Below are positions 1 to 64,000 of a DNA stretch of 64,000 bases, one piece after another; position 1 is the stretch's first letter, and every line of letters starts with the position of its first letter. The stretch lies in the NCBI GenBank assembly GCA_027604505.1, contig JADIIX010000049.1, positions 91,388-155,387 of the forward strand, given 5' to 3'. A program made the translations under genes and the position numbers. Source of the stretch: Gonapodya sp. JEL0774. Lineage: Eukaryota; Monoblepharomycota; Monoblepharidomycetes; Monoblepharidales; Gonapodyaceae. Under the pieces are notes generated by a model that saw nothing but the letters and a program-made list of their open reading frames with translations, was not told the origin of the DNA and searched no databases.

Positions 1-154
1 GCGCTAGGTGCTAGGAGCAGTGGAGTGGTGTGGGTGGACTTTGGGGGAGGAGTTATGTTGGTGTGTCTGTATGCCGCATGGACCTCCCCCGACGAAGGAG
101 ACACAGACTCATCCCGGAAAACACAAAAGGAGAGAAGGCTTGTGGATCAACTGA

Positions 155-2431
155 GTGGTGAAGGATGATCGAGCGATCATGATAGGGTGGAGCGGATGGT
201 CGCCTGCGGCATCACCCTCTTCCTTCGTTCGCCGCTCATACCGCGCTGTCCACCCACCCACCATACCTACAGGGTCCCTCCCCTACCAACCTCCAACATA
301 CCCCCGCCCCTCCCTACCCACAACCGTCTCTGTCCGTTTACGTCCTCTACCCCTCTTCGCCTCGGCGGATCTCTACGGTATCGTCGAAATACGCGTACCG
401 TTGGAAGAAATATCCGTAACAAATCTGGCAGTGAGGAAAAGGGCGGTGTGGGGGACTGGAGTCTACACAGATGATTCTGATGTGGTGGGCGGTGAGTTTG
501 CGGGGCGGGTGTTGCGGTTGGCTCATATGTGCAGTATCACACTATTGGACAGGGTCGGATGGTAGAAGTTTACCGAGCCAGGTGCTGCTGGGAAACAAAT
601 TTCGAAAGCTTCGTAAATAATGGGAGAGAGTCTGCCCTGACCTACTCTGCCCGCGCTGTGCAACATCCCACTGTGCCACCGCTCTGCCAAGCTCGCAACT
701 TACATTCAAAATTCAACTTCACAATGCCACCACACTCATCCACCACCCTCCGCCGACCACGTCACACCCCAAATCTAAGCGCTTATCCACTCGGGCTGGA
801 TCCGGCCACTCGACGCACCTCCGATCGTCTCCCCTCCAGATAACTTTACCACATCGGGTTACATTCTCCCCGGTGACCCCGTATCCCCAAACTTCTCTTC
901 CGCTTCCTCCTCCGACGCATTCGCTTCCGCTTCTTCCACATCAAAACCGACCAACAAAGCCCCTTTCCCAGGCCCACCACCACTCCCGCTCCCGCTCCCG
1001 GCCCCCCACCTCACCTACTCCCACACCCTCCTCGCCCGCCTGCGCATCCTTCCCAAACTTACCCGATATACTGGCACGGTCCGTAACGGGCTTCGGTCGC
1101 GGTCATGGGGGGGCAGCCATTTGGGGGAAAGTTTTAGGATTGAGGGAGTCGAAATTGTGGAAGGGGGCAGGAGGGCAGGGAGGAAGGGGATCGTGAAGAA
1201 GGGGGAGATGGAAGGGGTGGTGGTGTTGGTCGGCGAAGGCGTCGTCAGGTGAGTCGCGCGTGGCAGTTTCGCCTGGCGATTTGCTTCGTGTGAATGGAAC
1301 ACTGACATGATGAATCTTGGTTTTCGATGGGGTAGTTTCAAGTACGATCCCTCCCTACTTGTGAGCTGGCCCCCGCATGTGTATCGGGCCATGTGGCAAC
1401 AGATGGACGACGCAGGGAAAACCGACGATTCGTCATCCTTCGAAACCACACGCGCCCCCAACCCCACCCTGTACCCATCTTCATCCCACCCCGGCTCTGC
1501 CATCTCTTCGACCTCCAACTCTCCTGCTGATCCCGCTGCGGTCGACGACCTCAGACTCAAAACGTGGCAGGCAGGGTGGGACGAGTTGAGCGGTATGTAC
1601 AAGGGTGTGCCGTTGCCGCGATTGTGGAGCGAAGGGTGGGAGGGATGGAGGGTGAGGATGGAGGTGGAGGTGCTCTACATGGACGTGGTGGAGGGGAAGA
1701 AGTGGGTTCCTTATCATTTGATGCTTTTTACACTAGGGAGTCTGGGGTGTGTTTGTAACCCGCTTTTCGTTTCTGCCGGTACAAATCACAGTCGCTCCCG
1801 CTACGAACTCTCTCTCCAAACCGCTGTCACCACCCCTACCCGTCCCACCCCTGCCCCGCTCGCCGCCCGCTATCGGTTAGCCTTACTGGACCCTTCAGCC
1901 TTCCCGTCCTGGGACGACCCACTGCCAGCCTGTCCTGTGCCTGGTTCTCACGAAGGAATTCGAGGGAAAAAGGTCGTTTTGGGAGTTTTGGCAAGGGATT
2001 TGGAAGGCGGGGATTTGGGGTTCGTGGGGATGGGGTTGGTTGTGAGGGGAGGGGGGAGGTATGGTGAGGAGGGGGCAGAAGGAGATGTGGTACCCAGGCA
2101 AGAAGGAGACGGTGGTAGTGGGAACGGGAGTGAGGTAGATGGGGCGGCCGTACCTTCAATGGGAGGTGGGAAGCCGCCTCTGTATCCAGTAAAGGGGTTG
2201 TCTAGTGGAGCTGGTCCGGCAAGCGCAGCAAGTCCCGGGGTACAACAAGGTCTTTCCGTGGTTCAGAGCCAGGGCCAAGTTGTGTCTCAGCACAAGCGCT
2301 CGGCGAGTGCAGTGGTTGGCGGGGCGAGGAGGAAGGTTGGAATAAATGGTGGTATTGGTGCATTAGGGGGTGGGGAGGGTGGGTTTGCATTGAGGATTTC
2401 GAGATTTTTTTGGAGGAAGAGGGTGGGATGA
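155..2431 (+). CDS. RXT3: Rxt3-like subunit of an Rpd3L-type histone deacetylase complex
   Basis: Rxt3 is a subunit of the large Rpd3/Sin3 histone deacetylase corepressor in the nucleus. Three exons are readable: 155-491, 840-1248 and 1336-2431, each join keeping frame (GT donors at 492 and 1249, AG acceptors ending 839 and 1335). Family hallmarks appear in order: VRKRAVWGTGVYTDDSDVV at the end of exon 1, TSGYILPGDP at the start of exon 2, then LPKLTRYTGTVRNGLRSRSW in exon 2, and SFKYDPSLLVSWPPHVYR at the start of exon 3. A 45-base in-frame GT-AG segment (1747-1791) could be a fourth intron. The C-terminal half is Gly/Val-rich and poorly conserved. The first Met (155) is only the first available in the exon; a short upstream exon outside or near the window edge is possible. 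Family assignment is solid, the 5' end is not. Confidence 0.75.
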
Positions 2432-2840
2432 GTCTGCCTGCATGCGGGCGAGGTTGCGCCAAGGCGACATGATGACAATGGACTTTGTGTCGCTGTGGCG
2501 ATATTTGATGATTGGACATGGTAGAGGCAAGAATACACAAGTTCCAGAGATATTTATCGTTGCGTGAATGTTTGGTGGAAGTCACCTTTAGGTCCATCTG
2601 CACTACATGTCTTGGCGGCTGGGGTAGAAAAATCTGACATTCGCCCTTGTCACCCATTCCCCCCTTCTCCTCACAAAAACCCATGAAAGTTTTTTTATCG
2701 CGGGGCTTGAATTCAAGATTGGGCTCCCTGACCCTGCTAACTTTACGTGTGCTGTGCCAGCCTGGGGCCTGTCACGGTGTGGTCTCCTCGCCCGCCGAAG
2801 CCATATAAAACCGAAAACCGAAATTCGAAACTCCCTCGCC
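2432..2840. other. Intergenic spacer
   Basis: This is about 400 bases between two tandem plus-strand genes. It should hold the 3' end of the Rxt3-like gene and the promoter of the next. A TATA-like stretch (CATATAAAA) lies near 2800, about 40 bases before the next start codon. No coding sequence is convincing here. Confidence 0.5.
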
Positions 2841-5800
2841 ATGGCTTCGATGTCAACCGCTACTGGCTCTACCACCCAGACAGCTCTGGAATCCGCTCCT
2901 CCTGCTACTGCAGCGCCAGGTTGGCGGGTATCAGACCAGGAAATCGCTGATTTCGAGCGTAGATTCGCGGAGGGTCCGCAGACAGTGTTTCTCGCAGAAG
3001 CGCAGCTGGAAATCTGTCCTGGTGAGTCTCCACAAAGTTGAATGAATTTCGCGGGCGGTGCCGTCTCCCAAAACGGACAGCCTTGGCAAGCACTCAACAC
3101 CAAAGGCGAACAGCACTTCCAGTGCATTCAAATACTTCGCGCTAATCCACTGGCATCACATCTGTGTCTTGATTGCGTGTTGATCGTGTCTCGTTCCAAT
3201 CTCGTTAAAGATATCTCTGGTTCCACCGCGGGCACATGCCTTCAAGTTGAGAAACTTGCCGCGAAGGCTATCGCAGGACGCAATACGAGGGCAGGAGTTG
3301 TTCCATGGCATAGCACTACACTACCTCGTATACCCATCACGGATGTAGACACGCTCAGGGCTATGGGAGGCACCAGTCCCCAATACTTACTGAAACAAAA
3401 TGAGTCCTTGCAATTCATTAAGGCGTCTAGTGAGTCATCCTGTGACTATCAAGTTTGCAACATATTGACTCGACCACGCGTCTCCTACAGATGTCTGGGC
3501 GCTTTTTACTGACGGTGAAATTGGCGTCGCTGATGTCAATGAACTCGCCTCGCTTGTCGCTTCGGAAAATATGGGACACTTGCCTGTCATTGTCGCTGTG
3601 TTTGGTCCGGGAAGGGAGACGCCCAGCGCGACAAATATTTCAGTAGGAATATCTCTGTTCGCAGGTTTGTCATACTCTACTCTTCCCCGGCTAAGCACTC
3701 GGCTCTCAACAGAAAACGGAATCATGCTTCTTTGTTTTTTACGTTCCGCGTATTTCAACCTCCAGCATGCGAACACGTCTTGTTCCTCTACCAAAGGGTG
3801 GACATCGCCCTCCCCGAACCGTACATACTTCAAAGCAAAGGTTGCTTTGCCGCTCTCGGCACCGTCGCCACTCTCGACAGCACTATATCTTGGACTGATC
3901 TCCCCAGAATAAGCTGGGAGGCCGTCTCCGCCACCGAGCTCCCCATCACCCACGCGGGCATGCCTGGAGTAACGCGCCTGTCACCCACACTCACCATTCG
4001 AGTAGCTCAGTTGCTCGAAACCCATCTACCGACTGAGACTCTTCTCGAGATTATCAGTGACGAAGAGGTGCTTAGGAATCTTATACTGCTCTGCACCACA
4101 AGGGGTCTAGGGGCAAGACTGAGAACATGGCTCGGCTCGCACATGATGGATGCAGCTGAGGTGGTGAAGCCAGAAGACGTAGCTGGTGCGGCGGTGGCGA
4201 TGCAGAGACTCATGGCAGCAAGGGAGAGGAACGCCCCGGTGCAAGTGAGTGGTTGTCCAGCTCGAAGGACCTGACTCTATCGGGTAACAACCTCTTCTTA
4301 GGAATTACTGTCCCTCCAAGCCGCTCTCAGATCCGCCCACGCCACCAACGATGCTCATTACCGCACTCAATACGAGACTCTCGCTCGGGCACGAACTTCG
4401 GAAATCCGTCGGATCAATTCTGCTATTAACGCTGCCATGGCGCAACTGGGAGAAACAGAGCGTGCTGGATACTCTGCTGAGGTTTTGGGAACCAGATTGT
4501 CCAACCGAGCGATGCGGGCAACCAAGGTTGGTGTGTGAACCATGATATGCTGAGTGCCGCCGAACTCGTTTGACAAGTTGAGCGCATAGGTAACAGAATC
4601 TGACACTGTGGATAATCTCATGAGGATTGTCGAGGGTGATGTTGAGGACGCCACTGCTGCCTTTAGAGGCGATTGCACAATATGCTGTGAGCAGAATGTC
4701 CTGGTATGTTGTGTTCACTGTCACAACGGGTGTAGTGCCCTGAGGGGTGCGTTGTTGCTGACCATTTTATAAACTGAATAGCTTTCCCTGACCATGAAGA
4801 GAGTGTTGCCAGAGAGTGAGTTGCCGTCGTAGAACAAAGGCGGGGGTAAATATCAACCAACTCAACCCTCTCACAGACACGGAGGTTAATACTGCTGATT
4901 TCGCCCTCGATTTTCCGCTTGCAGTCGGATCACGAGTGAGTTTGCACATCTCCCTCTCTTCTGGATATTGGATAGGTGATGGCCATTCCCTCAGACGCAC
5001 AATGACATTATCGCCTCGCAAGTGGTTTGCTCAGGGTGTGCAGATCAAGTTGTGAGCACATATGGAACGACACTGGTGAGAGGACTTGACTGAAACTTCC
5101 CATGCAGTTGCTGTGAATGTTTCTATATATGGCGCCTCTCACCCCTCAGTTCCGTGAGAACGCGACCATTACCATTCCGCTTGCCTCTATCAAGTGAGAA
5201 CCAGCGATGTTTGAAGCAAAGTTCTTATTAATTTTGAAATGCTCGAATCACCCGACTGCTGAACAGAGATAATACTAACCGTGACATACTTAGCACTCGC
5301 CTTGCGATCGCGCTCACAAATGGTCTCAAGACTGGCAATGTATTCCAGCTAATGATTTCCGTACTGGACAACACCCTTTCAACCAAACTCTGGGCGCGTG
5401 TGGAACCGGGCAGCGACGATGCAGAGAACAGGGTTCGACGGGCGGCACTGGAGTGGTTTCGGGACGACCTCGCGACCCATGTCCGTACAAAAAATAACTT
5501 CCAAGAGACGGGCGAGTGGACAACCCTTCCGTTTGCAATCCAATGGGCGGTAGAAGATGCAGTGACCAATGGCTATCGCGCGTGGCTGTACCGGTACCCC
5601 GTCGAAGGCTTTGCGGTCTTGATCAAATTGGCGAGGAATCCGAAGTTTGCTGTTACGATGCCGCTTGACGGAGGAGTAAACTTTGTGCACAAGAGATTAC
5701 TTTTGGGGATTGTTGATTGGTAATGTCTCTGTACTGCGAATTCTCTATCCAACAGCCTGTCCACTCACTTTTCCCCTCGATAGGTACATGCGAGAGACAT

Positions 5801-6877
5801 TGAAGGGCGCGGACCAGCAAATTAATGCTCGAACAACAATCTGGAGAGCGTTGTACGGCGAACTACGCTATGGGAAGCCGGTGGAGGGTTGTGGACGAAT
5901 CATCAAGACATTTGGCGAGCTGGATTTCCACAAAACTTTTGAAGGCCCGCACTATTCTCGTTTGTTGACCGAGGTGTATGGCTTGGGAGAATCTGGGAAC
6001 GTTGCCGGTACACGATTTCCTTTTCCTGCAGCGACGTCGATGTTTCTTCGACGACTGTTGGAGATAAACAGACATGATTCGATCACAAACGCGGTGCAAA
6101 CGGTGCGAACCAACGACCCGGAATGTGTGAATGCTATTGACTTCCCGAACCTCGTGTCCGACGAAACGGCTATTAACACAATCGAGGAGATGTTCTTCCA
6201 CCCAGAGCTCCCACCTCAATCGTCTCTTGATGTCATTAACCGTCACGTGCGACACAGTCCAAAATTTGTCACGCCGTATGGGCCTTCGATACTCGGTTGC
6301 GACTGCTGTGGTGCTCGATTCGCGCCCCCTGGAACCCAAGGCACACCCGAAGAGCTGGCCGCCGTGATTCGTACTGGGAGAGCCGAGCACTTCCGGTCGG
6401 TTTATGGCGCCACGTCCTCATCCGGTTTACCGATAAAGATTGTGGAAAGGAATGGCAGACTTACAGCGCCGTCAGCACACTGGAACGGAGGAAGAGTCGT
6501 CACCAGACAATGGGTTAAGCTTTCCCAGGAAGCGCAACAAGAATACCTTGCAGGAACAGGGAACGTCGATGCCTTTGTAGAGGAAGCAATGCGATATATT
6601 GTTCAAGAAGATGAGAAAGGTGATCGCTTGCGACGGCAGAACATCTTTATTTATCACTGACACAGAACAATGTCGATTAGGCAATATCTACTCATCCGCG
6701 ATGAAAGAGGATCTCGAGACGATGTTTCGCTCATTCCTGTCAGTCGTTCGCGTGCACGGTTTTGAGAACAACGGCGATAACTTTTCAGTGCCGTGGAAAC
6801 TGGGTATGGAACTTGGAAAGCAAAAGGAGCAGATTGCAAAGGACATTGTCCAAGGAGCGCGTTGGACTCTGCCCTGA
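2841..6877 (+). CDS. Large uncharacterised protein with vWA-like N-terminus and paired-Cys motifs
   Basis: I do not recognise this protein. At least ten short introns are needed. The first exons read cleanly as 2841-3021, 3091-3429, 3491-3664, 3766-4244 and from 4302, with phases matching at every join. The N-terminal third (3123-3900) has a strand-helix pattern like a von Willebrand A domain (LDCVLIVSRSN, then VWALFTDGEIGVADVNELA, then HLPVIVAVFG), but the DxSxS metal site is degenerate. A helical, probably coiled-coil stretch follows (4302-4527). Next come two Cys pairs, CTICCEQ near 4675 and CSGCADQ near 5035, with a His between them, which could bind zinc. The last 500 residues are mostly helical with a further CDCCGARF motif near 6300. 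The end lies 54 bases from the convergent CTC1-like gene. No function is proposed; the coding call rests on long matched-phase exons. Confidence 0.6.
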
Positions 6878-6931
6878 ACTGAACATGATTCAATATTGAC
6901 TTGACTACCAGAAAGATTATGTAATTCGGTT

Positions 6932-9900
6932 TTAAAATTTGAATTCAGTTTCATAATATGCCAATTCTCTGCTGATGCATGTTGAAATATTAATGTCCTC
7001 TACTCTTGTTGCTTTTATCACCAGCCTCGGAAGTGAAAAGGTTTCTAAAGGGGCATCACCACTGCTGAGTTTTACTGTTCTCTCGGGGTACTTCTCGTCT
7101 CCTTCTCGCCGATACCTTTTCCCATAAACTACGACATCTCGGAAGATGTGGTCATCCCTGCAGATAGCTCGCAAAACGTCATCGTCAGCAGCCTCATCCT
7201 GCGAGCTCAAAGCAGCGCTGTAAATATCCTCCTGATCCTCAGCAATACTGTAGAAGTCAACATTTCGGTAGCTTATTTCACCTTTCCTCGAAGTGACCTC
7301 TTGCAGCGAAGTTTCTAGAATCGCACCAGTGCGTAACAACTCAAATACCGCTCGGGGACCTTCGAAATATACGTGTGCTTCCCCCGTTCCATCTTCCACC
7401 ACTGCCCTTGCCTCAGCAGAAAAGTGGCCGCGATCTGAACCACAGGAGTTGCCGCATCGTTGATCGCGATACCGAGTGCCACACACATCACATTGGAACC
7501 GCAGAGTAACTTCAGCAAGTGCGATAATTCTGCATGATACTTGTAAAGTGGTGCGGAGATGCAGAAGCTCAACCTCTAAGAGTTCACAGAGACAAAATCG
7601 TGGGGCTCGGGATAATGATGCGATGTCCAGTTCATTTGGTAGTCTGTTCCGCACGGAAAACCCAGCGCCATCAGTGGAGCTGACATTCCCACATACCTCC
7701 ACCGCCGTGCACGCGAGGCTGGCACAGTATATCGATCGACCACCCTTTGATGCCTTCCTGGCGCTATTCCACACCCGGATAATGGCACCCGGAATCACCC
7801 CGAGGGGCCAGACGTGAACACTGAGATCCCAGTAAAAATCTACCACGTCGATTCCTACAAGATCTCGGATCTTCAAATACAACACCTTTCCGACTCGTCC
7901 AGTTCCGACTGCGAATTCGTGGAATAGCTCAACGGGGCGAGCAATGTTAGGTTTTGAAGTTCCGGACTCCAGGTTTCGCATCCACCAAACACCACCACCC
8001 TCTCTATCCCGAAACTCTTTGGACACAATAACACCCTCAAATGACGCGAGACGTTCCAGATAGCCATGCTGTGTGCCTTTGAACGAATGTGCGTCGTTCG
8101 AGTTAAGTACCTCGCAAACATCAGACAAATAGGGTGCGTGCGCGGAATAAACCATTTGAACTCTTGTTAGCGCTGGCGACGACGTAGACTGCGTCACAGG
8201 ATCGAACACTATCCGACCAAGAAGGTCCACTTTGATTCCGGAATTGTTTTTTGAGGAGTCGCAAGTTGGGCCAGCTGCGATTGAACCATTTGCACTTGAG
8301 GCATTGTCCATCCACAACCTATCTTCTTGTGTCATTATAGACATCGTATCATCCGACATGTCCGGTAAATTTTGACCACCGTCCTCGGGGTTAATCAGTC
8401 CACGAGATTCAAAACCGTTCCGTGAAACGATCTCGACCCTCGATTTCTTCCCAACTTCCACAACAAACTCGCCGGTTTCCCTGAGTTGTTCCTCCATGAT
8501 CACTCGATGAATGCGATAGCATCGCCCGGTCTCGAGATATGCCAGCCAAGCAACGGCGTCCCCTCGAAAAATCAAGTGAGCGAAAACCGGTGCTGAGGCG
8601 ACTGGGATTCTGTCCGCCTCGTCAATCGAGCCCGTGTTCGTCGTTGAATCTTCCCGAACGATCCCTTCGCAGGAGGCTGCGAAGGTGGTCTGTCCGTCAG
8701 ATAACAAATGCAGTCGAGGAGCACTCACGAACGTGAACTTCACAATGATGTCAACAAAAGTATTGGCAGGAGCATCTGACTTGCTCACGTCAGCTCCGTT
8801 TTTCGAGTCTTCAACACATCCATCACTTTTTACTTCTGCAGACTCAAGGAGACCACCACGCTCCACCAAGCAAACCAGGTCTTCCTCTTTGCACCGCACC
8901 CACATTGTTATCAACCCGTTCGCCACCCGCTCCACCACAAGCTCCCACTGTTCCACCATCCACAACCCGCCAATCATAGATGGGTCAAGAGAACCGTTGA
9001 TAGGCACACCTTCCGATCTCTGTACTACGAGCGGAATCCTACCGGTGATGTCAGCGAGCTCAAAGTGTCCCCGAGAGGACGCTTGAATTTTCCCCCCCAA
9101 CACCGCACGATCCATCCCGACATCCGCCGGAGCCAATACGGCTAATGCATACTCTTCGCTCTCTCTCATTGCAAGCACCGCAGGGTGTCTTGACAACTCA
9201 TTCAATGTAGGAAACCGGCGAACTTCGAACCCTCTTCTGGCGGCGCAGCACTCCGAGTGGTTCAGGAATGTGGTGAAAACGTCCGCGCAAGGCACATCGA
9301 CGATCTCAGCGTATCGCCAACGGGTAGCGAGGGCAGCTAGCAAGCTCGGATGGTTGGGGTCGCCTGAGCCGTATACCAAGTTCCGGGGTATCAAGCGAAT
9401 CAATCCTTTACGACGCAGGTCCGAATGAATTATGTGCAAGTGAATTGCATCGAGTGCAGAAGACCAAGAAGCTATAGCGACCGGCACTGGGTAGGATGGT
9501 ACGACAACGTGAGCTGTGTCCGATGGAGTCAGAGACGAAACAGAGCCTCCAGAAGGGTGCGGCGCCTTGACCACCACCTCGATAGTGGACCGAGAGCACG
9601 CGACAAGAATGCTCTTTCCGTCAATTGTTCTCGTGAGATGAACATTGTGACATTCCACTGAAGACCCCGCGCAGAGGTCTCGTGCCACTGCGATTCTATG
9701 GAAGTGAAGCTGGACTTCGCCGTCGAGTAGAACGAGCGGCGTTATAAGAATATCAGATGGAATGTTAGAGACAGTGCCGGAGTAGGAGATCATCGAAGGG
9801 GTTCCGGTAGTGCAGTCGTGTGGTGGTTTTGCCCATTGGCGGACGTTGGTGGTAACATCAGACAACAAAGTGGTGGCTCTTGAATTCACATGGTTGGTCA

Positions 9901-11428
9901 TGGCGTTCGCAGTTTCCGTCGTTGTCGCCACAGGAACCACTACCTCATCTCCAAGTACAGGCCACAATCTACTCTTCCCCTCTACCCACGATGCTACCAT
10001 CTGTCCTCCCTGAAACTGCCTCACAGCCACTTCAGTGAAAACGTAGTCAGCACCGACGCGGATCAGGTCGTGGAGGGGATATAAGCGAGGTAACTTGAAG
10101 ACCACAAAGGTTGAAAAGTAAGTCGGGGCGAGGAACGGAGTCGGGGGATGGACCGAGGTTGCCGGAGAAGTAGCATTGAAGGGATACCCGAATGATTCCA
10201 GGGGTTCCTTGCCCTTTTCTTTGTCCTTTTCAGCGGCCCTCGCGCCTTGCCCGTCGCCTGGTCCCACTTGCGGGTCCACCCCGACGTCGCCGGCTGTCCT
10301 CTCACCATATCTTACTTCTACAACAAAAGTCTCGCCACCTGACCGGCCCTGTATCACGGGAGATTTTGCCACTACGATTCCCCGGAAAGTAAAAGACTTG
10401 ATGCGGGGTATCGTTGTGCGTGTGAAAGTAACGACTGAGGGATCGATGGGTGGGGAAGGTTGGTGGGCGGTGGGATGGGAAATGGGGGAGGGACCTGCTG
10501 GGAGGGAGTTGGGATTGGGTGAGAAAGTTCCCCATTGTAGAAAGTAACGTATGAACGTACCCATTACAGTTCCAGTTCCTTCGAGGTACCTGTTAACTGG
10601 CCTCAACGCAGCGAGCAGAGTCGGCGCGTGGAGATGCGGGAAGCGTTGGCGGTCGTCGATCCATCCCTTGGCCAGACTCTTGTCGGAACGGGGGTCAAAA
10701 TCGTCCGAGGTGAAAGCGTACCTGGGGATTTTGTTGAGTGGATGGTGGCGTGGCAGGGGGATGGGGAGGTCGGTGATGAAGAGAGTACCCATGTGGAGGG
10801 AGGTTGAATTAGAGCGGCGTGCCTTAGGGAACGTGTCCGATGCATTTGAGGCACCGTTGGGCTGGTATGTGTATGATGTGATGCAGAGAGGAATACCGGA
10901 CCAAGGGGATAAGGTAAAGTGAGGGAGAGTTTGTGAATTGTGGGTGACGGTGGTAGGAGTGTCTTGGGAACTCGTATTCTGTAATATCCGCACAGAAGAT
11001 GTTGTGGTTGATGGCGTGAGCTCGGAGTGATATGGTAGAGGTGCGTCCACGGGCGACGTGTAACCAGAGAGGAGGATGTCGAGCGGGGGTGGATAGACCG
11101 CATTCGATGAGGAAGGGTGGTGGAATTGGGACCGTTGGGGAGCAAAGACACAGCGCAGCGCTCCGGTTTTATCGGACACGAAGAACGAGTCAAGGTCATT
11201 CCGTGCATGCGGAGATATAGAAAGAGGCCAGCCGATGTGGAGGGTGACCGAGAGGACCGGGAGAGGGTTCGCAAAAGTTCCCTTCTCCGGCAACGAGTGC
11301 GAAGAGTGAGGGGAAGAAGCTGTGTTGCTGGTGGTGATGTTGTTGGTCCCGGCAATGAGAGACGATATGCAGATGAATTTGAAATGGACGAGGCTTGATT
11401 CCTCGATAGTGGTCGATCCATGGCTCAT
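6932..11428 (-). CDS. CTC1: CTC1-like telomere maintenance protein (CST complex large subunit)
   Basis: CTC1, with STN1 and TEN1, binds telomeric single-stranded DNA and helps DNA polymerase alpha-primase fill in the C-strand. This is one uninterrupted 1498-residue reading frame, close to the length of plant and animal CTC1. The C-terminal half carries the family-like segment VHVWPLGVIPGAIIRVWNSA. It is followed by an OB-fold with a zinc-ribbon (C-x2-C-x8-C-x3-C, around residues 1310-1330) and then ARAVVEDGTGEAHVYFEG, typical of the last CTC1/RPA-type OB-fold. The N-terminus begins with an OB-like stretch ending in VSDKTGALRCVF. The intervening region is low in similarity, rich in Ser/Thr/Pro. 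It is the only long intronless gene in an intron-rich window. An unrelated RPA-like multi-OB protein is the main alternative. The start is the first Met of the frame. Confidence 0.6.
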   Translation of the reverse strand: MSHGSTTIEESSLVHFKFICISSLIAGTNNITTSNTASSPHSSHSLPEKGTFANPLPVLSVTLHIGWPLSISPHARNDLDSFFVSDKTGALRCVFAPQRSQFHHPSSSNAVYPPPLDILLSGYTSPVDAPLPYHSELTPSTTTSSVRILQNTSSQDTPTTVTHNSQTLPHFTLSPWSGIPLCITSYTYQPNGASNASDTFPKARRSNSTSLHMGTLFITDLPIPLPRHHPLNKIPRYAFTSDDFDPRSDKSLAKGWIDDRQRFPHLHAPTLLAALRPVNRYLEGTGTVMGTFIRYFLQWGTFSPNPNSLPAGPSPISHPTAHQPSPPIDPSVVTFTRTTIPRIKSFTFRGIVVAKSPVIQGRSGGETFVVEVRYGERTAGDVGVDPQVGPGDGQGARAAEKDKEKGKEPLESFGYPFNATSPATSVHPPTPFLAPTYFSTFVVFKLPRLYPLHDLIRVGADYVFTEVAVRQFQGGQMVASWVEGKSRLWPVLGDEVVVPVATTTETANAMTNHVNSRATTLLSDVTTNVRQWAKPPHDCTTGTPSMISYSGTVSNIPSDILITPLVLLDGEVQLHFHRIAVARDLCAGSSVECHNVHLTRTIDGKSILVACSRSTIEVVVKAPHPSGGSVSSLTPSDTAHVVVPSYPVPVAIASWSSALDAIHLHIIHSDLRRKGLIRLIPRNLVYGSGDPNHPSLLAALATRWRYAEIVDVPCADVFTTFLNHSECCAARRGFEVRRFPTLNELSRHPAVLAMRESEEYALAVLAPADVGMDRAVLGGKIQASSRGHFELADITGRIPLVVQRSEGVPINGSLDPSMIGGLWMVEQWELVVERVANGLITMWVRCKEEDLVCLVERGGLLESAEVKSDGCVEDSKNGADVSKSDAPANTFVDIIVKFTFVSAPRLHLLSDGQTTFAASCEGIVREDSTTNTGSIDEADRIPVASAPVFAHLIFRGDAVAWLAYLETGRCYRIHRVIMEEQLRETGEFVVEVGKKSRVEIVSRNGFESRGLINPEDGGQNLPDMSDDTMSIMTQEDRLWMDNASSANGSIAAGPTCDSSKNNSGIKVDLLGRIVFDPVTQSTSSPALTRVQMVYSAHAPYLSDVCEVLNSNDAHSFKGTQHGYLERLASFEGVIVSKEFRDREGGGVWWMRNLESGTSKPNIARPVELFHEFAVGTGRVGKVLYLKIRDLVGIDVVDFYWDLSVHVWPLGVIPGAIIRVWNSARKASKGGRSIYCASLACTAVEVCGNVSSTDGAGFSVRNRLPNELDIASLSRAPRFCLCELLEVELLHLRTTLQVSCRIIALAEVTLRFQCDVCGTRYRDQRCGNSCGSDRGHFSAEARAVVEDGTGEAHVYFEGPRAVFELLRTGAILETSLQEVTSRKGEISYRNVDFYSIAEDQEDIYSAALSSQDEAADDDVLRAICRDDHIFRDVVVYGKRYRREGDEKYPERTVKLSSGDAPLETFSLPRLVIKATRVEDINISTCISRELAYYETEFKF

Positions 11429-12196
11429 CAGGGTCGCCAGCGACAGCCAATCATCCCTTCCCGGGTTCCCGGTTGCGACTTCTCAAACGAGAAGCAATCC
11501 AGCAACTTCGGGTGAATAGTTTCCGAGTTCTAGACTCGTGGCGGCGAAGATTCGGTTGGGACTAGCGCTTCAAAGGCCGGCAGCTGGAGGTTATCAAGAT
11601 TTTGAATTGATTCGAAATCTTGCACGGATTCGCTCACGTGTTCCGCTTTCAGACGCTTTCTGAACTACACTGGCACTTCACCCTCTCGTGTTCTTCCTCG
11701 TATGTAGGTTCGTTCTTTTGCCCAAACCTGTGAGGATTCGCATTGGGTGCTTGATCCAGTAACACAAGAAACTTCCGCACATTTTCACTTTGAATCAGGA
11801 GTTATCGACGAAGATCCCCAATGTTTTCTCCTCTGATTGCCGCTTTTTTTATGAAGCACTAAGACTTTTTGTTAGCGTCATGGGGATAGTGCGATTTTGA
11901 AGTTGGATCCCCGTAATCAAACTATCTGGGACCTCGCGATTTAAGAAATCTTTTTTTTTTCCAATACTGCACGTCTATTCAATACGCCCATTTTGAGCCG
12001 AATGGTGGGGCAAGTTGTCATGGAGGTCGGGGATGTTCCTGCGGAGCGGAACAACTCTGAGACCTGGACACAGGGTTCACGATCACAGTGTGATAAGGAT
12101 TGATCCACCACACAGATATATATGAATGTATGTCCACACAGCGCACAGTTTTCTTGACCAAGACTCCCTACAGGGCAGAGTTTCATCTCCATCATC
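11429..12196. promoter_or_regulatory. Divergent promoter region between CTC1-like gene and nitrite reductase
   Basis: These 768 bases separate two divergent start codons and hold no plausible reading frame. Notable features are T-rich tracts (near 11845 and 11950), and a canonical GATA-factor site described separately. Any regulator of either gene should act here. Confidence 0.5.
12091..12097 (+). promoter_or_regulatory. Putative GATA-factor (AreA/Nit2-type) site upstream of nitrite reductase
   Basis: TGATAAG matches the HGATAR consensus bound by the fungal nitrogen regulators AreA/Nit2 and lies 100 bases upstream of the nitrite reductase start. Position relative to a nitrogen-assimilation gene makes it credible, but a single 6-mer match is weak evidence. 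Confidence 0.35.
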
Positions 12197-15100
12197 ATGC
12201 CCTCGGATATCAGAAGCCATTCTTTCCATCGCGTGGTCATCGTCGGTCTGGGCATGGTCGGCCTCAAGATGTGCGAGTCGCTCATCTCCATCGACGAACT
12301 GGCCGGCGCTTCTTCCTCGGAGTCATTCCAAATCACCGCTTTCTCGGAAGAACCCAATGCAGCTTACAATCGCATGCTACTCACCTCCTATTTTGAACAT
12401 GGCTCCGTCGAAGCGCTGACGATGAAACCTGCCAGCTGGTTTGTGGGAAAGGGCATTAAAGTGGTCAAAAGGAGAGTCACAAAGATTGATAGAGCAAGGA
12501 AGGTGGTCACTGACACTGCTGGAGCGGAAACAGAAGTATGTGTGGAGGAGCGGTGACTCGATGACGCAAATCTCTCACCACTCGCATCTAATCGTCCAGT
12601 ACGATACACTTATAATTGCAACCGGATCTAACTCCTTTGTCCCTCCCATCAAAAATGTTGAAGCCCCCGGTGTCTTCGTCTACCGAACCATCGAGGACCT
12701 TGACAACATGATTGCCTACGCCAAATCCTGCAAGCAAGCGGCTGTTCTTGGCGGAGGTTGGCTCATTGAATATTCACAAAAACTGAATCTCGTTTTGTTA
12801 TAACCCGAGAACATCTACCGATAGGCCTTCTCGGTCTTGAAGCCGCCGCCGCCCTGATGCACCTCAATCTCCAAACTACCGTCGTTGAGCGAAATCCGCA
12901 CGCGCTTGCCCGCCAACTTGATGCCGAAGGTGCTAGCGTGATGATGCAAGAGCTTGACCGATTAGGACTCAACGTGGCAGTGCGCAAGGACACCAAACAG
13001 ATTCTGACAAACGCAGAGGGACGCGTAAGAGGACTTGAGTTCGTGCACAAGCAGGGAACTCACAGCGGAGACGATGTTTTAGAATGTCAGATGGTTGTGG
13101 TGAGCGTCGGTATCGCATCGAGGGATGAGTTGAGCAAGGAGTGCGGGTTGGAGGTATGTTAGCAACACATGATGACAGCACTCAGCGAATCGGGAGATCT
13201 CATGCCACGAAACTCCGACATATCCAATAGACTCATGCAAGGGGTGGTACCGTTACAGATGACGAGCTCCGCACTTCGGACCCCTCCATCTTCGCCGTCG
13301 GAGAGGCTGTTTCTCATCGGGGAATTGTATACGGGCTTGGTGAGTAATACTGGCGTTTGTGTCCATACCATCAAAATCTTACTACAATCTCATGCAACAT
13401 CCTCTTCTTCCAGTTCAACCTGGCTATGAAATGGCCCAAGTGGTTGCATCTGTGCTTGCAAAGGAACGTCACATGCGCTGCCACGCTGGGTCCGCCCTCT
13501 CGGCACCGGCCACCAAGCGATTCTTGGGGAGTGACATGTCTACAAAACTCAAACTCGCGGGTGTGCACGTGGCGAGCTTCGGAGACTACTTTGCGGACAG
13601 GGACGGTTACAAGGGGGTGCCCGCGGCGGATGTCGTAACGGCGGTAGCCAAGGATCCGTTCGGTAAGCCTTGAATGGCAATCGATTTTGGGCGTTGGATG
13701 GGGAGAGTGGTTTTCTTACGGTCATGTTCTTCGCACAGGGTGCTCCTACAAAAAGCTCCTCTTCTCCAAGGATGGCAAACAGTTGTACGGTGGAATCGTA
13801 CGTTTTTCTCTCTAAGTAATCTATTGTTGCTCTTCAGTACATCGACTGACTCCGTTATCTGATCGTCCAAAGCTCGTGGGCGATGCCACAACGGAGTACA
13901 CCAAGCTACACACTTTGGCTCGCAGTGCAGCACCGCTCAAAGTCTCACCCTCGGAGCTACTAGGTCGCAAGAAGGGTGGTGATACAGAAGAGGAGGATGT
14001 GAGGTTTTCTGATCCGACCCTGGGGGCCATTTTCTGCCCCTCTCTAACTTCACACATGCAACATGTACACCTCCCAGGATCTCCCCGACGAAGCTCAAAT
14101 TTGCTCTTGTAACAACGTCACCAAGAAAGCTCTCGTTGAGGCTGTTAAGGCCGGTAACAAGACCCTCCCCGCACTCAAATCCTGCACGCAGGCCGGTTTG
14201 GGCTGCGGCGGATGTGTTCCCGCGGTGACATCGATCATGAACGCGGAGATAAAGAAAATGGGAGGAACAGTGAAAAACTCTTTATGCGAGCACTTTGACT
14301 TTTCGAGGAAGGAGGTTGGTCTTGTTGTGCACAAAATATTGACGTGGTCTGATCAATGGTTCTGGTACGTTTCAGCTATTCGAGATCGTTAAAATAACAA
14401 AAACGAAGACATTTTGGGACCTTTTGAAGACTCATGGCCGAGGTAACGGTTGTGAGGTCAGTCAATTCTCAAGTGTTCGTTTATGAACTTGCTCGTGCTC
14501 ACTCTATTGTTCTCGGCCTGACAAGGTCTGCAAACCAGCCGTCGCCTCAATTCTCGCCTCTCTTCACAACGAAAATGTCATTGCTAAGGCGCACATGCCG
14601 CTACAAGACACCAACGATAGATTCCTCGCCAACATTCAGCGAGGTGGTTCGTTTTCGGTTGTGCCTAGGATCGCCGGGGGCGAGATCACTCCGGAGGGTC
14701 TCATTGCTATCGGGCAGGTTGCCAAAGAGTTTGGACTCTACACCAAAATAACTGGTGGACAGAGGATCGGTGGGTTGTCAACGGGGAGGGCTTCCGTGTT
14801 TTGCGGAAACCTGACCACTTCCGGTTCTTCAAGACATGTTTGGTGCGCAAAAGGAGGACCTCCCGACAATCTGGGAAAAACTCATTGCAGCTGGCTTCGA
14901 ATCTGGCCACGCGTACGGAAAATCCCTGCGTACCGTCAAATCATGTGTAGGCTCCTCGTGGTGTCGGTATGGTATGAGGGACTCTGCTCGTTTTGCGATA
15001 GAGGTGGAGAACCGATATAAGGGAGTTCGGTCACCTCACAAGCTAAAGGGCGGTGTGAGTGGGTGTGTGCGAGAGTGTGCTGAGGCTCAAAGCAAGGACT

Positions 15101-16353
15101 TCGGCCTTATTGCTACGGAGAAGGGATGGAATGTGTAGGTTATCAGATGCTTCCGTTGCCTCCATGAAAGTGGTTTTCTGAATGTACTCCACTATTTCAT
15201 TTTATTTGTGCAGCTACGTAGGCGGCAACGGCGGATCCACACCGAAACACGCTCTCCTTCTGGCATCGGAAGTGCCCGAAGAACTCGTTATCAAATATCT
15301 CGATCGGTACCTCATGTACTATATTGCTACAGCCGACAAGCTCACCCGGACTGCGCGGTGGATCGAGAAGCTAGAAGGGGGAATTAAGCACTTGCAAGAT
15401 GTCGTGATTCACGACAGCCTGGGGATTGCAGTGGAGCTGGAGGAGCAGATGGCGCACCTCGTCAGCACATACAAAGAGTGAGTCGTACTTTGAGGGGAAC
15501 CGAAGGAAGCGCAGAGCATTATGTTTGCTCACTGATCGGCCGTGACATCTTCCAGCGAATGGGCGGAAGTCGTTAACAACCCGGAACTTCGAAGGCAGTT
15601 TAAGCAATTTGTGAACTCGGAAGAGACGCAGGAGAGCATCGTCATGCTCAAGAAGCGTGGTCAGATCGAGCCGGCACCGTGGCCCAAGAATGGAACCGGT
15701 GCGGGACCGTCAAAGGAAGACACGGAGGCGCTCATCCGTGAGAGTGGTGACCAATTGGAATGGGTGGATGTCGGTAAGGTGGTGAGTTCCGTGACTCACT
15801 GAGACCAAACTAAGTTTGCACCTTATGAGCACGTCGGCTTGATTGTAGGCCGATTTCGTTGACGATACAGGTCGCACGGTGAAGTACGGTGACACTCAAC
15901 TCGCAGTATTCCGGACATTGTCCGGCGACGGATCCATTCAGTGGTATGCTTCTCAAAATGTGAGTTTCGTGAATATGTGAAGATCTATTCAAGGACTATT
16001 GTGACACAAGCACAATCGACTCGTAGATGTGTCCCCACAAACGGTCCCTCGTTTTGTCCCAGGGTCTCCTCGGCGACGCCAATGGTGTTCCCAAGGTTGC
16101 TTGTCCCTTCCACAAAAAGACATTCGCACTCACTACTGGCGAAGGTATCGACGATCCCAGCTTCTCGATCAGCACCTTCGAAGTTCGCATTGCGGGCGGG
16201 GACAGGATCGAAGTGAAGCTACCCAGCATCAAAACCCTGGATCGGGCATTAGGTACGAGTGCATGGAAAGTTGGCAAAGAGAGACGGCGAGCGAAAAAGA
16301 TTGAGGGAGGGTGCGGTGGAGCATGCGGAGGAGGGGAGGAGCTAGCGTGGTGA
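12197..16353 (+). CDS. niiA: Assimilatory nitrite reductase [NAD(P)H]
   Basis: This enzyme reduces nitrite to ammonium in the cytosol with six electrons from NAD(P)H. The multi-exon gene shows the full NirB-NirD fused fungal layout. An N-terminal FAD domain (VVIVGLGMVGLKMCE) is followed by an NAD(P)H domain (AAVLGGG joined across an intron to LLGLEAAAAL). Two BFD-type [2Fe-2S] modules follow (CSCNNVTKKALVEAV with GLGCGGC, then GNGCEVCKPAV near 14450). Next is a sulfite/nitrite reductase half-domain, then the siroheme-[4Fe-4S] cysteines in SCVGSSWCRYG and GGVSGCVRECAEAQ. A C-terminal Rieske-like NirD domain carries MCPHKRS and ACPFHKKTF. The tail ends in a Cys/Gly cluster (GGCGGACGGGEE). All expected cofactor residues seem present. 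The nitrate reductase partner lies 13 kb downstream on the opposite strand. Confidence 0.95.
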
Positions 16354-16739
16354 AAGAACTCTCGTTCGACTGGTCGTCCACATTTAAAATATCTAGAGGA
16401 TTTGTATCCCGCTGCATTACATAATGATCATGTATACTACTAGAAAAGTTTTATTGCTGAATAATCACAACTTTGAATCTTTCATTGCCTGCTCAATAAC
16501 ACGAAGACAGAGCTGACAATTTACACTTTCCTCTCACCAATATCTGCATCGATCATAGTTCTACGAACTCTGATTTACGTCAGGTTGGGTTGTTCTTGTC
16601 ACACGTCGCGCTTCCCCAGTGTTGTGACACCAGTTTTCGACTCAACCTTACAAATTTGGATCTTTCTGAGCATACTCAGTACTGAGCACAATTTCAGTGT
16701 CTTAGAGGGCGCTCAAACTCGAATCACCGAAGCTGCGTA
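16354..16739. other. Intergenic spacer
   Basis: This 386-base AT-rich spacer between tandem plus-strand genes should contain the nitrite reductase 3' end (AATAATCAC and similar A/T-rich runs near 16460) and the cyclin L promoter. I see no coding sequence or repeat in it. Confidence 0.5.
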
Positions 16740-18600
16740 ATGTCCCAAATCACAGAACTATCGCTTCAGAATCCGCTTCTTTCCGTGCACCAATTGGAGT
16801 CGACACCGAGCACTCGCGATGGACTCTCTGAAGGTGGGTTATTCCCGCCAGGTTGTCTCAGAATGAAAAATGCGTTGTCGGATCCCATCCAACAACCATA
16901 TCCCCTTTGGCGATACTGATTTCAACTCCGCGCGTGACTTTTCACGCTCTCTGACAACCGAATGACACTCAACGGTAGATATGGAGGAGGACCTGCGCCT
17001 TTTTGGGTCGGAGCTGGTCCAGTCCGTCGGGATTCTGCTGCAGTTGTTGGTTCTATTCCTTTGCAACGGTGGTTTGTTCATATATTGGTTTCTCACACGT
17101 CAACCTTCCGATTTGGATTGTGCGAAGGCCTCAGACTGCTGTTGCGATAGCCTTAGTGCTGTTTCAGCGTTTCTTTTCTGTCTCGTCTTTTCGACAATAT
17201 GGTATTCGGGTACGCTTTCTGTTGAGTTCAGTGAAAACATATTCCTCGTGCTCCAACACGCTCTACACTCTTCTGCTCATTAGGACGTTGTTCTTGGCTC
17301 CATATCTCTTGCCTCAAAAGTCTCAGAACATCCCCGAAAACTTCAAGACATGATTGCTACTTTCGATTACGCCGTTAAACGTCACCGTCGACGATTCGCC
17401 GAGCCCCTCGAGGCATTCTCGGCTCAATTTTTTGAATTGCGAAGTTCGCTGTTGGCGGGAGAGATGCACGTGCTGAGGAGACTTGGTTTCAACGTCCATG
17501 TGGAGCACCCGTACTCATTGCTAATAAACTACTTGAAAGCTCTGGAGCTGGACGGAAACCAAGAAATGTGCCAAAAATCTTGGAATTTCGTCAACGACAT
17601 GTGAGCCGCCCGGCATATGATGTTGAACGGTTTCGTTTCGAACCAAACCCCCAAACCGCAGGCTTCGCACCCGTCTTCCAGTTCTCCTCCCACCCACCGT
17701 ACTCGCCGTCTCGGCCATTCATCTTGCTGCCCTTCACCTATCTATCCCTCTCCCAACCTCTTGGCTTGCGGTGTTCGAAGCAGACCCGGCAGATGTGTAC
17801 ATTGCGTGTGCGGTTGTCGAACAGGGATATGCCAGAGTCAAGGCTCGGAAAGTGAAGAAGTCGTGGAAGAAGGATATGCCCGTCGCGTTAAGGGAGGTTG
17901 AGGCGTGGGTTGCAAAAGTGGAGGAGGGAGAAAGGAATGGGGGTGTGACTGTAGAGGAGGAGAAGGTGGATGTGGACCCTGGAGGGGATGGTTCCGGAGA
18001 TAGAGAGGAAAACGATAATAAGGACATTGTGATCAGTGCCTCAAATGGGAACGGAAACGGTGAGAACCACCCTGCTTCGGAGCCCCGTGTTGGCTTGACA
18101 AACGGCACTGAGGCCAGCAAAGGGTCCATCCACCCACTACCACCCAAACCTGACGGCGGTGGCAGCGGGAGTGCTAAAGTGGGCGTGGTAACGGTCGGGA
18201 GTGAGGATTCAAAGTTTAGGGATGTGGACCGTAAAGTGCGCGGGTCGCGTACCGAGTCACGAAGAAGTGAAAGCAGGAGTCGGAGCAGAAGCCGGAGTCG
18301 GAGCAGAAGTAGAGACAGGTACAAGAGGAGAAGGAGGTGAGTTCTATCAGAAGCTGTTAGTGGTATTGCGATTCAAACCGTCGCCATCTCAGGGACTCTC
18401 GTTCGCGTTCCCGTTCCCGGTCACCCTCGCGTTCCCCATCCCGCCGGGACCGCGATCGGCGAGATCGTTACCGGGACGGTGACGATCGTCGACGAAGAGG
18501 GAAGAGTAGGAATAGATCGAGAGATCGGAGTAAGGATAGAAGAGTAGGTGGTGGAGGGAGTAGTGGTGGAAGTAGGACTGCCGATAGGTATCGGCCGTAA
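16740..18600 (+). CDS. Cyclin L-like cyclin with C-terminal RS domain
   Basis: Cyclin L partners CDK11-type kinases in nuclear pre-mRNA splicing and transcription. The start ATG at 16740 opens MSQITELSLQNPLLS and leads to STPSTRDGLSE, the N-terminal motif of the L-type cyclins. First cyclin fold: LRLFGSELVQSVGILL, then QTAVAIALVLFQRFF and GSIFLASKVSEHPRK. Then LRRLGFNVHVEHPYSLLINYL closes the first fold. The second fold (17640-17900) includes AAALHLSIPLPTSW-type residues and ends in AVVEQGYARVKARK. The C-terminus is Arg/Ser-dipeptide rich (18255-18340). After a short intron it continues as DSRSRSRSRSPSRSPSRRD and stops at 18600. An RS tail is the feature separating cyclin L from cyclins K/T. 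Introns are short; internal joins are approximate. Confidence 0.85.
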
Positions 18601-18783
18601 TCGAGGTGTACAGGTTGTAACTATGGAGTCGGGTGTCCAGTGTCCCCGCAGCGGAACAAGCATAGAATCGGGTCCGTGATGGTGCTTGTGCGATCTTTTT
18701 CTTTTATGGTACACATAATAATGCAACCGAGGCGAGCGAGAACAGGCGATGTCTGTTCCTCATAAACTTCCACACACGACTCC

Positions 18784-20745
18784 TCATAGCTTCACCACTT
18801 GCTCTTGCTGATACCCCATCTTCTTCAGAACTCCGCCCAACGGCCCGGGGGAATCGTCGGGGGCGCGGGGACCTGCCAGGTGCGCCACCATGCTGGATAG
18901 GCAGGGAGAAGGACGAAATCGCGTGAGGAAGAAGGGTTTCACAGGGACGAGAAGGATGGATTACAGGGCGGGGGGAACAATCGACTGATTCAGTGCGACG
19001 TACCGTTCCGGCCCACATACAAGCACCACACCATTTTTGCCTGTACCTGGTGGTGGTAGCCCAGCCTTCTTCACCATCGCCTCGTCCACTCTGCCTACCA
19101 AACCGCGCCACTGTGCCTTGCCGGCATCATCCACCGTACTGTCCACCGTGTATGTGACTCTGAACCTATTGGGATACATGGCTGCCAGCGAGTCGAGTTC
19201 GTTTTTGTAGAGAATTGATTCGGGGGAGCGGGATGCGTACAGGAGTGTGACTTTGGGTTGGACGTTGTATAGGGAGGAAGTCGGAGGAGAGGTTGACAAG
19301 AGATGAGGGAGGAGTTGGATGAGCGGTGTGATGCCAGTGCCGGCGGCAATCTGGAAGAGGAATCGGCGAGGAACAGTGAGGTGGTGCGTAGCGAGTGGGG
19401 TGAGTTGTGTTGAGGACAAATTAGTCCGCCCGTCAAATTAGTGCGCCCGTCTCAGCTTCAGTGGTCTCAAAATCCCTCTCGCCCGCACTGAGTCGTGTAT
19501 CCAATACTCACAAATCCAATCTCTTTCTGACTCCCAACTTCCCACCCTACGAACAGCCCCCTCATGTCGACCTTGGCTCCCACTTTCCTCCCAACCAGCC
19601 ACGGTGTCACACCTCCTTCGTCATACCTTTTGACGACCAAGGCAAATTCGGTCGGTGTGATGAAGAGCGGGGTGTAGAAGCGGAGTAGTTGCGCAGACGG
19701 CTCGCGGAGGTGGAGGTGGATCAACGCGAGGGGGGGAAGGTCACGAGGAGAAGGCTGCAGGAAGGGGTGGGTGGGTGAAGGAGTGGAGGGCCTGGATGGG
19801 GTTATTGGGGACATGGAAGAGCAGTGAGGTAGGTCCTGTTGCTCTCGGGTGGTTGAGCGTGGAAAGGGAATTGCGTTCGTTCCTCTCTGTGTTTCACGGA
19901 CTCTCTCACACCCACCTGGAACTTTCTTGACTACCCGTCACTGACGGAAACGCTGTTGGTGCGAGACCCCCCACGAGGGTCTTTGCTGTTGCGCTCTTTT
20001 CCTTTTCGGCAAGGAGGTCCGCCTCCCTCGAGACGGGGATCTCTCTCCTAAACTTGAGTTTGTATACATGTGGAGCGATAAGTTGCTTTTCGATCAACTC
20101 AAAGGCCGTGAATTTGCGTGTGTCGAATACAGGTGGTGGTTCGTAGACCGTCAAGTAGTGATGTACTTGGTACGCGAGGAGCGCTGCAGATGCTATGAGG
20201 CCAATAACAAGTGCCGGGGTCGAAGACTTGTCTATGGTCGGAAATGTATGTCGGGCTTGGGGTGGTGCAAAATTTGACGGTGGTGGCAGTGAGAAGGAAT
20301 TGTAATCGTGGTTACCGTTCTGGCGTGGAAAAGAAAACGGTGGGAGCGGCGACGGGGGGTCAGTCCGGTGCAGACTCAGTGGTCCCACAAGCGGGGGAAG
20401 GTGCGCAGCCTGTTCGCTCCGGGAAGGTCGCGGTGGAGAAGATGTCGGGGAATCGTGTTCGTTGGGGGTATGATGTGGACCGGACAAGGACGAAAAAGAA
20501 CGCGAAGAATACAACCATCGCGGATGCATTTGTTGCAAAGTCCACGCAGGATGTGTCGATCGCTTCTCTCGCCCTCCTTGTAGCGGTGTCCGAGGGCCAA
20601 CCACGATATTCCCACTTGCAAATCCTCTCGCTGAAGATATCGAGTCCGTTCCTCGGAAAATTCCCCGTCTAATCCTTGAAACTGCTGCCATCACGACGGT
20701 GTTTCGATGCTTGATAGGCGATGATCCATCGAGGTGAAGAGACAC
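18784..20745 (-). CDS. Cyc2-like mitochondrial flavoprotein, cytochrome b5 reductase family
   Basis: This family includes yeast Cyc2, an inner-membrane FAD protein that supports haem attachment to cytochrome c. The N-terminus is Arg/Ser-rich and acid-poor, as in a mitochondrial presequence; the second Met (20691, MAAVSRIRRGIFRG) may be the true start. One transmembrane segment follows (ALVIGLIASAALLAYQ). Then comes the FAD-binding beta-barrel (FELIEKQLIAPHVYKLKFR; RFYTPLFITPTEFALVVKRY replaces the canonical RxYTP flavin motif with RFYTP). The NAD-binding half carries IAAGTGITPLIQLL and VLVCGPERYV. After an intron the tail LGGVLKKMGYQQEQVVKL ends at 18784, as in the family. An ordinary cytochrome b5 reductase is the alternative. 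Expression shares a spacer with the hypothetical gene at 21105. Confidence 0.75.
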
Positions 20746-21104
20746 TCGAAGTGTCTAAACGGGTGGTGGCACATGCGTTCGTTGCCCAGACAGGACCAAC
20801 GGGCAAACACTGCATATTATTACACATTGTGAATCTGTGCATGGCCTACTTATCGGCCAAGCCAGCAATCCCGGTTGTGAAGTCCGGTGCTTCCTTAGTT
20901 GGTGACCAGCAAGCCAACGAGAAGCAGTATAATATTGAGTTCGCATGCAAGGCGCGACAAATTTCATGTATACAATAGAGGAAATTGTCGAGGCAGCATC
21001 TGGGACGCCCCATTCCTCCCAGATCCTCTATACAACGTGCTTCATCGTTTTGAACCCAAGCCGGACAATTCAAGAATAATATATTTACCCCGCAACCCAC
21101 ATAT
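20746..21104. other. Divergent spacer
   Basis: This 359-base stretch lies between divergent start codons of the Cyc2-like gene and the hypothetical gene. It is AT-rich toward the right end (AATAATATATTTACC near 21078). No coding sequence is convincing. Confidence 0.45.
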
Positions 21105-22819
21105 ATGCCAGCCACACAGCCGCGCGACTCGAATTTGAGGATCACATTCGCTGGTCGGGTAAGTGAGAGACAGGAGTACGTGTCTCCATCATATTCTCAA
21201 TGCATGTTTTGGCCGGAGAGAGCGCCGTAGGTTGACTTGTTCGTGTCTGGTCTTCGAGTCGGATCTTCAGCGAAGCGATGTACGTCCCCGCCGAAGCGTC
21301 GACCTAAGAATACTTGCTCGAACTACTCGTGTGTATTTTCCAGGACCGACATCAATGTTGCCGGAGGGACATGCACAGTTGTGCTGCTGGACCCCAACTC
21401 GGGTTTTGCCAAGGGAGCAATCAAGTTCCTGCAGGATTACCTTCAACCAAAAACGCTACTGTGTACTCGTTGGCGGAGCTTATCACAGTGAGGAAAGTTG
21501 AACTGAGCACCGACGTCCATCTCGATGAGCTTGGCGTGAAGCTGCGGAATCACTTTGTGAAAATGAATTCATTGGAAGACTATGACGGCATTGGCAGTCT
21601 CATTGAGAGTGCCTGGACGGCAGAAGAAGTGGGCCCGTCCGTCGTCCGCCCCAAAGAGTTTGAAAACATGGGGAAGCTTCACACTCTGAAGACGACTTTG
21701 AGCACACCTTTGAGCACGACTTTGAGCACATCTCCGCTGCTGGTTCCCATATTTGCTTGTTACAAACACATTACAAGAGCGGGTAGTCATGAGTGCCTTC
21801 CTCGAGATGTTCTTGGCACTGGCGTGGTTTCAGCTCTGATGGGACAGAGATTTGACTCCCCGTTGTGGTTGTTGTATCCTGAGGACGATGATTTTGTTGC
21901 TTCGTCAGAATCTCGCTCTTCGGACTTCGTCCTGGTCTCGTTCCTACCCAAAGACAGTCTTATCGAGGATGTGGTTGATTTACGAGATGACAGTGCAATG
22001 CCTTCCGACTGGGCGCACATCAAAGTAGGCTGCTGCGAACGTTGTGAGACTATTGCAATAAGGTTGGTTGTCTTTAGTTTCTGGAGGTTGTTGTGGAGCT
22101 AACGATGTACCTTAAAAGCTACACCAAACTCCAGAAGAGACAGAAGAAAGAGAGTATGACAACAGCCTCACCGATATGGTCTTCGAGTCCAATACCTCGC
22201 TCTCAAGGGTTCCATCGAGAAGTCGAGACCCAGGCTCTCCAAGTCCCGCCGAAATCGCGCCAGCAGCCCCAACCACCTTGAAGTTGCTTGAGACAGCATC
22301 TCCCCTCACTAGCGAACTAAAGAGCACCATTAACGCAGCGTACGAAGTATACAAGGCAAAATTTGGAAAGAAAGCACGTGATGAGGCAGATGAGGAAAAC
22401 AGTCCGGACACCAAGGAAGACTTTACAATTATGCGGAGGAACTATAGCGGAGATAAACTAGCAAACGATGGCTCTGGACTGAGAAGGAACGAAGTCATCG
22501 TATTGGAGACAGCAATGGACATGTCTGAGAGTACCCCGCCCATGCCTATCACTGCTAAGAACGTCGTGACGTTGCTGCACAGCAAAGGCGCTTTTATAAC
22601 GATCGCTTTATGAAGATCTCGCAAGTCGACCTTGCTAAGGATTTCTTCCACACTACTGGTGGCCAAGATATTCATGATATAGTACGCCAATTGTTGATGT
22701 CGTTGAAAGACAAGGAGTGGTTTACCAAGGCAAACAAGGACGGAGAAAGATCGCCATACACGCCACTTCAGAAATTCACAAATCGCCTCAACGCCAGAAG
22801 GGGTAGAAACCCTGAGTGA
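21105..22819 (+). CDS. Unrecognised protein gene with two apparent single-base frameshifts
   Basis: The start MPATQPRDSNLRITFAGR is followed by a perfect GTAAGT donor at 21159. Downstream coding sense moves between frames. Frame 1 gives TDINVAGGTCTVVLLDPNSG and stays readable to 21450. Frame 2 gives NATVYSLAELITVRK and runs to HIK at 22024. A GT-AG intron (22025-22118) then joins in phase to EYDNSLTDMVFESN. The last segment (ISQVDLAKDFFHTTGGQD to 22819) is again in another frame. The two unexplained shifts fall on homopolymers: A5 at 21449-21453 and T4 at 22592-22595. Each would be mended by one extra base. A tandem 12-base repeat (21707-21742) encodes TTLSTPLSTTLST. I recognise no domain. 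It may be a decaying gene or carry sequencing errors. Confidence 0.4.
21707..21742. repeat. Tandem 12-base repeat, three copies
   Basis: TTTGAGCAC occurs three times at 12-base spacing, encoding a short Thr-Leu-Ser repeat inside the hypothetical gene. It is a small in-frame minisatellite. Confidence 0.7.
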
Positions 22820-26084
<3,265 letters not shown>

Positions 26085-26442
26085 ATGTGTCTGTGAATGA
26101 TGGGTTATGTCTCCCCATCGCAGGACATATTGAGGACCAATCTTTGCTCAACCTCTGGTGGAGACGATACATCCCCACCTCATAGTAACTGACTTAAATG
26201 AATTCCAATATTACAAATTGAATTTGAATAAAATCGTTATCTATTGTATCTATATCAAAATTTTTGCACCGGTGCGTGAACCATCAGCTCTATTTAAGAT
26301 GTGATGTCGAGGGTGAAGGTTCGAACCCCAAAGTAGTAGGCCGACAAGGAGCGAGTTTTCGTCTCACTCGCCAGTGTATACATCTGCCTCACTACAGGCA
26401 TCTGGAAGCGTCAGGAAATCAGACGGACATCACCTGTACACA
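26085..26442. other. Convergent spacer
   Basis: These 358 bases lie between convergent gene ends and are AT-rich around 26200-26260 (likely 3' ends of the sulfatase and PQ-loop transcripts). GGTTCGAACCCC near 26312 looks like a tRNA T-loop box but has no matching A box or cloverleaf. Confidence 0.4.
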
Positions 26443-27705
26443 TCAGGTCGGTGCGTTCTTCCCGAAATCCTTTGTCACCTCTGGCTCCAAGGCATCTGCA
26501 GAGGAATCTCCCACACCACTTTCCACTCCAATCACACCCACACTCGTGTCCTCCTCTCGGTACTTCTCCGAGATTTGCATGGTCCCTCTTCCACTTCGTA
26601 CCCACTCGTACCAAAAGTAGAACAAAAACGTCCCAGTCTGGGCAATGGTCATGGAGAAGAAGTTGAGAAACGCAAGAGAATCCAGAGGAGGTGGGCGAAA
26701 GACCACGGATATAGCATTGAAGAGGCCACCAGCGCCGTCTTTGATCGCCGTGTCACGGAAAACCTCGTATAAGAATCAGCAAAAGGAGTCACTGGCAGTA
26801 CACACTCACCGATAAAGGAAAAGATAAGCGATATGCCTATCACGCGCTTCAACCCTGAAATAGCAGGAGGATCCAGTGAGGTGGCTCTAAAAGTCGTAGT
26901 GCCAATCCGGGTCGCCATCCACTCACTCAAAAACTCCCAGTACTGCGGTAAGAATCCTATCATAGCAAAGACAATAGGGATAGTGCCTAAGGCGTTCACC
27001 GCAGTATCAACGTTGTTTTCACGGGCGACCTTCAGGTCGTGAGCAGGGATCAGATTGATGTAATGAGGTGGAAGAACGAGAAAACACGCTACCGCGACTT
27101 ACTTTTACTCCAAAGTACACCGCCAGCTCCATCAAAAGTCCGCCGACAAGGACCGCGATAAACACGCCAAAACTAGCTCGCAAGGACCACCTGGAGGGTA
27201 CTGTTTGTCAAGGTCCAGTACAAAAGAGGCTGACCTCTTCATTCTCACTTCCTGCCGTAGTAGAAGCACTGGGAAATCGCCACAGAATTAAAGAAATAGA
27301 AGAACTGTGGTTGGACGATGAGCATGGTTGCGAGACCCATCGCCGCACAGTACCCTCCTAAGGGGGCAAAGCATGGGCTTTCTCGATCAGTGCACGAGCG
27401 GCGGCCGGCAGTGAACGGGAGTTTGAGAGTGTTGATATCGAAAACGATCTTTGGACTAACTCACGCCCACAAAAGCAGCATCCACACGGAGAGGCCATCA
27501 ACGGATTTAGCACGATAATTTTTCACGACTGGTACGACGAAGTGTGTAACATTCCGGTGTGTGGTGTTGAGCGATCCGTTGAACTAACTTGCTCACTTTG
27601 AGGAACGAGCTGGAACGACCAGCACACAAATCCGAGGGCAGCAAAAACTTGCTCCAATGCAGGGTAGTAAGACGGGACATCGGATGGTGGAGTTAAAGTG
27701 CTCAT
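26443..27705 (-). CDS. PQ-loop repeat integral membrane protein
   Basis: PQ-loop proteins have seven transmembrane helices and include lysosomal/vacuolar amino-acid exporters and SWEET/MPC-like carriers. Reading from 27705, exon 1 gives ALEQVFAALGFVCWSFQLVPQ with the first PQ motif. Exon 2 gives VVPVVKNYRAKSVDGLSVWM, the usual sequence after a PQ turn, then LLLWA. Further exons give GLATMLIVQPQFFYFFNSV, FGVFIAVLVGGLLMELAVY, and ALGTIPIVFAMIGFLPQYWE with the second PQ motif. The last exon has a helix (LNFFSMTIAQTGTFLFYFWY) and a hydrophilic acidic tail ending GKNAPT. Five to six introns are needed. It shares a 121-base divergent promoter with the MYND gene. The substrate is unknown. Confidence 0.8.
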
Positions 27706-27826
27706 GAAGAAGAAATCAGCTCGATGATGGAATCATTCTGTCAGCCGCGACTCTTCACCACTTCTGTGGCCTCGGCCCCTGTGTCGCTCATTCCGACGAC
27801 TTCAGCCATATGATTGATACTCCCAA

Positions 27827-29577
27827 ATGGTGTCCTCCACAAATTCAGCACCATCACCAGTAGACGTTTCCACCATTTCGTCCCTCGCCAATCGCGCCTT
27901 GCAGTCCAACGATGCTCAGGATTTCGCTGCTGCCGAAGCAGAAAGCACCAGAATTCTGCTCGCTTCTTCCCTCAACAAATTAGAAAAGCAAATCAAGGAC
28001 CCTGATGTAAAGCCTGAGCGATTAGCAGCGGCGATTGCTTTCATTTCACAGGTGAGTGCGTGTGGGGTGGGTGGTACGTAAGGAATAGCTTCCGAATATC
28101 CCACGACCATGAGTCGAGCCTCCAGCCCCTGCGAAGTATTAGAATTCTTTCGCCTGGTCTTACGATTGATATCTGGCTTATTCACCTCGTTACAGGCTAC
28201 ACATGCGTCTGCTCGGATGCAACCCGAACATGTTTCGCGCTATTCTTCCCTGTTAATTGCAGCCATCCATCGGTATCCGGATCATCCACGACTCGTAGAT
28301 GCTGCAGCTGGTGAGTCCAAGTTGTGGACTCAGCATTCCGGACCGGACAGGGTTGTTTGTGAAGTAGATGCTTGATGCAATCTCGAGATTGGTAAACCGG
28401 TCCGTGTCCAACCACCTCCTTTCCCCGACAGCGTCTCTCTCCTCTCTCCTTTTCCTCTCCCCTTCGCTTGCCACGCCCGAACTCACCGCGACCCTCACCC
28501 AACTTCTCGAAACTCACGCATCCGACCCTCATGCCTCACTTCACCTCTCCATGGCCCTCAATGCCGCCTCCTCCTCTTCCTCTTCACTCGCGTCGGTGTC
28601 CGACCAAACCGCAGCAACCTCAAATTCGACGACGACGACCATAACACCCCGGATAGACGTCGTCGCCCGTGCCCTCGATTCCATCGAATCCCTCCTTCGT
28701 GGTGAGAACAACTCAATCTCACTCGAACAAGACGAGCTCGCTCAACGTGTCGCAGAGGCCGAGTCGGTGCTGGTGGATTCTCGGAACCGAGACGTCGTGA
28801 TGAAACAGTACCGAACTCGGGTCTTCAACGTGTACTTGGACATATTCACAGCGCTAGGGTGGGGGCCGAAGAGAGAAGGCGCCAAGGGGGACAAAAGCGA
28901 AGAGAATGCGACGTCAATGATACCAGAGGTTCCGATGTCTCAGAAGAAGCCAGTCACCGGGGGAGACGTCGCTCACCATCTGGTAGCTGCCGCGAATACC
29001 AACACCACCACGACAGTGAATCCCGAACACGCCCCCGCTGATGCGTCAGCCACACCCGCCATCGGTGACACTGTCACCGACGACGATTGGGATCCTTCCA
29101 CTGCTGTCCGACTCGACCCGTTCTTGTTACGAGCGTACGAAGGTAACATCTGCTCGTTCTCCTCACTGTTTTACACACCTCTCACTCAAATCACCGTACG
29201 CTGCACTCACCCCTCGCCTTTAGACTTTTCCAACCTCTTCCACTGCTCGAACCCCGCTTGCCTCCGCGTCGCCCGGCACAGTTTGGAAGAGTTCAAATCG
29301 TGTGGTGGGTGTGGTGTGGTGTTCTACTGTGGGAAAGAATGTGAGTACGCTGTAGAGGAGAGCCAGAAAGTGCCCAATGAACTGACATGAAGCGCTGACG
29401 TGCGGACATCCTCTGGACCGACATCGGGGTTCAACAAAGGCCAAAAAGGTGAGATGATATGGAGTGGTGCACGTGTTTGAGACATCCCAAACGAGTGGTA
29501 ACACGTTTAACGCTACGTTTTGTCTATATTCAACAGCCGACTGGAAAGAACATAAACCGGTGTGCAAGAAACGATGA
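27827..29577 (+). CDS. MYND zinc-finger protein
   Basis: MYND fingers mediate protein-protein contacts, often in chromatin regulators. Start MVSSTNSAPSPVDVST at 27827; the first exon is helical, and a second joins at about 28190 (ATHASARMQPEHVSRYSSLL). The middle is Ser/Thr-rich. The C-terminus holds the finger: FHCSNPACLRV, then EFKSCGGCGVVFYCGKEC. After an intron it closes with ADWKEHKPVCKKR and the stop at 29577, giving the full C-x4-C, C-x2-C, C-x3-C and H-x3-C pattern. There is no SET domain, so it is not an obvious methyltransferase. The N-terminal ~350 residues are unassigned. It ends 245 bases from the convergent nitrate reductase. Confidence 0.8.
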
Positions 29578-29822
29578 GCTCCCAGGAACGACCGAGTGGC
29601 ATCCGTAATTTGAACGGACCACCCATTTGCGCATCGTTCAACACTAATATGACTTTGTTATGTACTTTATCGAATACAGTGATGCATAGCTCTTGATTTG
29701 CAATTACCCAGCCCTCCCGGAATGTGAGAAATATGAGAACATGTGTACACGACGAACCACCAGCGAATTACTCCACTCTCCCAGCGCATCTAGGATCTAT
29801 CTAGGATGTACGAAATTGGCTT

Positions 29823-32309
29823 TCACAAGATGTACCCGATCGCGAATTTGTCCTTCATCGCCTTCGCAGCGGACCCGTGAATGGCGTGGAAGTCCTCCGA
29901 CGCATCCTGTCCAGCGACGATCATGATGGATTTCAGGCCTGGAAGGATGACGACAGAGGTGTTCAGTCGTTGAGGGGCGGGGACACTTTGGATCCACCAA
30001 AGAACCAAACACTGGCAAAACACTCACCACCAGGATGTCGCTTCAGAAACTTCGTGCAATCCAACACCATCCCATCGATCACAATCCAGCAGTCTGTTTC
30101 GGACTTGTGCGACGCCACGTCGGCCATAGTCATGGGGTTCAGACCTTCCTTGCGTTTTGCGGGTGTGTTGACCAGGACGGAAGGTTTGGTCGCAGCGTCG
30201 GCTGCGGCTTTGAGTCGGGGCATCCAGCCGGCTTCTTTAGATTCACCAATGTTGGTTGGGTGCTGCCATATGTAAGTTGAGGTGGTCGGGTTATGGAATA
30301 GTTTCACTCGGTACCACTGACAAGGTTACAACGAGTGGTTGCCAGTGAGCTCTGAGAACCTACGGCAATTGACATAGCGAGATTGGCAACTCCAACTCAC
30401 ATTATTCGACATCATGCCAAGTAAGTTCCACGTTTGATCGCGCGGTTGTGTGTTTTGGCTCGCATCCCAGCATCTGACCAGCACCTCCGCAACCTGAACA
30501 GGCGTACCATCTGTGCTCTGAGTGATTGTTGTGTCCACGAGTACATCTATTTCTGCTTCCCATAAAAACCAGCACCAGAATTTCGACCCATGACGCGGCG
30601 CTCCATCATTCGACCCGTGGCGCAGCGAAGGTGCGAGAATCCACGTCTGGCCGTCATCCACAGACAACTCCACCCGTATAATCCGCCGTCCGCCACCAGT
30701 GTAAGCGTATCCTTTGACAGGTAACCGTATCGTGAGAGGATTCGGGGCTGATGTTTCGATGGCGACGACTCTGTGGTGTGCAGGTGAGGTGATGACCGAG
30801 TTGATGTTACGTTCGTTGATAATGAATTCGGGTCGGCGCCACCAGTTGACTTTCTTCATCCCCGAACCGTTGGGGTCAGGTGTGAGTGTGGTGGAGAGGG
30901 CGACGGCGGCGGAGGTGACGTTGGGTGGGAGTACGCGGTTGTCTTCGAAGTGATAAGTTGAGTCGGATTCCTGCGGGTTATCACACAAGGTTTTGGGTGA
31001 GAGCTTGATACAATCAATCGCGAAGTTCCTTTGAGGTACTCACAGAGTCGCTGACGGTGATTTTAGAGAGCCATTTGACCATTCTTCCGCCAATCCAGCC
31101 CGGAATGATTACACGAAGTGGGTAGCCGTGATCTGGTGGAAGACGCTGTTGGAGCGTCAGTGTCTCATGCACGATCTTATGGGGATGCACAATCAAACAG
31201 GGTAGACGTACCTCTCCATTCATCTCATACGCAAGTAAGATATCTGATGTGTGATCAAGTGCCATCTCTAAAGGTACAGTGGTGCCGTAGTGACCTTTGG
31301 GCAGGTTGTCGGACCCCGAGAAATTCACGTATCGCGGAACCGCGATCGTGCCATCTTCGCGTACGCCGGACTTTGGACCACCACAAAGGTTCAGAATGTG
31401 CGAGAGAGGAACACCTGTCCAGACGGCGGTAGAAACAGCTGCAGGGCCCCAGCTTTTCCAAATTATATGCATGCAAGTGTTGAAGAATCATAGCAGGTGA
31501 CGGTGACAACAGCGGGAGGACCACACCTGAAGCCTTGTGAGTTTTTTGTGACATTTTGTTCATGCCTTCGGTTACCCGCGCATGTCAAAGTGACTTGGAA
31601 GGTTGCTCTGGGCATGCGAGCAATCTCATCCATGGAGAACGTACGAGGTTTCCGGACGAGGCTGTGTGTGTGCGAAAAGGAGCAATAAAAGCTGATAAGA
31701 TCACTCATGTATGCAGTAAAGTGTGCAAAGAGAATTTACCCGTCCAGCGATACATTGAAGTCTGCCCATTCAAGATTGGGTACCGGGCCATGGTTGCGCA
31801 CGTAGTGCAAGGAATTCGGCGTCAGACCTTTACTCTTCTCGGCAGCAGCCATTAGCGTGGTGATAGGTGCCTGGAGATGGTCAGCACGAAAATTAGATGC
31901 ACTCTTACCAGACGACCCCGTTTCGAACTCACCTCTGAATTGAAAGGATGGCGACCAGTCAAGCGGATCATACTAGGATGTCGAGGAACCCAATTATCCT
32001 AGAGGTACAAAGAAAACATCGAAGATTGTCCGTTTCGAATGGGGGATAGCGACTCACTGGTGTGTCCACATCTTTCGTGTCGACACCGCCTTCCCATTGA
32101 CCAAATCCCTCTGGCAGTTCAATGACTTTCTCTCCACCTTTTCCTTGATCACTCTTCTGACTGAGGGATATTGATGAGAGCGTTGACACCAAAGTAACTC
32201 CAGCGATCCCAGATATTGCACCAAGCGCGGCGGCGACCGCCCACAAAGGTTGCGCCGTCTGAGACGAATCGACCAAGGATAGCGATGCTATGAGCGGGGC
32301 AATCGACAT
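29823..32309 (-). CDS. Nitrate reductase ending after the cytochrome b5 domain (no FAD/NAD(P)H module)
   Basis: Nitrate reductase reduces nitrate to nitrite. The molybdopterin domain is canonical: DNWVPRHPSMIRLTGRHPF, LHYVRNHGPVPNLEW, the Mo-ligand Cys in LTCAGNRRHEQN, and WGPAAVSTAVWTGVPL. PPDHGYPLRVIIPGWIGGR follows. The dimerisation domain follows (NERNINSVITSPAHHRVV, KGYAYTGGGRRIIRVELS, QTWNLLGMM). Then comes a b5 domain with both haem His residues (MADVASHKSETDCWIVIDG, KRHPGG, FHAIHGSAAK). The frame stops at KFAIGYIL, where family members normally continue with a ~270-residue FAD/NAD(P)H reductase. Only 245 bases separate this stop from the convergent MYND gene, so the module is not hidden downstream. 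The N-terminus has a hydrophobic stretch (PLWAVAAALGAISGIAG) unusual for this soluble enzyme. About nine introns. Confidence 0.85.
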
Positions 32310-32730
32310 TATGCGTAAATCTGGACTGTGAGAATTCTTGTCTGAGCATTTAAGAGAAATGATCGGTGGTGGGGTTTGATGGCATCAACTCGACCGAGTT
32401 GTTCCTCGTTTAGGAACATTTCCAACACCCACGACTCACAGCGACAAACAGAAATCGTGGACCCATTCCCAATATCCGGTAGTAAGGAATTGGCTTTCTG
32501 CGCTCGTCATCGCCTTTGCGAGCGAATTAAAAGACCAGAAACCAATTACTCGGAACTTCAATGTTCCTGCCGGCGAGGCGGTCCACAACTCAAGGCACCT
32601 CTCCCTAAATCTGGATTCCCCAAGAGCCATGACTCAGATTGCAGAAAGTTGACTAAGCTTGTCCTTCGTGCGGCCAGAACTTCACATTCAGTCGCGTGCG
32701 GTGATAATATATTACATTGTTGAATATATG
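32310..32730. other. Spacer upstream of nitrate reductase
   Basis: This 421-base spacer lies between the nitrate reductase start and the BCS1 stop, both on the minus strand. It should hold the nitrate reductase promoter. A TGATAA (HGATAR) match is at about 32702. No coding sequence is convincing. Confidence 0.4.
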
Positions 32731-34143
32731 TCATGTTCGGCGTTCTATTTGGAGTTTTGCTGTCCCCAAGTGGGATGCTCGCTCCACAGCTAAATCCGCA
32801 CTATCGCGGTTCTCCACGAAATGTCCTTGCAGCATTGCCGTGCTCACATGGCGATCCGCAAGGCTTTGCACGAACCTCTCACACAGCTTTTCATCTGCGT
32901 TCGCGAAGAATCTCCGAAACATTCCACGTATTTGATGTGGAGTCGCCCACCCGAATTCGTGCCGCACGTCCACACGGCCAGGTCGGATTAGGGCCGGATC
33001 TAATTGGGATGCGTGGTTGGTGGTCATGAAAATAATGCGCTCTTCCGAGGAAGCAACACCGTCGAGAGCATTTAGCAGGCCAGAAAAAGTGACCATGGAG
33101 GAGAAGCTATCACCGCATCGGTTGGTTTCAAACCAATACTGTCAACAACTAAAATCACATATATTCCTTCAACCGTCTACTCACCCCTGCTTGTCCGTCT
33201 GCTCTCGCTTTGAAAACGCCGCATCAATATCCTCGAGCAATATTAAGCTGCGATGCGGCGCATGGCTAAGGAGGTGGTTCAGGCGGTCGTCAGTAAGGCC
33301 GCGTTCTGCGAGGTTGAGGACACAGATATTGTACTCTAGGTGGCCAGCCAGAGCCAGAATGAACGATGTTTTACCAGAGCCAGGAACACCGTACAGTAGG
33401 TACCCCCTTCGATAGGGAATACCTTGAGGAACGTGAGAAGAGATTTACGGTCCTGATGTTAGAAAACGGCTGTGTGACGCACCTCTGTCGTAGTACCATC
33501 TGCCATTGTCAATAAATCCTCTGACGTCATTCAATATCTTTTCCGTGACTCCATCGTCCAAAACCACGGAATCGAGTGGCCGTCTTCGTCTCGGCTGGCC
33601 GAATGGCCTCCAATCAGGCCCATAGCTCGAGTAAATCACCGTTTTACCCTCCTCCTTCTCCAACGCTAATACCCTTGATTCCTCGAGAAGCTCAGCGAAT
33701 AACTTCCTGTCCCGTGTCAGCGTCGTGAGCGTCACAGTCTCCCATGGAGCAGCGTTCGTTAGGTCCAACATCTGCCGCTCCCGCGTTCTCTCCACCATGA
33801 ACCATGCGCCCCGATAACGAAAAAAGTGAGTACCTGGGCCTGCAACGAGCCCAAACTCAGTCTTGGTACTTCCGTTATCGTGCCGGGTGTGCTGAGTTTG
33901 GACGCTCAAAGTAGGGTTCCATGCTGAAGCGGTAGGCGATGAAGTCATCCAATTCAGCACCCACGGGTATGCTTTGTCTTTGGATGGAATTTCCAAGGTA
34001 ACCAAGAGCCGCCGACGGGCGATGCTAGCTCCCTGAACGAATCCTTTGCGAAGTACGGCGAGCGCGGTGCCCACGCCGAAAAGGCCGAATCCGGCAGTGA
34101 AGTAAGGGTTCCCTTCGAAAGCTGCAAAAATTGTTTCGCTCAT
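32731..34143 (-). CDS. BCS1: Bcs1-type mitochondrial AAA ATPase
   Basis: Bcs1 in the inner mitochondrial membrane translocates and inserts the Rieske iron-sulfur protein into respiratory complex III. The chosen start (34143, [18 protein letters not shown]) precedes a hydrophobic segment and a basic region ([16 protein letters not shown]), as in the family. The Bcs1 N-terminal domain follows ([28 protein letters not shown]). The AAA domain carries Walker A (GVPGSGKTS), Walker B ([11 protein letters not shown]), sensor 1 ([14 protein letters not shown]) and the arginine-finger region ([16 protein letters not shown]). The C-terminus ends [17 protein letters not shown]. About 420 residues matches the family. 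Three or four short introns, at about 33420-33490, 33110-33190 and nearby. An in-frame Met exists 46 codons upstream but its extension is not Bcs1-like. Confidence 0.9.
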
Positions 34144-34433
34144 GGGCTGGGCGATGGAGCAAAGCGCCGATGGGTCGTGACGGGACGGTGGCGACAGAGA
34201 ATTTGCTTTTCTCGGCAGGTGAAGATGTGAAGACCTACAATGACCTCTGGCCCGCCCCATCAAACAGAAGTCACACATCATTCAGTCTATTTGTGGTTGT
34301 GAAACAAAACTAATCAACAAACGGTAGTACAACAGCGTGTCTCGTTTTTCAAGGTATCTGCCCTGCAGTTCAACAAATGGGCGGTGTCAAAACTCTTTAC
34401 ACTCCAAACGCGCCAATCAACCCCGTTCCCCAA

Positions 34434-36731
34434 CTATTGCGCCGCCTGCGCCTCCATCGCTGGCTCGAAGCGTTCACTGGATGAGGACCGTGAAATGGTG
34501 GTCGAAGATACAACACCCGATCGCGTGCTCAGGCTGCGGCTGGTGGAGTTCCCCAGGTTTGTCTGCGTTGTGGACGAGGCACTCCCTCGGTGCCCATCGA
34601 GAGAAAAGCGACGAAATTGTGTGTGGTGTTTTGTGGGAGGTGGGGACCAGATGGCGGTGCTGAGATTGCGTTCGGCCTGTTCGGGAGTGCTGGGGTCGAC
34701 TCTACATGCATTCCAAGCACAGAAGTGAGCACTCGGACAACGAAGGACCGGAACTTGTGTTGAAACTTACCCTTTCCTAGCCAACAAAGTCCATCGATCT
34801 CCGGTATGTGAGAAAAACCGCGACGTCCACCGGACCCCTTCCGCATCTCTCGCCCGTGCGTTTGCCCTCTGAGTGTCCTCAATAAGGTTTTTCTCCATAG
34901 TTGCCGTGTCCATATCCTGTTTTACAAGACTTGCTGTCACCGGAGACCATAGACTGTTTTACAAGGTCGAGGGATGAGAAACAACTCGAATGTTCACTTT
35001 TACACCGTGATCAATGCGAAACAAACCGTCGTGACTCGTACTCCTCCTGTTCACTAATTGGCGCAACGTTCATGGGCTGGATTTGCGCCTGCATTGCGTC
35101 AAACAGTACATGTGGTTCCCCGTCCTGCAGTCCTGGAAACGTGAAGCCCTTCTTTCGAGCCTGCAAGCAGTGAGCGCATCATAAGTGCAAAGACATAAGA
35201 ACCCGAAGCCGCGGTGCGCAATAATACGGAAAGGAAACGTACCTTTGGAGACACCTGTATGTACAACGTATCCGACCATTTTCCAGATAGCAGAAAGAGT
35301 TCTTCGCCAGTAGACTCCTTCTTAATGACGCCTTTGATTGCATTAAAAGTACCAGTGAAAAAGCCCTGGACAGGATCACAGCACAGCGACACGTCGGAAA
35401 TTTGTGACTCATTCACTTTTTGGACGACCAAACTCACCTTCACCAAGAACTCAATTTCGGCAACCAAGTCCGACTTTGCACACCGAACAATGGCCTTGTC
35501 GCCCATTTCCATGTACATTTTTCCGAACAATATCCCCCGAGCGTAAGCGTTGGGCATCGTCACGTAGTATTCCTCCCCTTGCAGCATGTCTGTCCCAGGG
35601 AACGAAATGAAGGAACATCCTTCCATGAAGGATGCAGCACTGTTTCCAAGAAACTTTGAGTGCGGTGACATAGTTCCTTCCACCATGATGTGATTTTGCG
35701 GGTTAGAATAGAAGAAGGCGGACATGGGGGGGTGGTGCGATACTTGTTCCGAGACGTAGAGGGAGGTAGAGGAGTCGGAAAGCGTCCAAGAAGAGCGAAA
35801 TATCTCACCGAGGACGGGGTTGTAAGGTTTTTTGACGCCCTTGAAAAGGAGGTGTCGAAGTGGGCGACAAGGGAGAAAAAGAAGTAAGGGCACGAACGAT
35901 ACCTTCGGGCGGATGTGCCATCCTGCGAGGAAGTACTTTGTCACCTGGACAAATCGCTCTACTGGATCATCAATTTGAGGTACTCTGAGTGATGTTGTGA
36001 TTGAAATTCGCGAAGTGGACGGTAGTTTACGCAGTCAGGTCGGTGTTTCCGTGCGTATGCGCAGGTGATACACGGGTAGGGGTCAGCTCAAATGGATTTC
36101 ATGGCTTGATCGACATTGTTCCTCGAACTTACCGGACAAGTATGTCCGGGTGTGCAAAGAAGTCGGATATGCGTTCAAGCATGCTCCTGGGTTCCAACAC
36201 GAACACCGGAAGAGCGACGCGGTGAAGGTCCATTCCTTTTCGCAGCTGTGATATGATTCCAAGGAGAATGTTCCTGTAGCGAACACGTTGAGCCAGCGCG
36301 TGTGATCACACAAGACCAGCAGTGCGTTGAAGATGAGACCCCACGATCAGCCGGACGGATGAGACCCGTCCGATGCAGACATGGCGGGATGGACAGCTGA
36401 GTAAGCGATTGCATCATTGGAACAGACTAATATCCAGCCATCGCACCTGGGCTTCTCGTCTAGAATGTCCTGCTCCACCTCCGACCCCATGTCGCTCCTG
36501 CACTCGTCCATGCTCAACTGAGAGGTCGCTGCGACCTCCAAAGGAGCACTCATCAATTTGGTTGGGCCCATTTTGATCCTGGGGTTCAGCAGAAGTGGTG
36601 GAGCTCGCGCCTGGAGTGCGACTAGGAATTCTTCCTCGTCTGACTTGGTGGACCAAAGTCCAAAGGGAAGGGAACTTACTCCCAGACGACCCTAAAACTC
36701 GCTGAGCTCCAAGGGAACGCACAGTGGGCAT
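34434..36731 (-). CDS. Oxysterol-binding protein-related (Osh) lipid-transfer protein
   Basis: Osh/ORP proteins exchange sterol or phospholipids for PI4P at membrane contact sites. The signature EQVSHHPPMSAFFY is intact near 35750. Order: a short N-terminal exon MPTVRSLGAQRVLGSSG, an acidic exon (DEEEFLVALQARAPP), then MDLHRVALPVFVLEPRSML and FFAHPDILV. Then PYNPVLGEIFRSSW, the signature, GFFTGTFNAIKGVIKKES and KGFTFPGLQDGEPHVLF. A late exon gives DMDTATMEKNLIEDTQRANA and GVRWTSRFFSH, the family's C-terminal helix. A last exon, joined in phase after GTAAGT, gives a Ser/Thr-rich tail (DPSTPEQAERNLSTAIW) and stops at 34434. No PH domain or ankyrin repeats are seen, so it is a short-type ORP. 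It lies 290 bases upstream of BCS1 in the same direction. Confidence 0.88.
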
Positions 36732-37451
36732 ATGTACCTTCAGCTCTCTTGTGTCGGTTTCTGTGTCTTTGGCTTAAACGGCATGAGGAGAAGCAACAAT
36801 GCTTGCATGCACAATGGGTAATAATGTTTTGTCGCGTTATTATAAATATACTAGCCTTTCTTCTTGTCTCCTTTCAATGGTTTTGCACTATCTACGTGTT
36901 AGGTTACGGACCTGAACTATGGCTTTCCGGAGAGATGGTCACGCTCTGCGGTAGAGCGCCGCGATCACCCGAGGGTAGCCTGCGACAGCCTGTCCCACCA
37001 CGCTGATCATCAAATTGAATCCCAGAGGCATGTTCTCAAGATATCTGTACAACGGAAAAAGCAATGAGATAAGTTTGCATCAGCGTGAGCGAACAGCTTT
37101 ATTCTTTGTTTTAGGTAAGTTGCAAAAGATGACAGAATCACAGAATTTATACTCTTAAAACTCAGGCCGTATTTTATTTGTCTGTTCGTCTTCCAGGAAA
37201 TGAGCCCCTCCAACATCAAAAGCGGCAATCCAGGGCATTGGTCGAGGTGGGATGAGGCGAATTGGGAGCAAAATCGTCAACACAGGGACTCTCAACCAAT
37301 AAATTTCCCGGTAAATCAAATTCAACTAGCTCCCTTGGGACCAAATTTTACGTCACACGCACAATCGTGATACACAACAGGATTCCAAAATAAGATGCCA
37401 CATGCAGTCACACACAAGAAAAACACAAAAATTAAATGACGGGGAAATCGT
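36732..37451. other. Intergenic spacer
   Basis: This 720-base, mostly AT-rich stretch lies between the Osh start and the CYC8 stop. The left part should be the Osh promoter. A short hydrophobic frame (36749-37006) is open but has no supporting context. Near 36945 GCGGTAGAGCGCCG resembles part of a tRNA A box without a cloverleaf. Nothing else is supported. Confidence 0.45.
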
Positions 37452-40375
37452 CTATGAGGTTCCGGTCTTGTTTTTCCCCTCGTCTGCCTCAACAACGTCT
37501 TCTTCGTCACCAGAGCCCTTCCGGCTACGCTTCACCTCCCTGTCCTCGCTCTTGCTGTCGTCTTCGTCGTAGTTGGTCTCGTCTAGCCCCCGCTTCACCG
37601 TTGCACGGTCTTCGGTGTTGGTGGTGGCTGTGGCTGGCGTTGAGGGGGTGGGAGTGTTGGTGCTGATAGCTGACACAGCCGCGAGCTGATCCAGCGGGGA
37701 CAGATCCGTTGGTGAGGAGCGTGCACCACCACCGGTGTTGCCAGTAATGACGCTGTTACTGTTGCTGCCATTGTTTCCACTGATTCCGTTGCCACCGTTG
37801 CTACCTGACAGCCCGGACTGACCATTCGTTGCCACCGGGGTGACAGTCGCCGGAGGCATGATTGATGCCGCATGCAATGATCCCAGACCCGACAACGCCG
37901 CTGCTGCCATCACATCAAGGCCATTCGTTGTCGTCGTTGGCGTGTAGCGCTCTGATGTCGGTAAAGCCGCAGACGTCACCGGTGGCACGGGCAGTGTGGA
38001 CTGCTGATTGGGCGGGGTGTACAGTCGGGCCGGGGGGGTTGGAGCTGGAGGAGATGTGAAACCAAATGAATGATGTGCACAAGCGGGCTCACAAATACGC
38101 AATGGGTGGTGCTCACCTGTTCCCGAACTCTGCTCTCTATCTTGCCCGTAATACCCGGCAGGCGCTCCATTGGAGACTTGAGACCCGTGTCCAAGTGTCC
38201 CGTTCTGTCCCGCTCCCGGGGCACCAGAGGTTACTGACGGGTATCCAGGTCTCCGTGACCCATCCATATTTGGCGACGGCACCACCGCTGACTGATGCTG
38301 CATGGGGGCCATCTGCATTCCAAGCCCATTTGGTCCATTTGGTCCAGTCGGACCTCGAGAGGCGTTGCCTGGAGCGGTGCCGTTTGAGTGGGGAGGCATT
38401 GGCGGGTTGGAGTTCCACCGGGGCTCGGAAAGTGGTCCAGAGGGACCTCTTTGTGGAGGAAGGGGTGACTGATGCTGTCCAGGGTAGGAAATGGTCAGAT
38501 GTCGGTAGAGCAAACTTGCGACACGATGTCGCTCACATTCGATCCGGGACCACCCGAGCCGTTCACTCTTGAGTACCCCGGAATCTGTTGGGGAGGCCCC
38601 CATGGCTGACCCTGAGGCCCTTGTGCTCCATTGGGATGCTGTTGACTTTGGAAAGCCATAGGGTTCACCCTATCCTGCGGTCCCGCAGGAGGTACCACGT
38701 TATGCGCGCCTTGTTCAAGAAGTTGCAGCCGCTGCTTGACATGCGGATTGTTGGGGTCAAGTTCGAGAGCGCGCTTGTACGCATCCATGGCATCACTGAT
38801 TTGGTTGTTACACGATTCGTAGAGAGTACCGAGGTCGTACCTGAGGACAAATGGTTTCACGTCGACGATGCATTCTAGTACGAGGAAGAACCAACGAGAG
38901 CGACGGGCAAGAGCCGCAAGACATACCAGACTTCACTGATGTAAGGATTCAGTCTAATGGCTCGCGAGTACGCGTCCAATGCATCCCGGTATTGGTTGAT
39001 TTGATAGTAGAGAACACCAATGGAGCACCAGAACGTTGGGTTCCTTCCATCTCTATAAACCGCCTGCTGGTACGCATCATACGCCTTGTTAAACTTTTGC
39101 TGTGCCATGAAGCACCTTCCGAGGAGATACCATGTCTGGGCATCTCCCGCGTCGGATTCTAGGGAGCGGGTGAGGAAGGACACGGCTAGCTCTTGGTTAA
39201 CGAAGGAGGAAGATTGCTGGTGGTAGAGCCAACCAAGTTGCTGGAGAACTTTAGCGTGAGTTGGGTTTTCGGCTAGGACACGCTCATATGCGCCGCGGGC
39301 GGAATCGAAGTCCTTTTGCTGCTCGTGGCTGTTTAAACGGGCATGTGCGTTACAGATAAACGTTTGATGAGACCACAGTCTAGCTCCTTTCAACTCACAC
39401 GTGCCCTATCTGGAACCATATGTCCATTTCAGTGAGGGGTTTAGGTGGGTTGCCAAGAATGTACCTGAAGCACTGTTCACCCAACACGACCCAAAGTGTC
39501 AATACATCAATACCAAGTCACCATGTCGGCATAGCACACACGAGGTAATCATACCTGCAGACTCAGATCAAACTTGCTCTGTTGCTTGTAAATGATGCCG
39601 AGGCGGAAGTAAATCTCGTTTGCTTTCTCAAACTTGGGTTCCATCCGGATAACAGCTGCAAACGCCTCCTCTGCATGGTCGTAAGAACCGTAGCGATCAT
39701 AAAGTATGCCGATACCGTACCAAAGCTTCGGCTCCTGTGGAGATGGAGGAGTAGAAAGATTAGAACAGTGCTGAGTCAAAACAGACCATCGATGCTCACT
39801 TTCGGGTTCGGTAAGTGATACAACGCTTGTTGATAGGCCTGATACGCCTTCTGGAGATCGTCTTGCATGAGGTAGCAATGTCCCAACGCGCCCCAAACCT
39901 CGCCGTTTCCTTGGTCCACACTAAGAACTCGGTTGAAGTACTCTACGGCACGAGGGTATTGTTCTCGAGCACGACAGAGAGCGGCAATTTGTGTGAGGGC
40001 TGGGACAGAATAAGGGTTGTGTCGGAGAGCAGATTCGAATGCGGCCATGGCCCTGTCGGGGTCGTTCATGGACTCCGCCAGTGTTCCTGAAGGGAGTACA
40101 AGAAGCAATTGAGCATTAGAAGGCCAAAGTGAGAGAATGTATATGCCGCGAAGTGATCCATGACATGATGGCGTGGGGATGGCAAACAGTTCGGTCCGAA
40201 AAGTTTTCCCGAATTCCCCCGGTCCCACCATCAACCTCCAACACGGCCACGTCAGAAGAAAACGCAGGAGCCATAACTCACCTATAGAGAGCCATGTTTG
40301 CTCATTCATTGTGGTGAGCCGTTGCGAAACGGTCATTGCTGGGTAAGGGTGGTTAGGAGCAGGGTGTGTCGCCAT
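37452..40375 (-). CDS. CYC8: General transcriptional corepressor Cyc8/Ssn6 (TPR)
   Basis: Cyc8 forms the Tup1-Cyc8 corepressor, recruited by DNA-bound repressors. The start at 40375 gives MATHPAPNHPYPAM and joins, across a GT-AG intron at 40288, to GTLAESMNDPDRAMAAFESA. About ten tetratricopeptide repeats follow, with the highly conserved Ssn6 wording: ALTQIAALCRAREQYPRAVE, EVWGALGHCYLMQDDLQKAY, LWYGIGILYDRYGSYDHAEE, FRLGIIYKQQSKFDLSLQ. Later repeats include TWYLLGRCFMAQQKFNKAYD and DLGTLYESCNNQISDAMDAY. After the repeats the protein is Gln/Pro/Gly/Asn-rich, with Ser/Thr/Ala stretches, and ends in a basic-acidic tail (EVKRSRKGSGDEEDVVEADE). About seven short introns. The frame stays open 5' of the chosen Met to about 40900, so the start has some doubt. 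Confidence 0.93.
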
Positions 40376-41962
40376 CTCGACAACAGTAATTTTGGCAATG
40401 GGGGTCGAAGGGAAAGTCTCGGACTTGTCAGTTGTCCAAAGATGGAATACAGGGCGAGAACGGATGCTATGAGGTGTCAGAATGCGCGATTTGGAAGATG
40501 TTTGTTTCTTCTCTGCAGGACGGTGGAAGAGGAGCAAAGCAGTGAGGGATGAGGAGGCGACTAACCCCCCAACACGAACGGCACCGTTCGCCGACACTGT
40601 TCGCCAAATCCCCTCACAAAATAAAGCCTGTTGATTCACAAATATATCCAGTAGCGTTTGTAACTGGCTGTTGGTTTCTCGAGCTGAGATGGTTTCCGTC
40701 ATCGGCTCTCTTTCCAGCTGAACGCGACATTCCATGGCGGCAGCGGCAACTCGATGAACAAAAAGTAGTAGACACTCACATCCGATGGACTGAGACGCGT
40801 CCGAAAAGCTTATGGTGTTTGGGATGCCAGCGGATGGGTCTGTCGTTCTCTCCTGCTGCAAAGCTGAAGAATGCTGCGCGGAACACAGGAGACTCGACAA
40901 GCGTTGTCGGTTGACAGTGGTTTACGAAGGACGTCGGGTTTGTGGGTTGATATGTCTTGGCGGCAAGGTCGCACGAGTGTAAGATAATAATAATAACAAG
41001 GGGAGAGATGCATCCTCACCTCCTACCTCACTGAAACCCTTTCGGCCCCCGCCTTATCGTGAGTGGGCGGCTTTCCAAGAAACCTTTCGTTTCTCCTTCC
41101 AATTGCAACAGATGTTTGCGCCTAAGATTCTCTGTATTTCGACACGCGCCAAATAAGAAGACATCATCGACCGTGCCAAAACGAATCACTTTGCAAATTC
41201 GTATCACCGCCGTTAAGTAATACAATCACAAATTGTAGATCAATAGTTGTAGAAATTCATTTGCTTTTTTCCTACCGGTGATTGACGCTGAAATACTGAG
41301 ACCATTAGTTGTCATTTTGGCGCGTTTGTGGGTCTCGCACGAGGTGCGTGAAAGGAAAATTTCCGCAGGGTAGAAAGAGGATAAAAATGCGCTTGTCGAT
41401 TTTGAATCCGCATTACATAACGTATACGCCGTACAATGAACTCGGCTGGAACACTCCAAACCACCCGATAGAGCACACCGACATGAATAAGTGATCGCAC
41501 ACCGTGGACACAAATGTGCTAGATTGTTTTAGATCCTGTCCCGGACTCGCAAAAATAAATTTAAATGATGTGTCAGGCACTTCCCTGAGACGGCCTGAAC
41601 TCGGGTGAACTCGAGGTTTTCCATTCGGTGAGGCTTCACGGGATGGCATTACATTCTATTGATACATGCGGTACAACACTTATAGCAAGAATATTCGAAT
41701 CAGAGCCCCGGGATACAACTCACTCTCTCGTCACAATAAGTGCGGAAATGTACTCACGCAATTTCATGAGCAACCTTTCGCAGGGGGACACATACAAACG
41801 TTCTCCGAAATATGAGTGCAACTGATTCGGCTATTGCTGGCCCACTAAGGCCGCGCGTACATGCCTTTACGTTTCATTCTCCTCCCCTTGCACTAACCAT
41901 ATCAGAAATCTAAACCACCCAATGTACTTTCCTCGCCACTACGGAGCCCCATAACACTCTCC
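40376..41962. other. Intergenic region
   Basis: This 1.59-kb stretch separates the CYC8 start and MGE1 stop, both minus-strand. The CYC8 frame is open upstream to about 40900 but lacks coding sense. From 41150 to 41900 the sequence is AT-rich and has only small unsupported frames. An AAT microsatellite lies near 40985. Long upstream leaders are common for Cyc8-like regulators; nothing further can be supported. Confidence 0.5.
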
Positions 41963-43246
41963 TTATGTCTCTTTCACAACCCCCACCTGGGCGGGCCTCA
42001 CTACTCGCCCGTTCAAAACGTACCCACTCTTGATGACCTCGAGAACTTCTCCTTCCTTCCTTCCGGACCCCTCCGGTGCAGGCGCTTGAAATATCGCATC
42101 ATGTCGGCTGGGATCAAATTTTTCACCGAGAGGGTTGAACTCTTCGAGACCGTGCCGCCGGAACGAGGCGAGGAGGGAGGAGCGCGTGGCAACGACGCCA
42201 GAGTGAAGGGAGGAGAGAGATGGGTGTTGAGCGGGATCCATCTGGGGACAAAAGGGTATAGAATGATAGACGAGCAGGGTGAGATTAATACCAGGATAAT
42301 AATGATACACATGTTGCGTGGGAGGTACAGAACGATTGGGCCTAGGTCTCTGGGCAATCCGACAACTTGCCAGTCTGGCTTCCATTAGCTGGTTTTGTGT
42401 CTTTTACATGAGGATTCCACTCTCGCTCGTATATGCACTTGATTAATCTCCATTGATTGTCTGTACCATAAGACTGTCATCTTCGAACGTCACCCTCGCC
42501 AATGACCACTCCCGGCAAACTTAAACTCGCCAAATAGCTCCAGCAGTAAGACTCACCGATTCAATGGCCTTCCCGAGTACATCTGCAGGTTCAAGCAGGT
42601 CCTTTGCAAACTTTTGAATCGCGAATAGAACTTTTTGTTCTGCGTCGCGACGGGACCGTTCACGGACGTTTTCGGTTTCTGCGAGAGCCCGACGGTAGGC
42701 GTCCTATATGACGTTCGGGTTTGGTTCGGAGGTGGAGGAAAACAAGTGAAGGTCAAATGCGACGAAGTGGAAACAAACGACCAGCTACAAGGCTCTGCAA
42801 TCACAATTCCTTTAAAATTCTGGAAGTTCGCGTGGAAATTTATTGTGTTTCGCAAATTCGCTCCAGACGATTCCTCTTCCAAATCCTTCCAACTGAGAAT
42901 CGGCGTCGAGCTCTCAAAGATTTGGTCAGGCGTGTCAAAAATGACGCACCTGAAGCTCTGCAACTTGCTTTGCCTTGGACGCGAGGTCCTTCTTCAGCGC
43001 ATCAAATGCCTCCTTCGTTGGAGGAGAGTCATCTGACTTTTCCTCTTCATGTTTCTGTTCGGCTTTTTCCTCACCCTGTTTTCGGACAGGCGAAGAGTGA
43101 AGTAGCCGCCGAGTGTGCGAAGGAAGCACGCGGGCCTGCAAGGTCTGTTGGCAGATGCCAGTGATGCAGGGAGAGGGCAGGGGACCCGAGCCGACGGCAG
43201 ATGGTAGGGACGCGGACGCACGTGATGCGCAACGGAGGAGAAACAT
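41963..43246 (-). CDS. MGE1: Mitochondrial GrpE nucleotide-exchange factor
   Basis: Mge1 releases ADP from mitochondrial Hsp70 in the matrix for protein import and folding. The start MFLLRCASRASASLPSAVG opens an Arg/Ser/Ala-rich presequence through LLHSSPVRK. The coiled-coil follows: EAFDALKKDLASKAKQVAEL, then, after an intron, AYRRALAETENVRERSRRDA and IQKFAKDLLEPADVLGKAIE. The exon near 42240 gives HPSLSSLHSGVVATRSSLLA and HGLEEFNPLGEKFDPSRHDA. The C-terminal beta domain has VLEVIKSGYVLNGRVVRPAQVGV and stops at 41963. All characteristic GrpE motifs are present and length is normal (~240 residues). The PheRS gene diverges 405 bases away. Confidence 0.92.
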
Positions 43247-43651
43247 CGATTGCGGGGAGGGCGAGAAAATTGTCGGAGGAACGAGAGGGGAAAGCGTTGA
43301 GAAGAAGATTCAATATCAACAGTCTGGGAACCAAGCGTAAGTACCTGGCGGAAACCAAACGACGTGGCACACTAGACGTCATCACACTGAGTGTCAGCCC
43401 CAAACAACCTGTTCAGTAAAGCATTGCAGTGGTCATTTGATCGTTTGTTCAATTCGGTTTTACGATGCCTTTCTATGCTCTTGTATGGTTCGATTCGATA
43501 GAGGATTGTCTGCGCGCACCTGGATGTTTATGTAAATAGCAAAAAATGATCCTCCTGACTTCCTTCTTCTCTTCGTTAGAACACAATCGTTCGCCCAGTA
43601 CAAGTAAGAAATATGTGACGTGGGCACAACCCCCTTGTCCACTCTGAAACC
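43247..43651. promoter_or_regulatory. Divergent promoter between two mitochondrial-protein genes
   Basis: This 405-base spacer divides MGE1 and the mitochondrial PheRS start codons. No reading frame has supporting motifs. The arrangement could allow co-expression of two matrix proteins. Confidence 0.45.
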
Positions 43652-45606
<1,955 letters not shown>

Positions 45607-45938
45607 TTCTTATTGAATGGGCATCTATGGAGGAGATTCCTTCATTTCATCAACTTATAAAGTACAAAAGGCAGGAATATTAAAGGGGTTTGTCTCCTCT
45701 ATTGATGCACACTATACGCATGATTCTAGTTCTAATTGTGAGAAGTGCTCTCTGAACAACAAAGAGTTAAAAATATTTTTTTGCACTCATAGTTGGAACT
45801 TTGTGATACTCCGTAATAAAGACTGGGAAACGCGTGTGATCAGATACAGTGGGGTGGAATCAGTAACCCAACTTGTCATGTGACTTGTCCTGCCGGTTTC
45901 GGTGAATCGAACTCTCAGCACTTAATCTCCTCGCCCCG
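45607..45938. other. Intergenic spacer with an AT-rich open frame
   Basis: This 332-base spacer is more AT-rich than its neighbours. An 88-residue frame (45617-45883) fills it and contains four Cys, but it has no family features, and the region must also supply the promoter of the HMG-box gene, so I do not call it a gene. Confidence 0.4.
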
Positions 45939-47286
45939 ATGGCTTCGTCACAAGTTAACCTTTTCCAATCGCTAACCTCCGACTCCCCCACGTCTCGAAC
46001 TCTCTTCGCCTCCGACTCTGTGATCGAGGAACCGCCGGATCACGAATTCACAAGCATTGGGTCCACCAGTCAGCGAATCAGTCGCACAAAGAGGCCGAGA
46101 GATAATGACGATTCTGTCGATGCCCTAAAAGAAGTAGAAATGGGTGGAAAGCGAACCTACAATCGCCGACCCAAGGTATGCAGTCGCTAGTGACCTTGGA
46201 GGCATGCGTCCGCCAGATGCCACTCCTGGGATGATTGGTTGGTGGTGTCTGTAAAGCATATTTTGATCCCTTTTGTGCTACATCATGCACCTTCTTGCTC
46301 TGTGACTTCTCGGAACGGTCACCTGTCCAGCCGGACCCCAAGGCACCCCGCAAACCACCCTCATCCTACGTTGAGTTTTGTAGCCTTGAGCGCGAGGCGC
46401 TGAGGAGGAAATTTGGTGACGAGTATATTCGACGACATACATTTCAAGAGATAAGTAAGAGCATCGCAGAGAAGTGAGTTGATTGTTTGCACATGCCATT
46501 GTGTGCGTAACGCCAACGGTAAATCCACCAAACTCCAAAAAGATGGAGAACCCTGGGTATCGAGGATCCTGAGTTGAAAAAGCGCCTGGACGATCGTGCT
46601 AAGGAAGCTCGAGAAAAATACGACAAAGAGTTGTTCGCATATCAGCAGACCGACGACTTCAAACGATACCAAGCAGAGTTGGATGAATGGTGGAGAAAGA
46701 ATAGGTTGTATGGTGAGGCGTGCACTGAATCTGGGAGTTCTTTGGATTGTCAAATAATCATCTGCTACAATTTGCTTCAGCGAATGCAACCGACCTCGAC
46801 AAATCACTACACAACTCCGCCCGCGGTCTTGACTCTCTCAAATCTTCGGCACCTGACATCCACACCCTCGACTTGGCCAACCCAGGGATCGAGACTACTC
46901 TGGCGACCGCCGATCCCACTGCCCTCGGATCTGCACTGCAGTCTGTACTAGAGTCCTCCACCCTGACGGACAGAGCAAAGGAGAAACTATTTGAAACTGT
47001 CGTGCTAAAACAGTTCAGGCCGTCGAATGCGGGGGATTCTACCACGAGCAAGGAACCTGTCGAAATCGGGTCAGTGCCAAAAGACGTCCTCGGGAACCAA
47101 CCTGCCGAGCAAGTCACTGTGAGACGAAATAGTAGCTCTATGAGGTCCGGGGAAGTCCGCACGGAGATGATTGCCAGAACACAGCCAGCTGAAGGTTGGG
47201 AGCCTGCGCCCCGGCGAAGGAAGACAAGTTCCAGCAACGAGATGGTGCGCGGGAGCGTCCGGGCCAAGGGGAGGCCCAAGAAATAA
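45939..47286 (+). CDS. HMG-box protein
   Basis: HMG boxes bend DNA and occur in chromatin and transcription factors. The start MASSQVNLFQSLTSDSPTS opens a Ser/Asp-rich leader, then RTKRPRDNDDS. After an intron the box reads DPKAPRKPPSSYVEFCSLER, RHTFQEISKSIAEKW, and, across another intron, RTLGIEDPELKKRL and REKYDKELFAYQQTDDFKRY. The pattern P-x-P-x-S-[SA]-Y, F-x-E-x-S-K and W-x-x-L matches the HMG fold of Nhp6/HMGB type with a divergent third helix. The C-terminal half is low-complexity and ends in a basic AT-hook-like cluster (RAKGRPKK). Three or four introns. The partner genes are unknown. It converges on SKI3, 62 bases apart. Confidence 0.8.
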
Positions 47287-47348
47287 AGCAAATTGATATT
47301 TTTCAATATCAACGTATTGATCATACCTATTATGTTTGTACTATTGTA

Positions 47349-50300
47349 TCATGATGCCAACACCCTCTCTAAGGCAGCTCTCTGGTCCCCTGACTTGGCC
47401 AATAGAGGCTCAACCCACTTCTCCCAAGCATCAGGTGTCTCTTCGACCCGGTAGGACGTCCAACCTAGGAACAGGTCCTCCCACTGTCCCGTGACACCAT
47501 AATTGCCCTCACGAACTCGTTGCACCACCTTCGCAGCCCTCTGAGCCCCTCCTCCTGATTGGGCGAGAGCAAGTGCCTGAAGCAAACGCGAGGCTGATTC
47601 CACATCTGACGCTGTCTCCGCCCCGATCAGTACACGATTAGCGTCTGACGCCGCACCTGCTTGACCCCGAGATAGGTACCAGCCAACGCTGGAAAGGACT
47701 CCAGGTGGATTACTCGTTGCAGTGAGCAAACTGGCAACAGCATCGCCTGCGACTGAAAGTTCGAGATGCTGGTAAACAATCAAGAGCAACCGCGCCGCAG
47801 GTGTTTGCGACGGGTCTCGGGCTAGTGCGCTTTTGAGAGTTGTTACAGCTGAGCCCATGTCTTGGGCAAGCACGTAGTGACGCGCTGACAGTGTAAGAAA
47901 TAGTGGCACCATCATGTCCGGAACATCAAAGTCTTCCGTTGTAGTGCACAGCCCGGCAGAGTACTGAAAGCGCTCAACATTGGATTCCACTGCAGCGATG
48001 GGATCTGGACTGTGAAAGAAACCGGTTAAAATGGATTCAGAGAGCATGAGCCGCACCCAGTACTCTGAATGCGTATGATCTGTTGTGTCCAATTGATGCA
48101 GGTTGTCTTTCAAATACTGCGCCGTCTGCTCCAACAAATCCAATAAGCTGCGTGCAACTGCGTGCTTGCCCAGAGTTCGTCCAATATGAGCAATTTTAGC
48201 TCTGAGTGCGATCCATAGACAACAACGTGCGCCAAAACTTGAAGGGCCTGCTCGAATAGCTCTCTGTGCCGCATTCAGAGCGAGGTCCCCCCCGGACGGA
48301 CCTGTCAACTCGCCAGCCGCCAGGACTGCGATACTCGTTGAGATGGCATCCCCTCCCACCTGTCCACAGATCCTGGCGGCTGATGATTTTTCAGGTGCAC
48401 TCCGAGCAATAGCCATGGCTAGCCGTGCCCAACGTTGTGTTTCCCATGGATTCCGATGCACCGAGCGTGCCATAAAGCGCAGCGCAAACTTCGCATCACC
48501 TTGAATCCGAAACAAGCGGGAGAGCATGTCGTCCACTTCAATATCGTAGTCCCTCAATGCGTGCGAGGAAATCTTAAGAAGCTCAATTCCTGCGGCTGAA
48601 GCAATTGAGCCGTCCCCCATGACGAGCCCAAGAGAGCAGAGCGTCAGGAGGGCAGGAACGTAAGGAGTTGCTTGGGTGGAACTGGAGAACATTTTGCCAG
48701 AGCATTATAGGGTAGTCCGAGCTTCTGTTAATGCTAGAAGTTCATACCTCTGTAAGAGCTGTCTTTGCGCGAGTTCCAGATGTTGTGGTGTTCCAAGGCC
48801 GAAATAACATTTTGCCACAAGCAACGATGCAAAGTCTTTTATGTCCTTCTGTCCCTCAGCTTTAGAGTTTTCAAGCACAAGCTGAAATGAACTCAGAGAC
48901 TTATGAAGGTCTCCAGCAAAATAGGAGGCGATACCCGACACTAAATAATCCGTGGGTGCCGAACTATCCTCCAACTTTACGAACTCCCTCGCTGCTCTTT
49001 GTTCATCGACGGAGCACAGTACGCGTGCCATATTGCTGTGGATGTGCACTGAGTCTTTCACGTTTGAGTCAACAACCTCCAAAGCTCTATCGAAAACTCT
49101 CAATGCCTCAGAGTACAATTTTTGTCGCTCGTAGCACAAGCCCAGTAGGTTGTAAGCCGCGAAATCGCCATTTTTCAACTCTGTGAGTCGTGCAAGTGCA
49201 AACGTGGCTTCAGCCCACGCGATGTCACTTGAACTCCGGTCTTTCGACTTCGACAGATGCTCTTGCATGATGTTCAGGGAGTAGTGATAATTTGCTTCAG
49301 GCTGTGTCGAGAATGTACCGATCAGCAACTCGAGTGAGACAGCAGGAACTACTGATGTATTGCTACTCACCAGCGTCCCTTCACTCAATTCGTAAGAATG
49401 TGCAAAGAGCTCATGCTCCTCCCGGGTGTTCCCCTGCAGCCGATTACCAAAAGCTTGCCCCAGCCAACCATATGCATACTCCGGATCTGCCAGTTGTGCC
49501 TGAGAAAATGACTTCCGCGCAAGCTCTATGTCATGATGAAGGAGATAGAGGAAACCCAGATTCGACCAAGCGGGTGCACTCTGCGATGACACGTCACTCA
49601 GTACATGGTAAAGGATTCTTGCCATTGACATACCTTGCTATCAAGTTCAACTGCCATTATGAAGGCGTGCTGGCTCAATTTGGGGTCCTTGAGAGCCGTG
49701 ACGACGCCGAGGCTGTTCCATATAGCCACGCCACTCGGGTGGTAGTTTGTGGCCGTTTTCAGGCATTTTACACACACTGTGTATAGATACTCAGAGCTAT
49801 GGATGGAGATGAATTTCGAACGAGTAAAATAACCCAAGGCAAGGTCATGCCAATAACTTGCAAGGATATTCCGCCGATCACGACTAGTGGAACGACTACT
49901 AAGCGCAATACAGTGCTGGAACGCGATACAAGCACATGCAAGGACGGACTCCAAAAAGGAATTTGCATGAGTGTCGACGTTCTCATGAGGGAGTTGATCC
50001 ATGAAGCGATTCGAGGCAGCATTGCGTGCATTGGTCGCGTGACGGCTCGATTCGTAGAAAGCACCAATGCTTTCCACACTTTGCCTTGAAACATAGTCCA
50101 CATATACTGAGAGTCTACCAAAAGCCATGCACGAGTCACCTATCGCTTTCCACCAGCATTGTAGTTCTGGGGCAGCCTCGAATCCCCGTAGTGCAGTTTC
50201 GATAGCATCTGCAAATGTTTCTGCAGAACGAGCGTAGATACCCTTCGCCGCAAGATCCTCTCCAAACTGAGTTTGTGACATCGCAAGAGCTTGCAATGCG

Positions 50301-52958
50301 GCGATCCATAGCGCTGAGGAAGATTTGTCATCAATCCCGCCTGACAATTCCTCAACGATTTCGGTCAGCTCTACTACGGCGTCCTCGTAGTATCTTGTTT
50401 TCTCCTTCACCAGCGCTATTTTAAACCTTGGATACGGATTTTCAGGCTGTAACTCCGCCTGCCGTGTAAACGCTTTTATCGCGGCAGTGTATTTACCCTC
50501 GTGAAGGTAAGTATCTCCAAGTCCACCCCACAGCGCTGAATCTCGTACATTCAGCCGTATCGCTGCTTGGAAGGACGTGATGGCTGAGGTGAATGATTTC
50601 TTCTCAAGAGGCGATGACATGAGTGAAGTGGTACGAAATAAAGAAAGATTCAACCCACCATCATCATTTCTCCAAATGCCATCTTCTTCAACGCCCACGA
50701 TGCCCTTGGGTCTGCTGCGACCACGATCTTGCACGCATCAACCGCGTCCTCCACTTTCCCGTCTTGCATCAAATCCTCGACTACCTGTCTCCCCGCCTCT
50801 TCATCAAGTGGATCCAGTGACATTGCCTTCGCATAAAATCTGTGCGCTCTTCCTCTATCACCATCAATTTGTAGAAGATAATTGCCCAGCCAAGTGTATG
50901 CAGGGCCGAACCCATCGTCCAACTTGATGGCTCGCATAAAGTACGAACGAGAGCCGGTTTTCTTGTCCACCCGATGTTCCCCGCCCATGTCCCAAAGCAC
51001 ACGGCCGATGCGATACTGAATCTGGGCCGAATCAACAACTTCAGCAACCTCATTGAGGATCGAGAGAGCCTTGGGCAGCTCGCCAAGGTTGTATAGTGCC
51101 CAAGCATTAGATTCTTTGGCAGCGAGGTTGTCTGGAGAGAGCGAGAGAGCTCGGGAAAAGAACTCAGATGCAAGGGAAGGGTTTGCAAAGCGAGATAAGT
51201 AAAGATCGCCGAGGCCCTGTGTCAAACAATGTGTTGAACGCATGCTAAAACATACAGGAAACGGCTGGACCCACAATGATTGCCTCTATGTTGTCTGAAT
51301 CCCTCTTGAGGGCGTTCTCGAAACAGGAAAGCGCCTCGTGTCGGGAGTTCGCGTCGAGGTAATTGTAGCATTTTCCTAGAGCAATATCGACAGCCAATGG
51401 CACTCTAAGAATCATAAAAAACGAAAACACTCTATGGAAACTCAATTGGCTGTGATTGATCGCGAAGTAACACACTGTTGCAGTTCCTGCCCGGTCAACA
51501 AGGAAAATTCCTGTGCCAAGCTACCAGTGGATTTTGCAGCGGCGAGAGCTCGGTCCCAGTCTCGAAGGTCAAGAAGAAGAGCGAGTAAAAAGTGATTAAC
51601 GAAAATAGATTTGCGGAGATCTCCTGCGTTGGCTGCAAGTGCTACCTGGTGATGGCAAAGTCGTTGGTTCATTGTCTACTTGCGCGAAGAAAAACCACCA
51701 TCACAATTCACATCCAAATCTCCTTTCGCGTCTGCAGAAGAGCCACCATCCGCCCATCGTTTGTAGACCCGTACGACGTGGCCAAACGGATCCTCCTCAG
51801 GAAGCACATCGGCAGCCTTCCCCACTATATCTATATCATAGCTTTCCACATGAGCATCAGCACCATCTAAAAGAAGCAGGTAAGGTGCGGGGGAGGAGAT
51901 AAGATCGCCGACAAGGTCCCGGCACAAGTCAACAAGGCTGTTGTAGAGGCTGCGCTTCTCGTCCCGGGAAGCAGCCAGTGACAACTTTCGGCGCAAGAAC
52001 TCGACAAAGTTAGATCTGGCGGAGGAGAGTTGTTTGACTTCAGTGTCGGAGAGACCTTCAGTAGCGCCTGACTCGCGAGCCGTTTCAACGATATGCTGGT
52101 AGACCTCGCCCAGTTTCGAATTCGCGGCGATCTCCTTCTCCACTGCACGCTGCACAACATCGAGTGCTGGTGCGTCGAGACGCTTGCGGCGGAGAGCAAC
52201 TTCACGAGTGTAAGCTTCGGTTTCGTGGGTTTCATAAAGAGATGCTATACGCAGAAGGGTAGCCAGCGGTTTGCGTGAATTCGTGTCGATGGTTGAGAGA
52301 AGTGAATAGTAGGGATGAGAAGGGAGGAAGGATTGCAATACATCGGCGGCCTTCCAAGGATTCCCAAGTGTGAAATGGAGTATGTGCATGGGGACAGAGA
52401 GATGTGTCACCTTAACTCGGTCATTCAGCTTCAAATTAATTTCCACCAGCTTTTTGGTAATATCGTTCAGGTTTTTCGCGTCTTCCCTAGTTTCATCGAC
52501 GATGAGAAGGCTTTGACAACGAAGTCTCCGCATTAACAGAATCCAGTCCACTCACGCCTTGAAATACACATTCTGTATGGCCTCAAGAGTAGATACTAAA
52601 TCCGTCCACTTTTCTTCCCTTTCCAATAGCGTGAGAAGCTGATTGTATCCCTGGAAATAGCGATTGACGAATGGGATGTTGTCTCCAACACCCAATCTCA
52701 AGAAGATCGTTTTCGTTCAATTCAGACCTGAAATGCTGCAGTCTGCGTGCGATTCACATCAATCGCTCTCAAGTAAGCTTGTTGTGATTCTATGTTGTTC
52801 CCCAGATTCTGCTCCGCATTTGCGAGGAATACGAGTCCGAAATAGTTGTTCGAATCCTCTTCCAAAACCATTGTTGCTCTCTCCTTTGCGAGCGCATAGT
52901 CTTTAGCATCGACAAGTGCCTCACGCGCTTGCTTCAGAAGCGCTTTGACGGATGCCAT
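47349..52958 (-). CDS. SKI3: Ski3 (TTC37-like) TPR scaffold of the Ski complex
   Basis: Ski3 holds the Ski2 helicase and Ski8 together to feed mRNA to the cytosolic exosome for 3'-5' decay. The start is MASVKALLKQAREALVDAKD with LAKERATMVLEEDSNNYFGL, matching the Ski3/TTC37 N-terminus, at 52958. Many TPR motifs follow: AFFLAHSYELSEGTLV-type repeats near 49400, ESNAWALYNLGELPKALSIL near 51100, and GPAYTWLGNYLLQIDGDRGR near 50900. SSALWGGLGDTYLHEGKYTA is near 50530, AWSNLGFLYLLHHDIELARK near 49540, and NLLGLCYERQKLYSEALRV near 49150. The last 450 residues form a continuous frame (47349-48692) ending WVEPLLAKSGDQRAALERVL. About seven exons encode an estimated 1,400 residues or more, as in Ski3. 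A separate TPR gene in the middle is unlikely because the frames join at splice sites. Confidence 0.85.
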
Positions 52959-53136
52959 TTGGAATGTTAGAAAAATATGCAATCAATTCGTACTAGTGCA
53001 TGTCTATTCTGAATATCATTCGTCAATCAGGATTCTAAGGAAAGATATTCGCAATCTACACCCGTTCACAGTCACTGTTGAGACACTATCCTGCAAATCG
53101 TGACAAGGCCCGAGTCTCTGCCACCCATCAATCGCA

Positions 53137-55266
53137 ATGGGTTTGCTCCCAGGACCGATCCTGTGGGAGTCGACCAAGCACCGCATATGCAACTTGCTCT
53201 TTAAAGCTTTCAATATCGGCATGTGGGGACTTGGGCCCATATTGATCGTTGCCGCGACTGGTCTCATCGGCATGTGGTATGTCAGTGCGATGGGAAATTC
53301 CACAGCGCCGCTGACGACTTGAGTTGAGCAAGCATCTTCTCCATTCCATCCTTTTTCTTTTGTAATGTATATATCTTCTTCGCTCGCCCGCTATTTCTGA
53401 TTGGTGCTCCCAAGCGTCATCATCTACTATGCGGTTGTCCTTCCACACCGATACCCCTACCCCTCTAATCCGGCATTCAGGGCTGCCTACCCCAGCATTT
53501 CTGAAAATGAATCATTTTCTCAACCCATCTCTTACTATTTCCACCTCGTGTACTCACTATATGCAGTCACCAGTATATATTTCCACTACGTCGTGGCAGT
53601 CATTAAAGATCCGGGTTACTACTCTGCTCGCGAAGTCGAACGCTGGTGGATTCGCGCAGGATACAGTAAAGGATACTATGATGGAGATCTCAACGGGCTG
53701 CGGAGGGTTGAGGACGTGAAGAGGGAAAAGTTTATTAACCCCCACTATGGCTCTGCTGCTGTTGGGAACGGAGTGTCTGCAGCGCGACTGCCGTCCATTG
53801 CAGTTGACCATGGATTACCGCACGATGTTGTTTTGGAAAGGACCGGAGTCGGCGCACATCACCGGCTCTCGAAACCGAGCCTTTCTCCTTCCGATTCAGA
53901 CCGCGCTTCTTATCAAAACGGCGTTGCGCCCAGCATCTACCGCACAAAGGAGTCTGTTCAAGAAGGCTATGGAAGCTCGAATAATCACGACCCTCCGACT
54001 GATTCCGGAGAAGTCGAGCATTCTGTAGTGGACGTGGATTCCTCAATAGTCGAGCTCGTCCACAACGACGAGGAGCAACCTCGTGTTAAAGCTATTGTGG
54101 TGCCACCGGGCATGCGATGGTGCAAAAAATGTGAGACAGACGGAGCACTCGTTCACCTGGTGGACCCGCTGAGCGAATAATCAAATGAAAACCGTTCCAG
54201 GCCTCCTCCCCAAACCCGTGCGAGCGCATCACTGCTCTGTGTGCAAACGGTGAGCCGTCACTTGTCGCCGATGCACTTGATCATGGGAGACAAATGTCAC
54301 TCATCAACTCGCCGACCAACCTCGCCGACACACGTGTCGACACTCCAACACCAAAAGATGCGTAATGGGAATGGACCACCACGTATGTCACCACTCTGAA
54401 TTCCGCTATAGAATACCCAGCACCTTTTCCTGTTTCTCACTCACCCTCTCCATCGTTTCTCTCCACCACTCCCAACGAATCTCCCAAGTGCCCCTGGCTC
54501 GCCAACTGCGTGGGCCACGCCAACCACCGCCACTTTGTCCTCTTCCTCCTCCACCTCTTTCTCGCATGCGTGTACTTTGCCATCTTCTCCTGGCCCACCT
54601 TCTGGGCCACTGTGTCGTTCCCCACCAACGATCTCTCCCTGTGGAGGGGGAGCGAGCTGATGAGAAGTTTGGTTGCGTTGGCGTGGATATTGGCCATCGC
54701 CATGGGTATAGCCGTGGGAGGGCTTGCGAGTTTTCAGTGGTGGTTGGTTGTGAGTCAAGTGTGCTTTGGATGATGGATAAATGGAAGAGTGACACTGAAG
54801 CGCACAATCTTCCTCCAGGCAAACGGCCTCACAACCATTGAATACTACAAGATGATGGAAGATAGAGCCGAATGGAAAAGTCGAGGTCTGGTACGTCTGG
54901 TCTCTACCAATTCTATTGTCCGCCAACACCAGAGGCCAACCCTTCACTGTCCCGGTCTGTACCTCCTTCCGTCTGTCCCTCGGACTGGCAGCCTATCATT
55001 CCCAACGATTACGACCTCGGTAGTCGATTGGACAATCTAAGAGAATTCTTCAACGTCGGGAGTGCAGCGTGAGTTGGGGGGGTGTGAGCTGGACTGGTCT
55101 GCTGCAGCGTGTTTACGAATGCGCTCGTTTTCTTAAAAAACAAATTCGCAACGCGACAACACGATGCAGATCGTGGTGGAGTGTCGTGTTCCCCACTCTC
55201 GTGTCTCGAACAAGTGAGTCTTTGAGTCTGAAGCTGTCTGATAAGGAGGATGTAACACACCCCTGA
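53137..55266 (+). CDS. DHHC-type protein S-palmitoyltransferase
   Basis: DHHC enzymes attach palmitate to cysteines of membrane-bound proteins. The start MGLLPGPILWESTKH at 53137 is followed by a transmembrane segment (MWGLGPILIVAATGLIG), then YYAVVLPHRYPYPSN and YYFHLVYSLYAVTSIYF. A linker of about 150 residues is Ser/Gly/Asp-rich. The Cys-rich core is split by introns: MRWCKKC, LLPKPVRAHHCSVCKR, CVMGMDHH and CPWLANCVGHANHRHF, restoring C-x2-C, HC-x2-C, and D-H-H-C. Two transmembrane helices follow (LFLACVYFAIFSW, ALAWILAIAMGIAVGGLASF). The tail has RLDNLREFFNVGS and RSWWSVVFPTL, as in ZDHHC/Pfa proteins, and stops at 55266. The N-terminal linker is long for the family. It shares a 178-base divergent spacer with SKI3. 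Organelle is not predictable. Confidence 0.88.
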
Positions 55267-55449
55267 CGTATCACACCCCATGCTCGGACTTTCTCGTTCT
55301 TGACGCTTCACCATCACAGCCGACGGCTCGTATTACGCCACGCGAGGTACCCATATAAGTTGACCGGATGACCCCCCGTGGCGGATCCTCTGTGTACATA
55401 CATAACACATCCTAGATTCAAAAAGATGAAAAACAAAAAAACAGAATCT

Positions 55450-56876
55450 CTACGCCGCAACACCACCCCCACCCCCCACCACAAACCGCTCCGCATCCCT
55501 CGTTGCCAACTCGTACGTCTCATCCCCCACCTTCTTGATTATGCCCGCCGTCGGGGTACTGAAATGTGTCCCGATAAACAAAATGCTCCCCTCTGCCCAC
55601 CTCGCAAACGCCGCCAGTCGTGTTTCTGTCGATTGGGCCACGTCGTAGTCGAACACGGGGCAGTAGCGGGGAGAGACGAGTTGAACGGGAGTGTGGATCA
55701 TGTCACCAGTGATGACGGCGTTGCCGGAGGGTGTTTCGATGAGGACAGAGACGTGGCCAGGTGTGTGGCCGGTCGTGGGCTAAGGTGGGGAGAAGACTCG
55801 GGCTCAATTAGTGCGGTACCAGCGCCAGTAACGTCACCGGTCGCTTCATCCAGTGCGCCGCCAGCGACACCACACTCCCACGTAACGTACCTCGAGCTTC
55901 ACCCCCTCCACGATCTGGTGGTCCATCCCCACGAAATCCACCAGTCCGGCATCGTGGACCGGTTTCACCGAGTCGACGAAGATCTCGTCGTCTTGTTTCT
56001 CTGAGTTGCGCTCCCGGTATTCGAACTCGGAGCGGACAAAGAGGTACCGGGCACGGGGGAAGGTGGGGACCCAGGTGCCGTTGAGAAGACGGGTGTTCCA
56101 GCCTTTTCGTACCGGGGGCGGGGAAGGGTGTAGTCAAGCACGGGGTGAGAAGGATGGGGAGGGAAGATGGTGGTGTGCATAAATGGGACAGCAACAGACC
56201 GACGTGATCGACGTGCATGTGTGTGCAGACGACGTGAGTGATGGTGTCAGGCGGGTAGCTAGATACCATGGTCACCGAGGAAAACTCGTCAGTCGTTGGG
56301 CAGAAGACAAGACCAGCAATTGGTAAGCAAACGCATTTGACCTTACCCTGCTGCTTCCAATCTGTCCAAGAAATCCGTGGAGAGTTTGTTCCACTCTGGT
56401 TCTTCGCGGTTCTTGTCTGACGCAAATGGTGAAGAGAGGAAGGGGAAAAGAGCTCGAATCAATCGTGTGTGTTCTCTGCTGTGTCGCGCGGAAGCACCAA
56501 CCCACCATTGCCCACACAAGTGTCCACCACGATCCGCGCTTCGCCCGTGTCGATGACGAGGGCTTGGATCTGTACCGATATGTAAAGGAAATACATGGGG
56601 AAAAACGCGTGCCCTGAGGTGAATCAGCACCTCCGAGTCTCATGCCCCCTCCCCCGATTTCCGCCCACCCGAACCCACGTTCCACCTTAACAACCCCTCG
56701 GCCGTCACGAACGTATTCTCATCGAGCCACTTGTGCTTCTCCGCCATGGATCTGACCTGCTCGGGGCTGATTTGGGAGCCGAAGAAGTACTTGGGGTGAG
56801 TGTCTGTGATGAGCTCGGGAATGGACGTGATGGTGGTGGAACCGAGTTTCCATCTGAGAGGCGGGATTGGGGCCAT
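55450..56876 (-). CDS. Metallo-beta-lactamase-fold hydrolase
   Basis: This superfamily of metal-dependent hydrolases acts on lactones, thioesters, nucleic acids or beta-lactams. Start MAPIPPLRWKLGSTTITSIP at 56876 opens the first beta strands, with DTHPKYFFGSQISPEQV following. After an intron KNREEPEWNKLSTDFLDRL and YPPDTITHVVCTHMHVDHVG carry the zinc motif H-x-H-x-D-H. WNTRLLNGTWVPTFP and RYLFVRSEFEYRE follow, then TGHTPGHVSVLIETP with the third His, and AVITGDMIHTPVQL with the bridging Asp. The end is GTHFSTPTAGIIK, then the tail to 55450. Five or more short introns. Architecture resembles lactonase-like fungal MBL proteins (AhlD/YtnP-like), but the substrate is not determined. Confidence 0.82.
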
Positions 56877-57319
56877 GGGGGGTGGGTGGTGGGTGAGTTG
56901 GGGTTTGCTTGATGGGCCGAAAACTGGGGTGAAGGCACAGCGCGTGATCGGCGGAATCCGGCCAACAGTGCCGAGTCCTCAATCCAACGTAATGTGTTCT
57001 CGTATATAGAGTGAGCGATTCCACCGTGTTAGTTACTGGGAACAATAGTTTATGGGGCCTTATACTGAATGTTTTCGTCATTACTCGTGCACCAAATGAA
57101 TCTCTCCTTGGGCATCCTGATAATTGTCATGGAGCTCGAGGGCAATGACGGTGGCTGTATATGTGCAAGGAAATTGATGAGATATTCGCAGTTCGTTCCA
57201 AACCGGTGTTCATTTTCGCTCTTCGAGGTTCGCTACTTTGCAATTTATTGAATATATTACAAACTTTTCAGAACTCCACAACTACGGCCATATGCACGGA
57301 AAAGTGCCGCTTCCCGTCC
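56877..57319. other. Intergenic region before the repeat-bounded island
   Basis: This 443-base stretch has the MBL gene promoter on its left and turns AT-rich from about 57200 (ATTTATTGAATATATTACAAAC). I see no gene in it. Confidence 0.4.
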
Positions 57320-57451
57320 GATCAGCGCACGGAAGCCCATGACAGCCCAGTCAGTACTAGCGTGAGAGATCAGCTGGGAATACTGGGTGCTGTAGTTTTG
57401 TCTTTTTGTTCTTAAGTATGTACGTACATCATTGTCTTACATCGTCTGTCC
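57320..57451 (+). repeat. Direct repeat copy A (~132 bp), paired with 59442-59572
   Basis: Aligned by eye with copy B, this is about 93% identical, including GTGAGAGATCAGCTGGGAAT and TGCTGTAGTTTTGTCTTTTT. Both copies keep an open frame ending ...SVRDQLGILGAVVLSFCS followed by a stop. Four of five base differences there change amino acids, so conservation of that frame is not evidence of coding. The pair bounds an unusual 2-kb segment. Confidence 0.85.
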
Positions 57452-57495
57452 ACTGATTAAATCACCAAGGTTCCTATCCTGATGAGCGCTGTTAT

Positions 57496-58777
57496 TTGCT
57501 TCCCAGATTCAAACTGTGCACAGTTCGTATCAGAGGGCGTTGGGTTACTCAGTATTTGTACAAGGGCGTTTGTGAAGGGATTGGTGACTATCCTTTTTTT
57601 TTGCCTGACCAAAGGATCGAGAGACAGCGAATCACCAAGTGGGCATCTCAACATCCGAATCTGGAGAAAACATCCGCATCGTATGATGCTTGCAACATCC
57701 GGTTAGTTTTGGTCACTGGAGCGATATTGTCTAGTGTTGATCCTCAGCTCCATTAGGGACAGATATTGCCCGCCTCTACAACAATACATTGGCCATTCTG
57801 GAATTGGACAATAGTGATGACACTGCTGACATCAAAAGACTCTTCGCGAGGGGGCAATTTCAAGCCATCTTTAGCAACAACAAAACATGGACCACCTACA
57901 CAATCAATTACTGCAGGACTCGAATTTGGAGTCACATCCGTCAACTCGAGAGGATAGAGGAGATCAAACGCAAACTTAAAGCTGCAAATGCAGACCATCC
58001 GCTCTTTGTATGCACTCTTGGAGGTTCGCAGGGCTTTGAGTGGTTTGCCTTTGCAGAAACGGCGCTCCGCATCTGGGAACCCCAGGGCAGTATGGATCAG
58101 CTTGCAACATCACTACAAAACCTCTCAATCTCACGATCTGCAACTGCACCGAGAGTTTTGGTCACCAGTATCGACAAATATTGTGGACCGTCAGGCTTTC
58201 AACTGGAACTTGTGCACCAGGCCCGACAAGTGAATCCACAGTACCACCAGATTCTATTCCGGTCAATTACGGGGAACCTTGGAGCCGGTTGGCTTGAGGA
58301 CAAATGTCTTATCAACGTTGTCAGAGCAGACATAATCACAATGTTCTATGTTGCAACCGAGTTATTCTGTAAGAACCCATCAAAAGCGAAAAGCTTGATT
58401 AGACAGATGACAAATCTGGCGAAACCGGGATGTATATTGGTCATTGCTGATGTTGAAGGAACTTGGTACCTAGATGCCCACATGAGGTGGGAACAGTGGA
58501 TTTCATTTGGTGATGGAGAGCGGGATGAGGAAGATGGGGATTTTGAAGAGGATGACCCTGGCTCAAGGGTTATTGACCTTGTTGATGAATGTGTCAGTAC
58601 AGACTTTGTCAAATTGCGGAACAGCACAGAGGTGAGAAGAATTCTTGGCAGTGGTGCAGTGATGTGAAAGAGCTAATCCTATTTTTCCAGGTGCCGCGTC
58701 AGAGCAATGGAGGCACGGACTTGCCACAGGGCACCCATTGGGTTCTTGTTTACAAAAAGAATATGCCTTTATTTTGA
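57496..58777 (+). CDS. Methyltransferase-like protein, unrecognised family
   Basis: The main exon (from about 57757) has an open frame to 58632 and splices in phase (GTGAGA donor after NSTE, AG before VPRQSNGG) to end HWVLVYKKNMPLF at 58777. It contains a Rossmann-like pattern: NADHPLFVCTLGGSQGFEW with LRIWEPQGSMDQLA, then RVLVTSIDKYCGPSGFQLE. LGAGWLEDKCLINVVRADII and a motif like the methyltransferase post-IV strand, KPGCILVIADVEGTWYLDA, follow. Acidic insert DGERDEEDGDFEEDDPGS. An upstream exon is likely; the frame at 57496-57701 (DYPFFLPDQRIERQRITKW) is suggestive, but the splice phase does not match cleanly. I cannot name the enzyme; a non-catalytic Rossmann protein is equally possible. 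It lies inside the repeat-bounded, AT-richer island and could be lineage-specific or transferred. Confidence 0.5.
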
Positions 58778-58992
58778 TCTCACCCTTCTGAAATGTATCA
58801 GAACTGTTGGCAAACCAAACCCACATCTTAGTAGATTATTTTGCTTAGCAGCCTGTTAGCAATAATCTATTTCAAGGCAGTACTTAGTATTCCAAAAATA
58901 TTATCAATTTCTTCATTGTTAATTTTACAATCAATGCCAATTTAAAGTGATCACCACCCCTCTCAGTGCATACCGCGAGTTTCTCAAGAAAT

Positions 58993-59166
58993 ATGATTGT
59001 GGTCACAATACTTGCTATATCAAATTTGTGTGCTACTGTCATATCTCTGGCAGAACATTTCAAGTGTGGACACAAACGAACAGCAAGTTTATTCGACTAT
59101 TACTGTGGACCGAGGTGTCTTGTTGGTTGGCAGCAGAACACCAGGCAAAATAAAAATCGGGCATGA
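58993..59166 (+). CDS. Putative small secreted Cys-containing protein
   Basis: The 57-residue frame reads MIVVTILAISNLCATVISLA, a textbook signal-peptide core, then EHFKCGHKRTASLFDYY and CGPRCLVGW with a basic tail. The mature part is about 37 residues with three to four Cys. No intron is needed. Support is the N-terminal hydrophobicity and Cys content only; a frame this short could occur by chance. Its place inside the repeat-bounded island recalls fungal secreted small proteins of unknown role. No function is claimed. Confidence 0.3.
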   Translation: MIVVTILAISNLCATVISLAEHFKCGHKRTASLFDYYCGPRCLVGWQQNTRQNKNRA

Positions 59167-59441
59167 GGATAATATTGTTCATCCGGTGATGACCAGGAAC
59201 GAGACCAGAGATGCGTGAAAATTGAATCGATACGGCAAAACTGAAAATCGGCAAAATATTAAGTTGATGAGTGTAGTTTAACCGGCGACGACCATGGACG
59301 GAGGCCAGGAGGAGGGTGAAGGGGGCAATGGGCCAAATAAGGAAACCGGTGTCATGAGAACGACCTGGGGCTTGCCCGGGTTCTCTTTTCCAAAAATTTA
59401 TATTTTTGCGATGAACCACGAGCTTGGGATGTTCCCCCTCT

Positions 59442-59572
59442 GATCAGCGCAGCGAAGCCCGTGACACCCCAGTCAGTAGTAGCGTGAGAGATCAGCTGGG
59501 AATACTGGGTGCTGTAGTTTTGTCTTTTTGTTCGTAAGTATGTACATATACATCGTCTTACATCGTTTGTCC
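59442..59572 (+). repeat. Direct repeat copy B (~131 bp), paired with 57320-57451
   Basis: This is the second copy in the same orientation, 1.99 kb downstream of copy A. The flanks outside both copies are unrelated, so the repeated unit is only about 131 bases. It begins at GATCAGCGCA and ends near CTTACATCGTTTGTCC. Tandem-duplication remnant, long terminal repeat-like ends and ancient insertion footprint are all possible. Confidence 0.85.
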
Positions 59573-60565
59573 TACGTGTACATAAATTCGAATCTGATAT
59601 CGGTTTTTGAACCGCTGGTTGAGCCCATGTCACAACCCACGATTCTCCCAAACGCAGCAGCCGATAGATAAGTATTATGCGCAACATCAACATGATAAGA
59701 GCGAACATAGGAAACATGTCCTTTTGTTGGGAGCACGGCACCGATTATAGGTTCAATCAAGGAAGGGCGTCCCAGACATAATTTCTCAACCATATTCATA
59801 ACGTACAACACCATCCTCAAAAGTTTATCTTGAGAATGATTCGCAGACTGACAGTCAGTCTGCAAAATTGGAGGACCTTGGACGACATGATGTTCTGCAG
59901 AAATCGGAATCGCGATCCAAAGCTTAAAAACGGGCTAGCACAGTTCGGCACGTGACAACTGTAAAAGTTCCTCGGAATGAACCATAGAGGTGTACCACAC
60001 CATGGATCGAGCGGAAAGAACAAACCCCAATGAAACATTTCATGGATGCACAAAGTCTACATATCATCCACCTCACAGAATGCAAAAAGAACAAAAAACA
60101 ACACATCACCTCCACCTCCGACACGAACCCCCCCCTCTCCGCTTCTCCAACCCATGCTTCCCCATTCTTCGCCACCTCTTTGTCCCCATTCTCAGCAGCC
60201 CCTCGGACCCTCTCCCCTCCCCTCCCACCCGCGCCTGCTCCCTTGTCCGCCATTGTTCTCCGTACCCTGCCACGCCACGGTCACGTCCGCGCGCATCGTT
60301 ATGGAACGTACGGTTGCGCTGGTGGGCGGGTAGCCGGTAAAAAGGGGAACAAGGGAGATGGCGAGGGGGGTGGGTGGGGAGGGTCGGGTTGATGTGTGGG
60401 GTTTTCCGGGGGGGCGTCATAGGGGGGAGGTGGCGGATGGGGGAGGACGGGGAAAGTGCGCGTTTGCCTTGGGTGTGCGTGCAACGTGTGCCACGGTGGT
60501 GGTGGGTGAAGCTGTGCAAGGGATATGGTGTGTCCACAGGATGTACAGTTTCGGGAACTTCGAGT
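59573..60565. other. Intergenic region
   Basis: About 990 bases without a supportable gene. A perfect odd palindrome lies at 59843-59863. The right half is C-rich on the plus strand (60090-60260), giving long open frames on both strands that are base-composition artefacts. The 3' end of a possible minus-strand gene begins at 60566. Confidence 0.4.
59843..59863. repeat. Perfect 21-base odd palindrome
   Basis: Arms GCAGACTGAC and GTCAGTCTGC surround one central base. It lies in an intergenic region about 270 bases right of repeat copy B. It may form a hairpin or a dimeric protein site, or be chance. Confidence 0.6.
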
Positions 60566-61484
60566 TTACCGGCGGAGGATAAAGTACAGGAGGAGCACGA
60601 CAAGGAGGACTGCGAGGGCGTTGGCAGCGAGGATGGGCTTGGGGCGATGCAGGGTGTGGGGGTTGGGGATTGAGTCGGGGCGTGATCATATGTTCAGCAG
60701 GCAACAAAGATCAAGGTAGGCGCAGGTCAGGTGTCATCAATCCTACAACACCCATACTCCAACCCAAGACCCAACCCTCTACACCCGTTGGCATAACGCG
60801 TACAGTCGCCGCTCATTCTACGTACCCCTATATACTGCATGTATCATTTGAATTCGCGCCACCAGTATGGCCCTGAGTCGACGCAGGGGAGGTGGCAGAA
60901 GCGGGTGTCATCTGAGGGGGGGAGTGGGGAGGTGGGAGGTGGTAGATGAGAAGAGGGGCAGAATGGGTGGTGAGGAGTGAGCAAGGCGGAGTGGTGAAGG
61001 CTCGCAGCAGCACGGGACAGTGGGCAGCGTGGCACCGCACCCCAATTGCCAGCTCGGGCAGGTCAACGCACCCTCGATCGCCTCCGATCCGAAAATGGTG
61101 TTCCTCTTCGACGAAATGGAGTTTTTGGTCGTGGAAGGACGGCCGTTGAGGACTTCTTCGGGACTGAGTGGGCGGTCGAACACGATGAGGGTAGAAGTTT
61201 CGTCTGAGGTGGAGGTGTGGGAGCTTGGTCGGGCGGGAGAAGAGGGCAGTGGGTGAGAATGGAGGGATGGTGGAGTGGGGGACGGGTACGGGTGAGGGTG
61301 GGATTGGTGGGCAGATGTGGGGGCATGGGACATCTGGGGGGCGGGAAGCGGGAATCGGCAAGCGGGCCCAGTCGGTTCCCACACGAGATGAATGCGAGAG
61401 TGGAGGGCAAAGTAGATTTGCCGTTGAGATTTACCCGTTGTCGCTCTCGTTGGCGACACTTTGGACGCCGTCGCCCCGGTACAT
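60566..61484 (-). CDS. Possible small tail-anchored membrane protein, structure unresolved
   Basis: The minus-strand end reads KPILAANALAVLLVVLLLYF and ILRR before a stop at 60566, a strong single C-terminal transmembrane anchor with a basic end. A plausible start (MYRGDGVQSVANESDNG with a GTAAAT donor) is at 61484, and an exon fragment DETSTLIVFDRPLSPEEVLN is near 61190. I could not connect these exons in phase, and the region is C-rich and Pro-rich. A SNARE-like or other tail-anchored protein would fit the end, but no SNARE heptads are seen. This is a lead, not a firm gene. Confidence 0.25.
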
Positions 61485-61756
61485 GGGAAGCAAGAACGAA
61501 CATCAATCAAGGGAATGGAAAGTCGTACAAAAAAGCAAAGTGACAAGTTACCTTGTAGCACATGAATGGAGTCTCTTGGTCTCTCAGTCTGGATGTACGG
61601 GTTTCGCCGATTCGAAGTCCGCTCTATCGTGCTGGTGCTGTGCTGCACATCCCAATGTCTCCCCCGCTGGATAAATCTGTAAAGCCGATTCGAGCTCGCG
61701 ATAGAAAGAAAAGAAGATGGGCAAGTTAATACATCTTTAATGTTTCATGTTAATAA

Positions 61757-62589
61757 ATGTTCAACGAAGTATTCGAGCGTCTCGGCTACGTGAGCCCCTG
61801 AACTACGGGGTCGCCATTGCGTGCCCCGTCCGCACACCTCCCCACCTGGCCCTTCCCTCCCCTCTCGCCGGTCTGCGACTCACTACTCCTGGTACTCTGC
61901 CCCCGCGCCACGGCCTCCGCACCTGCACCTGCACACGTGACCCACTGCCCGCCACCCTCGTGTCGCGACGCGGGTCCATCCTCATCCTGGCGGTCTCTTC
62001 TGGCATCAAGTCACACACGTGAACTCCGTGGGTGGTCCCTACCCATCTAAACCCTCAACCCTCAACCCCGCTACACTGCTCGCCTGCACTTCTCGCCCAT
62101 CCCCTTCTCCTTATCTGATTCAAAACAATCAAAGGACTGCCCTATTGTATTCCGCGTCCAGGTCCACACCAACACCCACTCCTCGAACTCGCCATACACA
62201 AGAGCTGGAGGGTCCGCAACGAGCTGGCGCTTGTGGAGACGGGACCGTACCGATCTCCGAGGATTAATCTACAAAATAGGTAGGAAGATACATCACACCG
62301 CTCCTCCTCCCCTGCCCCACCCCGCGCTTCGTGCGAACCAAGGACGGTGTGACTCCGAATACCTCCTTTCCTCCACCCAGGCGACCCAACCCCTCCCGGC
62401 GCACGGCACACGCACCGCCCACCGCAGGCACCCCGCAGATTCTCGCCGTTTCTCGACAAGGCTCTCGATGAACTGCGATCCGGGCAGAAACTCGTGGACG
62501 GCGTCACGGTGGATGTCGAGGATGGCTCGGGGGAAGGGGTGGAAGGTGGGTACAAGTTGGTGGTCGTGACTTCGAGATGCGAGGGATAG
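61757..62589 (+). CDS. Possible short multi-exon protein, unrecognised
   Basis: An ATG at 61757 gives MFNEVFERLGY and meets a GTGAGC donor. The last exon, after the AG at 62392, gives FSPFLDKALDELRSGQKLVD and VTVDVEDGSGEGVEG, then YKLVVVTSRCEG and a stop at 62589. The exons between are uncertain and the middle is Pro/Thr-rich and low in coding sense. No family is recognised. Tentative because two separate pieces with protein-like composition face the same way. Confidence 0.25.
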
Positions 62590-62786
62590 GGGGGGGGGAG
62601 GAGGGTGGAGCGGCATATAGCGAAGTGATTTTCTGTAGTGTTGGTTTTTTGTTATTCCTCGCAATATAATGATGGGAGTTTGCATTGTCTTGGAAAAGTT
62701 TTACCTTCATTCTGTCGTGTGGGCTTCTCGTAGTTGAGTCCGTGGGAAAAAACGTCAACACCCACTTCGAAAAATATATTCACCAC

Positions 62787-64000
62787 ATGTCCTCCCGTCC
62801 ACGCCGCAAGGCAGCCCGCATGACACGTGATTCTATTCGTAGCGAATACGCAGCAGAGGATTCTGAAGGACGGTCCGGTCACGACGGTGAGCCCCGCCAG
62901 GTGTCTCCTCCCTTCCCGGACGAGAAGGCGAGCGATCCGCACGGTGGCCATCATGAAGTCGCGTGTGAGACTGGAGAGAGGGGGGAGAAGAGAGGTGAGG
63001 GGCGTGGCAATCGGAGAGGACCTGGACGGGGGCCTAATGAACAGAGAAACATTGATTTCCGCAGCGATTCGGATCTCCCCGGCCACGAACATCGACTCTA
63101 TGCCAGTAGAAGTACTCGCTATTGTTGTAGAGTGAGTATTTATCCCTCCCCCCGTGTGGTGCGCGGTCGAGTATTTGTCATGAGAGTATTGTTTCACAAC
63201 TCTGCTCATTGTGTACAACTCCTGCTCGGCCCGCAGCTACCTCTCCAAAAGGCCCGTCATCGTAGCCCGCCTCGCACAACTCAATCGCGTGATGCACGAT
63301 CTTATCGGAGGCTTGCCTTTGTGGAGGGTGATCGGACAGGTTCGACATCGGATCGCGAGAGTGACATGCGCCACGCTTTTGTTTCATCTCATTCGGGAGC
63401 ACCTTCTCACGCCCTTTAGAGAATGAACTTACAGCCACCTAACCCCCGCGCGACAAAGTATCGGACCTGGTTCTCCGTTGTTGGTCGAGAAGGGTTCGTT
63501 TTGGGTGTTTTTAAGAATCTCTTTCGGACCCCCGTGGCATCCCCCAACCTGTCCATCGAAATCATATTCGTCATATCTACATTGTAGAGCCCGCCTCTGC
63601 CACGTGTGCTTTTATCGGTGCCAGGCTCAGGATCTCCTCTCGTTTCCTCGTGACAGTGTACCCGTCAAGATATGCGGGTGGTGCAGAGAGTTGATATACC
63701 AAGATGAAAAAGAGTGGCGGAAGAGATATGTCGACACGGCTACGCACGATTTTCAAGAGATGGAGGAGTTGAGGTAGGCGGCGAACTTTGCTCCGTTTGG
63801 CAGGCGCAACATTGTGGAGGCTCATCGGTTTCTATTAGGAACCACGGATTGAACAGGAAGGAGGCTAAAGAAGCATATTATCTCACGGAAAGAGATCTCA
63901 ACATTCTCAGCGTGAGTCTGAGAAAAACAGGTGGCGAAGCCCTCGAAGTGCGATCAACGATCCTGGGAACTTCTCCCATTCCTACGCCAGGAGGAAATGG
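62787..64000 (+). CDS. F-box protein with XPA C-terminal-like segment (3' partial)
   Basis: F-box proteins link substrates to SCF ubiquitin ligases. Start MSSRPRRKAARMTRDSIRSE at 62787, with an intron from 62887 (GTGAGC) to about 63045. The F-box follows: NIDSMPVEVLAIVV, across a 63129 intron DYLSKRPVIVARLAQLNRVM and HDLIGGLPLWRVIGQ. Downstream exons: PPNPRATKYRTWFSVVGREG, SFPRDSVPVKICGWCRELIY with a Cys pair, YVDTATHDFQEMEELR, and finally GLNRKEAKEAYYLTERDLNI with a GTGAGT donor at 63912. EAK-x-x-Y-x-L-T-x-x-D-L is like the XPA DNA-binding C-terminus and occurs in fungal F-box proteins. The gene continues off the window. A distant Rad14/XPA relative is the alternative; the F-box makes it less likely. 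Confidence 0.65.

What the first reader, a model, noticed from the sequence alone, without database searches (positions are those of the whole stretch)
29823..32309. Nitrate reductase without its flavin module, with an N-terminal hydrophobic segment
The molybdopterin, dimerisation and b5 haem domains are family-typical, but the frame stops right after the b5 domain. Canonical eukaryotic nitrate reductases continue into a ~270-residue FAD/NAD(P)H domain. Only 245 bases remain before the convergent MYND gene, so the module is not nearby. The N-terminus has a ~17-25-residue hydrophobic stretch (LWAVAAALGAISGIAG and on). Together this suggests a membrane-associated enzyme fed electrons in trans, for example by a separate cytochrome b5 reductase. 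The Cyc2-like flavoprotein at 18.8-20.7 kb is the same flavin-domain superfamily, but its presequence argues for mitochondria, so that link is speculative.
Basis: partly seen in the sequence, partly recalled or inferred. Interest (0 to 1): 0.75.

Follow-up and report, generated by a model that had tools for sequence, protein, structure and literature searches.

The report
Flavin-less nitrate reductase with membrane anchor
A zoosporic fungus carries an unbroken nitrate-reductase-type gene that lacks the usual flavin/NAD(P)H power module and begins with a hydrophobic segment predicted to anchor it in a membrane, so the enzyme likely draws its electrons from a separate protein; many related flavin-less enzymes end instead in what look like peroxisome address tags.

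Summary
The window (Gonapodya sp. JEL0774) encodes a nine-exon, 633-residue protein: hydrophobic N-terminus, Mo-cofactor domain, dimerisation domain, b5 haem domain, stop. No FAD/NAD module was found in the next 2.45 kb. G. prolifera, Cladochytrium and two Boothiomyces share the layout in one supported clade, so it is no assembly error. Mo-ligand Cys, both haem His and nitrate-reductase-type active-site residues are present. A nitrite reductase gene lies 13.5 kb away; the only FAD-bearing Mo relative found in the genome has broken frames.

Flavin-less nitrate reductases recur across eukaryotes. Of 38 with a complete-looking C-terminus, 16 end in a PTS1-like (peroxisomal) tripeptide, against 0 of 160 FAD-bearing rows. 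Gonapodya lacks the tag; only its two species, of 65 rows scored, have a membrane-grade N-terminal segment. The b5 haem edge, acidic in FAD-bearing rows (mean charge -1.4), is +0.7 in tagged rows and +3 in Gonapodya.

Best reading: a membrane-anchored nitrate reductase fed in trans by a separate flavoprotein. Membrane, partner and activity are predicted, not shown; the basic haem edge makes an ordinary cytochrome b5 reductase less certain as donor. New variant of a known kind.

The parts
29823..32309 (-). Flavin-less nitrate-reductase-type gene, nine exons: 32309-32058, 31998-31933, 31870-31740, 31661-31527, 31452-31212, 31145-31044, 30970-30401, 30316-30028, 29938-29823; 633 aa
   Evidence: Spliced model, splice sites, public model HDU93_007425 which skips exon 31661-31527
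32175..32246 (-). Hydrophobic N-terminal segment, residues 22-45, predicted membrane anchor
   Evidence: Best 19-residue KD mean 1.92; 1.78 in G. prolifera; no other of 65 scored rows above 1.6. Structure model of the G. prolifera protein has pLDDT below 50 over residues 1-61
30956..31792 (-). Mo-cofactor domain, residues 133-314 (with introns), Mo-ligand Cys177 at 31580-31582
   Evidence: Pfam PF00174 192.6 bits; invariant Cys
30299..30823 (-). Dimerisation domain, residues 359-505 (with intron)
   Evidence: Pfam PF03404 125.4 bits
29829..30130 (-). Cytochrome b5 haem domain, residues 562-632 (with intron); the protein ends one residue later
   Evidence: Pfam PF00173 75 bits; both haem His present; haem-edge charge +3
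12197..16353 (+). Nitrite reductase (NirB/NirD-type) gene, 15 exons, 1052 aa, 13.5 kb from the nitrate reductase
   Evidence: Spliced model; public model P0121 TIGR02374 917.8 bits, cut-off 578
18961..20754 (-). Cyc2-like flavoprotein with a hydrophobic segment, one candidate electron donor (approximate limits, read as frames)
   Evidence: PF00175 2.5e-20 and sub-threshold PF00970 on frame pieces; nearest solved chains b5 reductase 1 and nitrate reductase flavin part; no link to the gene tested

Best explanation
This unbroken gene encodes a nitrate-reductase-type enzyme that ends right after its haem domain, and it likely sits on a membrane by its N-terminal segment with the catalytic part in the cytosol, where a separate flavoprotein would pass NAD(P)H electrons to the b5 haem and on to molybdenum to turn nitrate into nitrite. 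Shown by sequence: domain order, missing flavin module, cofactor ligands, nitrate-reductase-type active-site residues, inheritance of the layout in two Gonapodya species and other chytrids, and a nitrite reductase gene in the neighbourhood. Inferred: the membrane and its sidedness, the activity, the donor. The clade probably descends from flavin-less enzymes with a PTS1-like end, and Gonapodya would have exchanged that address for a membrane anchor.
For: Layout and its inheritance; no flavin exon downstream; ligands and active-site residues; hydrophobic segment limited to the two Gonapodya among 65 scored rows and absent from 98 full-length enzymes; nitrite reductase in the window, and both proteins recorded on a contig of 234,325 bases in G. 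prolifera (same contig inferred from the length); NRT2-like gene on C153; FAD-bearing C20 relative with broken frames; possible donors present: anchored MCR1-like reductase on C15, Cyc2-like gene in the window.
Against: The b5 haem edge is +3, not acidic, which fits a cytochrome b5 reductase poorly. Flanking charge gives only weak support for a cytosolic catalytic part: net -1 before and 0 after the segment here, -1 and +2 in G. prolifera. AlphaFold gives the N-terminus no confidence. The C153 transporter piece is below the curated cut-off (106.9 against 311.7 bits). NR and NiR are 13.5 kb and about seven gene tags apart, not a tight cluster. No expression or activity data.
Confidence: 0.55

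Rival explanations
1. The enzyme runs electrons outward: like sulfite oxidase, it oxidises a substrate at molybdenum and reduces an acceptor through b5, so no flavin is needed.
For: Same fold family; best sulfite oxidase matches at E 1e-65; no flavin in any sulfite oxidase; plant sulfite oxidase is peroxisomal through SNL (PMC10574614 passage), like the tagged relatives.
Against: Asn320 and Met495 follow nitrate reductase, not sulfite oxidase (residue meaning recalled); nearest structure by sequence and fold is nitrate reductase 2bih; the genome has a separate b5-first sulfite oxidase on C4; b5 is C-terminal as in nitrate reductase; nitrite reductase nearby.
Confidence: 0.12
2. A relic or side paralogue: the assimilatory enzyme is the FAD-bearing copy on C20 and the window gene has lost its job.
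For: A FAD-bearing relative exists on C20; its frame breaks could be sequencing errors.
Against: The window gene is unbroken with all ligands and is conserved between the two Gonapodya (70% over the whole length; 78-80% over aligned columns) nearly as well as the nitrite reductase (82%). C20 changes frame at 3380/3384 and 4256/4282 and has CNENRR at the Mo site.
Confidence: 0.08
3. The donor is the flavin part of the nitrite reductase itself, a split version of the ichthyosporean chimera (nitrate reductase domains plus nitrite reductase flavin domains).
For: CS-pNR shows this pairing as a fusion (PMC6400420 passages); NiR lies in the same neighbourhood; the Globomyces model runs from b5 into a NiR start.
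Against: No direct evidence; gene neighbours are common for the pathway, also for FAD-bearing enzymes (Ambispora and Irineochytrium NR and NiR have equal contig lengths).
Confidence: 0.08

Closest known systems
Canonical eukaryotic nitrate reductase (Mo, dimer, b5, FAD, NAD domains; e.g. 2bih fragment)
   Same: Mo, dimerisation and b5 domains in the same order; same ligands and active-site residues; best sequence and fold match
   Different: No FAD/NAD module; hydrophobic N-terminus; basic b5 haem edge
CS-pNR, chimeric putative nitrate reductase of Creolimax and Sphaeroforma (PMC6400420)
   Same: First three nitrate reductase domains kept, own flavin module lost (passages)
   Different: CS-pNR carries nitrite reductase flavin domains instead; here nothing follows the b5
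Sulfite oxidase (animal and plant)
   Same: Same Mo and dimer fold, no flavin; the plant form is peroxisomal through a PTS1, as the tagged flavin-less relatives would be
   Different: b5 first or absent; different active-site residues
mARC with cytochrome b5 and b5 reductase
   Same: Mo enzyme fed by separate b5 and reductase proteins (PMC6321594 abstract and passages); works-like comparison only
   Different: Unrelated MOSC fold (recalled); b5 not fused

Membership tests
Eukaryotic nitrate reductase | Mo-cofactor and dimerisation domains with C-terminal b5 | tested here: met
   Pfam PF00174, PF03404, PF00173 in that order
Eukaryotic nitrate reductase | Active-site residues of nitrate type (Asn of DNRVLP, Met of GMMNN; significance recalled) | tested here: met
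   Asn320 in 120 of 120, Met495 in 118 of 120 aligned rows; aligned to 2bih
Eukaryotic nitrate reductase | C-terminal FAD/NAD(P)H module | tested here: not met
   Absent from the protein and from 2.45 kb downstream
Eukaryotic nitrate reductase | Reduces nitrate with NAD(P)H | not testable with these tools
   Needs enzyme assay
Sulfite oxidase | Sulfite-oxidase-type residues at the two diagnostic positions | tested here: not met
   Nitrate-type residues instead
Sulfite oxidase | b5 domain N-terminal (animal type) or absent (plant type) | tested here: not met
   b5 at residues 562-632 of 633
CS-pNR chimera | Pyridine nucleotide-disulphide oxidoreductase domain after b5 | tested here: not met
   No such domain in the protein
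PTS1-tagged flavin-less group | Peroxisomal C-terminal tripeptide | tested here: not met
   Window protein ends YIL, G. prolifera IAS, Cladochytrium RSG; other complete rows of the clade (P0005, P0018, P0031, P0261) have it; Globomyces end unknown
Membrane-anchored protein | N-terminal transmembrane helix | tested here: inconclusive
   Hydropathy passes 1.6 in both Gonapodya; structure model unconfident there

The most novel reading that the evidence does not exclude
Eukaryotic nitrate reductase has repeatedly been split from its flavin module, and the flavin-less halves form a recurrent class with its own cell biology: one branch is sent into peroxisomes by a PTS1 tag and turns its b5 haem face from acidic to neutral or basic to take electrons from a partner other than b5 reductase, and Gonapodya's branch has swapped the tag for a membrane anchor while becoming the organism's only intact nitrate reductase.
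Probability: 0.45. Interest if true: 0.85.

Novelty: new variant of a known kind. Interest (0 to 1): 0.72.

Why it matters
Textbook eukaryotic nitrate reductase is one chain that carries its own NAD(P)H supply. If flavin-less forms work, nitrate reduction in some zoosporic and arbuscular mycorrhizal fungi depends on an unknown redox partner and may be placed on a membrane or inside peroxisomes, which changes where nitrite (and possibly nitric oxide) is made. The PTS1-like ends and the change of haem-face charge give direct, cheap tests, and the recurrent losses are natural experiments on how a multidomain redox enzyme survives losing a module.

Tried and rejected
Downstream flavin exon: sought with five flavin modules, none found. 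Assembly error: rejected by G. prolifera and the other chytrids. Gene-model truncation as the source of all flavin-less relatives: unlikely for the tagged ones, because 16 of 38 end in a PTS1-like tripeptide, where composition predicts 0.0087 per sequence (about 0.3 in 38), and 0 of 160 FAD-bearing rows do. The 38 are what remained of 60 flavin-less candidates after 22 were dropped (no HPGG, end too early, or long odd tail). The 16 include two near-identical Gigaspora rows (P0012, P0040) and Basidiobolus P0277, which runs into the second hinge and may be mis-spliced. Truncation is not excluded for every untagged row; plant rows such as P0244, P0245, P0256 and P0259 look like faulty models.

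Rows used: both searches listed only their best 120 hits (of 1012 and 1526). The 87-row tree and the charge counts used 35 of the 60 flavin-less candidates and 52 of the 160 FAD-bearing rows, chosen by me.

Results against my reading: the charge difference is large in plain counts (Mann-Whitney p 1.4e-8, 52 against 19 rows), but the rows are related. For tagged against FAD-bearing rows only 4 supported independent pairs exist: whole-b5 charge goes the same way in 3.7 and the other way in 0.0 (median p 0.125), haem-edge charge in 2.2 and 0.2 (median p 0.5). Over all flavin-less rows there is no association at the haem edge (2.0 against 1.4 of 6 pairs, p 1). Fourteen untagged flavin-less rows have a mean edge of -1.43 (range -3 to +2), so flavin loss alone does not cause the change.

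The structure prediction (P0002 with 25 others, mean pLDDT 70.4) says nothing about the N-terminus. A weak Moco match on C5 (28.6 bits) lies near two b5 matches; tblastn gave b5 matches and one weak Moco match (E 0.043); not pursued. Whether the Cyc2-like gene stays beside NR in G. prolifera was not tested. Rfam found nothing at 29400-32800.

Literature: ten searches. Seven were aimed at flavin-less, peroxisomal, Gonapodya or mycorrhizal nitrate reductase: searches returned no paper; one review and two Chattonella papers, all three seen in the listing only. One search (nitrate reductase with PTS1) gave 14 papers; two were read in passages, the rest in the listing. No statement of a flavin-less or peroxisomal nitrate reductase was met; subscription journals are not held, so nothing wider is claimed.

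Full report
What is there. The window is contig C49 of a 25.0-Mb, 381-contig genome; the best protein match names it Gonapodya sp. JEL0774, a monoblepharid fungus. On the minus strand at 32309-29823 nine exons give a 633-residue protein with GT..AG introns of 59-89 bases. It has Mo-cofactor, dimerisation and b5 domains and no other Pfam match. The public model HDU93_007425 (588 aa) lacks the 31661-31527 exon, which carries the Mo-ligand Cys.

Is the loss of the flavin module real? Yes. The last 300 residues of five FAD-bearing enzymes find nothing better than E 0.18 in the 2.45 kb downstream. G. prolifera (P0002), Cladochytrium (P0003), two Boothiomyces (P0005, P0031), Globomyces (P0015) and an unnamed sequence (P0018) have no flavin domain either and form one clade with it (bootstrap/SH-aLRT 99/98 in the 71-row tree; SH-aLRT 96 with P0261 added in the 87-row quick tree). 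On the 87-row tree the flavin-less state needs 10 changes, at least 6 of them forced by well-supported branches; on the 71-row tree 7 and 5. Supported flavin-less groups of two or more rows are the chytrid clade, two in Glomeromycotina (8 rows, 99; 2 rows, 100), one with Ostreobium, Bryopsis and three unnamed rows (98), the pair P0306/P0308 (100) and four mostly unnamed rows (99). Funneliformis caledonium has both kinds (P0014, P0019); the genera Entrophospora and Acaulospora do too, though the flavin-less Acaulospora row is marked partial.

Is it an intact enzyme of the nitrate type? Cys177, Arg131, Arg181, Asn320 and both haem His are the same in 120 of 120 aligned rows; Met495 in 118. Asn320 and Met495 align with the Asn of YFDNRVLP and the Met of TSMLNN in 2bih, which I recall as N272 and M427, held to mark nitrate reductase against sulfite oxidase; the chicken sulfite oxidase triple mutant 3r19, titled as of altered activity and substrate affinity, has Asn and Met at the same places in the alignment. 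A separate gene with b5 first lies on C4, the expected sulfite oxidase.

Pathway context. A nitrite reductase gene of 15 exons lies at 12197-16353 on the plus strand (TIGR02374 917.8 bits for the public model P0121), 13.5 kb from the nitrate reductase stop and seven locus tags away (HDU93_007418 and _007425). In G. prolifera both proteins are recorded on a contig of 234,325 bases, so the neighbourhood is, by inference, shared. The Globomyces model runs from the b5 into the start of a nitrite reductase, either a fusion or merged neighbours. A NarK/NRT2-like gene is on C153 (106.9 bits on one reading frame, below the cut-off of 311.7). The only FAD-bearing relative with Mo domains found in the genome, on C20, changes frame between 3380 and about 3384 and between 4256 and 4282 of the reversed L020, gaps too short for introns, and reads CNENRR where others read CAGNRR: probably a decayed copy, though sequencing error is not excluded.

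The N-terminus. A hydrophobic segment (KD 1.92) is kept in G. prolifera (1.78). Of the 87 rows, 65 have at least 19 residues there and only these two pass 1.6; none of 98 full-length enzymes does. The Cladochytrium model starts inside the Mo domain, so its N-terminus is unknown. No Lys or Arg precedes residue 52, which argues against a mitochondrial presequence. Flanking charges (-1 before, 0 after; -1 and +2 in G. prolifera) only weakly favour a cytosolic catalytic part by the positive-inside rule (recalled). AlphaFold gives residues 1-61 of the G. prolifera protein pLDDT under 50; the core matches 2bih best.

The unexpected part. Flavin-less relatives with a complete-looking C-terminus often end in a PTS1-like tripeptide (consensus recalled): SKL, AKL, AKI, AKM, ANL, PKL, SKI or SRL in 16 of 38, nine of the strict [SAC][KRH][LM] form; the pattern occurs in 0 of 160 FAD-bearing rows and 0 of 120 nitrite reductases. 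Composition predicts 0.0087 per sequence. Among 14 rows from named fungi with a complete end, window protein included, 11 carry it; the three that do not are the two Gonapodya and Cladochytrium. Since P0018, P0261 and both Boothiomyces carry it in the same clade, the tag may be ancestral there and lost in Gonapodya (inference). Plant sulfite oxidase is peroxisomal through SNL (PMC10574614, passage). A haptophyte form (Diacronema, P0336) instead has a hydrophobic C-terminal tail (KD 2.03).

The haem face. Summed charge of the two residues before and the two after HPGG: mean -1.37 in 52 FAD-bearing rows, +0.73 in 15 tagged rows, +3 in 4 of 4 of the two Gonapodya, Cladochytrium and Globomyces, -1.43 in 14 other flavin-less rows; whole b5 net charge -7.5, -1.3, -2.0 and -7.9. 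This suggests a changed electron partner in the tagged and Gonapodya forms and an unchanged one in the ulvophyte forms, but independent comparisons are too few for a firm test.

Mechanism. Most likely: NAD(P)H to a separate flavoprotein, to the b5 haem, to molybdenum, to nitrate, at a membrane, with nitrite passed on to the nitrite reductase. All steps after the sequence are inferred. Candidate donors include an MCR1-like reductase with a hydrophobic N-terminal stretch on C15 (name by recollection) and the Cyc2-like flavoprotein in the window, whose NAD part is closest to b5 reductase 1 and nitrate reductase among solved chains. The basic haem edge is the main reason for doubt about a b5 reductase. 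mARC shows that a Mo enzyme can be fed through b5 by a separate reductase (PMC6321594, abstract and passages), and CS-pNR that the first three nitrate reductase domains can be joined to another flavin source (PMC6400420, passages).

Verdict. PMC6400420 also reports a nitrate reductase in Chromosphaera perkinsii without other pathway genes (passage); the flavin-less row P0330 (Nk52, recalled as that species) would fit a role outside assimilation.

Noticed in passing
window 12197-16353 (+): The nitrite reductase is closest to G. prolifera (82%) and Zopfochytrium (70%), then about 55% or less; the three form a clade (100) on a long stem (0.67). A separately inherited or transferred NiR lineage between Monoblepharomycota and Chytridiomycota is possible.
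   Followed up: partly
window 31527-31661 (-): The public protein HDU93_007425 skips this exon, which carries the Mo-ligand Cys and the CAGNRR motif.
   Followed up: yes
P0015 (Globomyces pollinis-pini): The model runs from the flavin-less nitrate reductase into the start of a nitrite reductase; fusion or merged neighbours could not be told apart.
   Followed up: no
P0262, P0264, P0267, P0268, P0270: A flavin-less clade with Ostreobium and Bryopsis that ends right after b5, has no PTS1-like end and keeps a strongly acidic b5 (net -10 to -13).
   Followed up: partly
P0336 (Diacronema lutheri): Flavin-less nitrate reductase with a hydrophobic C-terminal tail, possibly tail-anchored like free cytochrome b5.
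   Followed up: no
L034 (C79) and L035 (C157): Genes that join a b5-like domain to a FAD-binding domain in the same genome, C79 with hydrophobic stretches upstream.
   Followed up: no
L022 (C5:173000-182500): A weak Moco-domain match (28.6 bits) near two b5 matches on the same strand; identity unknown.
   Followed up: no
P0132: A 1816-residue nitrite reductase relative, far longer than usual, with no extra Pfam domain that explains the length.
   Followed up: no
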